This document shows, piece by piece, positions 1 through 64,000 of a stretch of DNA of 64,000 nt; the first letter of the stretch is position 1, and each line of letters starts with the position of its first letter. The notes under the pieces were generated by a model. It ran no database searches, was not told the DNA's origin, and saw only the letters and a program-made list of their open reading frames with translations. The position numbers and the translations under genes are program-made. Origin of the DNA: Tubulanus polymorphus (taxonomy: Eukaryota > Nemertea > Palaeonemertea > Tubulaniformes > Tubulanidae); the NCBI RefSeq assembly GCF_964204645.1, contig NC_134033.1:4369731-4433730 (forward strand), in the 5' to 3' direction.

Positions 1-625
1 ACACAGAGTCGAAACGTCTCTTAGTTTTTCTTCTAAGTGTGGGTTTATCAACTAACAGTATGAAGAGTTAGCCTATAGATAATGCTTTGGTACGATCCTC
101 AGGAAATGACGGAAATCGTTTTTCCATATCAACCACTTTTGAGGGTAGGTGCCGAATGGATGCTCCATCTTTTAGTTTTATGTAGGACCCAGTTTCATTA
201 ACTGAATATTTTGGTTTAATCGCTTTCAATGCGGAAAAAAATTCAAACTCAACCGCGATTTAAAGTTAGAGCTTTTTCATAAATCTCTTGCCGTTTTCGT
301 ATAAGCAAGTAAATTCCTTTAGGTAAGCGAAGTTGTTATTCAGCCATATGAACTGTTCAAACCCGTCAGTTTTACGGTACCGAGTATCCATTGTATTAAG
401 TACGCTTAATGCGGGTATCAGTTTGTATCCATGGAACCACATCGCTTCAAGCGATCACCATTGAAAGGCTGCTGATTGAATGTATCTTATGTCTGGTGTA
501 GTTCATTTTTTCCGGGGTGACCTCTGGTTCAAAAATATATTAGATTTTTAATTTTAGAAATATAACAGATTCAAAGTTCTAAATTCTAACATTCATTTGT
601 TCATAGATTTGATCATAGCAAAAAG

Positions 626-772
626 CCCCTGCCCCTGCCTCTGCGCCTGCCCCTGCGCCTGCCCCTGCGCCTGCGCCTGCGCCTGCCCCTGCCCCTGCCC
701 CTGCCCCTGCCGCTGCCCCTACCCCTGCCCCTGCCCCTGCGCCTACCTCTGCCTCTGCCTCTGCCTCCTCTC
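626..772. repeat. Hexanucleotide microsatellite (CCCCTG/CGCCTG type)
   Basis: About 24 degenerate 6-bp units of the form CCCCTG, CGCCTG and CCTCTG run head to tail. Long open frames exist on both strands (Cys-Pro on plus, Gly-Arg on minus), but they only reflect the repeat and no gene is called. Confidence 0.95.
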
Positions 773-858
773 CCTTTCCCTCTCCAATAATAAATATGAC
801 AGCTAGTGATAAACATCACGGTTAGATATATCGTTTCATAGCGATGTATAAATATTAC
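745..858 (+). repeat. Short duplicated segment, copy 1 (partner 62034-62150)
   Basis: The pyrimidine-rich tail of the microsatellite and the following ~85 bp, ending in 'agcgatgtataaatatt', recur almost unchanged at 62034-62150. One copy lies upstream of the first large receptor gene and the other downstream of the second, so it may mark the edges of an ancestral tandem duplication unit. Confidence 0.8.
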
Positions 859-1124
859 AAGAATTTTCGTCTCTCATCCAAATATGTTAAAAATCTAATG
901 GTTTTAGTCTCAGACAATAGAGCGGGTTACAACTAATACATGTAGTTTGTAAGATCTAATATGCAAAGTCAAGTTGTTTATATACCGATAAAACGTAAGA
1001 CTCTTCGTAACTATTGGAAATAAACACTTCGAACACAATAATTAGAATCATTACATTCAATGATGCCAGTCAAATTTCGATGGTTTAGCTTAAATTCAAT
1101 CGCAAATCACTGTTCACATTTGAT

Positions 1125-2175
1125 CCGAGTTCAGATTGAGTCAATTTGAAAAATCGGAAATTCTGAAAAAAGAAGTAAAAAAACCTGAAAATAGAGAGAA
1201 ACCCTGGAAAAAAAGAAGCATGACAGGATCCTGAAATAAAGATATAAGGCATAAGTAATAAACAAACTGCTATTTCTATATGTAGACCTAGAGACCCACA
1301 GGACCCTCGACGCAAATAGAACCCTATTTATTAATTAACGCATTTGATTTAAGATTGTATTAATATTCATGCACTCCTTTAACTTACTAACTCACCGAGT
1401 AAGTTCCTTAACTAACTTAACCTATAAAACATAATTTTAGCTGTTATTGTTTTTCTAACTTACAGTTTATCCAATCCTGTGCGTGTAATGAATGAATCCA
1501 ATGATCATCCTTGAGTCAATTTGAATCCTTGTGTTTTAACAGTTTTTAGCACAGTTTATATAAATCCGGTAATTAGTTTGAGCGCGATTCCATTCCAACT
1601 AAATCCTGCACAAGAAGACAATTCAAATCCATTTAATTTCCAGTAACAGCTAAGTTTTTGAGAACAGTTTATCTTTAATTCGTTTCAACACGATTCCATA
1701 CATGTTCACAAGAGGTGTCTACTTTTTACGGGAGACAGTTTGAGCACCTCTGTCCAGACTGGTAAACCATATACTATCGCGATAACCTCTAGGTGTGAAC
1801 ATACACGGACACCCAAATGTAATAATCTGTGCGAACGACAAGAATTTTCGAACACAATGACGTTCCATATTTCATATTATCTAACTATCGGGGTCACTGG
1901 TCATAATCCATCTCCGCTCTATAAACTGCGCGGTGACTCTAGTGAAGATATCAATCCATTCTGAACTGCATGAAGTATGTATCAACTTATAGTATGAATC
2001 AGACACTAGCAATATCTAATAGCAGTTGATTTGATTTGAAAATTCAATAATCAAATTTGATAATGCCGCTAACACCAGGTCGTGCTCACAAAACATTACC
2101 ATCTTTGATAGAACGCATAATTAGTCATACTCGACGATGATTGGCTAATTGGTACGAAATATGCATATTCTAAAC
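1125..2175 (+). repeat. Dispersed ~2.1-kb repeat, 3' half, copy A
   Basis: This stretch matches 28450-29492 and 52540-53545 throughout, with small indels. Shared landmarks are 'ataaagatataaggcataa', 'taactcaccgagtaagttcc' and the end 'tacgaaatatgcata'. It lacks the 5' half of the unit. In copies A and C it runs directly into the upstream region of a large receptor gene; in copy B it does not. No terminal inverted repeats or transposase were seen. Confidence 0.85.
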
Positions 2176-2597
2176 AGGCTGAAACCAGCTTCGATGCGAC
2201 CCGCGCGTCACGTGGGCATTTGACACATTTCACGTGACTTTTCTCATTTTCTCCTGAAGGTCATTGAATCTGTATCGGAATCTGTTCATTTCAGATATAC
2301 AGTAAACCCCGAATCCTAACAAAAATTATTTCCTGATTTCCTGATATATTTCACGACCATTATCTCGGACGTCGCTTACCTCGGAGCGAAAAACTGATAA
2401 AAGAAGAAATGAGAACACGCGCCATCGAAATATCATCAGTGTTGTTTATGGTTTCGTGAAATTTTTTTCAAATTAGTGATTTTATCGATTTAGTTGCGCG
2501 ACACGTTCATTGAGAGCTGTGTTTATATGAACGTTAGAACTGGACGCGCGTCGGAGAGACACAAACGATCAGTTTAATTGTGTTATACAATGTAACT

Positions 2598-2729
2598 TTA
2601 TTCAAATATCGTGAACCCGTTTTCTAGAAGACTAATTATAACTCCAAAATACGTTATCGGTATTTGCTGCATTTGTTGGCTCGTTATAAGCACAGTTTAT
2701 ATTCTACCGCTGTCGTCGTCGTCTTACTT
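2598..2729 (+). pseudogene. Relic of receptor exon (TM4 region) upstream of gene A
   Basis: About 130 bp match the coding DNA for the second intracellular loop and TM4 of the adjacent receptor (8873-9005), including 'tacgttatcggtatttgctg' and a serine-codon run. The match starts and stops abruptly and lies about 430 bp upstream of the start codon. An equivalent fragment sits upstream of gene B (53950-54080), so it predates the gene duplication. Confidence 0.85.
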
Positions 2730-3160
2730 GGTTGGTGTTGGTTCTCCGAAAAGTCAATAGCGAACAAGTCCATACCCGCTACAACACGAAGTGCTTAGAG
2801 ACGCAGAATATTTTGAGGTATAGAGAGAAAATGTCATCGAATATTATCAAAAACTGAACGCAGTTCGGGAGCGACAGTAAATATATTTTAGAGAAATAAT
2901 TGCACATAATTATAAACACGATATATTGAAACACGTCTAAATTTAGAAACCGCGGTAATTACTGAAAGTTTCACAAATACGAGACTGACGCCAGTTTGAT
3001 AGGAGATTTTTTTAACAAAATAATTAGACTCTGATCCATTCGTCAACTTTTCATATTAGCGAATTCGTCATTACTTTGCAGCTACTCTTTAAAGGAATGT
3101 CCTGAAAACTTTGGAAATAGTTAGAAATGTGTTTGTTTTGAAGCGTAAATTGTGTTCAAT

Positions 3161-6100
3161 ATGCAGCGAATGAAAGCGTTGTTCGTAGTTTTACTGATCG
3201 CTTGCGGAGACTGTATATTTACGCGGGCCGATCGCGCAAACTCTGTCGAGGAAGCCGCGTCTGTTACAGTCAGTTCATCTTGTAACAACACTCAATACTC
3301 CGTCGATTCTACGTCTGGTTACATCGTTTCACCGAACTATCCGTCGTTAGTGCGCGGTGTTGAATGTCGTTGGTTCGTCAACAGCTCTTTACCGGGAAGT
3401 TTTCTCGTTCAAGTTTACTACGACATCGATCCGTCGATATTCTGTAACGAAAACTACCTTCTCGTCGGTGAGTCCGACAACAAACTCTGCGCTACCGGAA
3501 GAAAACAACTAGATATCCGCAGTAACGATTTGATTTCGTTGTTGTTTAGGAGTAACGTCGATGGAGCGCGAGGTAGTCGGGTTTATATCATATATCGTTT
3601 TGAAGAACAGAGTCCCTTGAAATTGTTACAACATGAATGCAACAAATATTCAGTAAAAGAATTACCAACTCAAACAGGTTATGAATTCATGCTTTCTACC
3701 TCTCGGTGTAAATTGTTGTTGGAATGGATCGGGATGCCAGACGGGTTTGCAATGAATTTAACGTTTATACAGATAGATTTCAGATTAAGACCAGGCGAGG
3801 ATCCAATGAAAACTCGTCCTAAAATTTACGACGGATGGAACAGCACCAGTGAACCTATAGCTCTTGTACGAGAACAAACCGGACATCCACCTTCATCGTT
3901 TTATACTAAAACTAATAAAGCCCGCATTGAATTTGAAAATAGGAATTTGTTTCAGTCGCGGTTAATCGCGCAAGGTTATAAAATATCAGATTGGAACATC
4001 TCTAACCCGTTAATTCAAGTCTATAATAAATCAGGACTGCTCACTACTATTGATGGAATACCACATATAGTAACTCAGTCTAAACACTTATACTGCTGGT
4101 CTATCACAGTCGAGGTTCTGCAGTATGTCGTCTTCAACTGGACACGTGATCTCGTCTCGTCACCAGGTGTCGTTGGTGTATATAAACAGGAAGGGTTACG
4201 TATTGTGAGAACCGATATATTACTCAGTTATAACAATCTTAAATCTCTGAGTGTAAAATCAGACGGATTTCTCTTGATTTTGTGCGTTATAGCGACTTCA
4301 GATTATTTAAGATCGAATCCGAAAATAGAATTTGAATTGAAATCAACGACAATAACAGACGTCTACGTTAACAAGCCAAGGATATTGGTAAGTTTTACAA
4401 AATGTCGTGGTAATTCGTTTTTTTTCTAATTATCTATGATTTAGATTATCATATTGACGGATTTGACCAGTGAAATCTGGGATAACCACGTCATGTGCAT
4501 TTTGGCATAATACATCAGGTTCCCGGAAGATGAAAACGATAGTAACAATGAACTCATTCCCGCTATGTCAACTATCCATTGGTTAACTGTAACCAAATTT
4601 TGGGCATTTGGCCCAAGAAATGCATGTTTACACGGACTAATTGTAATGATAAGCTGGAGAATTGTAACACCTCAAACTATAATTGATATTTCTATCCAAT
4701 TTAGGTGAATTTTATACTGCCATTTTATTCTTATGCAATTCAGTAATCGATTCTCTTACATTTTAGAGACCAAACGCACCGACTTCAATACCAGCTAATC
4801 GACTGTTCCCGAGTTCAAAGAATGCATTGTATCGTGTAACTACATTACAACTAAAGTGGAAAGTGAACATCTATGAAGAACGGCTGAAACTAGCAGTGCT
4901 ATCAGAAAACTGTGATCGAGTTGGTTTTTATATATTTGATGGTAGTAATTTCACAGCTAGACGCTATGGTCCGTATTGTCCTGGTTCATACTACGGTCGA
5001 TCTGTCGTCAGCCTGATTACATCAGGTGGACCGGTTACTGTAGTAGCATACGCTTATTACTATAGCAATAAGTTAACAGTTGGTAGCTCATCTCTTAATT
5101 TTGCTCCTACTGATTGTGATGGTTATGTTCTACATGAAGAAGAACGTCAGATCAAGATGATGTCACACTGTCTCGTGATTACACCTGAAAATCGACGCCT
5201 TCACTTGAAAAATATTCACATATTATCAGAACACGAATATCAAATTGATCGATGTTTTCCCAAGATGTCAAGGTCATGTGATCAGTTTCTGAGTTTGAGT
5301 AATCAGTTTCTTAATAACAATCTGGTATTAAACACTGCAGATTTCACAGTTAATGAGTTTGGATTTTGGCAGCGACCATTAATAGTTAAACTACGTCGTA
5401 AATGTCTAGTGGTGAAAAATACTCAAAGTAATACTGGTATGCTTGTCCCAGTAGTGAGAAAAGATGATGAATGTGGACTTGTGCAGTCACCGAACTACCC
5501 GGGTTGGGCAGGACGTACATCAAAATCTATTTCCTATAGACTTGAAAACCCAAAACAGCAAAACATACTTCAACATTACAGATTAATTATCAAATTTGTT
5601 GGATCAGTTTCATGCGAAACAAGCAACGTGGGTGAGAACGATCCGATTTATTACATACAATCAATAAACTACTACATTTTCCTCAACGGAAAATATTTGA
5701 AAACTAAAAAAAGACAACATGAAATCAAAATATGTGAAAGTAACGCGGTTCGTGGACTTATATTTCATAGTTTAAAAGATAATGCTCTGCATTTTGAAGT
5801 GAAGAATGAAATCCCAACCTTTCAAATACAATACACTTTACACGAGTCGTTACCGATTCAAGATTCCGATGATTTTTACTGTGAACAGGGATTTCTGGAT
5901 TCCGGAATTTCCTGCATCACATTCATCAGAGATGAACGTCTGAATTGGGAGAACGCTGAAATATACTGTAGACAGAAGTACGCGGGACATCTACTCAGTA
6001 TCAACTCAGAACAGGAAATGATTTCCATCAAAAGATTATTCGCTACACAACTTCTCCGAATGGCGTACTCATTAAAAGCGCTCATAATGATGATTGGATT

Positions 6101-9100
6101 AAAATGGCAGGTAAAATGAATGTATACAAATATGAATAAGAAAAGGGAGATTTTTTATAAATGAAATAATATTCTTTTTTACAAAACAGAATGATGGTTA
6201 TTACACGTGGACTGACGGTAAACCATTGAGCTACACAGAGTGGTATAAACCTGTCATTAATGAAACGATACCAGAAGTTATTCGAGGATTGATATCTCCG
6301 CTAAGGAAACAACCGATAAATGACGTCAATATGCCGTGTACGGCGATGATACTGAATAATCCACGAGGATCCGCGAACTGGGTTCGATTCCCGTGTCAAA
6401 TCGAGGAGACGCACACGACATTCATTTGTGAATCTGAGAGAATCGACATCAAAAACAAACACAATTATACGATAAACAATGCGAACAATTCAACAAATAC
6501 AAACTTAAATAAAACCATAGATCGAATGATTCGTAATGATACTTTAATTAATTCAACCTGTCCAAGAGGTTGGGTAACTATTTCTGGACAATGTTATCAA
6601 ATACTAACCGACTGGAAAAACTATCGAGGTTTGAATATTCGGAGTGCTAGAAAAATGTGTAACAGCATCCGCGCCGAGATAGTAAGACTCACTTCAAACA
6701 CGGAAAGCGATATCAAACATTTTCTAAGCAGATTTCAATATCGACACCAATTTGGCGCTATAATGACAACTGACCGAGACGGATTTAAAGCTATCGAACC
6801 ATTGGTGACCAGAAATGAAATTACGTATATTCAATCAGTTAAATGGTTATTGAAACCTTTCGATGATACAAAAGATAAAGTGCATTCCGTGTTGTGTACC
6901 TATAATGTAACTGGTGAAGAGTTATTTTCTATGAGCGGTTGTAAATCGTGGCAGTTTGAATGTAACGATCAAAGATGTATCAGCGACCATCGCGTATGTG
7001 ATACCAGACACGACTGTCAACACGGTGAAGATGAACTCGATTGTACGGATATCAATTTACACAGTCAGTTCCGCTGTAACGATGGACAGGTTATATCGAT
7101 TAGCGGTTTCTGTGACTTCGTGAGAGATTGCGTCGATGGCTCGGATGAGAACTCGTGCTTTCATCCAACGTGTTTATCTACGCAATATCGCTGTTCTAAT
7201 CACCAATGCATCGATAGGTATAAACGATGTGACGGACTAGCCAACTGTAAAGACGGCTCCGATGAGATAGGGTGCATAGTTGAACTGTGTCAGGGGTTCT
7301 CATGCGCGGACGGTGGATGTATTAGTTCTCAGTTGTATCGGGATGGTGTCGTGGATTGTAGCGGAAGTCTCGAAGAAGACGAATTGGTAACTAATATGAC
7401 AGTGGATCCCGAGGTTTACTGTAATAATGACAATCACTGTACGACTCGTTTCACGGACCTGTGTAAGGAATCGGATGAACAAAGATGTTCGTTCAATTCT
7501 CCTCGCTGTTATTCCCGACACGAAAGGTGTATTTTAGAAAGGATGCCGATTGGTTTCCCGGTATGTAGAAATCTTGAACATATACTCGCGTGTAATGACT
7601 TCGAATGCGCGGCTGGTACTGTAAAATGTCCGGCATCTTACTGTATACCGATCAGACACGTTTGTGACGGTCGATCCGATTGTCCTAATTCAGAAGATGA
7701 ACGAAACTGCGAGACTTGGTCGTGTCCGGGAATGTTTAAATGTGGCCAGGAAAATCGATGTATTCCGCAATCTGAAGTTTGTGACGGTGTCGTTAATTGT
7801 AAATATAACTCGGATGACGAGTCATACTGTAAGGTCACGTGTCCCGAACGTTGTAATTGCCGGGGTCATTTCATCGATTGTGAAAATGCTCTTTTATCAG
7901 ATATTACTGGTCGTTTTATAGAATCAACTCGGGTTTTGATTTTGTCGAATAACCGAGTCGTATTTAACGAGTCGACATTCAACTCTTTCATATATCTTCG
8001 TTTTCTCGATGTTTCGGGCAATAATTTGTCTTACATCGTTCCAAACGCATTTTCTAATCTAAACAATCTATACACATTAGAACTTACCCACAACCGCATT
8101 ACATCATTATCTGCTAATACATTCGCAGGTTTGATCGGTTTGAAAGAACTATTTCTTATCGGAAATCCGCTGCAACATTTAGAAGACGGTAGTTTCCGAG
8201 GTCTGACGTCACTTACTGTTCTCGATCTTCACGGACTTTCTATATCGGGTCTCGGTGAAAATGTATTTAAAGGTTTATCCGCATTACAGTCGTTAAATAT
8301 CAGCAGTAATAGAATCCATTACATTTCGAGCTATGCATTTGCTGGATTAGTTGGACTTGAAATTCTAGACCTCGTCAAAAATGCCGAAGTAATATTTGTA
8401 AAAAGAAACGTTCTTGGCGATCTAACATCATTGAAATACCTCGCTTCGGATGCATACAAATTTTGCTGCATGGCTCCGATTGTTGATCGATGTCTTCCCG
8501 AAGCTGATCAATTTTCGACCTGCTCTGACCTGATGGGTAACGCTGTACTGAGGGCCATCATCTGGATGATCGCGTCTTTCAGTTTTCTCGCTAACAGTAT
8601 CGTTATTGTATTTCGCGTTCAAGCTTTGCGGATGGAATCCTCCGGAACACGTAACACATCTTCAGATATCATCATCATAAATATTGCCGGTTGTGATCTT
8701 CTGATGTCGGTCTATTTGTTTTTGATCGCAGGAGCTGACCACGCCTTTCAAGACGTTTATTATCTGAATTCTGAAACCTGGACGGATAGCTCATTATGCC
8801 GTCTCTCCGGGGTTATTGTCACCGTTTCGTGCGAAGGTTCCTTGACTTTTCTTTTATTTTTAACTCGTCAGAGATATTCAAATATCGTCAACCCATTTTC
8901 TAGAAGTCCAATTATAACTGCAAAATACGTTATCGGTATTTGTTGCATTTGTTGGCTCGTTTTAAGCACAGTTTCTAGTCTACCGCTGTCATCGTCGTCT
9001 TACTTCGGAGACAATTTTTACGGTACAACCGGAGTTTGTTTGCCTATGAATTTACTGACGATCGACGTCAATGGTTGGGTCTATTCATTCGCTATTTTTG

Positions 9101-9459
9101 CCTTGCTTAATGCGGTCATTCTGGCTACGATAATGATAACGTACGCTCAGATGTATAGACTCGTTTCTGGAAGTAGGTCGGGCTCGGGTAGAGCCGATCC
9201 TACCGAACTGGTTTTAGCTCGAAGGAGTTTAGTAATCAATCTTTGTAATTTATTTTGCTGGCTACCGATAATAATCGTTCAGTTTTGCGCTGTATTTTCG
9301 GTCGAGATACCGAACCAGGTGGCTGCTTGGCTGGCCGTTCTATTTTTACCGATCAACTCGTCTCTGAATCCGCTTCTTTATACAATACTAACTATCGATG
9401 TGAAATCTATTCGTGAACGCAATAAACGACGACTAGGATTGACGACATCCAGTAAATAA
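3161..9459 (+). CDS. CUB/C-type lectin/LDLa/LRR rhodopsin-class GPCR, copy A
   Basis: This is a probable cell-surface receptor coupling a large lectin-like ectodomain to a G protein. Three exons join in phase 0: 3161-4387, 4767-6110 and 6190-9459, with donors gtaagt and gtaaaa. The product is about 1,946 residues. The start is the ATG at 3161, followed by a hydrophobic signal peptide. Domains in order are: CUB (~41-150, with SPNYP), a long linker, a second CUB-like segment (~645-765, again SPNYP), C-type lectin domain 1 spanning the exon 2/3 junction (~780-940; YTWTDGKPLSYTEW), lectin domain 2 (~981-1093), about six LDLa modules (~1108-1405; repeated DGSDE/SDE acidic motifs), an LRR N-cap and LRRs (~1408-1600), and seven helices (~1643-1934). 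TM3 ends in TRQRY instead of DRY, and TM7 has NPLLY. The LDLa-LRR-7TM half resembles snail GRL101 and the relaxin-receptor group. Ligand unknown. A possible AATAAA overlaps the stop codon. Confidence 0.9.
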
Positions 9460-10929
9460 ACAATATAAAGCTATATCTATGTTAAATATTTATTTTTCTC
9501 GTACGAATCCGATTCATTGAAACAAACCGTTTCATTATTCCAAGACGTTTTGTCTCAAATTTCTCTAATCGATTTAATGCGATTTTGAAAAAGATTCAAT
9601 TCAAGCAATGCGTATTCAAAGTAAACATTTCAAGTCGGCTCAATCGATTTCTAAAAATCCGGTGTAGTTACTGTTTATTCAACTCAAGAAAAATATCCGA
9701 TCACCTGACATCTCTACTTTTAGAGGTTTTAACATAAAATAAGAATGATTTGACATCAAATCATTTGATATTCTGATCTTTTATAATAGTTTGTTATCCT
9801 TCGGATTTGTCGAGAAACTACTCTCAAATATGAATTGAAGTCTTCGAAAATAGAAGTTTATTGAAAATGAATAATTAATTATTCCGATTTTGAGAGTTTT
9901 TCGATATCTACGGTATAGCTCTTTAAAATAGTAAAAACTACTCTCAAATAGTATACTATTGGAAAGTAGTTACTACTATTTTTACGACTATAGTGACTGT
10001 CGTAGTTAGATCCGCAAACCAAATCAAATCAGTTCGATCAAACCGGTCTGAGCAGTTGTATTTATTTCAGTAAACCTTAATCGTTTATGCTAAATTAATG
10101 CGTCTTAGGAAACGGTCCAATCGAAACCCATGCATTGACTGGTAATGATTTACGACGATTACGATTGGATATCAATTTTTTATTTCCAACGAAATCAACA
10201 ACATATTACAAACCACAAATCTTTTGTATTTGAAGTTTTAGTTCAGTAGAGCGCGGTTCATAATTTTAAACGAAATTTACCCGATACATATTTCGTGGCC
10301 TATTTAGCTACTTCGCGTCATAGTTTCATTACCGGTTCGAACCCGGGACCCGGTGATCGTGGACGGCTTACATAATGTCCTGTTTCTCTGAACGGCAGGA
10401 ATACTGTTTAAGAGGTGACCGGGTTGTCGATGATAAATGAAATAAGAGTTGAACGTTGGAAAATATCGTGAAGTAAAGCAAACGTTTTCAAACTAGTTTT
10501 TTGACCCAAACCCGGGAGTTTCGTTTTTGACAACGAAACAACTGTTACAATAATGTTTAATGTACATTGATATAGTATAAGGGGTTCTGTGTGATTCGAT
10601 GTGCACTACGTCAAGTGAGCGTTTGAGCATGTTTATTTGTAGTTAGATATTAAGAGGCCGGCTTGATCTGGAGCCCTACACTATGATTATATAAGCTAGA
10701 ATCAGGGTTGTCAAGAAGCCTTATGTTAATCTCCCAATCAGTAAAACGTAAAACCCAGTCACTTTATAGGTTACTCACACAGGGACTTGTTTACCCGATG
10801 AAGCCACTATACTAGTAGCAAAACTCGTATCTAAATAAGACAAAAATACACTACGCTGTCTTTATATATTTCACTGAATAAACAAAAATGTTGTATGAAA
10901 CTTGAAATCAGTGGTTATCTGACTGAATC
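9460..10929. other. Intergenic, no gene seen
   Basis: AT-rich sequence with no long or domain-bearing open frame. A small hairpin lies near 9749 ('atttgacatcaaat'). A TTCGAA-centred stretch near 10337-10352 resembles a pol III B box, but no tRNA fold could be drawn around it. Confidence 0.6.
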
Positions 10930-11922
10930 TCTACAGCGGATTTGCATACAGAAATATTCGCGAATTTCTCGTCGCAGTAAAAGATATATGTATACCACAA
11001 AATTACACATTTGATATATTAGTATGGATACCGTTACCGAACTAGCAGTTAATCGTCTCAAAAGTGCGCTTAAAAACTATACAACTGTGACTAGATTGGA
11101 AGCAGGATGGTTTTGCATTTTTTTAATAAGTCATACAGAAATTATCTGTGTTTCTGTGAGACTTGTAAAAATGTAGTAATAGTGGAAGGAAGTGTAAATA
11201 TTGCGAATGCGAGTGAAACTGTTACAAGCATTATTGTCGTGCGTTTTGATTTTGTAGATTTCTGATCGGACGAAAACAATTACGAATCTCTAAATAACTG
11301 ATGTATTTTAACAGAACTTGATGTTAGTAGAATTAAATGTAAAATGTAAATATGAATGACAATTATGGGGAAAAATTTAATTTGGTCAAATAATTCGCGG
11401 TAACATCCGAAAAACTGATCGGTAAAATGTAGCGACAAAGAAGATGATATAACCAGCGAATTCACTGCAGTAATTATCAACATAGTAAATCTAGCGAATA
11501 TCGGTGTACATCAAACGAGATGTGAACGGGAAGAGCACAAATGCCGCACGCTCTAGATATATGGCTATTATTAACCACGAACTATTGCTTGCTGCGAGTA
11601 TGATTACAAATTCATAAATTTGACAACTGATCAGTGAATCCATGATGAATATAGGCTCATCTCAAACGCGCAAGAGAACAAACTGTAAAATGGGCATCAG
11701 CGTAAAACTGATACAGTACATAAAATCACTGATTGACAATACGATCAGATAGTTAGCTTAGAAAGTAGCTGAATTTCAAAATGTTCAAATAAGATCAGGG
11801 TAGGAGGAATGACCAATGATACAGTAAGGCAGACTCCGGACCTGTTCACTACAGACATGATGATAATGATTTAACTGATATAAGTTCGACCAATGTGCAT
11901 TAGAGTAGATTTCATTATTCAT
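10930..11922 (-). pseudogene. Pseudogene of the intronless GPCR at 42879-43829
   Basis: Read on the minus strand from 11922 the sequence follows the GPCR gene at 42879 from its ATG to near its C-terminus. Matching blocks are the N-terminus with 'gtctgtagtgaacaggtc', the TM2 region, the TM4-TM5 region (HFTDQFFGCY against HFSDQFFGCY) and the TM7/tail block ending 'gcgaatatttctgtat'. About 35 bp of the TM1-TM2 loop are deleted, the TM6 region (about 11020-11150) is scrambled, and there are frameshifts. The longest open piece is only 67 codons. As the parent has no introns, one cannot tell retrocopying from DNA duplication. Confidence 0.85.
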
Positions 11923-12164
11923 GAGGCTCGAAATTAGAATCGAATGGAAGTGTAACTGTCCTGTAAGATTTATTCTTAATAGCGAATAGAAAATCTATTC
12001 TCCGAAATCTAACACAATCTACTGGTATGTTGTGAAACTTACTGCGTGAAATAAAAATTCAACTTAGTCAAATGAAAATACACAACATGCGAGAATTCAT
12101 CGTATTTAAAAACATTTGAACGGGTTAAATGTATCTCAGTTCTATACACAGGAATTACAGGTAA
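11923..12164. other. Short spacer, nothing recognised
   Basis: AT-rich sequence between the GPCR pseudogene and the minisatellite, with no feature that could be supported. Confidence 0.5.
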
Positions 12165-12795
12165 ATAGCATCAGGTGTGGTGCCAAGTGATTTCAGGTGT
12201 GGTGACTGGTGATTTCGGGTGTGGTGAATGGTGATTTCAGGTGTGGTGCCTTGTGATTTCAGGTGTGGTGAATGGTGATTTCAGGTGTGGTGCCAAGTGA
12301 TTTCAGGTGTGGTGAGTGGTGATTCCAGGTGTGGTAACCGGTGATTTCAGGTGTGGTGACCGGTTATTTCAGGTGTGGTAACCGGTGATTTCAGGTGTGG
12401 TGACCGGTTATTTCAGGTGTGGTGCCAAGTGATTTCGGGTGTGGTGAATGGTGATTTCAGGTGTGGTGCCTTGTGATTTCAGGTGTGGTGAGTGGTGATT
12501 CCAGGTGTGGTAACCGGTGATTTCAGGTGTGGTGACCGGTTATTTCAGGTGTGGTAAACGGTGATTTCAGGTGTGGTGACCGGTTATTTCAGGTGTGGTG
12601 CCAAGTGATTTCGGGTGTGGTGAATGGTGATTTCAGGTGTGGTGCCTTGTGATTTCAGGTGTGGTGAATAGTGATTTCAGGTGTGGTGCCTTGTGATTTC
12701 AGGTGTGGTGACTGGTGATTTCGGGTGAAGTGGCTAGTGACTTCAGGTGTGGTGCCTTGTGATTTCAGGAGTGGTGACTGGTGAATTCAGGGGTG
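12165..12795 (+). repeat. 22-bp minisatellite, ~29 units
   Basis: Head-to-tail units of the form tttcaggtgtggtgNNNNgtga, 22 bp long. The core 'tttcaggtgtggtg' is nearly invariant while the next four to five bases cycle through a few variants (ccaag, actgg, aatgg, ccttg, accgg). Runs of variants recur in the same order, for example aatgg-ccttg and the accgg pairs, so blocks of several units were duplicated together. The last units decay (aagtggctag, gagtggtgac). Confidence 0.95.
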
Positions 12796-12952
12796 ATGAT
12801 TAAGTTCATCACTAAGAATGACGTCAAACGGACGATATCTCCCCCGGCGCGAGCTGATGGCTAAAAGTAAATACAAGAATGAGCCCTCGCCTCGCCTAAA
12901 TTTTCATGTGGGAGACTAAAAATCTAGATGCAAGTTAATTGAATATGAACGT

Positions 12953-13321
12953 AATATTTTGCCTTGTTTAATGCGGCCATATTGGCTACGATAATGATGA
13001 AGTACGCTCAGATGTATAGACTCGTTTCTGGAAGTAGGTCGGGCTCGGGTAGAGCCGATCTTACCGAACTGGTTTTAGCTCGAAGGAGTTTAGTAATCAA
13101 TCTTTTGTAATTTATTTTGCTGGCTACCGATAATAATCGTTCAGTTTTGCGCCGTATTTTCGGTCGAGATACCGAACCAGGTAGCCGCTTGGCTGGTAGT
13201 TCTATTTTTACCGATCAACTCGTCTCTGAATCCGCTTCTTGATACTATACTAATTATCGATATGAAATCTATTCGTGAACGCAATAAACGACGACTAGGA
13301 TTGACGACATCCAGTAAATAA
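12953..13321 (+). pseudogene. 3' fragment of a third receptor copy (TM5 to C-terminus)
   Basis: This segment matches the last ~370 bp of the large receptor exon 3, from within TM5 to the stop codon. An extra T near 13101-13104 turns the codons for Asn-Leu-Cys into Asn-Leu-Leu-stop, so TM6 is frameshifted. TM5 matches copy B (FNAAILATIMM), while the C-terminal tail (ending GLTTSSK) matches copy A. It is therefore a separate paralogue or a recombinant, not a simple copy of either. No upstream exons are present. Confidence 0.92.
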
Positions 13322-13414
13322 AACGCAGTTTACACGAGTCCCTGTGTTGATCGTCACAATTATAACGACTTCAACAGTGAATTGTAAAACTTTTTGATTT
13401 AATCTTATTGACAA

Positions 13415-14115
13415 CGAGAGGGTTGTGAAATTTGAGGAACTGACTCCGTGAAATTAAAATACACAGATACCTACCTACCTAGGGTCGCCGTGACAAAAAT
13501 AAAACAGCAAGAAATGGCTTTAAAATAATGACTTAAAATGTCGTAGCCACTATTATCTACAGAATAATTTCAATACATTGTTGAATCTAATTCTGTTTTA
13601 TGTAATAAGTTTCTATGTTTGCAATAAAACACTGATGTTCATTGGTACGAAAACAACCGCTCCTATTACGAGAATATAAAATTGAGAGGAGACCCAAAAA
13701 TATCAAGAAGCGAGTGATTTGAATCATCAATTAAAAAACCGCTAAAAATATACCCGAGAAATAGTGACAGCGACAACAAACAGCGCGCACCCGAAATCAG
13801 CCAAATATCAATGAATTAATTCAACCAAATAAACCAGAAACCTAGGTACCACAGGAATAGGGCGCGACCGGGTTGGGTGAGTTGATGGGTGCTGTCTGAA
13901 CCTGAAACCAGTTGTACGTAAGTAAATGTCATTTGTATTTTATAAGAAAGTAGAGTTGAGTACTGTTCAACTCTTCATCTTACTCAAATCACACTTAACT
14001 CACAAACTGTCAAACATTGCCAATCCAGTTCATTTGTAAATAAATGCGACTTTTACTGTTGAATAGATACACTTTAATTTATGACTGTATTTTACATCAA
14101 CAGCTGAAATTATGT
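13415..14115 (+). repeat. Dispersed ~2.1-kb repeat, 5' third, copy D
   Basis: Matches 27405-28110 and 51535-52160, beginning 'ttgacaacgagagggttgtg' and including 'gttgtacgtaagtaaatgtc' and 'catcaacagctgaaattatg'. It follows directly after the receptor 3' fragment. The later two-thirds of the unit are absent here, complementary to copy A, which has only the 3' part. Confidence 0.85.
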
Positions 14116-16106
14116 TTTAATTCAAAAGATCTCTATCTTTACTTCTTGGACTGGATCATGGCAATATCTAATAGAATCATGGGACAAATATATCAAATCT
14201 CAAATCAGTTTTGGTCAAATTTGATATGAAATGTCCTCCCTAAGATCTGATGAAATGAGGTTTCACGTCGGCTGTGATAATGTCATGTTCTCTCTCTCTT
14301 GACTGGAGATGAACCTGGAGCTGATGTGGACTGTCAGCTACCCTAAGTTTACAATATTTTATTTCAACCGCCGATCGAACAACTAATTTGATTTCCGATT
14401 TCAAAATGAAACCCCCTGTTTCACTCCCGGCAGGTGTGGTGGGTTTGTTACGGACACCAAATCAAAGCAAATCAGACGAAATCTACCAATCAAATAAATA
14501 ACTGGATCGATCCTTATTTTAAAGATAAAAAAGCGTCGATAGCTCTCTAAAGGGGCTCCACGGAAATTCTGGCATAATAACCAGGCACTAGATGGCACTC
14601 ATTGAGAGATTAAAAAAGAAACCACCCGGCGTGTTCTTAATATAAGACAAGAGTCAGAGACCCTAATCTATGAACTTTATCAAAATGACAATTCTAAGCA
14701 TAGAATTGAGTAACAGGGACCTGAATGAAAATTTTCTGGTATTTTTTACCTGTTGATAGTTCAAGTTTTCAGTTCATCTGATACGCGACGACTCGAGTTA
14801 TTAGATTCTGACCGGTGACGCAAGCGGTGAACGTCTGGAATCCGGCGCACAAACCAAATATCGGGAAATACGTCCCGCCATCGTTCAACTGAAATATCGG
14901 CGCAAAAAGAGGAACTGAATGAATTATTAAGACCGGAAACAAGGTCGCAGATGATATAGATGTAAATCTTCTAAAATATCAAGAGTAAATTCCCAAGCAT
15001 GATTTCAATTTTGACAGTCACACAGAGTTAAGGAGTAAAGCGATGCTTCAGGAATCCTACGACTCAGTTTGTGCTATGGCGAATCTAACTAGTTATCAAT
15101 CCGAAGCCTGTAGATCCTGCAGCTCTCAGACCATCTAGTGACGTCACAAGTATTCGGAACTTCACCCGATACATTTTTGATTGAAGATTAACTATACTGT
15201 ACGTGCGTTATTTTAAACAAACTTTCAAAACATGATCCTTCACATTGATCCTTGGAACGGTCTAACCAGCGGTAGAGTGTGAACGCACCCGGTTGAATAT
15301 TTTGAAGGTGGTTCTCCCTGACTGCAGATTGAACTGAATTAGAATTAAACGATTGAATTTGATCGAATGTCTAATAATAACGTGAAAGACTAAATCGGTT
15401 CATATTCGATACTGGGATGTCGAATACATACCAGAATGGCATTGATCAGTCTGAGAGCGGCTTTAGCGTAGTCCAGAATTCAACGATCATTAGTCCGATC
15501 TCTGGACAGTATCAACCTACGTACAAACGGATACCCAGAAAAATCATTCAACACTAGATTATAACAGACGGGATCATCAGAAGTCCCTCTCCAGGGATTA
15601 ACTAATGAAAGGCCCGTAGCGTACGAAGGTTTCCGATCCGCGCAAAAAATGGGCCTTACACCGAGAGTTGAAACTTACAACTATATTAACATGATACATA
15701 TCGTTATGAAACCACTGCTGCTACACTAACAGATGGGTTTTTTGTAAAACTAGGTTTAAAAAATCAAAGGCTTTTGTACCGTCGAAGATATCAATGATAT
15801 ACATCATTTCACGTTTATATATTTCGTCTCTAAAACGCTTGAATTTATCCATTGTGTAAAACTAAACTTGAGTCGTCTACACGTGTTACAGTTGTTCGAT
15901 GACTTTTGTGCGCGTTGCGATGAAGAAAATACTCGGCACCACCGAATCAATAACGAATAGCGAATAACGTATGACGATTAACCAATAGCGGATAACGTTT
16001 AGCGATTGACGAACAGCGTGGCGGTCCAGGAATTCCGTACGGTTGAGGTTTACAAAAAGAGAGAGATCGTGAAAATATATACATACAAGCATTCATAGAA
16101 TGTGTG
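14116..16106. other. Intergenic, no gene seen
   Basis: No coding region could be supported. A degenerate run of short units around 15940-16010 (variants of 'aataacg' and 'agcgat') precedes the transposon insertion site. Before the transposon inserted, the right end of this stretch would have been the upstream region of the GPCR that starts at 24766. Confidence 0.6.
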
Positions 16107-16115
16107 CATTTTACG
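16107..16115 (+). repeat. Left 9-bp target-site duplication
   Basis: CATTTTACG immediately precedes the left inverted repeat and is repeated exactly at 24706-24714. A 9-bp duplication is the length typical of Mutator-like transposases. Confidence 0.93.
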
Positions 16116-16179
16116 CGGTATTCGAAAAACGCCTAATGAAAAACACCGAATCGGAAAACGCATAACGCCTAATTCCTAG
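16116..16179 (+). repeat. Left terminal inverted repeat, 64 bp
   Basis: Begins CGGTATTCGAAAAACGCC and ends CGCCTAATTCCTAG. All 64 positions match the reverse complement of 24642-24705. Short internal motifs recur (AAAACGC, CGCCTAAT), which could be transposase-binding units. Confidence 0.95.
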
Positions 16180-16921
16180 CAATATCCAAGAAATTGACCT
16201 AAATCCCTACGTGAACTATGTAACGCAAAAAACCGATACGGTCTTTTGCAATAAATTGGATTGACATTTTTACGGTTGAAGAGTGCGTGGAGCCCCGCTT
16301 GTTCCGTTTCTACTAACGTTCGACGTTCGTTTGGTTACGCTACAAAAACACGATTATCGGTACTACGTTTGATTGATTATTCAGCAGTAGGTATTCTTTT
16401 TGATTATTGTTTAATGTTTAACCTTCGTTACTTCTACTACTTGCGTAGGCCGAATAAGTAGTACTATAGGCCTAGCGTCAGCGATGATTTTTTATTTTTG
16501 CTGCTTCAACTTGTTGAATGTTGGAATGTTGGCCTACTTTTTAGCCTCTATCATCCTTCCAATCTACTAACGACTTACAGTATACAGGTCAGCTAAACTA
16601 CTAATATTACACTCAGTTAACCTAACCAAAACTTAGTGGTATTCTAGCCTTTATTATAAAAATGGGATCGAGGACATCAATTAATTATTATAATTTTAAA
16701 AAATGACGTTTATGATTAAAAGGTAAAAGGGTCCATACAGAAGAGGGTTCGAATCTGGAATTTTCTGTAAACCTTTTTCCTTCAATTGTCACGCAGCTCA
16801 GTGATTTTTAGTATTTATCTAATTCTGTATATCTGTATATGTACGTCACCACATTCAATTCACATAGGCCTATGACACTAATTCCTTGTTTCTTCTAGTT
16901 TCACTGTAATTAACCATTCCT

Positions 16922-19900
16922 ATGGAACCTGTTTCCCTCGAGAATTTGAACAACTGCAGTTGTTATATGAATGCAGTTATTCAATCACTCCGCTGTTTGC
17001 CCGAGTTTGTCGAGCGTTTGCAGAGGCACACCGCTGTAGAAGAATGTAAGTAATGGACTAAAAAAGGACTTATAGCCTAAATTCATGGCTCAATTTCTGA
17101 TACATCTACATTTTTTTTATAGGTTCTGATAAATGTTGCTATCGATGCAAGTTGGCAGATGCATTTGACGGAAATAATGAACCTCTTTTTGAATACGTTG
17201 ATGGTAACTAAAAAATTCTGTTTTTTTATGGGTTACTCGCATAGGCACTGTATGTTTGTATTGTATAAAGAAATATATTTCTAGAAATTATACCTAATGG
17301 CTGTCAAGTCGAGCAGCAAGATGCCGAGGAGTTCTTTTTAGGACTCCTACGAAAAATTCGTCAGGAAGATTTGTAAGTATTAAACCTCCAATGTATGTGG
17401 TTTGGCCTCCATAAATGAATTTCATGCATGCAATGATGACAATTTATTTTTCAGAGTTTTAGGAGATATGTTCAAATCCACATGGATTCAGACGAGTAAG
17501 CATGCTTTGAATAATAAACTGATTGTTTATCATATGAAAAGTTTTGGCCATTCCACTGTATCTGATGACTTATATACTGAATATATTTATATAGGCCTAT
17601 GGATAATTACTGCCATCTATTACTGTCGTCTTAGAGTGATCTTTTGTCATGATTTCAGCGACATGTGAACAATGTGGGTTCGAAAATAAACTATCTGATT
17701 ATACGCCGATCACCTCTTTGCCATGCGTGGTTGGTATTTGAATTTTGTGGTTTTGTGCTTCATGACAATTTTAATTTAATTTTAATCTTCGCACAATAAT
17801 TTTGACATTTTTTGCAGGATTCTACAGATGGTTCGCTTGTGTCGAACATCCCCAAAGGTCTTGGAATCATGGATCGAAGTGAAACTATAGATTTTCGTTG
17901 CAGCAGGTATGTGTCTTTTGTAGAATTCACGATTTGTAATTCCACTAACATAGTGTTAGTTTTGTGATTTTTTTTCAGGTGTGGATTTTCTTCTGCAAAA
18001 CAATCGCGAAAATTAGCAGGGAAAAGCAGTGGAAAATATATGGCGATACACTTAAAACGGTATGTTTCTTAATATTGAGGGTACCGGTTTTAAAATTTTG
18101 TGAGCACTGTACATATACAGTTGTTTTTCATTATTTGTCTTGCCGACGCATAGACACGGTTTTAAATTGGCTTCCCAGACAATAACTGATTGAGTTTTCA
18201 ACTTAGACTGAATAATCATCACTCATTGGAGACATGTAATGATGAATTATACTATACATGTGTTATACAGTGAATGTGTGCATGCGACTAATACATAATG
18301 ATACATTCTGTTTTTTTTCAGATCTACCGTCTTCGTGCTAAGTATCCTCTGCCTATTATCATTAGACACTATTATTATGTTGATAAATGTATTTTTATGA
18401 TATTCTCATTCTATACATGTACATCTCAGATATTCTTTTTGATTGTATAAGCTTACATGTATTTGTCTCATTTTCATATCAAATATCTCTTTCTAAGATT
18501 TATATACACCTCTGGTGCAGAGCACATATACTTAATCGCTGTTTCTATCATATTCTCAATCGTATACGACTATATGAGTGGATAATGGTTGCCTAAATGG
18601 TGGTAGCATTTTCAAGCTGGCAGTTAGTTACATGAAAAGCATATACCATTTTTATTTCCAGCTATGCATTTGATAGCTTTTCAAGGACAATTCAAAGATT
18701 AGCGCATGACATTCACGCACCTATAAAACTGATGGGTCAAATGGGCAAAGAAATAGTATGTATATTTATTGAGTTTTGATACTGAGAAAACCAGTTATAG
18801 GTAATAATGACCTTATTTCTTCGCAGGTGCGCTATTCTTTGAAAAGTATTGTCCTTCATAGTGGCCATTCAACCAGATCTGGACACTACACTAGTGTGGT
18901 TAAATATGGTTGCAATTGGTTTTATGTGAATGATGATAATGTAAGTAAGATGATACACCTGACACTAATGTAACTACGGTAACAGTTTTTGGTTTGGCAA
19001 TATACTTAAATATTCATGTTTTGTTTTAGTATGATTCAACTTATATGTCTCGGCAATTCGATGGAGATTCATATATTGTGTTCTATGAACAGGATAATGT
19101 AAGCATTACATTCTTTCAACCACCATGTGCTTTTAAAATATTTTATAGCCCAATTTCTGGGGGGGGTGTTGAATAATGAAATTTTATGATTGTTTGGCAT
19201 TTCAAACCACTTCCCAAGTGGGTGTGGTTGCATTCCCTGGACCCCTAGTTTCCTTTTATAATATTACTATATCAAATCATTTTAGGATGAATTTCCAACA
19301 ACTCTGGAAAATGTTGGGGAAGTAGAAATTCAGCACCGTTGGATATGGAATCAAGTTGCATGTAAACAAAAAAAGAAAAAATGTGTAGGAAATTTCTATT
19401 TATTATCATTGACATAGATTATCAATATATGAGATTTTGTTCCAATATTTAATGTTATTGTAGGAATCAATGGTAAGAATGTCAAATAAGAAAAGAAGGG
19501 TGGAACGATCAAAGTAAGTGCAGATTATTGATTTAGAGTTATGATCCATGTAGACCTTTACTACATGTTCCAGTGTACATTTATATGTGTTTAATGGCTT
19601 AAAATTAGAACCCTGTTGAACAGATGAATCTATGTAGGATTTAAATATTCCTTTTTAGGGGTACAAACTTGAAGTGCAAGTTATGTATGTTTACATCGCA
19701 TTCGAAGTCTGGCATGATAGACCATCAAGTAGATAAGCATTTAAATGAATATATGGAAGAGATCGAAAATGATAGGTCAGTGAAATTTTGCAATATCTCT
19801 CTTAACTCTTCAATTTAACCTCATTAATTCTACATGCAAAATATAAAGTTTTTCAGGGATATATATATATACACCCTATTCAATTAGCTACTTTCTGAAA

Positions 19901-20127
19901 CTGAGCTATTTTCGGGGCAGAGCTATGTATGTAAGTCGGCTATTGTTATAAAAATTGGATATTGCAGTGAAGCTGATACATCCCCCAGTAAAAACTCTCC
20001 AGAATACATTGATATCTCGACATCTGATGAAGAAGATTTATCAAGGTAGGTTTCAACTTGTATATGAAAAGCCCTTAACTCTCCAATTTAACCTCATTAA
20101 TTCTACATGCAAAATATAAAGTTTTTC

Positions 20128-20205
<78 letters not shown>

Positions 20206-23200
20206 ACCCTATTCAATTAGCCACTTTCTGAAACTGAGCTATTTTCGGGGGCAGAGCTATGTAAGTCGGCTATTGTTATAAAAATTGGATATTGCAGTAC
20301 ATCCCCCAGTAAAAACTCGCCAGAATACATTGATATCTCGACATCATCTGATGAAGAAGATTTATCAAGGTAGGTTTCAACTTGTATATGAAAAGCTACT
20401 TTCATTCTTAGGTCTTAGGTAATTTGCTGCACTATTAGAAAATATATTATAATTGTTTTAATTTTTTCATAGTAAGCCTCCTAGAATTATTGTATCAGCT
20501 GAAAATTCTGAATCTGATGAACTACCGAGTTATGAAAATATTATGTAGGTTATCGATTCCTCATATTCCAAGCCATCTGTAAAAAATATTTTAAAACGAA
20601 TTATCCTTTACTGTTTTAGGCGCCATTCATCAGAAAAGGATACCTGTGATCAGATTCAGGTTGAACCAATAATGATATCGTCAGATGATGAGTGTCATGC
20701 CCATAGTCATACTATTAAGTAAGTTATTTCAAAATTCAGTATAGATTCTAAATAATTTCTAACGCACTTTCCAGAGAATTGTTGATTTCTTTTGTTTTAG
20801 ATATCTGAATGAAGATCGATGCCTCCCTGTTTTCAGCTCTGAAAAAGAAATTTCCGTCAGTGATGTCTGTGAAGCACTTCTGGAACAACATGATAGAATT
20901 TGCTCAAAAGTACCATATCGGTGTCAAGAAAACATGCATTTCATTGTTTCATTGAATGAGGTACCTGAAAGTGACCTAAAATGTGATGGCAATGGAGTCT
21001 TTAAAAATAGGGGTACAACTAAAAAGTTTGTCAAGAAAAGTACAACTTCCGATTATGTATTCTGCGATGAACAGGCAGCAGATTTTATATTGAAAACAAC
21101 TTATTGGAACCACAAAAAATACCCAGACTTTGGGAAAAAAATTAGATTTATAGTTGACAAATCAGGCAATATTTTAAATTCGAGGGCTTCTATCCAATAT
21201 CGATTTTCTGGAGAACCTCACATAATAGAAGTTGCTCCCCATGGCAATGCTCGCAATAATAAACCATACAGCCGAGTTAAACCAAGTGTTGTGGATAAAG
21301 TGAAAGACAATATGCTTGGACAAAGTCAAAGTGAAGCGGTCAGCAGTATCATCAGCTCTCAGAATGGAATTCTCGGAATAACTTCTTTGGCAGACATTCC
21401 CAAAAGATCTCAGGCCTATAAGATTTCACAAAAACATAGAAACGTTACTCATGGGAAAAAAGATGATGAAATATACCATGTTCTAGAACTTTCCAAAAGT
21501 GAATTGAAATTTTTTATCCGAGACATTAAACTCCATCCTGATTTATGTATAATTTTGTATTTAGATGAAACTTTGACAGATATTTACCGCTTTTCATCAG
21601 ATCCTGTTGACATGGCCACAATAACATTCGATCCAACTTTTAAATTTGGAGAATTTGATGTGACACCTATTACCTATAGACATTTACATTTTAAGACTAA
21701 ATCTACTGGTAAGACACCTATTTTTACTGGCCCAGTACTAATTCATTTCAAAAAGTCTAAATCTGTTTACACTGAACTTTTTGATGCAATAACCAAAAAA
21801 TGTCCGGACTTGCAAGATATCCTTTCATTTGGTACAGATGGGGAGAGCGCTTTAAGTGAAGCTGCACATGAGTTTTTTCCAAGTGCTATTCATTTAAGGT
21901 GCACAAGACATTTTCATCAAAACCTAAAAACCCACTTAAACACAATAGATATTCCCCAGGAAGCTAAGAAACGTATTATTACTGAAGTAATTGGCAACAA
22001 AAATGTAAAGGGTTTAATTGATTATGATTTGAATGATTTTGATGAGAAAGCTGTAGATTTATTTGATTCATGGGTTTCATCTTTTTCTCCGAGTATTCTT
22101 CCGTTTATTAATTATATCAAGTCACAGATGACAATGATGAAACAATGTATGATTTCTACTGTACGCTCATCCTCTGGCCTAGGTTTTCCTCCCGATAAAT
22201 TTTATACAAATGTATCAGAAAGTACCAACGCGAAACTAAGAAGATGGGCTCAAAGTAGAGAAATGGGTATTTCCAGTTTTATTAATTCAATTTACAATTT
22301 AGTAAAAGCTGAAAGAGATAGCATAGCTATGGCTTATGCCGGAATAGGTGAATATTTTGAAGTTAGAGATGAGTTCAAACATATTTTATTAGACCCTTCC
22401 CTCTTAGACAAAAGCATTGACCAAAAAAAACTGTTTTTGAAGAAAGCTAATTGTGTAACTATGCACGAATTGCTTAATTCTTCATCTAATATTAATGGTA
22501 CCACGGGTACCCATTCATTATCAGTGTCATGTGACGAAGCAAAATCTGTCTACTCAGTAAAGACTAGTGAAGCAGTTTTGAAAGGGATTTGGAAAAAGGC
22601 AGCCCATGTTCTTAGTTTTGATAATCATATTTCTGATGCACCAAGTCAAAATAACTCAGTTCTAAAATATAGTGTAGTAAGTGAAAGTTCAGATAGAAAC
22701 AATCAGGTTAATTTCTATTTACAACAGAACAAGTTTACGTGTACATGCCCTCAGTACAAATTTCACTCATTATGTTCGCATTCTGTAGCCGTTGCTGAAA
22801 AAGTAAAATTTCTCAAAGAATTTTTAATCTGGCACAAATCATGTAATAAGAAGACAAATCTTACTAGTCTAGCGACGGTTGGGGTGAGTTTATCTGCTGC
22901 TGGAATGAAGGGACAAACTGTTAGAAGATATCGTGGTAATCCTGGTTGTGATAATAGTATTTCCCATTCTGATGATGGTTTTTTTCTTGTATTCTTACTT
23001 GGTGTGCGAATTAAAAAATGTTATGGATGTAGGAAAGAATTTACTGATTTTGATAGATTAACTCCAAGTGATTTGATTGTACGAAAATTAGATTACCGCA
23101 CATACTTAGATAAGAATACAAATAATTTAGGTGTTAGTGACAAACGACAAAATACATATTACCATTTGAATGTTTCTTGTATTAATAAGAAATATCCTAA

Positions 23201-23303
23201 TTTCGTTCCAGGTGCAGTAAAAGTTACTGCAAGTTTACAGGCATCAATGACTGTTGGCCATTTGAAAAACTACCAACAATTTCTTCATAAAGGTTATTTT
23301 TGA
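16922..23303 (+). CDS. USP deubiquitinase / C2H2 / multi-SIM / MULE transposase / SWIM fusion protein
   Basis: Eighteen exons join without a frame break: 16922-17045, 17123-17203, 17285-17372, 17455-17495, 17659-17729, 17818-17906, 17979-18059, 18662-18755, 18827-18940, 19030-19098, 19286-19384 (or 19354), 19464-19513, 19659-19775, 19968-20045, 20298-20369, 20473-20544, 20620-20718, 20801-23303. The product is about 1,313 residues. An in-frame TAA precedes the ATG. USP domain ~5-284: Cys box NCSCYMNAVIQ (Cys14), QQDAEEFF (79-86), zinc pairs CEQC (114) and CSRC (163), His box SGHYTS (His243) and NDD (258-260). Then KKRRVERSK, a C2H2 finger (Cys340/343, His356/361), and SIM-like motifs at ~386-396, 409-420, 427-439 and 463-471. 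Transposase: Asp757, Asp826 (GTDGE), Glu953 (VSESTNA) and CTC..CSH SWIM finger at 1127-1140. A nuclear transposase with deubiquitinase activity is inferred. The exon 11 border and the weak gttggt donor after exon 5 are the least certain joins; two adjacent genes remain possible. Confidence 0.85.
19800..20396 (+). repeat. Tandem duplication containing a SIM-like exon
   Basis: Unit 1 (~19800-20072) and unit 2 (~20073-20396) share the same intron, exon (19968-20045 and 20298-20369) and donor sequence. Both exons start and end in phase 2, so the duplication keeps the frame. Unit 2 differs by a six-codon-region change at its start, one added Ser codon and an expanded (TA)n tract. Confidence 0.93.
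20131..20203. repeat. (TA)n microsatellite
   Basis: Pure TA dinucleotide run of about 73 bp in the intron of the second unit of the tandem duplication. The matching site in the first unit holds only about five TA units, so the tract expanded after the duplication. Confidence 0.97.
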
Positions 23304-24641
23304 TTTTAGATCAATGAATTCAATTTTTCTGATTATCATTTAACTCTTATTTTCAGTGGATCGAGTGTGATCTATCGAGTTTGTGTACCAGTTTGTAGCC
23401 TATGCATTGATTAGTGAAGAAATATATGTATTTATGCATTGGTAAGAAAACTTATCATTTTTCAGTTTTTCATTTAATACTTCCAATGTCTATTTAACCT
23501 TATTTGGGTGAAGTAACTCAGTTTTGGTTATAAAGTACCAACCTTCCCAATGTCCCAGATCAATGTGTCAATAAAGTTTGAAAATATGCCTTCTGTTTCT
23601 ATGCCTACAAACCGAGATACGTGTATTTTCAAAACATTTTTATCATGGTTTGTAGGTAATTTAGACATTGGAAACAGAAAATGAAGACTTTTTTCTCCGA
23701 TTCTGTTTTAGTAAATTAGAGAACTTTTGACATTCCTTCAATATAGCGTAAAATGCATGAAAAAATTGATGTTTTAGTTCCACTGTCCACTGCTGGTGAT
23801 TTACGGACATATTAATTAGGTAAATACGTCAGTTGTTAAAGTACAAGTATTTCCTTGGGTGTAAGCCTACGTGGCCATCCATAAAGTATGCATGCACAAC
23901 TTCTTATATTTTTAATTCCCTTGACTCAATTATGTGTAACGAAGAGAGAAGTTGATAAGAAATCAGGGAGTGTACCGAAGTGATACGTAAGTGTACCGGT
24001 TTTATACTGCTAATAAATCTTGTTATTATTTCATGATAATAAAAGACATTTATTTTTGATATGGAACTTAGTTTATTATTTTTGTCTTTGAGTTCAGGGG
24101 CTGAGATCATTTACATCTCTCGTTGGTAGGCCTAATCTGAATTAGACTCACATAGCGTGGATGTGAACCGTTGGAGGATTATTTGAGAAAGGCTATCAGT
24201 CTTCGTGCGCGTTGCCGTTGTACAATATTTATGCACGACCATCTAATGATTCCGGCATTCAAAATTCAAGGCCGGTTTTAAAGGGTAGATCCTAATAGGC
24301 TCGTCATGCACATTGACTGTATGGACTTAAAAACTCTTGAAAAATACCCCAAAAAGTCAGGAGTCGAACACGCTAACACCGGAGTGTAAGCGTAACGTTT
24401 TACCGCAGCACTAGCGATGCGAGGTTCCGAAACCGCATTTTGTAACTATGTAAAGCCTACCCCATAGTATTTAACCATAAACCCTCTTGATACTAACCCT
24501 TCTGATCTTTCTAATATCATCGGTTGAGAAAGCTGCCATTTTTCCGTTATGTAATTGAATTGGATTGTGAGTATCACTAAATAGTATGTAACGAAAGTGA
24601 CAATATCGGTAAATAGCACAGCTTCTAAATTAGGTCATTTT
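23304..24641. other. 3' noncoding part of the transposon
   Basis: About 1.3 kb between the transposase stop codon and the right inverted repeat. It holds the likely polyadenylation signal and no further credible open frame. Confidence 0.7.
23570..23575 (+). promoter_or_regulatory. Probable polyadenylation signal of the USP-MULE gene
   Basis: AATAAA lies 267 bp after the stop codon and is followed by a T/G-rich stretch. Other A/T-rich hexamers occur nearby, so the site used is a guess. Confidence 0.5.
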
Positions 24642-24705
24642 CTAGGAATTAGGCGTTATGCGTTTTCCGATTCGGTGTTTTTCATTAGGCGTTTTTCGAA
24701 TACCG
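24642..24705 (-). repeat. Right terminal inverted repeat, 64 bp
   Basis: Starts CTAGGAATTAGGCG and ends TTTTTCGAATACCG. It is the exact reverse complement of 16116-16179 over all 64 bp. Confidence 0.95.
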
Positions 24706-24714
24706 CATTTTACG
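24706..24714 (+). repeat. Right 9-bp target-site duplication
   Basis: CATTTTACG, identical to 16107-16115. The rebuilt empty site would read tgtgtg-CATTTTACG-tgacgc. Confidence 0.93.
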
Positions 24715-24765
24715 TGACGCATTGGTAGGTGTTCCATTTCATAGATTACAGGTTTCTCTCTCACG

Positions 24766-25833
24766 ATGAATTTCAGTTCGCAGACGACTTCACTACTCTC
24801 TACAACTACTAGAAATCCCTGCACACCTTACTTATTCCAAAACGTATTGTCAATCAGCGTAAAACTAGCTGGAGGTTTTCCTATCAGTATCGTCGGAATA
24901 ATTTTGAATAGTTTCAGCATTGTGATTTTACGTCGCCAAACTTCAAATCACATATGGCTCTACATTCTGCGATGTCTGGCAGTGGCTGACATAATCTTTC
25001 TTACATTTCACATAATTCAAGAGCCTTTTCGTTTCATTGTCTCCGGTTTGACCCAGGGTAGTCATATGTTCGTGATTCCTACGAGTATGAGTTGGGGTAT
25101 TCGGCCATGGATCTATCGGGTAGCTTGGTTACCGAGAAACTCAGCGCAAGTGACAAGGAACTGGATAACTGTACTACTAGTTTTAGAAAGGTCTTTTTCT
25201 ATCGCTAGGCCATTCTTCGCTAGAACTCATTTCACAATACCAAGGGTAAGAATTGTAGTTTGTTGTTTCTATATTATTTTTGGTATCTTAGGCTCTCCAT
25301 TGATTATCGGTACTACAGTAGGTATCTGGTTTTATGACGAATGTAATAAAGTCGTTATAAAATCTATCCGCCCAGCAAGCGATCCCATACGAAAATACTT
25401 TCTCATTGAAATATTTACGTGGATTGATCACTTTCCTAATCCTTTGTATAAAGAAATCCTACCTGCTTTTTTGCTAATTACTTTCAACAGCCATCTGATA
25501 TGGACTCTGAGAAAGATTAGTTCCAGGAGAAAAGAAATGACACAAGAAGGCGAACAAAGGCTAGACGTGAAAGCTATCAGGATAGCTGTACCTATTGTTA
25601 TTTTGTTTGTCGTCTGCAAAATCCCTGCTTCGTTCCGATCTTATAACAGTTTCATCGGTCGCTTCGTCAAAATGCCACCTATTAAATACTCTCACACCAT
25701 CTATACCCTTCAAGAACTGTTTACCGATCTTTTACCGACCTTGAACTCGTCTGTAAATTTCTTTATCTATTACATAGCAAACGATAATTTTAGAGGAACT
25801 GCAATAAAATTGTTGAGAAGGCGGCCAATTTAA
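24766..25833 (+). CDS. Rhodopsin-class neuropeptide-receptor-like GPCR (intronless)
   Basis: A single open frame of 355 codons from a true ATG. The N-terminus carries NFSS, a glycosylation site. Seven hydrophobic helices follow. TM1 contains GIILNSFSIVIL, TM2 LAVADIIFL, and TM3 ends LVLERSFSIARPF, so ERS stands in place of DRY. TM6 is preceded by a KAIRIAVPI stretch, and TM7 reads SSVNFFIYYIANDNF with NFFIY in place of NPxxY. This pattern fits the FMRFamide-receptor-like families that are expanded in lophotrochozoans; the ligand cannot be read from sequence. The start codon lies 51 bp beyond the target duplication of the upstream MULE, so its native promoter may have been displaced 8.6 kb away. 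It is only distantly similar to the GPCRs at 42.9 and 48.0 kb. Confidence 0.88.
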   Translation: MNFSSQTTSLLSTTTRNPCTPYLFQNVLSISVKLAGGFPISIVGIILNSFSIVILRRQTSNHIWLYILRCLAVADIIFLTFHIIQEPFRFIVSGLTQGSHMFVIPTSMSWGIRPWIYRVAWLPRNSAQVTRNWITVLLVLERSFSIARPFFARTHFTIPRVRIVVCCFYIIFGILGSPLIIGTTVGIWFYDECNKVVIKSIRPASDPIRKYFLIEIFTWIDHFPNPLYKEILPAFLLITFNSHLIWTLRKISSRRKEMTQEGEQRLDVKAIRIAVPIVILFVVCKIPASFRSYNSFIGRFVKMPPIKYSHTIYTLQELFTDLLPTLNSSVNFFIYYIANDNFRGTAIKLLRRRPI

Positions 25834-27404
25834 ACTCAGTCGAGCGAAACAGATATATTTTGGATCCGTCCAGGCTTTTTTTTAGATTTCAGAGCCCCAT
25901 CCCCTACGCCACATTTGACGAGAATTTAAAATGTGTGATTGCCGTTTAATCACTAAACCAGTTAATTACAAAGATGGAACAGAATTTGAAAAAATCAGTC
26001 TGGATACTTAATCTTCCGCTGGGGATATATTTCTTCATTATCCATTCAATGTGGGGAATTAATTTTGGCCTTTATTGTCTTATGATTTCTATGTAAAGTT
26101 AGATACATTTCCAGTGTAGAGACCCTCCTAAAACCAATATCTGTTATGAAGCTAATTGGTATCTCTACCAGAAAATGTTAGTTATAAAAAGTTTGGACCT
26201 ACGGGTGCAAGGTAGGGGGTCCTACCCCCCAAAACCTGAGGTCAAGTTGAGGTCACGCAACCAAAAACGTCTTTGTATTGCACTTTAGAAGCCAGAATCT
26301 TATACAAATAAAATAGTAAATAGCTATTTTCTTTCATAATATCATAGGACAACAAGAAAACCATCCAGGGCAGTCGTTTTATTCTTTGGGGGGTCAGAAA
26401 TTTCAAAAAATCCTCAGGGATCATAAAAGTGAAAATCGCTCAATTTTCGCTGATTTCGTAATCACTTCTCAGTTGTTTGGTTTCTTTGGGTTTCCTCAAT
26501 GTTGATCCTCTGAATCCTCTAGATATCTCATTTCCTTGATATAAAACGTGTCAGGGAGTCATCTGGGGGTCACCTTGACCCCCCAGATGACCCAGGGTTT
26601 TCAGATAATTAGGCTCCTAAAAATGAAACTTATTCAAATGAAATTCAAAGAAATCGTTCAAATTTATTCAAGCATTAATTTGAGAGTTTATTTAGTGATA
26701 AGATTGCATTTTGCAAGTTTGTTTAGTTAAATGATTGATATGTTCTAAGCGATAATTGAGCTGGGTATGGTATATGTCGAAACTAGGAATATGGTCCAAA
26801 ACCGCTGATACAACACTCACATTCCTGGTTGCCGACGACAACCAGTACATACTGCCTGTGTGTGTAGAGTATATACAATCGCTTGTGAGCTCTCTATAGA
26901 GCATAGTGGCTCTCTATAGAGCATACTGACTCAGTGTCAGCAGCCAGGCTTGACTACTTTGCCATCTATCGGGGGTAATAGGAACCGTCACTTGAGGCGT
27001 GACCACGACCTAGTCTCTTTGTTTAAGCTGTCACGTGAGGCGTGGTGACGCCAACTGAAGAGTTTAAAGTTGCTGGGAACATTAAGATAATGATTAATGC
27101 AACATGAGCCAGGCACTTTGAAATGGATGTTGTCATTGCGAATTTATTAAAAGAACTGTTGAAGGTCTCTTTAAAACTGTGTACATTAATTAATTAATTT
27201 TTTTAGAACATCAAATCTCTATATGGATCCAATTAACCCGATTGCCTTCGTTCTTGCACTTTATGTCACAGTATCACTATCTTCGACGGTCTTAGTTATT
27301 ACGTAATAAGCAAATTGCGATACTTTGTGATATTTGCTAACAGTATGAATTCAAGCGTATATGCGGCTTTCTGTGATATGTAATACGTACCATAGCGAAT
27401 TGAC
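25834..27404. other. Intergenic, with a strong hairpin; no gene seen
   Basis: No coding region supported. Contains the hairpin at 26558-26591, a smaller palindrome near 26215-26231, and a direct repeat of 'ctctctatagagcata' at about 26890-26925. The sequence near 26885-27010 is loosely similar to 38225-38330 (ggcttgactactttgccatc against ggtttgactagttcgccatc), a probable decayed shared element. Confidence 0.6.
26558..26591. repeat. Near-perfect hairpin, ~15-bp stem
   Basis: GTCATCTGGGGGTCA, a 3-base loop, then TGACCCCCCAGATGAC. The arms pair over about 15 bp with one extra C. The function is unknown. Confidence 0.85.
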
Positions 27405-29492
27405 AACGTGAGGGTTGTGAAATTGGAGGAACTGATGTGGAATAACAATAGACCGAGATCTACCTATCTAGAGTCGCCGTGACAGAAATGAAACAGCGCG
27501 AAATGGCTTCAAAATGATGACTTCAAAAGTTCGTAGCCACTATAATCTACATATAGAATAATTGTAATAAATCGTTGAATCTAATTCTGTCTTCTGTAAT
27601 GAATTTCTATGTTCGCAATAAAACACTGACGTTCACTGGTACGAAAAAACAACCGCTTCTATTACGAGATTATATGAAATTGAGAGGAGACCTCAAAATA
27701 ACAAATAACGAGTGAATTTGAATCATCAATTAAAAAACCGCGTCTTCTAAAAATACACCCGAGAAATATCGACATCAAAACAAAATCGCGCGCCCAAAAT
27801 CAGCTCAAATACCAATGAAATAATTCACCCATATAAAACCAGAAATCTAGGTTCCACAGGAATAGGGCCCGACCGAAACCGGCTGTCTGAACCTGAAACC
27901 AGTTGTACGTAAGTAAATGTCATTTGTATTTCATAAGAAGTAGAGTTCAACTCTTCAACTCTTTATCAAATCACACTTAACTCACAAACTGTCAAAAATT
28001 TCCAATCAAGTTCAATTGTAAATAAATGCAACTTTATTGTTAAAAAGTTCCACTTAAACTTACATATTCTGTATTTTATATCAACAGCTGAAATTATGTT
28101 TTAATTAAAAGATCTATCAACTAAGTATTCTAACCTAACCTATATATTCGGCCTACCCATTCAGGCTAGGGTTTGGGGGTAGGGAGGAGGATACTGAAAT
28201 TGAGAGACATGATATACAGGTCACACCGGAATTCTTCAGTCACTCTGTCATCATCATTCAACTTAAGGTTCAATCTACTGTGACTAGGGGATCTTGATCT
28301 TCTCACTGAAGTAGAACATACAGGCCGCACCTGAATCGGGCCACTCTGTTGTGTGCTGGGGGTGAAGACACGTACTCTGTGGCCCAGTCTTCTGGGGTCT
28401 TGTCTCAGCGATGACCCTGAAATTGTCATGTTTATTTCAAGTAAAATATTTACATAAAAGGCGTTGTCTTATAAAACAATACATTTGAAAAATCTGAAAT
28501 TCTGTAAAAATAAAAAAAAACCTGAAAATAGAGAGAAACCCTGGAATAAAAGAAGCATGAAATACAGGAACATGAAATAAAGATATGAGGCATAAGTAAT
28601 AAACAAACTGCTATTTCTATCTGTAGACCCAGAGACCCACAGGACCCTGACGTAAATAGCACCCTATTTACTAATTAAAGCATTTTATTTAAAATTGTAT
28701 TAATATTCATGCATTTCTATAACTTACTAACTCACCGAGTAAGTTCCTAAACTAATTAAACCTATAAAACATAATTTCGACTGTTAATGTTTTTCTAACT
28801 TACAATTTATCCAATCCTGTGTGTGTAATGTATGAATCCAATGATAATCCTTGAGTCAATTTGAATCCTTGTGTTTTTGATAACAGTTTTTTTTTAGCAC
28901 AGTTTATATCAATCCAGAACTAGTTTGAGCGCGATTTCATTCCAAATAAATCCTGAACAATAATACAATTCAAATTCCATTTAATTTCCAGTAACGGCTC
29001 AGTTTTTGAGAACGGTTTATCTTTCGTCCATCCAGAATACATCCTGATATGTTCACAAGAGGGGTCTGCTTGTTTTACGGGAGACAGTTTGAGCACCTCT
29101 GTCCAGACTGGTAAACCATACACCATCGCGATAACCTCTAGGTGTAAACATATACAAGACACCCACTTGTAATAATCTGTGCGAACGACAAGAATTGTCG
29201 AACACAATGAAGTTTCATATTTCATATTATCTAACTATTGGGGTCACTGGTCATAATCCATCTTCGCTCTATAAACTGCGCGGCGACTCTAGTGAAGAAA
29301 TCAATCTATTCTGAAATGCATGAAGTTTATATCGGTATAAATCATAAATCTCTGATAGCAAAATGATTTAATTTGAAAATTGAATTATTAAAATTGCCGT
29401 TAAAACCAGCTTCCAAAACTTCCTCATTAATGATTGGACGCATAATTAGTCATACTCGTCGATGATTGGCTAATTTGTACGAAATATGCATA
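27405..29492 (+). repeat. Dispersed ~2.1-kb repeat, full-length copy B
   Basis: Begins 'ttgacaacgtgagggttgtg' and ends 'tacgaaatatgcata'. It matches copy C (51535-53545) along its whole length, copy D (13415-14115) over the first third and copy A (1125-2175) over the second half. Unlike A and C, it is not next to a receptor gene, so the unit can stand alone. An 87-codon minus-strand frame (28429-28166) is preserved without a stop in copy C. No terminal repeats or transposase were found. Confidence 0.85.
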
Positions 29493-29639
29493 AACTGGAT
29501 GATTTACGTAAGTTCTCAGCGGACCCGATATTTACGCGGGAACCTTACAAATGGTTCCACCTTCTTAGGAATAAAAGTTCCATCACTTCTGTGAAAATCC
29601 ACCCTCCGAAGACATGGCTGACTTCAGCCCCGGAAATCC

Positions 29640-30305
29640 AGGAAGAAAGACACTGAATATTTGGATGGATGAAAGCTGTGGGTACTGGAGTGTGTAATGG
29701 GTAGTGTAGTGCGATCTGTGTGCATTTGTGGCCAGCACACCGATCACATTTTTCATTGGGGTTTGGTCCAGAACTCACGAGATTTTCAACAACACGGAAG
29801 TAACGTGTAATAAATGATGACTTGAATTGCATGACTACCTACCACCCCTCATTATTGTTGGAAAACTAAACGTTCTGCACTGACTAAAAATTAGTAATAA
29901 TAATTAATAAAATTTTAGAAATGGCCAGAATTTTAACTAAGGTTCCATCTCATTTTTATTTTACAATTGCGATTGGTATAATTTTTTTTTTAAAGGCCGT
30001 TATGGCTTCGTATATCGTCTGCAATTCACTGCAAATAGTTACGCAACTACGCACGTGTTTTTGGCAGCTGTACACTCAATCGGCACCGTTCGTGACTAGC
30101 TTCACTGTGGAATTATCATTAATCAACATCGCCATATCACATCATCAACTTATATTGTGCCTTAAAACCCTAACAGCCGACCTTAATTGAAATGCACACA
30201 CGATTTCTATCATTGAAAATTGAGAGAGTGGCCATGTTTGTGTTCTGCTGCTTCGCGTAAATCCCGCGCAGTGGCGCAACCGCGCGGAGTGGGGCTGATA
30301 CGTCT
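29640..30305 (+). repeat. Dispersed repeat, inverted relative to 46110-46790
   Basis: About 665 bp match the reverse complement of 46110-46790. Examples are the block after 'cactgaatatttggatggat' and the end block around 'cgcgcggagtggggctgata'. Short open frames within it (for example 29921-30190) are not kept in the partner copy and are treated as noncoding. Probably a non-autonomous mobile element. Confidence 0.8.
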
Positions 30306-30557
30306 AGCGGCAATATCGTTCTTGACTCCTTGAAAGGAATTGTCGCCCATAGGGCTGATCAGGTCAGGAAGGTCCGCTGATTTTTTCATCTAATAAATTT
30401 CACATTTTTATCTTCCTCCATTTGCTTATCTATAACACGAGGATATATTTACTCTTTTATCGATCCATCTAAATCTGTTAAACTTCCTCAACCAAAGCGA
30501 TTGTTTTGGCTATGTATATACGGGTATAGGTGAATCAATCCTTTCTATATCACGACG
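30306..30557. other. Upstream region of the Ig receptor gene
   Basis: AT-rich sequence just before the Ig receptor start codon. It contains 'gctatgtatatacgggtata', which may include a TATA-like site, but no promoter can be assigned with confidence. Confidence 0.4.
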
Positions 30558-33500
30558 ATGAAGACGCGTCTGTTCTTTATTATCTGCACAGTTTTGTTGC
30601 AACTGGGAAATTTATACATTACACAAACATCTGGAGCTGAAAGTAAGTTACTGCAGCAGCCATTACTAGACTTTGTGATTATATTTCAGTCAGATTTGCG
30701 AATTCGATGACGTCAGCTGTTTAATAATAGATTTTCTACAGGCCCTAAATGCAACCTGACAAAACAACAAACTATAAACACATCTGGTTGACTTAATTTC
30801 GCATGAAGTTTGTATCTTGATGTCTGGTTTGATAAAAAACGAGTCGCTCATATAATCACCTCACTAACCAGGGGCGGAGTCAGACGTTTGAGTAGAGGGG
30901 TCAAGTGCAGTTTTTTCCCAGGTATCTCTTATATATTTCAATGAAAAATACATTCATAAATTAACCGTGTGCAGTAATTTCCGGCAGACGCCGCGAAACA
31001 GAAATAGATAAAGATTTGAATCGTGGTTTATTTCATCATTAATATGATTGATGTTTATATTCATTTGTTTCAGCAATTTACAGGACGCCTCATTCTGCTC
31101 GAGATGCAAAACCCGACAATAAAATGCAAGGAGAAACGATTCGATATACTTGTAAAATAATTGGCGGAAATTCTAAAGTATCATTCCAAGAGAAGAGAAA
31201 AGGTTCGGAACAATGGTTAACAGTTCCAGACGACCAGCTTCGCAGAACTAACGACAAACAGAATCATGTTGAGTTGGTTGAGCTAAGATTCCGAGCAGAT
31301 TTCAAACTACACAATGGATCTTCATTTAGATGTCTTATAAATGAAAGCCCAACAGATCCGGAACCTAATCAGTTTGATCTGATCGTAGTTAAACGAACTG
31401 GTAAGTAACCGTTTGAGTTGCTTATTGAAATAATCAAATAATCTAGAGCATTAACTTGCATTCTTGGTTTTCCTAGAAATATCATATAGTCAAATTGAGC
31501 TGATAAAATGTCTGATATCTGGTGTTTGTAGAGTTCGTTTTTAGCCCATTTTGGACTTTAGTCCCAGCGGGCTAGTGCGTTCACTTTTCGTCCGTAGACG
31601 GGATCCAGTTATTTTGACGAAGTTTCAAGACTGGCAGCCATTGTTGTTCGCCAAAATCAGCACTTTTTCCACATTTTTCAAGTTTTTAAGGGAAATTTTG
31701 AAGAGACTTTTATCAATTATCGTGGTCTTTCGTAAATGTTTTCATCCCCCAAAGGGCCCATCAGCACGAGAAAAATTTGGCCGATAGGACTCAAGATGGT
31801 CGTCCTCTGACCTAGGCGCTACAAATATCAATCGATGTAGATTTTGATTGTGGTTAGTTCCATCATTAAATGATTGATCTCACTATCAGAAATAATCTGA
31901 ACACGAAGCATGGGAGGGGTTCGATAGCCTCTAACACCCCACCCCCCCCCCCCTCCTTGGATTTTCTTCTGATAAGTTTTTCGAAGTTTGACCGAGTACT
32001 GTGCTGGGGAAGGCTATTTAATGTGTACTGTGCTATATATTTATATTCATTCGTTTCAGAAATCATTCCAATGCCAGATCTCAAAGGAAACCCCGACAGT
32101 AAAACACAAGGAGAAATTGTAAATTACACTTGTAAAATTGTCGGAAATTTTAATGCAACATTAACATTCCAAGAGAAGAGAAGAGCTTCGGAACAATGGG
32201 AAACAATTCCAGACGACAAGCTTCACAGAGCTAGCAAAAAGAATGTCCATTCCGTTGAGCTAAAATTCCAAGCAGATTTCAAACTGCACAATGGAACGTC
32301 TTTTAGATGTCTAGTAAAGGAAAGCCCAACAGATCCCGAACCTATTCAGTTTGATCTAATCGTACTAGTTAATCGAACAGGTAAGTAACTGTTTGTATAG
32401 CTAATTGAAATAGTTAAACAACTTAGAACATTAAAACTTGCTTTCTTGGTTTTCCTACAAATATCAAAGAGTCAAATTGTGCCGATAAAATGTCCAATGC
32501 CTGGTGTTTGTTGTTTCATCCGTAGTTTCATTTTCTTTTAAAAATATCCCTGGTCAAGTGCTGAACACATGCGGAGAATGGACGACCAATTTTTGAAAGT
32601 ATTCTTTTAAAGAATCTCATGTAAATATCATCTGTTTCGACATCGAATTTACTTTTGTTTTCACGCATTATTTTCGTTGGACCGCGGTTTGTTGCCTCCT
32701 CGTTGATGTATCTATTCCGTCCGTTCATCTCCGTACAAGAATAAATTTTGTGTCACCATTTTACGGCTCTCAGATTTAAGAGTTAGATTTCGTTGATTTC
32801 ACTGTCTGGGCCCAGTTCCACAGTTGTGAATTAAGAGTTGACTCAGAGTTAACTCATTGAAAATGAACTAAATTAACTCAAGTTAACGCTAACTCAGAAC
32901 TGTGGAACTGGATGCTGAAGCACTGTTGTCTGACTGGCCACGCAGGAAGTATTCTTTATTTGGCGCCGCATTCATAACGGATCTCATTTCGTGTTTGTTG
33001 TTCATTTTATGCGAAAAGGCACATTGGTTTACAAATCAGCTATTTTGCGTTCCGGGTACTATACTTAGTTTACGCGAAGATCCAGCATAAGGTTTTCTAG
33101 AATTTTTTGCACAGTCAAAAGAGTGAAAAAATTGCCTAACATCATTAACTTCATCAGGTGACGGGTGGAAACCAATGGCTGAAAAATGGCTAAAAGCTGG
33201 GTGGGTCTAGGAGGAGGTATGACATCATGTGACCAGTGATAGTTAATTACTATTAGGCGTTACTACGGTGTTAAATGCATATTTGTTCATTACGGAAAAC
33301 ACTTTTTTCCAGGCTACTTTGAAAGCAAAACCACTAGCAGTGAAAGTTACTTTCAAAATGTAGTTTTTTTCTCTCATTTCAGATGATTCAAGTTCCACTC
33401 AAATCCCGACGACTGAAACCACTACATTCGGGTCAGTATTCATTTCGAGCTAAAAATGTCCGACGGAAAAGGTTCCTAGACGATGTACGGGTTCCTGTTG

Positions 33501-35289
33501 TTTCGTAACAACGGCTGATACTAGACTACGTATCACACTCTGCTTTGCGGTCTATGTGTTTTGTGAATTAGCTTGATTCGATATCTCGCTTGTCTCTGGT
33601 TTCCGAATAAGAATCACGTGCTGGTTGGTGTATTCATAATGCTGATGTTTAGATCTGTTGGGGTCAATGAAACTGGAATTGTAATAAAAACTGGGACATT
33701 CACTAATTATTCATGTCGTTTTCTACCATCAGCTGAAAATTTGGGAATAAAGGCAATCGAAAAATATGTGACATCGATGCGCTACCACCAGCCCTGCTTT
33801 TGTTCAATTCTTCGCTGGTAATTTGTTTTTTGATTGTAAATTTCGTCCTTTTCATTCAGAGTTCGCCTGGTTACTACTGAAGAAAAGTTTCGCTCGAAAA
33901 TCAAGGTCATTATGAATTTAACTTATAAGATCAAACTTTCATGTGGAATATAGCCCCCGGATCCATCGCACAATTAATACCCACTTAACGTGGGGTTAAA
34001 CAAAACAAACTTTGGAATAATTATATACATAAAATATAATTTTCATCACCTTAATATTTATTTATATATTCATTTTTTTTCTCAGACTGACCCAATCGCC
34101 CAACCTAAACTGGGCCACACTGACCGCACCACACATGACTGGACCATGACGATAGTTTACATCATTAGTGGAGTTATCGGTTTCCTCCTCATCATCGTTA
34201 TTATCGTAGTCATCGTTTGCAGGTATTTTACTAAACTAACACGGTAGATTTCTGAAGAGATTATAACTATGTCTGATTCGACCGAAGTTAGGTCGATTGT
34301 TGTCGTTAGTTCCAAGTCGAGTTTGTTGGTGACGTCATATATAAATGATAACGTAACAGCGCGCGTGTCTACTTACTTCGATTAGAACATACACGACAAA
34401 TGTTGTTATTATATTCTGGGCTTTCCCGACAAAATGGCTGATAACCAAAAAAAACTAGTCGCATTTGCTTTTTGTCACAACAAAATAGCCTATAAGGAAC
34501 GTGATAAAGCATTTTGATTTTATAATTGGTCCGAAAACAGGTTTTCGTTAGGTAGGCCTACTGGCAGTACATTAAACTGTTCAAATTCCAATAAAAAATG
34601 TCGAAGTTCCAATTTTCTCTAATTATTCTTCAAAGTAATGACGACTTTGATAAACTCATAGGAATTGCAGGGACGGATCAATACACGAGCTTTTTATGCG
34701 GAGTTAACTCTTCTTTTCAAGAAGTTTTTCTAGATGCGGGCTTTGCAGTAAATGATCTGAACAGTATGATCTCTGATCAAAATCTTACAATATTTCAACA
34801 TTTCTTTCTCGCTCGATTTCTTCAGCGCAAAACTACCCATTTTTCAGGCGCAGGCGACTTTCCAGTGGAGATCGTGTGGACACTACACCCGAGTCTACAA
34901 CACCGCAGCAACAACTCGAGATGGTGCATGGAGTCAACGACGAGTTGAATGATGTCATAGATTCGGGTAACGAAACTGACATACCACACACCAGCAATCA
35001 GAAAGTTACTACAGATCCGTGCGTGGATACTGAGGCCACAAACAACAAATATACGACTCCTTATATGGATATGGGAGCAGGGGGAGACACGCATAGAGAT
35101 CAGTTCTCGAATCCCGAACCTTTCGTGACGTATCATCAGTTAACGGAAGATACTGGTGAACCTGTGAAAGATGATATTCAACATTATTCTTACGCTTCTG
35201 TTGAATATGCTCATGATCAATTTCCCTTAAGGGCTGCCACTGGACAAACAGTAACTGATTGTACATACACAAAACATACTAGGTTTTAA
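30558..35289 (+). CDS. Two-Ig-domain type I membrane receptor with ITIM-like and YxxM tail motifs
   Basis: Proposed exons 30558-30642, 31074-31400, 32060-32380, 33383-33431, 33860-33905, 34086-34222 and 34848-35289 join in frame to give about 468 residues. Exon 1 encodes a signal peptide (MKTRLFFIICTVLLQ). Exons 2 and 3 each encode one Ig-like domain with paired cysteines (YTCKI ... FRCL); they are clear duplicates of each other, sharing FQEKR, SEQW and ADFKLHNG. A Thr/Ser-rich stalk follows, then one transmembrane helix (IISGVIGFLLIIVIIVVIV) and a basic stop (CRRRR). The ~140-residue tail holds PYMDM (PI3-kinase SH2-type YxxM), FVTYHQL (fits the ITIM consensus) and further tyrosines in YSYASVEYA. 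An inhibitory or adaptor-recruiting immune-type receptor is inferred. The short exon 33860-33905 (weak gtcatt donor) is the least sure. A possible degenerate Ig remnant lies at 33660-33790. Confidence 0.78.
32812..32911. repeat. Foldback element, 100 bp (MITE-like)
   Basis: The outer 14 bp are perfectly inverted (CCAGTTCCACAGTT ... AACTGTGGAACTGG) and the pairing continues imperfectly inward through repeated 'gttaactc'-type motifs. It lies in the intron between Ig exon 3 and the stalk exon. No clear target duplication. Confidence 0.75.
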
Positions 35290-38200
35290 TATATCGTTTC
35301 AATTGTTACAACATCTGCTAAATGAAATCGACTAACTACTTTATCGCAACAATAATTTATTTCACATTTAGCATATGATAATCAACCAGGTGTCTAGTTT
35401 GGTTTGAGTCTCTGACTTGTGCAGCAGACGGATGGGGCGTCAGGTCCGTCCACATCACTGCACCACGCAACTGATGAACTGGGCTGTCCATAACATTCTC
35501 CCTTTAAAAAGGACATCACCGAGAAATATCGTTAATCTTTAGCAAATGTTTACTTTGGTCGAATTATATTCAAACTGTAAATTGAAATTCCAATGATTAA
35601 TCTTCAAAAATTAATCTTAAAATCGTTACCTTAAATAGAGTAAGCATGAAGTCAAATAGTCATTTGTAGCTTAACTAGATTTTTTTTAGCAAGTATGAGC
35701 TTTGTCGAAAATTTGGTAATGTTTATGAGACAAGGAATGCTTTACGTAGATAAAAAGGATTTTCAACAAGGATAGACACAAAATAGATATAATTGTCGAA
35801 CAGATATGTAAATAGATATAATATAGTATTATGTACAATCAGACTTTGTGCTGAAAAACCATCGTGAAAATTACAGCTGGCATCAACTGTTTTTAACCAA
35901 TTCCAAAAGAAAAGAAAGATAAAGTTAGAAAAGTCACTTTTTATGTTAATAGTTCATTGGTTATCTCGCTTGCCGCAAACTCTTAACGTTTTTGGCATCG
36001 TTTGACAACTATGACGTCATGCCAATGCTAGTTAAATTGTTCGAAAGTCGTAGTAAAAATAACGCCGACGCTTCTGATTTTCGTAGTAACTACAAATTGA
36101 AACTCCGTTTACGTTAAATATTAGACACAGCTGAAAATGACTAAACATAATGTTTCGATTATCCCCATCAACAAAGCGTCGCCAAATTTATGATTTAATG
36201 GTCCACAAAAGTTATTTCATCACATATTTGCTCGTTAATTGCTACCAACATGCATGTATAACTGGCTTAGATTCAGAAATCTAAAAATGAAACTTCTGGG
36301 TATAACGAGGTCATGCGCCAGAATGTCAGTAGATGGCGCCACGTAAATGTAGATATAGTCGTTCTGGGAGACCCAGAAATAATTTTGAAAAAATAAACGG
36401 CAACCCGAATTCGATTTATTCTATCACGCCGTAACTCGTAAGTTCAAACACGGTTCACAACTCGAAAGTAAAATGGATCATGATAGCGACACGAATACGA
36501 ATACGCTCCAAACATTTCCATGGTAAGAGGATGGAAAGACGGTACTTATTACATAAACGGTAATTAAAGCATTTAAAACTTCATAAACTGGACTCACATT
36601 CTACCGCAGAGGTCTCAACATCTACCGCAGAGATTCAGAATTACGATTTAGACCGGACCTGGTACCAATTTCTGTCCACACACATACGTAGATTCAGACT
36701 GGTCCAAAATTTGGACCGAACCTGGTTCCTCTTTTAGAACCAAATTTAGACCGGTCTAAATTTCGTCTTGTGAACGCGCCCTTAGAATAAACCGAATTAG
36801 TCTTGGGTCTAACGACAACCGTTCCTGTTTATACTCCCAAGTAGGCATTTGGTCGGGAGCACTCGGAGATCTTCAGTGATGATAAAGAAATGCTTCGAAA
36901 ATATTAACAGTAAGAAAAAGTATACAACGACAAAAACAATATTTATTATTTCCACAGAAAATCCGTGGACACACATTTCATGGGGTCGTGGGTGGTCGTG
37001 TACGTACGGATGTGGATACGTAATGTCCTATCTATATGAGGTACAACCAAAAATTATCACGATTGATCAGGATTCCCAATTGAGATTCACTTGGGGTAAA
37101 TTGATGAATATGTACGAACAAACTACATTTTAACAATTGACTATACCACTATATATTTGACTACAAGTAACGTATGAATATATCTATATCAGACTATTTT
37201 ACACTACTAGGCTACTATATCTGTTAGGCCACACAAAGAAATACCCTAGTTTCTCATCATATTTTTATCTGGAAAGTGACGGAGCCGGGGGAATTTTATT
37301 TTTATTCCTTTTTTCGAATGAAAAAGTTGAAATAAAAAGCTAAACCTGAGACTTATAGAACAGACGCGGGAGGGAAGTTTTTTTACCAATGCCAAACAAA
37401 TACCATTAAATGCAAATAGAACATATGCCAAAAAAACTTTATTTAGAATTAAGTAGCTCCCAAAAACCTATAAAATCAAACTATATCGACTCATTTAATG
37501 GAAACTAATTTTCGCAGGTTTCACGCTTCCTCGTAATAAGTAAAATGAAACAAACCTGGCGCTGTTTTTGTCACCGTAAATGTTGATTACATGGACGTCG
37601 AGGATGAGCATATTAACGCCCGCAGAAAAAAATACAATGGACACTATACAGCAACGCAGGCGAGCGGGTTTTAATTTTTTATCAAAAAACGCTTTGTCTT
37701 TTTAGTTTTTATTAGGGATTTTTTCATGGTGTGGGTGGCATTTGACTTTCTTGAGAAACTAGTTTGTCGTGTAGTCTTAGACTACCAACCGATGACTACT
37801 ACGATCAACGTTCGTTATAACGCCAACATACTTAATGTGGTCGCTCACGTAACGCCATCGTGTTTCAGAGAACAAATCTGCCAAACCCAACACAAACGAA
37901 AATGCTATTCTGTATAAGATGTCAATTTTGTTATAATGTGGTGTGTTCAATTGGTCCCAATAGTGGCATTTAAAAGGACTTCTACCGTATATCCATACGA
38001 CACTACTTTACGTATTTGACTACATCTATATTATGAACATAACTATAATGAATCACATTTGACTAATGCCCTACCGTAGCAATTTGTTTCGAAGTTCGAC
38101 GATAAGTAGATACTGTTTCTTTTTTATTTGTGTCTACATTTTCCCGGGGACTATAAAACGAATTTCGTTTTAGAGTCCATGATTTTCCGAAGCAAGCTTT

Positions 38201-38329
38201 CTATGAGTACATTTAAACGACTGTAAGACATCTCTAGAGAATGCTGAGCAGCAGGTTTGACTAGTTCGCCATCTAGAGGTAATACAAGTTATGAATCTGT
38301 CTTCAGTCTGGTAACCACGCCCATACCTA
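35290..38329. other. Intergenic, ~3 kb, no gene seen
   Basis: AT-rich with scattered short open frames lacking recognisable domains (for example 36849-37133 and 37726-37917). Contains a possible MITE-like inverted sequence (36641-36785). A segment near 38225-38330 is loosely similar to 26885-27010. Confidence 0.55.
36641..36785. repeat. Possible MITE-like inverted sequence
   Basis: Contains 'tttagaccgg' near the left and 'ccggtctaaat' near the right, with related 'ggtcc'/'ggacc' motifs between, and ends 'gtgaacgcgccctta'. Inverted symmetry is visible but imperfect, and no target duplication was identified. Confidence 0.4.
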
Positions 38330-40667
38330 TTAGATTACATCGTCCCGGGCATTGACGTGTCCCGGTTTGTTGACGATAAAAGCCAAGAAAACCAGAAAAC
38401 CTTGACACGAATTCAACAAATTGAAGAAATACCAGAGATAATCGTTATTTACGAACGACGCTACGAACCCGACCACCCACGTGACCCCGGTCACTAAAGC
38501 CATCCGGTAGAAAATGAATGTGGTCGTTCTCTTCTGTTTGGCGTTAGATGAAGAAGTGGACATCGCGGAAAATGACCGGTGAATGCAGTAAACTGTAGCT
38601 ACGAATAGAATTATACTGACCAGATCGATAATACCGACCGGTAGAACGAACGCCATCAATAGGGCGAAACTGGAACTAAACCAACAAGTAACGGGGCTAC
38701 CGTAAACCGCACCGGAGTACTGAGTGGTATCGGTGTTGTGTAGGACGATACAGGGTCCGACAATGAGGAGTGGAGAAAGCCAAACTGATAGTAGATAGTA
38801 CAGTAACATCTTAGGAGAATCGACCGGTTTACGAATAGCAGAAAATAGTGAACATATGAACAGAAACAGAGGCCATTGAAGCGAAAACAACCATCGAAAT
38901 ATAGTGTTTAACAGCGGCCATCGACACGCATAGTAATCGATTATCAACGCCGATCAGGCTGGAAATATGAAGAGTTTGAGCCAGGCGAGAGTTATACAGA
39001 GATTGACGATGAGTTTACCGGGAAGAGTTCGCAGATCGGGAATATTCAAATAGATTACGACCGTTATCACGAGTCTAATGACGGACAGACAGTTACAGGT
39101 GAAGGTTATCAGAAAATCGCGATCGGAAAATAACGAACTGACCGTTATTTTGAATTTTGATTTGTTTTGTCGTCTGCAAACCATGGCTCCTGTACTAGAA
39201 TACACTCGCATGCAGTCGATGATTTAAGTGGAACATTTACTCGATTTTACTATCTGCGTTTTTCCGTCGTCTCTGATAATTTGGAAAATTCTGTAATATT
39301 TGAAAGACGGGTTGGACTGGGCTAGAAAAAAGTTACTTCCGGTTTGGGTCATATTATTTTCTACGTCTGCCTCAGTATCGATGATGTCACAGCGAGTATT
39401 CTTAGTCAAACTCGTAGTCGACAACTCGTAACCGGAAATGGTCACCAGACTGCCATCATTACCGAATTGACACGTGATCATCGCCTCATATTCGCTCAAG
39501 ATTGATTCCATAGTGACGTCACCGAGAAACTCTATGTGATTGGTAAGCGTGAAGTCGCGTCTGTACAATGACGATTCATTGCTTAAAGCTGATAAACTTC
39601 CAATTTCTATAATCTTTGATTTATCGACATCGCCGCAGACTTTCACTTTGAAATACATCAATTCAAACCCGAAGTTTTTCATAACAAATCGCTGAGTTTC
39701 GTTAAAAGTAATAATGAAAGAGAAATACACGCGTACGGATATTCTAGGCCATTCGTTCTCAACAAGCTGACAGACGGCGTTGTCTTCGTCGGTACCCAGG
39801 AGCCGGTATCCCCGTAAACAGCCGTATCCGCGACATCTACGCGTCTCCTGGTCAAATATTTCGGTTGTTTCCGAGCAGAGAAAGTCTTTCGGCGCCCACG
39901 TGATGACGGGCATTCCCGCAGTTCGAAATTCTACGCCGTTCGCGAGACTGAAATCGAGTAAGATGGTCAAACCGAATGTTTTTTGGCCGGTTAGATCATA
40001 GGTACAAACTAAGGTCGATTCGTTTAAAACGCTGTCACTCAGTTCACATTTCATACAGTAATAATTACGGTATGTTTTCATCCGTCCACCGAATACGGCT
40101 GATATCGGGTTAAAAACCCGTCTGCATTTAGACCTTAAGTCTTGATCTGCTGACTCGTTGCAGTGTGACGTCACGGGTAGGTTACTGCGCATGCACGGCT
40201 GTAAAACAATGCAAACTTGCCTGTGATGCTCGTAAGATAAACGACAATCTTCGGGCATATTCAGAGAATTCTTCGAAAGTGAGATTGTGGGTGAAATAAC
40301 TACAATCCAGACCGAAAATAGACTCGAATATCTACAACCATGATAACCACGCTGCTAGTATCGAGGTTTCTATAAAAATGTACAAAGAACAAGAGACTAA
40401 GAGAGAAAGAACAAGAGATTGCCAAGAGAGCAAAAAATATGTTTTCCATTATTCTTGTTTCTCTCACAACTTCCTTTCAAGGGTGCGTTGCCTTTGGCCT
40501 TTGCTTGACCGTAGTAAAAATACCGTCTCAATTTTTGTTCTGTTTGTGAATATTCTTAACGTACTTTCTTATGAAATGAATTGAAATTAACGAATAGTTT
40601 AATTCAACTTACCGGTGCAGACGATCAGAAGAAGAAGAAATCGACTTACGAAGGATTGGCGCGACAT
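38330..40667 (-). pseudogene. Secretin/adhesion-class (Methuselah-like) GPCR with two in-frame stop codons
   Basis: Read on the minus strand. Exon 1 (40667-40613) encodes a signal peptide start (MSRQSFVSRFLLLLIVCT) with a gtaagt donor in phase 1; exon 2 begins at 40299 after attgtag in the matching phase. The 675-codon frame then runs to the stop at 38332-38330, interrupted only by TAA at 39226-39224 (codon 377, just before TM1) and TGA at 38956-38954 (codon 467, after TM2). No frameshift is present. The ectodomain is cysteine-rich (TYRNYYCMKC), without a clear GPS cleavage motif. The helices fit class B: LRTLPGKLIVNLCITL (TM1 loop to TM2), CWFSSSFALLMAF (TM4-5 region), MALVTGVTWVVGF (TM6) and FFNLLNSCQGFLVFLAF (TM7). 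Probably a young pseudogene or null allele; readthrough or assembly error are alternatives. Confidence 0.85.
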
Positions 40668-40789
40668 CTCAAACCGATGCACAGAAAAGACTCGACTGCG
40701 AATCGTAAATGAAATTGAGCTGAACGATTCTCAACTTAGATTGATCGTGTTTGGATGAAACAAGACGCTGAATGCGTGAATCAAAAACG

Positions 40790-41085
40790 GTTCGTTGTTT
40801 CAATGGACGTGTGTGATTTTAATGAGCTTTTATACACAAACGTTGAAATGCGCTCAATACTCATCTATATGAACATACATGACAGGTGTAACATTAATTC
40901 AGATATAATTTCACAAGATTCAATAGTAAGAGCTGATCACGCAGGGCGAAACCACATGAATATTTGTATGGGTTGTGATTTACTAATACTAAATGGCAGA
41001 TCTCACGACGACAAAAATTGTGGCAAATACACTTTTCGCCAGCCGAAAGGTAAAAGTGTTATTTATTATGTACTTTTAGGCTTTA
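40790..41085 (+). pseudogene. LINE-type (APE) endonuclease fragment
   Basis: The translated stretch contains CDFNELL, matching the GDFN motif of APE-type endonucleases of non-LTR retrotransposons, and then a block NICMGCDLLILNGRS...GKYTF..PKGKSVIYYVL that fits the C-terminal end of such domains. The catalytic Gly is replaced by Cys, the expected Asp before YVL is Tyr, and no reverse transcriptase follows. A decayed insertion fragment. Confidence 0.7.
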
Positions 41086-42296
41086 ATATGATCAGTTTAC
41101 GGAGTCATTTTCGGACCTTGAGAAAATGAGTCTGAAAATTAATTTGGAAAATGAGTCGAACTTCAAGCAATATCTGGGGTCACACGATGACCAGCAGTGG
41201 TAGAAGCAGCGGCAGCGGCAGCGGTAGCAGCAGCAGCATAATATTTTTACTAAATAATGCCATATATGTAGCTCATAACAAGGACTCCATTAATGAACTA
41301 GTTGATGAATAAACTTCGTCGTTACAATCGATAGTTACGACAATACGCGGGAAGCATACAGGTTTAAATTCAGAATTGTATAATCGGTGGGGCTGTTAAT
41401 AAAAGATTTGAGAAATAGCTCGATTGTTCCGACGGTTACTTACCAAAGAACAAAAAGATGCTTGGGATTTGGATATTGGATTACGTATGTAAATAAGTCT
41501 TCGTGTATTCGACGTCGTCGTACCCCGCCATCAGTCCATGGATAATCCTTTTCCGGAGATCGTGAGACTGCAGTTGTTTTAGTCGGAATATTCAAATTTT
41601 CAAATTTTATCATAATAATTTGCTGTAACAGAAAAGAAACACATTAACATATATCGGCAATTAATTTCGCAGCAATATGGTTACATATATTCACATTTTA
41701 AACTTCAGACTCTTGAGACACGCAATTCGTCAATATGAACTAGACATTACAGAACCGTATACCAGTACATAATATTCTTGAATAAAACCTCCCAGTCAAT
41801 TTGTAGTCGACACGAATATACGAGCACCTGGTTACAATACTACAATATTACTGCTAAGTCAGTAAGTGCCCAATTGGCTTGTTTTTGCTCCATTTAAAAG
41901 ATCTATCCTTATCCCTAAACCACTTCTTTCAAACGAGTTGAATACCGATTTAGATCAATTAATCTCGGTTTGTTCAAGTCCAGCGGGGGAACAAATATTT
42001 ACTCATTTATCTGACAATACATCGTAGCATCTGAATAAGAATGTAAACTTTTATCAACAAAAAGCGTTTATCTTAAGGAATCGCCTAAACGAGTACCCGT
42101 ATATAGAGTCACTGCTTAAATTATGCAGGACTTGCACCGGAAACATTGAATTGAGAATTTGTTACGGCATAGAAGCGTGTTTTAAACAATTTAATAACAA
42201 TAAACACCAAGTGCGTAGATAAAGGTCCTCGATCTACTACAGGGCAACTAAGCATAATGCGTCGTAGTGGATATAAAAAATGGAAAGGACTTGTTT
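41086..42296. other. Intergenic, no gene seen
   Basis: Contains a short GCA/GGC trinucleotide run at 41200-41242 and otherwise AT-rich sequence without supported features. Confidence 0.6.
41200..41242 (+). repeat. Trinucleotide microsatellite (AGC/GGC)
   Basis: Imperfect run of agc, ggc and ggt triplets. No coding frame is associated with it. Confidence 0.85.
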
Positions 42297-42625
42297 GCGA
42301 TAGAGCGTCGTTGCGCTGAACGACGCTTCCAGGCCGAAATGTGCTTTTCATGGCGTTTTCAGCGTCTTCGATAATCAACCTCGTCATTTTCCGATATAGC
42401 GGAGCATTGTCGAGAAAATGACTTCTCTCGCCTTGAACGACACTTCAAGGCTGAAAGTTGCTTTTTCAGGCGATTTGTGCGTTTTTGACATTCAACTTTC
42501 CGAGCGAGGTCATTTTTGCGATATAGCGAAAAATTGATGAGAAAACGTTTCTCGCGCTTAACGACGCTTTTAGGCCGATATGTGCTTTCCAGGAGATTTG
42601 AGCATTACGTTCAAACTTTCCAACC
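42297..42625 (+). repeat. Degenerate tandem repeat, ~100-127-bp units, three copies
   Basis: Units start at about 42297, 42392 and 42519 with 'cgatatagcg' or 'cgatagagcg', followed by 'gaacgac(g/a)cttc' and 'aggccgaaatgtgctttt'-like blocks. They lie about 250 bp upstream of the GPCR start codon at 42879. Confidence 0.8.
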
Positions 42626-42878
42626 AGATGTTTCACTTAAAGATATTTCGTCTATTCCACTTTATTCTCGCACAACGATGTATATTTATATATTTTTAAT
42701 ATTGACTAGTGACATTCATAATCTATAATTTTCGCAAAATCACGGTCTATTGTCACCCTATTCCTAAGAATTGATTTTTCTTTTCAGTGTGAACAATAAA
42801 TTTAGAGCTTCAAAAATAATTTATGGTTTAAGTTGTATAAAGTTAGTCCACAATGCCAAGGGCTAATTATCGTGAATC

Positions 42879-43829
42879 ATGAATGCAACTCAAATTCTGA
42901 TTGGCCGAACGTACAGCAGTAACATCGTTCTGATGTCTGTGGTGAACAGGTCTGGAAGCTACCGTGCCGTAGCACTAGCCATTCTGCCTGTCTTGTTTCT
43001 CTTCGGAGCTTTCGGAAATTCGGCTACTTTCTTGATCATGATTAGTCGCAGATTCCGCAGTTTATCTTACGCTAACTATCTGATCGTTTTGTCTGCCAGC
43101 GATTTCCTCTACTGTTCAGATTACACACTGATGCCTGTTTTACAGTTTGTTCTTTTTCATATGAACACTGGTCCTATATTCATGTCGAATTCATTGATCA
43201 GTTGTAATATCTATGAGTTCATAATGGTACTAGCATCCTGCAATAGTTCGTGGTTGATAGTAGCTATTTCTCTAGAACGGACAGCAGTTGTGCTCTTCCC
43301 GTTCACATCTCGTTTGGTATGTACACCGAGATTCGCTAGATATGTTATATTGATAATTACTGCAGCAAATATACTGCTTCTATTTATCACACTAACTTTA
43401 ACGATTCATTTTTCCGACCAGTTTTTCGGATGTTACTATAAATTATCTGACCAAATAATATTTTTTACCATAATCGTCGTCTATGCTAACCTTATACCGT
43501 TAATTTTGATCATTACATCGAATTCTATTATCATAATTCAGTTATTCTCAAGTTCAAAAATACTGTCGTCTGATCGGAAAACTACAAAATCAATACGTAC
43601 AACATTAATGCTTGTAACAGTTTCACTCGCATTTGCGATGTTTACACTTCCAACAACTATTGCGATATTGTTACCGATTTCATCGGGACAACAAGTTTTT
43701 CTTTTGGACATTTTTACACAATTCCATGTTTGCAACTTTGTGGTAAATTTCTACATATATCTTTTACTGGGCCGAGAAATTCGCGAATATTTCTGTATAA
43801 AAATCCGCTGCAGGAATTCAAATCGCTAA
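42879..43829 (+). CDS. Rhodopsin-class neuropeptide-receptor-like GPCR (intronless)
   Basis: A single ATG-initiated frame of 316 codons. Asn-linked sites occur near the N-terminus (NATQ and NRSG). TM1 has FGNSATFLIM, TM2 LSASDFLY, TM3 ends WLIVAISLERTAVVLFPF with LER in place of DRY, and TM7 reads VVNFYIYLLLGREIREYF with NFYIY in place of NPxxY. Extracellular loop cysteines are present (ISCNIYEF and FFGCYYKL). It is a paralogue of the gene at 47957 (shared FRxxSYAxYLxxLSxxD and NFYIYLL.G.EIR) and the apparent parent of the pseudogene at 10930-11922. It falls in the FMRFamide/peptide-receptor-like group; the ligand is unknown. Confidence 0.9.
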   Translation: MNATQILIGRTYSSNIVLMSVVNRSGSYRAVALAILPVLFLFGAFGNSATFLIMISRRFRSLSYANYLIVLSASDFLYCSDYTLMPVLQFVLFHMNTGPIFMSNSLISCNIYEFIMVLASCNSSWLIVAISLERTAVVLFPFTSRLVCTPRFARYVILIITAANILLLFITLTLTIHFSDQFFGCYYKLSDQIIFFTIIVVYANLIPLILIITSNSIIIIQLFSSSKILSSDRKTTKSIRTTLMLVTVSLAFAMFTLPTTIAILLPISSGQQVFLLDIFTQFHVCNFVVNFYIYLLLGREIREYFCIKIRCRNSNR

Positions 43830-44329
43830 TTTTTGTTTGAGCCATCCTCATTGGTTTTAAATTCATTTTTTTTTCGTTTGAGTTCTTGTAACTGCCAATC
43901 CACATCCGTTAATCCCTTGACTTGGAACCCAATTTGGAGCAGACGCAAACGACGTCCTGCTATGTCCATTTTGCAGAAATGTCGTATACTGGGAGCGGAT
44001 GTTTGCCGAGTGGATCCGAAAAGAAGAAAACCGAATGCGACGAAATCGGCGTCGGAGGCGACAGCAACGACACACAAGATATATTAACGCCGATCCAACC
44101 TCGACGATAACGACAACCACAACCGCCACCCCACACAGAAAAAAGTCCTTGTAAGGACTACTTTGATTTCCAAGAAAGAGACATTGTTAACACGCCTCGC
44201 CTAGCCTCGCTTTTTGCTTCAGTTTTTCCTCAATTTTTTAAACAAACTTTTTTTCCTCGGTGAGTTCGTAGTGCTATAAATTAAAAACCGACTAAATTCA
44301 TATACACAATAGTTTTATTTTATTGTAAT
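43830..44329. other. Intergenic, no gene seen
   Basis: Overlapping short frames on both strands (43833-44129) have no recognisable domain and mutually exclusive readings. Treated as noncoding. Confidence 0.55.
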
Positions 44330-44800
44330 ATGCAGAAAATAGGGGAACGAACCCTATACGTGGATACAGACTCCATTATTTGTAGCGTGAAACCTGGTGA
44401 ATGGGATCCGCTTACCGGGAATTTTTTGGGTCATATGAGCGATGAATTGTTAGATAAATACGGTGAGGGGGCGAATATTTCAGAATATGTTTCGGTCGGA
44501 TCCAAAAAGTATGCTTATGGGGTATTTAGTCCTAGAGATAATACATTTTCGACTGAATGTAAAGTTAAATGGATAAATTAGAATTTTCGATAAAAACAAA
44601 GTGTTAACTTGGTAGATATCATTGTCGGTGAAAAGTACGACCATCTTTATATATTAAACCCCGACAAAATTAATAGAAAAATCAAGGAATGCTAAATTTA
44701 CAATGAAGACGAACGCAAAAAAATATCGCGCCGTTTAAACTAAACGAGCTTTTGACCCCGCAGATCGGTATAACACGCTTCCGCACGGCTATTAATATAG
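44330..44800 (+). pseudogene. Fragment of protein-primed B-family DNA polymerase (Polinton/Maverick type)
   Basis: The open part (44330-44581) contains LYVDTDSI, the YxDTDS active-site motif C of B-family polymerases, followed by a block typical of the thumb region (GHMSDELLDKYG and SVGSKKYAYGV). After a stop codon, homology seems to resume in the same region up to KRAF and TLPHGY near 44800, as in the C-termini of polymerases from Polinton/Maverick elements and related viruses. Upstream palm and exonuclease parts are missing. A decayed endogenous fragment, not functional. Confidence 0.75.
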
Positions 44801-46109
44801 CAGATAACGTCGTGTATATGATGATTTATTTATACCATTTATTCTACTTATTGCGTATTGATTATGTATTTTATCTTATTTATTCAATGTATTCTAAATA
44901 AAAACGAAAGAATGACCAAAACGTTAGTTTTTTTATTTCTTAATCTGTGGTTTCCATGTCACGATATCTTTTGCCCGTACTCGTGATTTATGGAAAAGAA
45001 AGCGCCACCTAGGATTCAACTTCACCCAAACTCCCCCTCCACATACACACACGCACAAGATCTCGCAATAGTGGCGCCATCTTGGAATTAATTGTACCGA
45101 TAGATAAATTCTGATTTAACATCGCCAATGATTGAATGTGGATTTGATTTAGTTTGATCTGTATTTAACGAAAACATTGAATATTTCCCGCCAAAAAAAA
45201 AATTGAATTTGGATTTTTTTACTAAAATATTTTTGAATTTGAATTTCCCGCCAAAAATTTAGATTTGAAATTTCCGCCATCTTACCGTACCTTCCGGTCA
45301 CCTTTTTGGATGTCGTTACTTCTTGCATGACGTCATTTCCGTCAGATAGTTCCAAGGAAATGTCATAACAAGGTACGAACCGTACTTTTACTGCCGGATA
45401 TTTCGATTTAGAAATCAAACTTTAGACTGCATTACGTTGTTCGATATTTTCTGGAGTTTATTCATAGCCTGGGCTCAAAAGCCCCGACGCAAATTCATTT
45501 TAGGGCCAATGTTCCAATTTACCATTCCCGGCACATGAAATAATTCGCCGACATCGCAGAAACATGGGGCCATTAAACGAGGCCATGAAAAGATGCATTT
45601 CGGTCAAAATACTTAATAATGAAAGATCGCTGCTTGGACCGTTAGAAAACTGCGAACCCGTTTATCATTTGGTTTACTGTTAAAACTTATCAGTATAGAA
45701 TCCTACAACCAAGAAATAAGCGGTTTCTTTAGGGGATATGGTGATATTCCCTTGTTATTATGAGATTTAGATTATTTTTAATTGAATAAATAAAAGGCCA
45801 CGCAGAATTAAGGGCTTCATATTTTTACGACCCTTTCTTTACAAAAGATAGAAATTGCAAGCAGTAATCCAATTATTTGAATTGATAATTGCTCGTGGCT
45901 TACGCTGTTCCAATTCAGTCGGGAAAGAAACCATTCATTCTCAATTTCGCAAGTTTACGAAATATCCCACATCGCGTCATGATTTTATGAAAAATAGAGC
46001 TTTCAACTTTTACATGCTGCATCAGTATTTTGTGGTAGTCTGTTATTAAAACCGATACTGTCTCTTACTGTTTTCTTGATTTAAGAATATACTGTGGGTC
46101 TCGTTTCGC
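44801..46109. other. Intergenic, no gene seen
   Basis: Contains locally repeated 'aatttccgccaaaaa'-like phrases around 45185-45285 and no supported gene. Confidence 0.55.
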
Positions 46110-46790
46110 TCTTGACGTATCGGCCCCACTCCACGCGGTTGCGCCACCGCGCGGGATTTACGTGCAGGAGCAGAACACAAACATGGCCACTCTCTCAATT
46201 TTCAATGATAAAAATCGTTTGTGCATTTCAATTATTTCGGCTGTTAGGGTTTTAAGGCACAATATAAGTTGATGATGTGATATGGCGATGTTTAATTAAT
46301 GATAATTCCGCAGTGAAGCTAGTCACGAACGGTGCCGATTGAGCGTATAGCTGCCAAAAACACTGAAATGTGCGTAGTTGCGTAACTATTTGCAGTGAAT
46401 TGCAGAAACATGAAGCCTTAACGGCCGTTTAAAAAAAATTATACCAATCGCAATTGTAAAATAAAAATGATATAGAACCTAAGTTAAAATTCTGGCCATT
46501 TCTAAAATGTTATTACTAACTTTTAGTCAGCGCGGAACGTTTAGTTTTCCAACAATAATGAGGGGTGGTAGGTAGTCGTGCAATTCAAGTCATCATTTAT
46601 TACACGTTACTTCCGTGTTGTTGAAAATCTCCACCTACGTTATTCTCCTGGACCAAACCCCAATGAACAATGTGATCTGTGGGCTGGCCACAAATGCACA
46701 CAGATCACACTACACTACCCATTACATACTCCAGTTCCCACAGCTTTCACATATCCATCCAAATATTTAGTGTCTTTCTTCCTGGTTTAC
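46110..46790 (-). repeat. Dispersed repeat, inverted partner of 29640-30305
   Basis: Reverse-complement match to 29640-30305, including 'ggccactctctcaattttca' and the block ending near 'aaatatttagtgtctttctt'. The two copies lie 16 kb apart in opposite orientation. Confidence 0.8.
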
Positions 46791-47956
46791 CTGTTCGTGC
46801 AACTACCACAGGGAACTGACAGCACCATATATTGGTTCCTTTAAAGCCATTCTAACTAAACTGGTACTACAGTAATTTTTACGTTGTAGCCCTTATGGCT
46901 CCACATATCCATATTTCTTCGAAATAGCCGTATGCCATTATCTTAAGAGAATCATTTTGACGAAATCTTGGTACGCTTTGCAAATTCCATACCAGTAACG
47001 CAAAAACCGTCATCGCTGCGTCGCAGCTATATTTTCATTTTCAATAACCTATCATCTAGATTTTTAATCTTCTGCATGGCAATAAAGTCGAAGCCTCGAA
47101 CATAAATGTTGTCGATGTGACCACTGATGCGATGTTCTTGTAGCCACGAAGTTCTTTTGACGTCTGAAGCTACAGTTTCAAACCCCGCAGGGCTTTCAAC
47201 TGAAACGGGCCCCGAATTTAAAATCGGAGCAGATTCATTTAAAAACTTATTAAATTTAAAACATGGAACTGACCGCAGTATGTACGAGTAAGGGAGGTAA
47301 TGTCTACATATCAATTCTCATCCCGAATTTGGATCTACAAAATCTTGAAGAAACGATGAGTTTTGAATTGTCTTTAGAATTGCGTGGTTTATGCGGAACA
47401 CCTTGCTTTCATAGCTAGTTCCGATTATATTATAACTGACACATATCTCCACGTCCTGTGAGTTTCTGTGCTCCGTCACTCTTGTTTTTAGTCACTCCAC
47501 CTCGTGTTGGCTGTAGTTAATCGACAGCCGAAAAACTGTGGATTCATTTCATTATATAAAACTTATATAAGACTCGAGACTTCAATCATTCATCTACAAT
47601 CTAAACAGATAAGAGGTTTTCATTCTACTAATGAATTGAAGAACATGTTGTGGATTACATTCCAGGCACCTGCCAACAATTTATGCTGCATTCATCTCGA
47701 TGAAGAGAACATAAATCGCGATGAAAAGAATCAACAGTAGAACTTTTGAATTATACGCTCGAAATGATTTTCAAAATGAATCGTACAGAAAGTAACAACC
47801 TAAACTAATGTATAAGGGCGCACTCACAATCGCAGCAGGTTGATTTAATTCACTCCAATCCTAAAACTGATAACAATATTCATCCGCGCTCATTTAGTTG
47901 TAGAATACACAATTCGATATACACGCGCCTTCTAAAGGAATATATGCGCCTTGGAT
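46791..47956. other. Intergenic, no gene seen
   Basis: Two open frames (47027-47314 minus and 47504-47740 plus) are the longest here. Neither has a domain that could be recognised, so neither is called. Confidence 0.5.
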
Positions 47957-48907
47957 ATGAATCACTCATCTCTACCGATATTTCTTTATTATACCGCGAG
48001 TCTTGCCCAGTCGGCGCCTCGTTACGGATCAAAACGATTGCGTGATGTACAAACTATAACTTTACCGATCATCGCCTTTTTCGGGATAATCGGAAATGTT
48101 TGTAGTTTTCTAGTGATGACAAGTAAAAAATTCCGTGTGTTTTCATACGCTCAGTATCTAGCAGCGCTTTCTGTTTTTGATACTTTAAGTCTGCTAGGTT
48201 ACACTTTACCTTGCATCGATTACGTATCTTATCCAAACTTTTCACTTCAATTCAACAACCCGGCAACGTGTAGATTATATGAATATTGTTTCGCAGTTGC
48301 GGATGCGACGGGTGCGTGGTTAGTGATCATTATCAGCGTTGAACGTTTGTCTATAGTCGTTTGGCCATTTGCGGCGAGAAGAATTGCGACACCATCGTTT
48401 TCACGAAAAGTTATGATCGTCCTAATTATATTGATTTCAACCGTTTTTATTTTTCTACTCGTCCACGCAGGTCACGATGAAATTATGAATTTATGCTATA
48501 TTTCCACGTATTGGGGAGTTGTGTACTACTCAGTAGGGCCTATGCTCACTATTTTCATACCAAGTGCGTTTATTTCCATACTGAATTTAATTCTAGTGAT
48601 TACTTTACGTAAATCTCGATCTTTCGGTGACAGCAACAAAAAAGAAATATCAAATAGAAAGGCTACAATCGTTGTGATTTCAGTGTGTATTTGCTTTATC
48701 ATTTTAACGTTTCCTAATATGACAGTTGCGGCATTATACAGCGCTTTTTCATATTCGGTCAGTTTTTTCGAATCGTCTATAATTACAACTATATATGCCG
48801 CAAACAAAGCCATCAATTTCTACATATATCTTTTAACGGGCGATGAAATCAGACAGTTTATCATAAACAAGACGAAAGCAGCATGCCACAGGCGCAAGGC
48901 AATGTAA
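47957..48907 (+). CDS. Rhodopsin-class neuropeptide-receptor-like GPCR (intronless)
   Basis: A single frame of about 316 codons; the first in-frame ATG is at 47957. TM1 has FFGIIGNVCSFLVM, TM2 LAALSVFDTLSLL, TM3 ends WLVIIISVERLSIVVWPF (VER in place of DRY), TM6 contains CFIILTFPNMTVA, and TM7 reads KAINFYIYLLTGDEIRQF (NFYIY in place of NPxxY). An N-glycosylation site (NHSS) lies at the N-terminus. It is a paralogue of the gene at 42879, 5 kb upstream on the same strand, which suggests local duplication. Ligand unknown. Confidence 0.9.
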   Translation: MNHSSLPIFLYYTASLAQSAPRYGSKRLRDVQTITLPIIAFFGIIGNVCSFLVMTSKKFRVFSYAQYLAALSVFDTLSLLGYTLPCIDYVSYPNFSLQFNNPATCRLYEYCFAVADATGAWLVIIISVERLSIVVWPFAARRIATPSFSRKVMIVLIILISTVFIFLLVHAGHDEIMNLCYISTYWGVVYYSVGPMLTIFIPSAFISILNLILVITLRKSRSFGDSNKKEISNRKATIVVISVCICFIILTFPNMTVAALYSAFSYSVSFFESSIITTIYAANKAINFYIYLLTGDEIRQFIINKTKAACHRRKAM

Positions 48908-49888
48908 CAAAGCGCAAGACGTAAATTTGGTTGTCTGAACTATTGTGATACAAACATTTGAAGAAGAAATTTGTTATCGGAAAAACTCTGCTTGAAATCG
49001 AAACTTGCAGATTCGTCGATCGATGATGAATACGAAAATTCACGTAAATTCTTACTTATTACAAACGCATTGGCGAAGAGGCACGGCCGGCAGGAAACAC
49101 AATAAAACATATAAATTACCATTGACTTTTGATTGGCTTTAGAAAATTTCATCTCTTAAAAATTGTTGACTGGTTTAACCAGTCAATCAAACGTAGTTTA
49201 CTGAATTTCAACGTAATACGTTATACGTAGTAAACTACATTTGATTCTAGTTTTATAACTGCAAGCTTTGGACAATGTATATCATTGAACACATACAAAT
49301 ACAAAGATGTAGATATTCAATTTTTTGTTCATTTGTTTTGAGGTCACTTTATTTAACTTGCAAACTAAACTTTCTCCTTCATTCTATTACAAGTTTAAAG
49401 TAAATGCAAGTTTTGTGTAAATGTAAAAGAAAAACCGCTTGGAGTTTTAAATAAATAAATAAACCGAGTTAATTATGAACAATCAACGTACTTAATTGGA
49501 ACGAGTAAAGCGCATTCTAATTAAATCACTCAACTTCATAGCTGTTACGCATCTGGATAACGGGTTTTCGAGTGCATTTCTTTTTTAAATGTCTGCTATT
49601 TGATGTTCCGAAGTAATATCGAAATCCATTAATGGAGGTATATATTACCCACTGTTACTATCTGACGGTTTTATTATTCCTGTACAAATTGGACAAATTA
49701 GTGAAGCGTCAAAAACCGCCATAAACATATTAATAATTCACTCCTGATCTATATAGTAATTGTCACGACACGATATTTAACGCATCACCGGTTTTATTGT
49801 CGTTTTCGCACAATGATTTCAACTGTAAATTTAATGATGAAATCGGAAGTGTTACAGTAATGAAACATGTACCGGGTTTCCGTGTTTC
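48908..49888. other. Intergenic, no gene seen
   Basis: AT-rich sequence with a palindromic stretch near 49171-49190 (ctggtttaaccagtcaa). No supported coding region. Confidence 0.6.
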
Positions 49889-51309
49889 TCACGGGTTGTA
49901 CTGACATAAAAAGTCGTTGTGATTGTTGCAAGGAATATCATTATATCTTTCTGTATCGATGTACCACTGAATACAGCGTTCGTGCCGATAGTTCGGTTCC
50001 CCGTTGTCCCAGGGTAGGATTGCGACAATGGTATTATCTGATCTCCAAACCCACGGGCCGCGCATTGACCCGGAATTCGTCTGCAAATCATATCCACCTA
50101 ACATAGGTTTATAAACGACTTCTGAAAAAGAAATATTAATGTTAGAAATAATTGTGCACTCCATTTTAACCATTTTAAGGGTGGCGCCTTTTGAGCCGGT
50201 AACTCAAAAGGATAACTGATATATGGTGTGAAAACTGAAGATACAGTATGGCAGTAACTAACCAGAGCAAATGGCCTAAGAGCTTCAGATAATATGTGTT
50301 GATTTAGACTCCTTTATATTCGCGATCCCACATCTAAATCGACAACCTGGCATTATTACCGAAAAGTTCATTCAAACTCGTTTAATTATAGGAATTTGGC
50401 TACAAAAATGATTATACTTTGTTTCTTATTTCTGTAGAGTTTAAAAGTTGACCCGGCCGGCCACCCAATCTACCGTGCATCACTTTTTTAATCATGATCA
50501 AACTAACAATAACAGACCCGACAGTAATAGTAATAGTAATAGAAACTCATTACTAATTTTATGGCAGTTTACAAAACTTACTCGGTCGATTAGGAGAAAC
50601 AAGGTATGAATTTATTCTAGCTTTAAAATCTATCAATATGAAGTTAGACGTACCATTTTTGTCGATGAGATATTTCCTCAAGGCAGCCCTCGATTGTGAA
50701 GTGCGGGGTTCGGCAAGTATCCAACCGTGATAGGTACAGAAACTTGCCGCGTCTGTGACGGTCGCACTTTTATAAGCGTTACTGTTCCATCGGAAAACGT
50801 GATAGCAAATTCCATTCGCGACGAAAAATCCAAATCGACAAGATCCGTGTTCTACAAACGGAATATATAATATATATATACATATCCGATATTCTCATAA
50901 AGACGATTTCAAATAGCCCGATTAACATGATTTATGCCAATATTCTAGAGCTTCTCTAGAGCTGGAATCATTTATTCACTTATGAATTAAAAATACGTTG
51001 TAAGTTCTCGAGAAAAATACCTTTATCGTGTTTGTACATGACAATTTTCGTTTTTCCTGATGCTCTGTATTTCACCAGCTCGTTGTCGAACAGGTAACAT
51101 TCGTCGACGCCGTGAGATTTCGTCGAATCGACGTCGAAACCCCGACAATTCGTCCCTTCGCCCAAACAGCGCAGCGCGCATTCACCGCGCGACCCGACTG
51201 TCGACTTCTACGGTTTTGCAGACGCGTCGACCGTCATCGTATAGAACTCTCGAAACTCGGACGCGACGCTGACTATCAGACAAATAAACGGGATGAATTT
51301 AGCGAACAT
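49889..51309 (-). pseudogene. Secreted PAN/Apple plus C-type lectin gene with an in-frame TAG
   Basis: Minus strand; exons 51309-51021, 50851-50654 and 50121-49889, all joined in phase 1. The product starts MFAKFIPFICLIVSVAS, a signal peptide, followed by a PAN/Apple-like segment (GECALRCLGEGTNCRGFDVD ... DECYLFDNEL) and a C-type lectin domain split over exons 2 and 3 (GSCRFGFFVANGICYHVF, then WVWRSDNT, EPNYRHERCI and CNNHNDFLCQYNP). Codon 34 (51210-51208) is TAG, between the signal peptide and the PAN domain; the rest of the frame is open and its splice sites are intact. Trp (TGG) fits that position, so one G-to-A change may have inactivated it. A young pseudogene, a null allele or a sequencing error are all possible. 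Confidence 0.8.
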
Positions 51310-51534
51310 GTCGTGGAGAAAATGTGCTACACGTAACGTAAGAACTGTTCAATGCATGGAACTAATCACCAGTTACAGATTCCAGCTAAACCGCGTGCGG
51401 CATCCTGTGTGTGTCCAGATAATACGTAGTCAACCTCGCATAAATCGCTTCGATACAAGTAGCGAAATCGTTAGCGAAGGTTGCAGTTTCAAAACCTCTT
51501 TCAAATAGTGCTTTATGTATAAACCGCTATTTTA

Positions 51535-53545
51535 TCTAGAGTCACCATGTCAAAAATGAGACAGCACGAAATGGCTTCAAAATGATGACTTAAAAAGTTC
51601 GTAGCCACTATAATCTACATGTAGAATAATTGTAATAAATTGTTGAATCTAATTCTGTTTCATGTAATGAATTTCAATGTTTACAATAAAACACTGACGT
51701 TCACTGGTACGAAAAACAACCGCTTCTATTACGAGATCATATAGAATTGAGAGGAAGCCTCAATAACAAGAAACGAGTGATTCATGAATTAAAAAACCGC
51801 ATCTTCTAAAAATATACCCGAGAAATATCGACAGCAAAACAAACAGCGCGCGCCAAAAATCAGCTCAAATATCAATGAAATTAAATCAACCAAATAAACC
51901 AGAAACCCAGGTACCACAGGAATAGGGCCGGACCGGGTTGGGTGAGGTGGGTGCTGCCTGAAACCAGTTGTACGTAAGTAAATGTCATTTGTATTTTATG
52001 AGAAGTAGAGTTCAGTACTGTTCAACTCTTCATCTTACTCAAATCACACTTAACTCACAAACTGTCAAACATTTTCATTCCAGTTCGATTGTAAATAAAT
52101 GCAACTTTTACTGTTAAAAAATTCCGCTTGAAATTACATCTGTATTTTATATCAACAGCTGAAATTATGTTCTAATTCAAAGATCTATCAACTAACTATT
52201 TTAACCTAACCTATATAATCGGCCTACCCATTCAGGCTAAGGTTTGGGGGTAGGGAGGGGGATACTGAAATAGAGAGACATGTTATACAGGTCACACCGG
52301 AATTCTTCAGTCACTCTGTCATCATCATTCAACTTCATGTTCAATCTTCTGTGACTAGGGGGTCTTGTTCTTCTCACTGAAGTAGAACATACAGGCCGTA
52401 CCTGAATCGGGCCACTCTGTTGTGTGCTGGTGGTGAAGACACGTACTCTGTGGCCTAGTCTTCTGGGGTCTTGTCTCAGCGATGACCCTGAAATTGTCAT
52501 GTTTATTTCAAGTCAAATATTTACATAATAGGCGTTGTCTTTTAAAACAATAAATTTGAAAAATCGGAAATTCTGAAAAAAATTAGAAAAAAAACCTGAA
52601 AATAGAGAGAGACCCTGGAAAAAAGAAGCATGAAATACAGGATCCTGAAATAAAGATATTAGGCATAAGTAATAAACAAACTTCTTTTTCTATCTGTAGA
52701 CCCAGAGACCCACAGGACCCTCGACGCAGATAGCACCCTATTTACTAATTAACGCATTTGATTTAAGATTGTATTAATATTCGTGCACTCCTATAACTTA
52801 CTAACTCACCGAGTAAGTTCCTAAACTAACTAATCCTATAAAACATAATTTCAGCTGTTAATGTTTTTCTAACTCACAGTTTATCCAATCCTGTGTGTGT
52901 AATGTGTGAATCCAGTAATAATCCTTAAGTCAATTTGAATCCTAGTGTTTTTGATAACAGTTCAGTTTTTTAGCACACTTCTTATCAACCGGAAGTTTGA
53001 GCACGAATCCATTCCAAATAAATCCTGAACAAGAAGACAAATCAAATTCCATTTAATTACCAGTAACAGCGCGATTCCATTCAGAATACATCCTAATATG
53101 TTCACAAGAGGTGTCTACTTTTTATGTGAGACAATTTGAGCACCTCTGTCCAGACTTGTAAACCATACCATTGCGATAACCTCTAGGTGTGAACATACAC
53201 AGATAATCTGTGCGAACGACGAATTGTCGAACACAATGAAGCTTCGTATTTAATATTATCTAACTATCGGGGTCAGTGGTCATAATCCATCTTCGCTCTA
53301 TAAACTGCGCGGCTCTACAGATATCAATCCATTCTGAACTGCATGAAGTATATATCAATATAGTGAATCAGATACAAGAAATATCTAATAGCAGTTGATT
53401 TCATTTGAAAATTTAATAATCAAATTTGATGATGCCGCTAACACCATGTCGTGCTGACAAAAAACATTCTCAATCTGTGATCGGACGCATAATTAGTCAT
53501 ACTCGTCGATGATTGGCTAATTGGTACGAAATATGCATAACCTAA
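51535..53545 (+). repeat. Dispersed ~2.1-kb repeat, full-length copy C
   Basis: Matches copy B (27405-29492) from 'tagagtcaccatgtcaaaaa' to 'tacgaaatatgcataa'. It leads straight into the upstream region of receptor gene B, as copy A does for gene A. The 87-codon minus-strand frame (52500-52237) is intact here too, with the same start MTISGSSLRQDPRRLGHRVR. Confidence 0.88.
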
Positions 53546-53949
53546 ACTGTATGAAACGTTTCGATGCGACCTGCGCGTCACGTGCGCATTTGACACATTT
53601 CACGTGACTTTTCTTACTTTCTACCGAAGGTCATTGAATCTGTATCGGAATCTGTTCATTTCAGATATACAGTAAACCCCGAATCCTGGCTACAACAAAA
53701 ATCATTTTCTGATTTCCTGATATATTTTACGACCTTTATCTCGGACGTCGCTTACCTCGGAGCGATGAAGTGATAAAGAATAAAATGAGAAGACGCGCAA
53801 TCGAAATATTATCAGTGTTGTTAATGGTTTCGCAAAATTGTTTTTTTTCTAATTCGTGATTTTATCGATTTGATTGCGCGAAACGTTCATTGAGAGCTGT
53901 GTTTATATGGACGGGTTAGAACAGTTATTTGTGTTATTCGATGTAACTT

Positions 53950-54080
53950 TATTCAAACATCGTCAACCCGTTTTCTAGGAGTCCAATTATAACTCGAAAT
54001 ACGTTATCGGTATTTGCTGCATTTTGTTGGCTCGTTATGAGCACAGTTTCAATTCTACCGCTGTCATCGTCGTCTTACTT
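53950..54080 (+). pseudogene. Relic of receptor exon (TM4 region) upstream of gene B
   Basis: Counterpart of 2598-2729. It matches 60260-60396 of the neighbouring gene but has a one-base insertion ('gcattttgttgg' for 'gcatttgttgg') and a lost base ('ctcgaaat'), so it is frameshifted. Confidence 0.85.
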
Positions 54081-54532
54081 GGTTGGTGATGGTTCCCTGA
54101 AAAGTCAATAGCGAACAAGTCCATACACGCTACAACACGAAGTGTTTTACTGTGACGCAGAATATTATGAGGTATAGATAGAAAATGTCATCGAATATTA
54201 TCAAAAACTGAACGAAGTTCGGGATCGACAGTAAATATATTTTTAGAGAAATAATCGCGCATGATTATAAACACGATATATTGAGACACGTCTTAATTTA
54301 GAAACCGCGGTAATTACAGCGAAACCGAGAACAGAAGAAAGTTTCACAAATACGAGACTGGCGTCAGTTTGATGGGAGATCTTTTTAACAAAATAATTAG
54401 ACTCTGATCCATTCGTCAACTTTTCATATTAGCAAATTCGTCATTACATTGCAGTTACTCTCTAGAGAAATGTCGTGCAAACTTGGGAAGAGTTAGAAAT
54501 GTGTTTGTCTTGAAGCGTAAATTGTGTTCAAT

Positions 54533-57500
54533 ATGCAGCGAATGAAAGCGTTGTTCGTAGTTTTACTGATCGCTTGCGGAGACTGTATATTTACGCGGGC
54601 TGATCGCGCAAACTCTGTCGAGGAAGCCGCGTCTGTTACAGTCAGTTCATCTTGTAACAACACTCAATACTCCGTCGATTCTACGTCTGGTTACATCGTT
54701 TCACCGAATTATCCGTCGTTAGTGCGCGGTGTTGAATGTCGTTGGTTCGTAAACAGTTCTTTACCGGGAAGTTTTCTCGTTCAAGTTTACTACGACATCG
54801 AGCCGTCGATATTCTGTATCGAAAACTACCTTCTCGTCGGTGAGTCCGACAACAAACTCTGCGCTACCGGAAGAAAACAACTAGATATCCGCAGTAACGG
54901 GTTGATTTCGTTGTTGTTTAGGACTAACGTCGATGGAGCGCGAGGTAGTCGGGTTTACATCATATATCGTTTTGAAGAACAGAGTCGCTTGAAAATCTTA
55001 CATACATGTCACAAGCATGCAGTAAAAGAATTACCAACTCAAACAGGTTATGAATTCATGATTTCTACCCGGCGATGTAAATTGTTGTTAGAATGGATCG
55101 GGATGCCAGACGGGTTTGCAATGAATTTAACGTTTATACAGATAGATTTCAGATTATATCCAGGTGAGGATCCGATGAAAACTCGTCCTCAAATTTACGA
55201 CGGATGGAACAGCACCAGTGAACCTATAGCTCTTATACGAGAACAAACCGGACACCCACCTTTATCGTTTTATACCAAAACTAATAAAGCGTGTGTAGAA
55301 TTTGAAAGTGTCATTCACGTTGTGTCGTTTAAGTCGCAGTTGCTCGTGCAAGTTTACAAAATATCAGATTGGAACATCTCTAACCCGTTAATTCAAGTCT
55401 ATGTTAAATCAGGACTGCTCACTACAATTGATGGAATACCACACATATCAACTCAGTCTAAACACTTATACTGCTGGTCTATCACAGTCGATGTTCTGCA
55501 GTACGTCGTCTTCAACTGGACACGTGATCTCGTCTCGTCACCAGGTGTCGTTGGTGTATATAAACAGGAAGGGTTACGTATTGTGAGAACTGATATTTTA
55601 CTCAGTTTTAACCATCTTAAATCTCTGAGTGTGAAATCAGATGGATTTCTCGTGATTCTGTGCGTTTTGACGACATTGGATTTTTTAAGATCGAATTTGA
55701 AAATAGAATTTGAAGTGAAATCAATAACAATATCAGACGTCTACGTCAACAAGCCATTGACATGGGTTAGTTCATTACAACGAGTTGTACCATTGTTTTG
55801 AATAATAGAATTATTCTAAAGGTCTATAATTTTGTTGAATTACATAGTTGAATTTGACTATTGAATTCTGGGATAAACACGTTATGTGCTCAAACATTTT
55901 GACGTAATCCATCACATAACCGGTAGATACATACCATAATAACAAAATAAACTCTTAATTGTCACTATGTCAATTATCCACGTTTGCATTCAGCCAAAGA
56001 AATACATGTTTATTCAGACTAATTATAATAATGTTAAACACCTAATCTAATAATCGAAAATCACTCATATCGAAATTTTTTACCATTTTGGTATATTTGA
56101 AATTGTCATTTTGCAAACCAGCAATGTTGTAATCGATTCTCTTATATTTCAGGATTATGTAAGCGTGACATCACTATCAGCTAATCGATTGTTCCCGAGA
56201 TCAACGAATGCATTGTATCGTGTAACTACATTACAACTAAACTGGAAAGTGAACATCTATGAAGAACAGTTGAAACTAACAGTGCTATCAGAAAACTGTG
56301 ATCGAGCTGGTTTTTATATATTCGATGGTAGTAATTTCACAGCTAGACGCTATGGTCCGTATTGTCCTGGTTCATACTACGGTCGATCTGTCGTCAGCCT
56401 GATTACATCAGGTGGACCGGTTACTGTAGTAGCATACGCTTATTACTATAACAATCAGTTAACAGTTGGTAGCTCATCTCTTCAATTTGCTCCTACTGAT
56501 TGTGATGGTTATGTTCTACAGGATGAAGATCGACAGATCAATATGACGTCACACTGTCTGGTGATCACACCTGAAAATCGACGCTTTCGCTTGAAAAATA
56601 TTCACATATTATCAGAACACGAATATCAAATTGACCGATGTTTTCTCAAGATGTCATTGTCATGTGATCAGTTTCTTAGTTTGAGTAATCAGTGTCTTGA
56701 TAACAGTCTCGTAGTAAACACAATAGATTTCACAGCTGAAGGGTTTTGGTTCTGGCAGTATCAACTAATAGTAAAACTACGTCGTGAATGTCTAGGAGTG
56801 AAAAAAGCAGCTAGTATTCGAGGTTACCTTATCTTATTTGCGACTCCTGATAAATGTGGACTAGTGCAGTCACCGATGTACCCAGGTGGGGCAGGACGTA
56901 CGTCAAAATCAATTGTCTATAAATTTGAAAAAACGATAGAACAAAATAGAATACAATATTACGGCATATATCAATATTACAGATTTATTCTCAAATCTAT
57001 CGGATCAGTTTCATGTGAAACAAACAATTCATTTGATAATGATCCAATCATTCTAATGCAAATAATGAATTACAGCCACTTCCTAGACGGAGTCGTTAGA
57101 AACCGACATGAAACTAAAATATGTCAAAATAACGCGGTTCGTGGACTCATATTTCATAGTTTAAAAGGTTGGGACCTGCGTTTTGAAGTAATTAATAGAA
57201 TTCCAACGTTTCAAATACAATACACTTTACACGAGTCGTTACCGATTAAACGTTTCGATAATTTCTACTGTCAAAATGGATTTCTGGATTCCGGAATTTC
57301 CTGCATCAAATTCATCAGAGATTTACGTCTGAATTGGGAGAACGCTGAAATATACTGTAGACAGAAGTACGCGGGACATCTACTCAGTATCAACTCAGAA
57401 CAGGAAATGATTTCAATCAAAAGATTATTCGCTTCAGTTCTTCTCCAAATGGCGTACACATTAAAATGGCTCATAATGATGATTGGATTAAAGTGGAAGG

Positions 57501-60500
57501 TAAGACTAATGTATACAAATATGAATTAGAATAGAAAGAAATTTATAGAAGAAATAATATTCATTTTTTCACGAAGCAGAATGATGGATATTACACGTGG
57601 ACTGATGGTAAACCATTGAGCTACACAGAGTGGTATAAACCTGTTATTAATGAAACGATACCAGAAGTTATTCGAGGATTGATATCTCCGCTAAGAAAAC
57701 AACCGATAAATGACGTCAATATGCCGTGTACGGCGATGATACTGAATAATCCACGAGGATCAGCGAACTGGGTTCGATTCCCGTGTCAAATCGAGGAGAC
57801 GCACACGACATTCATTTGTGAATCCGAGAGAATCGACATCAAAAACAAACACAATTCAACGATAAACGATGCGAAAAATTCAACAAATACAGACTTAAAT
57901 AAAACCACTGATCAATTGATTCCCGATGTTACTTTAATTACTTCAAACTGTCCAAGGGGTTGGGTAACTATTTCTGGACAATGCTATCAAATACTAACCG
58001 ACTGGAAAAACAATCGAGGTTTGAATATTCGGAGTGCTAGAGAAATGTGTCACAGTATCCACACCGAAATAGTAAGAATCACCTCAAATACAAAAAGCGA
58101 TATCAAAAATGTTCTTAGCAAATTTCATTATCGACATCAATATGGCGCTATTCTGACAAAGGACAGCGACGGATTTAAAGTTATCAAACCACTTGTGACC
58201 AGAAATGAAATTACATATGTTCAATCAGTTAAATGGTTGTTGAACCCTTTCGATAGTACAATAGATAAAGTGCATTCCGTGTTGTGTACCTATAATGTAA
58301 CTGTTGAAGAGTTAGCTTCTATGAGCGCTTGTAAATCGTGGCAGTTTGAATGTAACGATCAAAGATGTATCAGCGACCATCGCGTTTGTGATACCAGACA
58401 CGACTGTCAACACGGTGAAGATGAACTCAATTGTACGGATATCAATTTACGCAGTCAGTTCCGCTGTAACGATGGACAGGTTATATCGATTAGCGGTTTC
58501 TGTGACTTTATGAGAGATTGCGTCGATGGCTCGGATGAGAACTCGTGCTATCATCCGCAGTGCTTATATACGCAATATCGCTGTTCCAATCAACAATGTA
58601 TCGATAGTTATAAACGATGTGACGGACTAGCCAATTGTAAAGACGGTTCCGATGAGATCGGATGCACTGCTGCACTTTGTCAGGGGTTCTCGTGCGCGGA
58701 CGGTGAATGTATTAGTTCTCAGTTGTATCGGGATGGCGTCGTGGATTGTAGCGGAAGTCTCGAAGAAGACGAATTGGTCACTAATGTGACAATGAATCCC
58801 GAGGTTTACTGTAATAATGACAATCACTGTACGACTCGTTTCACAGATCTGTGTAAGGAATCGGATGAACAAAGATGTTCGTTCAATTCTCCTCGCTGTT
58901 ATTCCCGACACGAAAGGTGTATTTTAGAAAGGATGCCGATTGGTTTCCCAGTATGTAGAAATCTTGAACATATACTCGCGTGTAATGACTTCGAATGCGC
59001 GGCTGGTACTGTAAAATGTCCGGCATCTTACTGTATACCAATCAGACACGTTTGTGACGGTCGATCCGATTGTCCAAATTCAGAAGATGAACGAAACTGC
59101 GAGACTTGGTCGTGTCCGGGAATGTTTAAATGTGGTCAGGAAAATCGATGTATTCCGCAATCTGAAGTTTGCGACGGTGTCGTAAATTGCAAACATAACT
59201 CAGATGACGAGTCATACTGTAAGGTCACGTGTCCTGAACGTTGTAATTGCCGGGGTCATTTCATCGATTGTGAAAACGCTCTTTTATCAGATATTAATGC
59301 TCGTTTTATAGAATCAACTCGGGTTTTGATTTTGTCGAATAACCGAGTCGTATTTAACGAGTCGACGTTCAACTCTTTCATTTATCTTCGTTTTCTCGAT
59401 ATTTCGGGCAATAATTTGTCTTACATCGTTCCAAACGCGTTTTCTAATTTAAACAATCTATACACATTAGACCTTACTCACAACCGCATAACATCATTAT
59501 CTGCTAATACATTCGCAGGTTTGATCAGTTTAAAACAACTATTTCTTATCGGAAATACGCTGCAACATTTAGAAGACGGTTGTTTCCGAGGTCTGACGTC
59601 ACTTACTGTTCTCGATCTTCACGGTCTTTCTATATCGGTTCTCGGTGAAAATGTATTTAAAGGTTTATCCGCATTACAGTCGTTAAATATCAGCAGTAAC
59701 AGAATACATTATATTTCCAGTTATGCTTTTTACGGATTGGTTGGACTTGAAATTCTAGATCTAGTCAAAAATGCCGAAGTGATATTTGTAAAACGAAACG
59801 TTCTTGGCGATCTTACATCATTGAAATACATCGCTTCGGATGCTTACAAATTTTGCTGCATGGCACCGAATGTTGACCGATGTCTTCCCGAAGCTGATCA
59901 ATTTTCAACCTGTTCTGACCTGATGGGTAACGCTGTACTGAGAGCCATCATCTGGATGATCGCATCTTTCAGTTTTCTCGCTAACAGTATCGTTATCTTA
60001 TTTCGCGTCCAAGCTTTGCGGATGGAATCCACCCGAACACGTAACACATCTTCAGATATCTACATCATTAATATTGCCGGTTGTGATTTTCTGATGTCGG
60101 TCTATTTGTTTGTGATCGCAGGAGCTGACCACGCGATCAAAGGCGTTTATTATCTGAATTCTGAAGCTTGGACAGATAGCTCATTATGTCGTCTCGCCGG
60201 GGTTATTGTCACCGTTTCCTGCGAAGGTTCATTGACTTTTCTCTTAATTCTAACGCGTCAGAGATATTCAAACATCGTCAACCCGTTTTCTAGAAGTCCG
60301 ATTATAACTCCGAATTACGTTATCGGTATTTGCTGCATCTGTTGGCTCGTTATAAGCACAGTTTCTATTCTACCGCTGTCATCGTCGTCTTACTTCGGAG
60401 ACAATTTTTACGGTACAACCGGAGTTTGTTTGCCTATGAATTTATTGACGATCGACGTCAATGGCTGGCAATATTCATTCGCTATTTTTGCCTTGTTTAA

Positions 60501-60834
60501 TGCGGCCATATTGGCTACCATAATGATGACGTACGCTCAGATGTATAGACTCGTATCTGGAAGTAGGTCGGGCTCGGGTAGAGCCGATCCTACCGAACTG
60601 GTTTTAGCACGAAGGAGTTTAGTAATCAATCTTTGTAATTTATTTTGCTGGCTACCGATAATAATCGTTCAGTTTTGCGCCGTATTTTCGGTCGAGATAC
60701 CGAACCAGGTTGCCGCTTGGCTGGCCGTTCTATTTTTACCGATCAACTCGTCTCTGAATCCGCTTCTTTATACCATACTGACGATCGATATGAAATCAAT
60801 TAGAACGAGATATAAACGTCAACAAAAGAACTAG
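54533..60834 (+). CDS. CUB/C-type lectin/LDLa/LRR rhodopsin-class GPCR, copy B
   Basis: Paralogue of the gene at 3161-9459 with the same layout: exons 54533-55765, 56153-57499 and 57580-60834, all in phase 0, giving about 1,944 residues. The start is the ATG at 54533 with the same signal peptide. The domain order is identical, with TM3 ending TRQRY and TM7 NPLLY. Identity to copy A is uneven: the first ~450 bp, the later LDLa modules and much of the LRR/7TM part are nearly identical, while the exon 1 middle, exon 2 and the second lectin domain differ at many residues. The tail differs (SIRTRYKRQQKN against SIRERNKRRLGLTTSSK). AATAAA occurs at 60855-60860, 21 bp after the stop. Both genes look intact. 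Confidence 0.9.
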
Positions 60835-62033
60835 ATTAATAACACTTCAGTAGCAATAAAGGAGCTTTTAAACGAATCGTTTTAGTGTTCTCGGTCGCAC
60901 ACCAAACTCTAGTAATGAATCTAAAGAACAAAGGACATTAACGATGACCTTTGGGCCCATGGTCCATTCAGTTTTTTTATCACAACTTTCTTCGTAGCTA
61001 TTAGATTAATTGTAGATTGTTTGTTAAATGCAATGTTATTTACTTTAGGTGCGGATTTAACGGGCTCGGCGAGCCCTTTACTGGCCAGTGCAATTGAAAT
61101 AAACGATTACATAGATGACGACTTTTTAATTTATGAATGTATTCACTGATGTAGTGAAAGCGTGTGTGTGTGAGAGTGATAGGTTTCATTTTTCTTTTAG
61201 GGCGGCACGGCTCCGATAGATCCTTGTGATCTCTTCGTGTAGCCCACATTTTCTTGTTACATTTTGTCACTGTATATTATGCGATATCAATAATGTAATA
61301 ATGTAACAACAAAAATAAATACCATACTACTTTACTAAATATGCCACCGGATGAAATTATTTTTCAGCCACCACCGAACCGTATGGCGACCGATTCGGGT
61401 AAACGAAATTGCCAAGTTAATGAAAGTGCAACATACCCCATGCCAAATATCACAAGCATTCAATATCATGATTGATATATGCAATCAATTTTCAATAGAA
61501 TACGAAGTCAAGTTTAACACTGAACAGACTATATATTTTATCTACTTTTTCTTCCCTGGGAGGATCAGAATCCTTGAAAGTCACAGTGTTTTATTTCACA
61601 AGGCCATATCATTTAAGTATCAAAAACTGGTATGCACTTGGGTAATATGATCGCTACCGATGAGACAGACTCTCAACGGATGTACCACGCAATATGTGAT
61701 TTAAACAGAATAGTGGATATATTTCACTCACAATTTAATCATGTTAAGCCCTTTATCAGATTTAATTTCGAAAGTTGACTATATTCGAGTATATCGGAGC
61801 GTTGCTCACCACAGTTACATTTTCGGTAATCGGGTGATGATTCGAAGCGTTCAGATTCAACAGGTTTAAAGTTTATGATTATTTTTCCTAGTTTAATTCC
61901 GGTCACGATAGAGTTTGATTGACAGGTACTTTTGTTGTTGATCACGCTTAATCAGTTATCAGAATAGAACACTAACTCACCATCTATCCACTAATTCTGG
62001 ACGATGAACAATTTGAAATTTGTTTTTCCCTGC
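60835..62033. other. Intergenic, no gene seen
   Basis: AT-rich sequence with the likely polyadenylation signal of gene B at 60855-60860. Open frames such as 61351-61650 have no recognisable domain. Confidence 0.6.
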
Positions 62034-62150
62034 CTTTGTCTCTCCCTCTGCCTCTGCCCCCTCTCCCTTTCCCTCTCCAATAATAAATATCACAGCTAGT
62101 GATAAACATCACAGCTAGATACATCGTTTCAGAGCGATGTATAAATATTT
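62034..62150 (+). repeat. Short duplicated segment, copy 2 (partner 745-858)
   Basis: Pyrimidine-rich stretch plus 'ataaatatcacagctagtga' and 'agcgatgtataaatatt', nearly identical to 745-858. The hexanucleotide array that precedes copy 1 is missing here. Confidence 0.8.
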
Positions 62151-62890
62151 TACCACATATTATACGAACGCACCAGCGAGCCGGCGATCATATCAGCGGA
62201 TAAATCACTCGTAATAAATGCAAATAAAACCGCGATGATGAGTTATAAAAAACGTTTTAAACGAATCTGTATCGATACAACACCTCTCCACACATCAGCT
62301 CGTATGTACGTACCAGTGCGCGACGTACTTGAACAGTCATTTTTATCGCGTTTTTTATCAGTGACTGTTTGTCACACAGTTCTGGGATCTAGCTACCAGT
62401 TGTACTTTATCATCGCTGGCATTTCGTCAACTTCGGGAGCCGGTCGAACCCAGTTCCATAGTTGCCGTTACAATTTGATTATGTTGAATTTATGAATGTT
62501 AACGAATTAATCTTGATCGTATATGATACAAAAAGAACTAAACATTTCTTGGCGAATACATTGGAAACTGATCGGGATCTCGGAGTGGAAAATCGACAAC
62601 TGATTTTGAATTTATAGCGAAACAATCGGAAAAAAACTTAAAAGTGACATGCTAAAACTGATTGTGACATTACAGATATTATCGTTGGACAATGAATAAT
62701 GCAATCTGATTGTAAGTTCTAAATCGTTGGAAAATTGAATTTGAATTTCTTTAGAAATTGACATATTGAAAACTGATTGTGACTTTCTTGTCGAATCATC
62801 GGAAACTAATCGTGATTTTGAAGTGAAATCATTCCACTTCACAATCAAGTTGACCCAAGCGAACTTTTCAGGTGAACTTATCCGCGAATT
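62151..62890. other. Upstream region of the ankyrin gene; no other gene seen
   Basis: Contains a loose tandem of ~60-bp phrases around 62550-62830 built on 'gaaactgattgtgac'-like motifs (for example 'aaaactgattgtgacattac', 'gaaaactgattgtgactttc' and 'ggaaactaatcgtgattttg'). No coding region before 62891. Confidence 0.5.
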
Positions 62891-63749
62891 ATGGAAAGCG
62901 ATAAAAGGCGAGTAATCCGCGAATTCCGGAACGCCATCAAACGTAACGACCTCGGCCTCGTCAAGAAAAAACGCGACGAATTCTTCAAACTCGAGCGAGG
63001 ATCGGATTTGATCGATTCGGATCTAACCGTAAATCTAATCGACGATTCTACCGTCGTCGTTCCCGAGCGGCGCTACCCGGACAAGATAGCCGACGAGTCG
63101 GTTTCGAACCCGCTGTTTCTGGCTTGTATTTTCTGCAGCGCGGATGTGGTCCGGTATCTCATCGCCGAGGGAGCAGACGTGCTGGTCAAGGACGTTAACG
63201 GTAACAACGTCGTTCACGCGCTGGTCTCGGCGGCGGCCGCGTGCCCGCGTCTCGAGTCAAAACTCGTCGAAATCTACCATCTCGTAAACCGCCAAATATC
63301 GCCGAATATGGCAGTTCTACTGACGGACGAGAATAAACTAGAACTTCGGCCGTTGGAGTATGCTGCCCGCGTGAAGACGTTCGGTTTGTTTTCGGTTATT
63401 TTGAACACGGAGGGCGTCTACCGCACGATGACCGCCGATCACGGTATGAAGGTCGTATACTCGTACGATCTCGGGGTTTACGATGCGGACGGCGATCGTT
63501 ACGATAAATCGCCGCACTGGTTTATCGTCTTGAACGACGCCGATTCGGTGCTGGAGAAGATGCACGTCAGCGCCTGTTTGAAGAACCCGTCGTTCGAGGC
63601 CTGGTCGAAGCTGATTTGGGCTAGGAGTAAATACGTGCACTGTCTGGGAAGCGCTTTTAGATTGTGTATTTTCATGCTGTTCATGTTGATGCCGTACGTC
63701 AGGTTTTACGAATATCAGGAACACATTTCAGCGGATCTCAACAACACAG
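62891..63749 (+). CDS. Ankyrin-repeat, TRP-like membrane protein, first exon (partial gene)
   Basis: An ATG-initiated exon of 286 codons ends at a gtaaac donor (63750) in phase 1; the gene continues beyond the window or in unseen exons. The N-terminus is charged and helical. Ankyrin-like repeats follow: NPLFLACIFCSADVVRYLIAEGADVLVKDVNGNNVVHALV, and later LRPLEYAARVKTFGLFSVILNTEGV. Near the end is a hydrophobic segment (FRLCIFMLFMLMPYVRFY) after a basic/aromatic stretch, as at the entry to the first helix of TRP-type channels. The exon has clearly higher GC content than its surroundings. A TRP-like channel is a reasonable inference, but only ankyrin repeats plus one helix are visible. Confidence 0.7.
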
Positions 63750-64000
63750 GTAAACAAGAAAACTTGAAAGTTTAGACGCGTTTAGAAATAACACATATAT
63801 TGCGTTATTTTTGTCGACAATGAAAAACATGATATTAAGTTAGCTAGTATTTAGGAATAATGTAATTTTGGATTTAAAAAAAAATCGATTATTGAATTGA
63901 CCGGCAACCAGTCTAGTCGCATTATACTGATGACGTAATAAAGCTTCAACTGGCGCACTGGAGGTCATCTCTTCCTCGTTCGCCTGCCGTAGCTATTGCA

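Follow-up and report, generated by a model that had tools for sequence, protein, structure and literature searches.

Transposons that carry a protease of the ubiquitin or SUMO system have been described in several groups. Ginger1 DNA transposons of Hydra, Aplysia and an aphid have a fused OTU or Ulp1 protease (PMC2836005), and MULEs associated with Ulp1 or OTU, including MuDR-6_HM, are reported from plants, Hydra and lancelet (PMC2836005, PMC6446971, PMC13317346). The Trichomonas vaginalis protein XP_001314237.1 is named as a combination of Transposase_11 and Peptidase C19 (PMC2836005), and among animal MULE families, such as Phantom, MULE-Mollusca and Curupira, 9-bp duplications, terminal inverted repeats and SWIM or C2H2 fingers are described (PMC6446971). 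An active role in transposition was proposed for the ubiquitin/SUMO proteases of transposons (PMC2836005); for Ulp1 in plant MULEs the function is given as unknown, its conservation suggesting an advantage (PMC13317346). Such proteases recur in unrelated transposons, and the present element bears on the question of their role there.

The window analyzed here, a 64,000-nucleotide stretch of the genome of the nemertean Tubulanus polymorphus, contains a complete MULE of 8590 bp at 16116-24705, whose predicted product joins a USP to a transposase. Like Ginger1, it is an animal element with terminal inverted repeats whose DDE transposase is, here by prediction, fused to a ubiquitin/SUMO-type cysteine protease, but Ginger1 is described with a Gypsy-integrase-like transposase and a C-terminal OTU or Ulp1 domain (PMC2836005), whereas the T. 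polymorphus element has a MULE/SWIM transposase and an N-terminal USP. With the Ulp1/OTU MULEs it shares the pairing of a MULE with a deubiquitinase-like or SUMO protease, but those use other protease families, none of them described in these reports as C19/USP, and in the plant Kaonashi elements, unlike the predicted fusion here, the protease is described as one of three genes. The Trichomonas protein, compared by its description only, is similar in that a USP-type (C19) domain is joined to a transposase, and differs in its Transposase_11 domain and protist source. The 9-bp duplication, the inverted repeats and the two kinds of finger are shared with Phantom, MULE-Mollusca, Curupira and other animal families, which differ in having no protease in their table rows (PMC6446971). 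Because the transposase-protease pairing is known in animals, from Ginger1 and from the Mutator elements of hydra and of lancelet, what is new here is that the protease is of the USP (C19) type and has long been kept by a MULE. The preliminary description knew of no account of a USP-MULE fusion in an animal; no report of one was found in our literature searches, but ubiquitin-family proteases in transposons, animals included, are known, and the claim is narrowed to this extent. The features of the element, in window positions, are as follows.

16107..16115, no strand: left target-site duplication CATTTTACG, 9 bp
16116..24705, + strand: complete MULE, lineage A, with inverted repeats and 9-bp duplication; the copy on C8 matches exactly here
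16116..16183, + strand: left terminal inverted repeat, identity 66/68
16922..19098, + strand: exons 1-10, predicted USP deubiquitinase, residues 1-284
19286..19513, + strand: exons 11-12, basic linker with the runs KKKK and KKRR
19659..19775, + strand: exon 13, putative C2H2 finger (C340, C343, H356, H361), kept in diverged copies
19968..20718, + strand: exons 14-17, linker rich in acidic residues and serine, with SIM-like motifs
20801..23303, + strand: exon 18, predicted MULE transposase (D757, D826, E953) and SWIM finger (C1127, C1129, C1138, H1140)
23570..23575, + strand: AATAAA within the element, 3' of the stop codon
24638..24705, - strand: right terminal inverted repeat, identity 66/68
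24706..24714, no strand: right target-site duplication CATTTTACG, 9 bp

The two inverted repeats are identical at 66 of 68 positions and have no mismatch in the first 64 bp, the length given earlier for the matching ends. MULE-type terminal inverted repeats of 68, 90, 94 and 129 bp were found in lineages A-D, and a 9-bp target-site duplication, within the MULE range of 9-10 bp, at the window element, L009, L034 and L035; it was not found in L032. Pfam matched the MULE (2e-4) and SWIM (0.004) profiles, each below its curated cut-off, and gave no match for the C2H2 finger, a label that was assigned by eye. The D, D and E columns of the transposase were invariant among six aligned sequences, and on alignment evidence D757 replaced the Asp in YLDET as the leading catalytic residue. 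A low-depth model of the transposase (mean pLDDT 55.8) matched ISCth4, which we take to be an IS256 family member, at 2e-6. The single-sequence structure prediction of the RefSeq model P0001 was unusable (mean pLDDT 31).

We read the locus as belonging to an autonomous-looking, recently mobile MULE family that would make one polypeptide from USP to SWIM finger and act as proposed below, and we give this joint reading about an even chance. Within it, the sequence itself shows the anatomy, the movement of the complete unit, the joint inheritance of its parts and the selection on them. In the proposed mechanism, the transposase part would bind the inverted repeats and cut and paste the element as well as its short non-autonomous relatives of ~0.78 kb, many of which were found. 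The SIM-like linker would keep the complex at SUMO-rich places, such as complexes bound to chromatin or engaged in repair. The USP, being tethered, would deubiquitinate the transposase complex or adjacent factors, and ubiquitin-dependent extraction or degradation would thereby be kept from ending the transposition reaction. That the fusion is a SUMO-guided deubiquitinase, which reads SUMO on the complex and cancels SUMO-targeted ubiquitylation, is a tentative and rather improbable proposal; if true, the element would carry a means of opposing a host pathway, of genome defence or of clearance, that pulls the complex off DNA. The linker has three SIM-like motifs (a hydrophobic core with an acidic stretch), where shuffled sequences average 0.5 (P 0.008, for a pattern that was written post hoc and counts one exon duplication twice). 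Exon 15 and exon 14 arose by tandem duplication, so that two of the motifs are not independent, a correction to the earlier description. The pattern also matches the transposase part twice, at residues 528 and 731. Strings resembling the lineage A motifs are present in the linkers of lineages B and C, whose spliced models are uncertain there, that of L034 containing one stop.

As a possible, though doubtful, alternative to this protection of the transposase complex, the USP may act on chromatin: the transposase would bring the fusion to target or donor DNA, where histone ubiquitin would be removed and chromatin opened or silencing blocked, much as by anti-silencing proteins of plant MULEs. The USP profile matched solved structures of USP2 at 4e-18 and of USP36 at 2.4e-17 across the whole domain, and the best matches include USP2, USP21 and USP36. 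USPs of this type can act on histones. In the Vandal MULEs of plants, some of the anti-silencing VANC genes are described as carrying an Ulp1 domain (PMC13317346). The element USP resembles USP2, USP21, USP36 and USP14 in its catalytic motifs and zinc pairs, but differs from host USPs in being compact (284 aa) and transposon-borne with an extra Cys-box residue; its sequence points to no single host subfamily, which weakens the histone argument, and no clear host progenitor was seen in a genome-wide USP search. The SIM-like linker likewise indicates SUMO-marked complexes and not nucleosomes as such.

In another alternative, the USP would be a separate protein of the element, made from its own transcript or cut from the precursor, and would act in trans as a helper, as in two-gene MULEs. 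Eighteen exons, all with GT donors and AG acceptors, are joined without a stop into a predicted product of 1313 aa, from the ATG at 16922, preceded by an in-frame TAA at 16907-16909, to the stop codon ending at 23303, in the order USP, C2H2 finger, SIM-like motifs, DDE transposase and SWIM finger. The single frame proposed in the preliminary description was thus reproduced. GT[AG]AG was found at 7 of the 17 used donors, as compared with 21 of the 488 GTs of the whole element. The RefSeq model P0001 (823 aa) is identical to the fusion over exons 1-17 and the beginning of exon 18, makes all 17 joins, USP to exon 18 included, and then departs from exon 18 early, its end falling beyond the element, at 31073. 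Agreement of phase at 17 joins had been judged unlikely by chance; chance frame continuity was rejected on the RefSeq joins and on the diverged paralogs. A separate helper could be favoured by Met 447 and Met 465, shortly upstream of exon 18, from which an internal promoter could yield a shorter transposase, and a second ORF is present in some MULE groups (PMC6446971). However, no sense-strand AATAAA or ATTAAA was found between 17685 and 21258, and L034, L035 and L038 have matches to the ~44 codons with which exon 18 begins, ahead of the first Met there (residue 525). This coding conservation upstream of the last exon's first Met, together with the open frame over 17 joins, the RefSeq joins and the absence of these hexamers, strongly suggests that USP and transposase are produced as a single protein, and we consider a separate helper unlikely.

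The USP part was matched by Pfam UCH over residues 6-280 in lineage A (E 2e-23; 88.2 bits against a curated cut-off of 23.9), and at E <= 0.01 in all three of lineages A, B and C. Its Cys14, QQD 79-81, zinc Cys 114/117/163/166, His243 and Asn258/Asp259 were given their presumed roles from known USPs. C14, QQD, the four zinc Cys, GHY (His243) and D259 are invariant in the three lineages, and position 258 is variable. The boxes predicted earlier are all present, but the Cys box is longer by one residue than in solved USPs, the extra residue separating the catalytic Cys from the presumed oxyanion Asn, and the canonical Asn-Cys spacing is absent from lineages A, B and C. Because of this insertion the activity of the USP is not assured, while its homology is unaffected. 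The USP part could then be catalytically dead and serve as a ubiquitin-binding or folding module, but Cys, His, Asp, QQD and the four zinc Cys are retained across deep divergence, and the Cys-box motif of L044 has no inserted residue; a dead enzyme is, in our estimate, quite improbable.

Host genomes ordinarily contain USP genes, and from the window by itself a nested or neighbouring one could not be excluded. A second lineage A copy, however, lies on another chromosome (C8) with its own 9-bp duplication, spans exactly the equivalent of 16116-24705, and has zero mismatches in the coding exons. Complete elements of lineage B (L034 on C2; 90-bp repeats, duplication CCATTTTAG) and lineage C (L035 on C10; 94-bp repeats, duplication ATGATATGA) enclose USP, C2H2 finger and transposase in the lineage A order, with proteins ~40-45% identical. 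The USP exon lengths of lineage A (124, 81, 88, 41, 71, 89, 81, 94, 114 and 69) are nearly equal in B and C. Among 12 loci of the genome-wide USP search, 10 have a transposase in the same orientation no more than 10 kb away; the matches at C6:11966320 and C3:15332593 have no transposase match within that distance. Since the USP moved with the second copy and keeps its position in two further complete elements, these comparisons support that it is part of the element, and a host gene in chance frame was rejected as practically inconceivable.

The genome contains 58 transposase matches, and 17 loci (the window, L009 and 15 others) were surveyed for the USP. A gene-like USP was present at six (window, L009, L034, L035, L038, L040) and a decayed one at two (L032 and L036; spliced scores 186 and 200 against shuffle maxima of 95 and 134, from five mononucleotide shuffles per locus). 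Single motifs were found at two more, a His box in L042 and a Cys box in L044, with spliced scores (129 and 93) not clearly above those of shuffles (124 and 99). No USP was detected by tblastn, spliced alignment or motif in L033, L037, L039 and L041, nor by tblastn and motif in L043, L045 and L046. Transposase-only copies had been named as a sign of a host gene; seven of the 17 loci show no USP, but the host-gene explanation fails on the C8 copy and lineages B and C. L045 and L046 are 3' fragments, L033 is truncated immediately 3' of the last USP exon, and L041 is a distant relative (27%) with a 911-aa open frame. L041 (159 against 125) and L037 (147 against 142) exceed their shuffles by alignments without USP motifs, so that the spliced score is by itself no evidence. 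Matches to a fourth motif pattern, which was loose (HLKR-like), occurred in many places and were disregarded. In lineage C, both copies with a USP carry stops in the last exon, and the truncated, USP-less L033 has an open one; an open transposase frame is therefore not always accompanied by a USP.

Outside the host genome, protein searches with the fusion and the USP part gave no USP relative in other animals, just the host's own model; the USP part matched one yeast protein at E 0.1. This says little about distribution, because the database likely misses unannotated transposons. Five transposase relatives (P0002-P0006; 26-31% identity) had no UCH match within their ORFs, which look single-exon and were the DNA covered, and viral and prokaryote contigs gave 24 and 86 pattern matches with no confirmed relative.

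Between lineages, pN was 0.364-0.398 for the USP and 0.393-0.415 for the transposase, with pS saturated at 0.75-0.88; substitution counts within lineages were too few for use. The two parts have diverged equally under purifying selection, and the USP was already attached to the transposase when the family divided into lineages of, today, ~40-45% identity. The element is young, with its identical second copy and many short relatives, and the pairing of a USP with the transposase, which appear to be joined in it, is old and selected. The role of the protease is thereby open to direct test, since a single protein with a single catalytic cysteine would be involved and natural substrates that share its ends exist.

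The finding of a predicted ubiquitin-specific protease (USP)-transposase fusion in the preliminary description proved to be real, and its interpretation was largely right. Eighteen exons with GT-AG introns, spliced from the window sequence, encode a predicted protein of 1313 amino acids, in which a USP (residues 1-284) is followed by a basic linker, a C2H2 finger, a linker with SIM-like motifs, and a DDE transposase with a SWIM finger in exon 18. The main features are as follows.

Window 16116-24705, on contig C9: the Mutator-like element (lineage A)
Residues 6-280: UCH domain (Pfam, 2e-23)
Residues 797-854: MULE domain (Pfam, 2e-4, below the cut-off)
Residues 1126-1148: SWIM finger (Pfam, 0.004, below the cut-off)
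Window 23570: AATAAA downstream of the stop codon

The D, D, E residues, the intervening C-x2-H and the SWIM Cys/His residues were invariant in the alignment with the transposase relatives P0002-P0006, and a structure model built from six transposase sequences (mean pLDDT 55.8) matched the ISCth4 transposase (2e-6). A protein search retrieved the RefSeq protein LOC141911244 from the palaeonemertean Tubulanus polymorphus, which is identical to the query along its first part and uses exactly the joins of exons 1-17 to exon 18 that had been proposed. It departs from exon 18 early and ends with a terminal exon at 31073-31405, outside the element and with no Pfam match; the RefSeq model is taken to be a chimeric prediction. 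A stretch at 32068-32385 is 62% identical to this outside exon. No sense-strand AATAAA or ATTAAA was found between 17685 and 21258. A long (TA)n run and exon 14/15 lie in a tandem duplication of about 0.3 kb at 19801-20397, and the second copy on contig C8 also has both exons.

The matching ends, which had also been described, were borne out. The terminal inverted repeats are 68 nt long with 66 identical positions, the first 64 being all identical, and the element is flanked on either side by the 9-bp duplication CATTTTACG. The alignment with the C8 copy (L009) spans exactly 16116-24705 with 99.4% identity, nearly all differences being 51 gap positions; this copy is flanked by its own duplication, GATGGAAAA, and all 18 coding exons show no mismatches and no gaps. 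The left end has at least 42 matches in the genome, and short elements bearing lineage A ends are present elsewhere, the five inspected pairings measuring 759-782 bp. Exact 9-bp duplications flank L007 and L008, which are identical over 782 bp, and L005 and L006 have 10-bp duplications as judged by eye; L003, nested among three such ends, had no duplication for the pairing tested. The C8 copy with its own duplication and identical coding exons, and the short elements with duplications, two of them identical, indicate that the lineage A family is recently mobile. An intact single-exon GPCR-like ORF lies at 24766-25830 (Pfam 7TM_GPCR_Srw, 4.6e-14); it begins about 60 bp past the right end, which puts its likely start codon a short distance downstream of the element.

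The transposase exon gave 58 matches in the genome, and 15 diverged or fragmentary loci were fetched, making 17 with the window and L009. As to whether other copies carry only a transposase, the USP, C2H2 and transposase exons follow one another in this order in four of the 15 fetched loci, from two lineages, and no USP was detected in 7 of the 17 loci examined. The four loci are as follows.

Lineage B: L034 (C2) and L040 (C10)
Lineage C: L035 (C10) and L038 (C3)

The two copies of each lineage lie on separate chromosomes and are about 99% identical. Both ends were located for L034 (10,887 bp, 90-bp repeats, duplication CCATTTTAG) and L035 (10,396 bp, 94-bp repeats, duplication ATGATATGA), and not both for L040 and L038. 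In a fourth lineage, D (L032, L036), the USP is decayed and more diverged; L032 has 129-bp repeats, and no matching target-site duplication was found for it. L032 and L036 (C6, 14.605 and 14.633 Mb) are 99.7% identical and inverted, with transposase exons about 25 kb apart. Single USP motifs remain in L042 and L044. In L033 (lineage C, C4) homology stops 3 bases past the last USP exon (L033 5773 / L035 5729); its transposase exon is open, and its left repeat was not found.

The USP translations from spliced alignment contained no stops in lineages A, B and C.

Table. USP exon lengths from spliced alignment
A: 124, 81, 88, 41, 71, 89, 81, 94, 114, 69
B: 127, 81, 88, 41, 71, 89, 75, 94, 114, 72
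C: 124, 81, 88, 41, 71, 83+3, 81, 94, 114, 63-66

By the Nei-Gojobori method, pN of the USP was 0.364 (A-B), 0.398 (A-C) and 0.391 (B-C) with pS of 0.77-0.87 (window, L034, L035). The transposase gave 0.415, 0.398 and 0.393 between lineages with pS of 0.75-0.78, lineage C being represented by L033, a copy with an open last exon. Both parts have thus changed far less at the protein level than at synonymous sites, and by about the same amount; no ratio is quoted because the synonymous sites are saturated. Between the copies of one lineage the changes were too few for use, with 2 of each kind in B and 3 synonymous against 8 replacement changes in C. Residues C14, Q79, Q80, D81, C114, C117, C163, C166, G242, H243, Y244 and D259 are invariant in the three lineages, and the Cys box has one more residue than in solved USPs. 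H36, C42, C47 and C50 are likewise invariant; from the alignment we suggest that they may be ligands of an additional zinc, apart from the usual pairs. C42, C47 and C50 are matched by Cys residues in USP36.

When only the USP was searched against the genome, 34 matches were obtained, which we grouped into 12 loci. At ten of them (the window, C8, L034, L040, L038, L035, L032, L036, C2:12563406 and C20:115393) this transposase also has a match on the same strand, no more than 10 kb away. Within the T. polymorphus genome, almost every detected relative of the USP therefore falls in the same transposon family. At C2:12563406 and C20:115393 the USP-plus-transposase pair has lineage A family ends about 24 kb away at both; the two may reflect a segmental duplication or the double assembly of a single locus. 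The matches at C6:11966320-11966694 (35%) and C3:15332593-15332721 (40%), with no transposase match within 10 kb, are possibly a host progenitor or remnants. No host progenitor was identified in this exon-by-exon search at E 0.001, a threshold at which distant host USPs may escape detection.

In PMC2836005, Ginger1 transposases carry OTU or Ulp1 at the C-terminus, hydra, lancelet and plant Mutator elements are cited as having Ulp1, and a Trichomonas protein combining Transposase_11 and Peptidase C19 is named. In PMC6446971, MuDR-6_HM is listed with an ovarian tumour domain, and the other table rows covered here show no protease. Ulp1 in plant Vandal elements is conserved in eudicots, with function unknown according to a review (PMC13317346). 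The words protease and ubiquitin are absent from an arthropod MULE paper (PMC13359780), as are six related terms from a screen for domains co-occurring with transposon domains (PMC12062965). No report of a USP-MULE fusion was among the papers listed in a literature search mostly outside subscription journals and wholly outside Repbase, which is weak evidence of absence. As read from the sequence, a USP is joined to a MULE transposase in an animal, which widens the known theme of transposases combined with ubiquitin-family proteases. Signs of an old origin, of selection and of recent activity were found for this pairing.

Three possibilities for the USP fit these data. It might strip ubiquitin off histones at the site, or it might be dead and serve as a binding module. 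We favour the third, in which the USP would protect the transposition complex against ubiquitin-dependent removal, on two grounds: the USP is tied to the transposase, and there are SIM-like motifs in the linker. The linker has three such motifs (IDISTSDEED, IDISTSSDEED and IIVSAENSES), against a mean of 0.5 after shuffling (P 0.008). This test is weakened in that the pattern was composed after the motifs were seen, two of the three derive from exon duplication, and the pattern also matches twice within the transposase part. The linkers of B and C, where exon models are less certain, contain comparable strings (IIISDSDDG; VIEISSDDCTDD, IVISDDSE).
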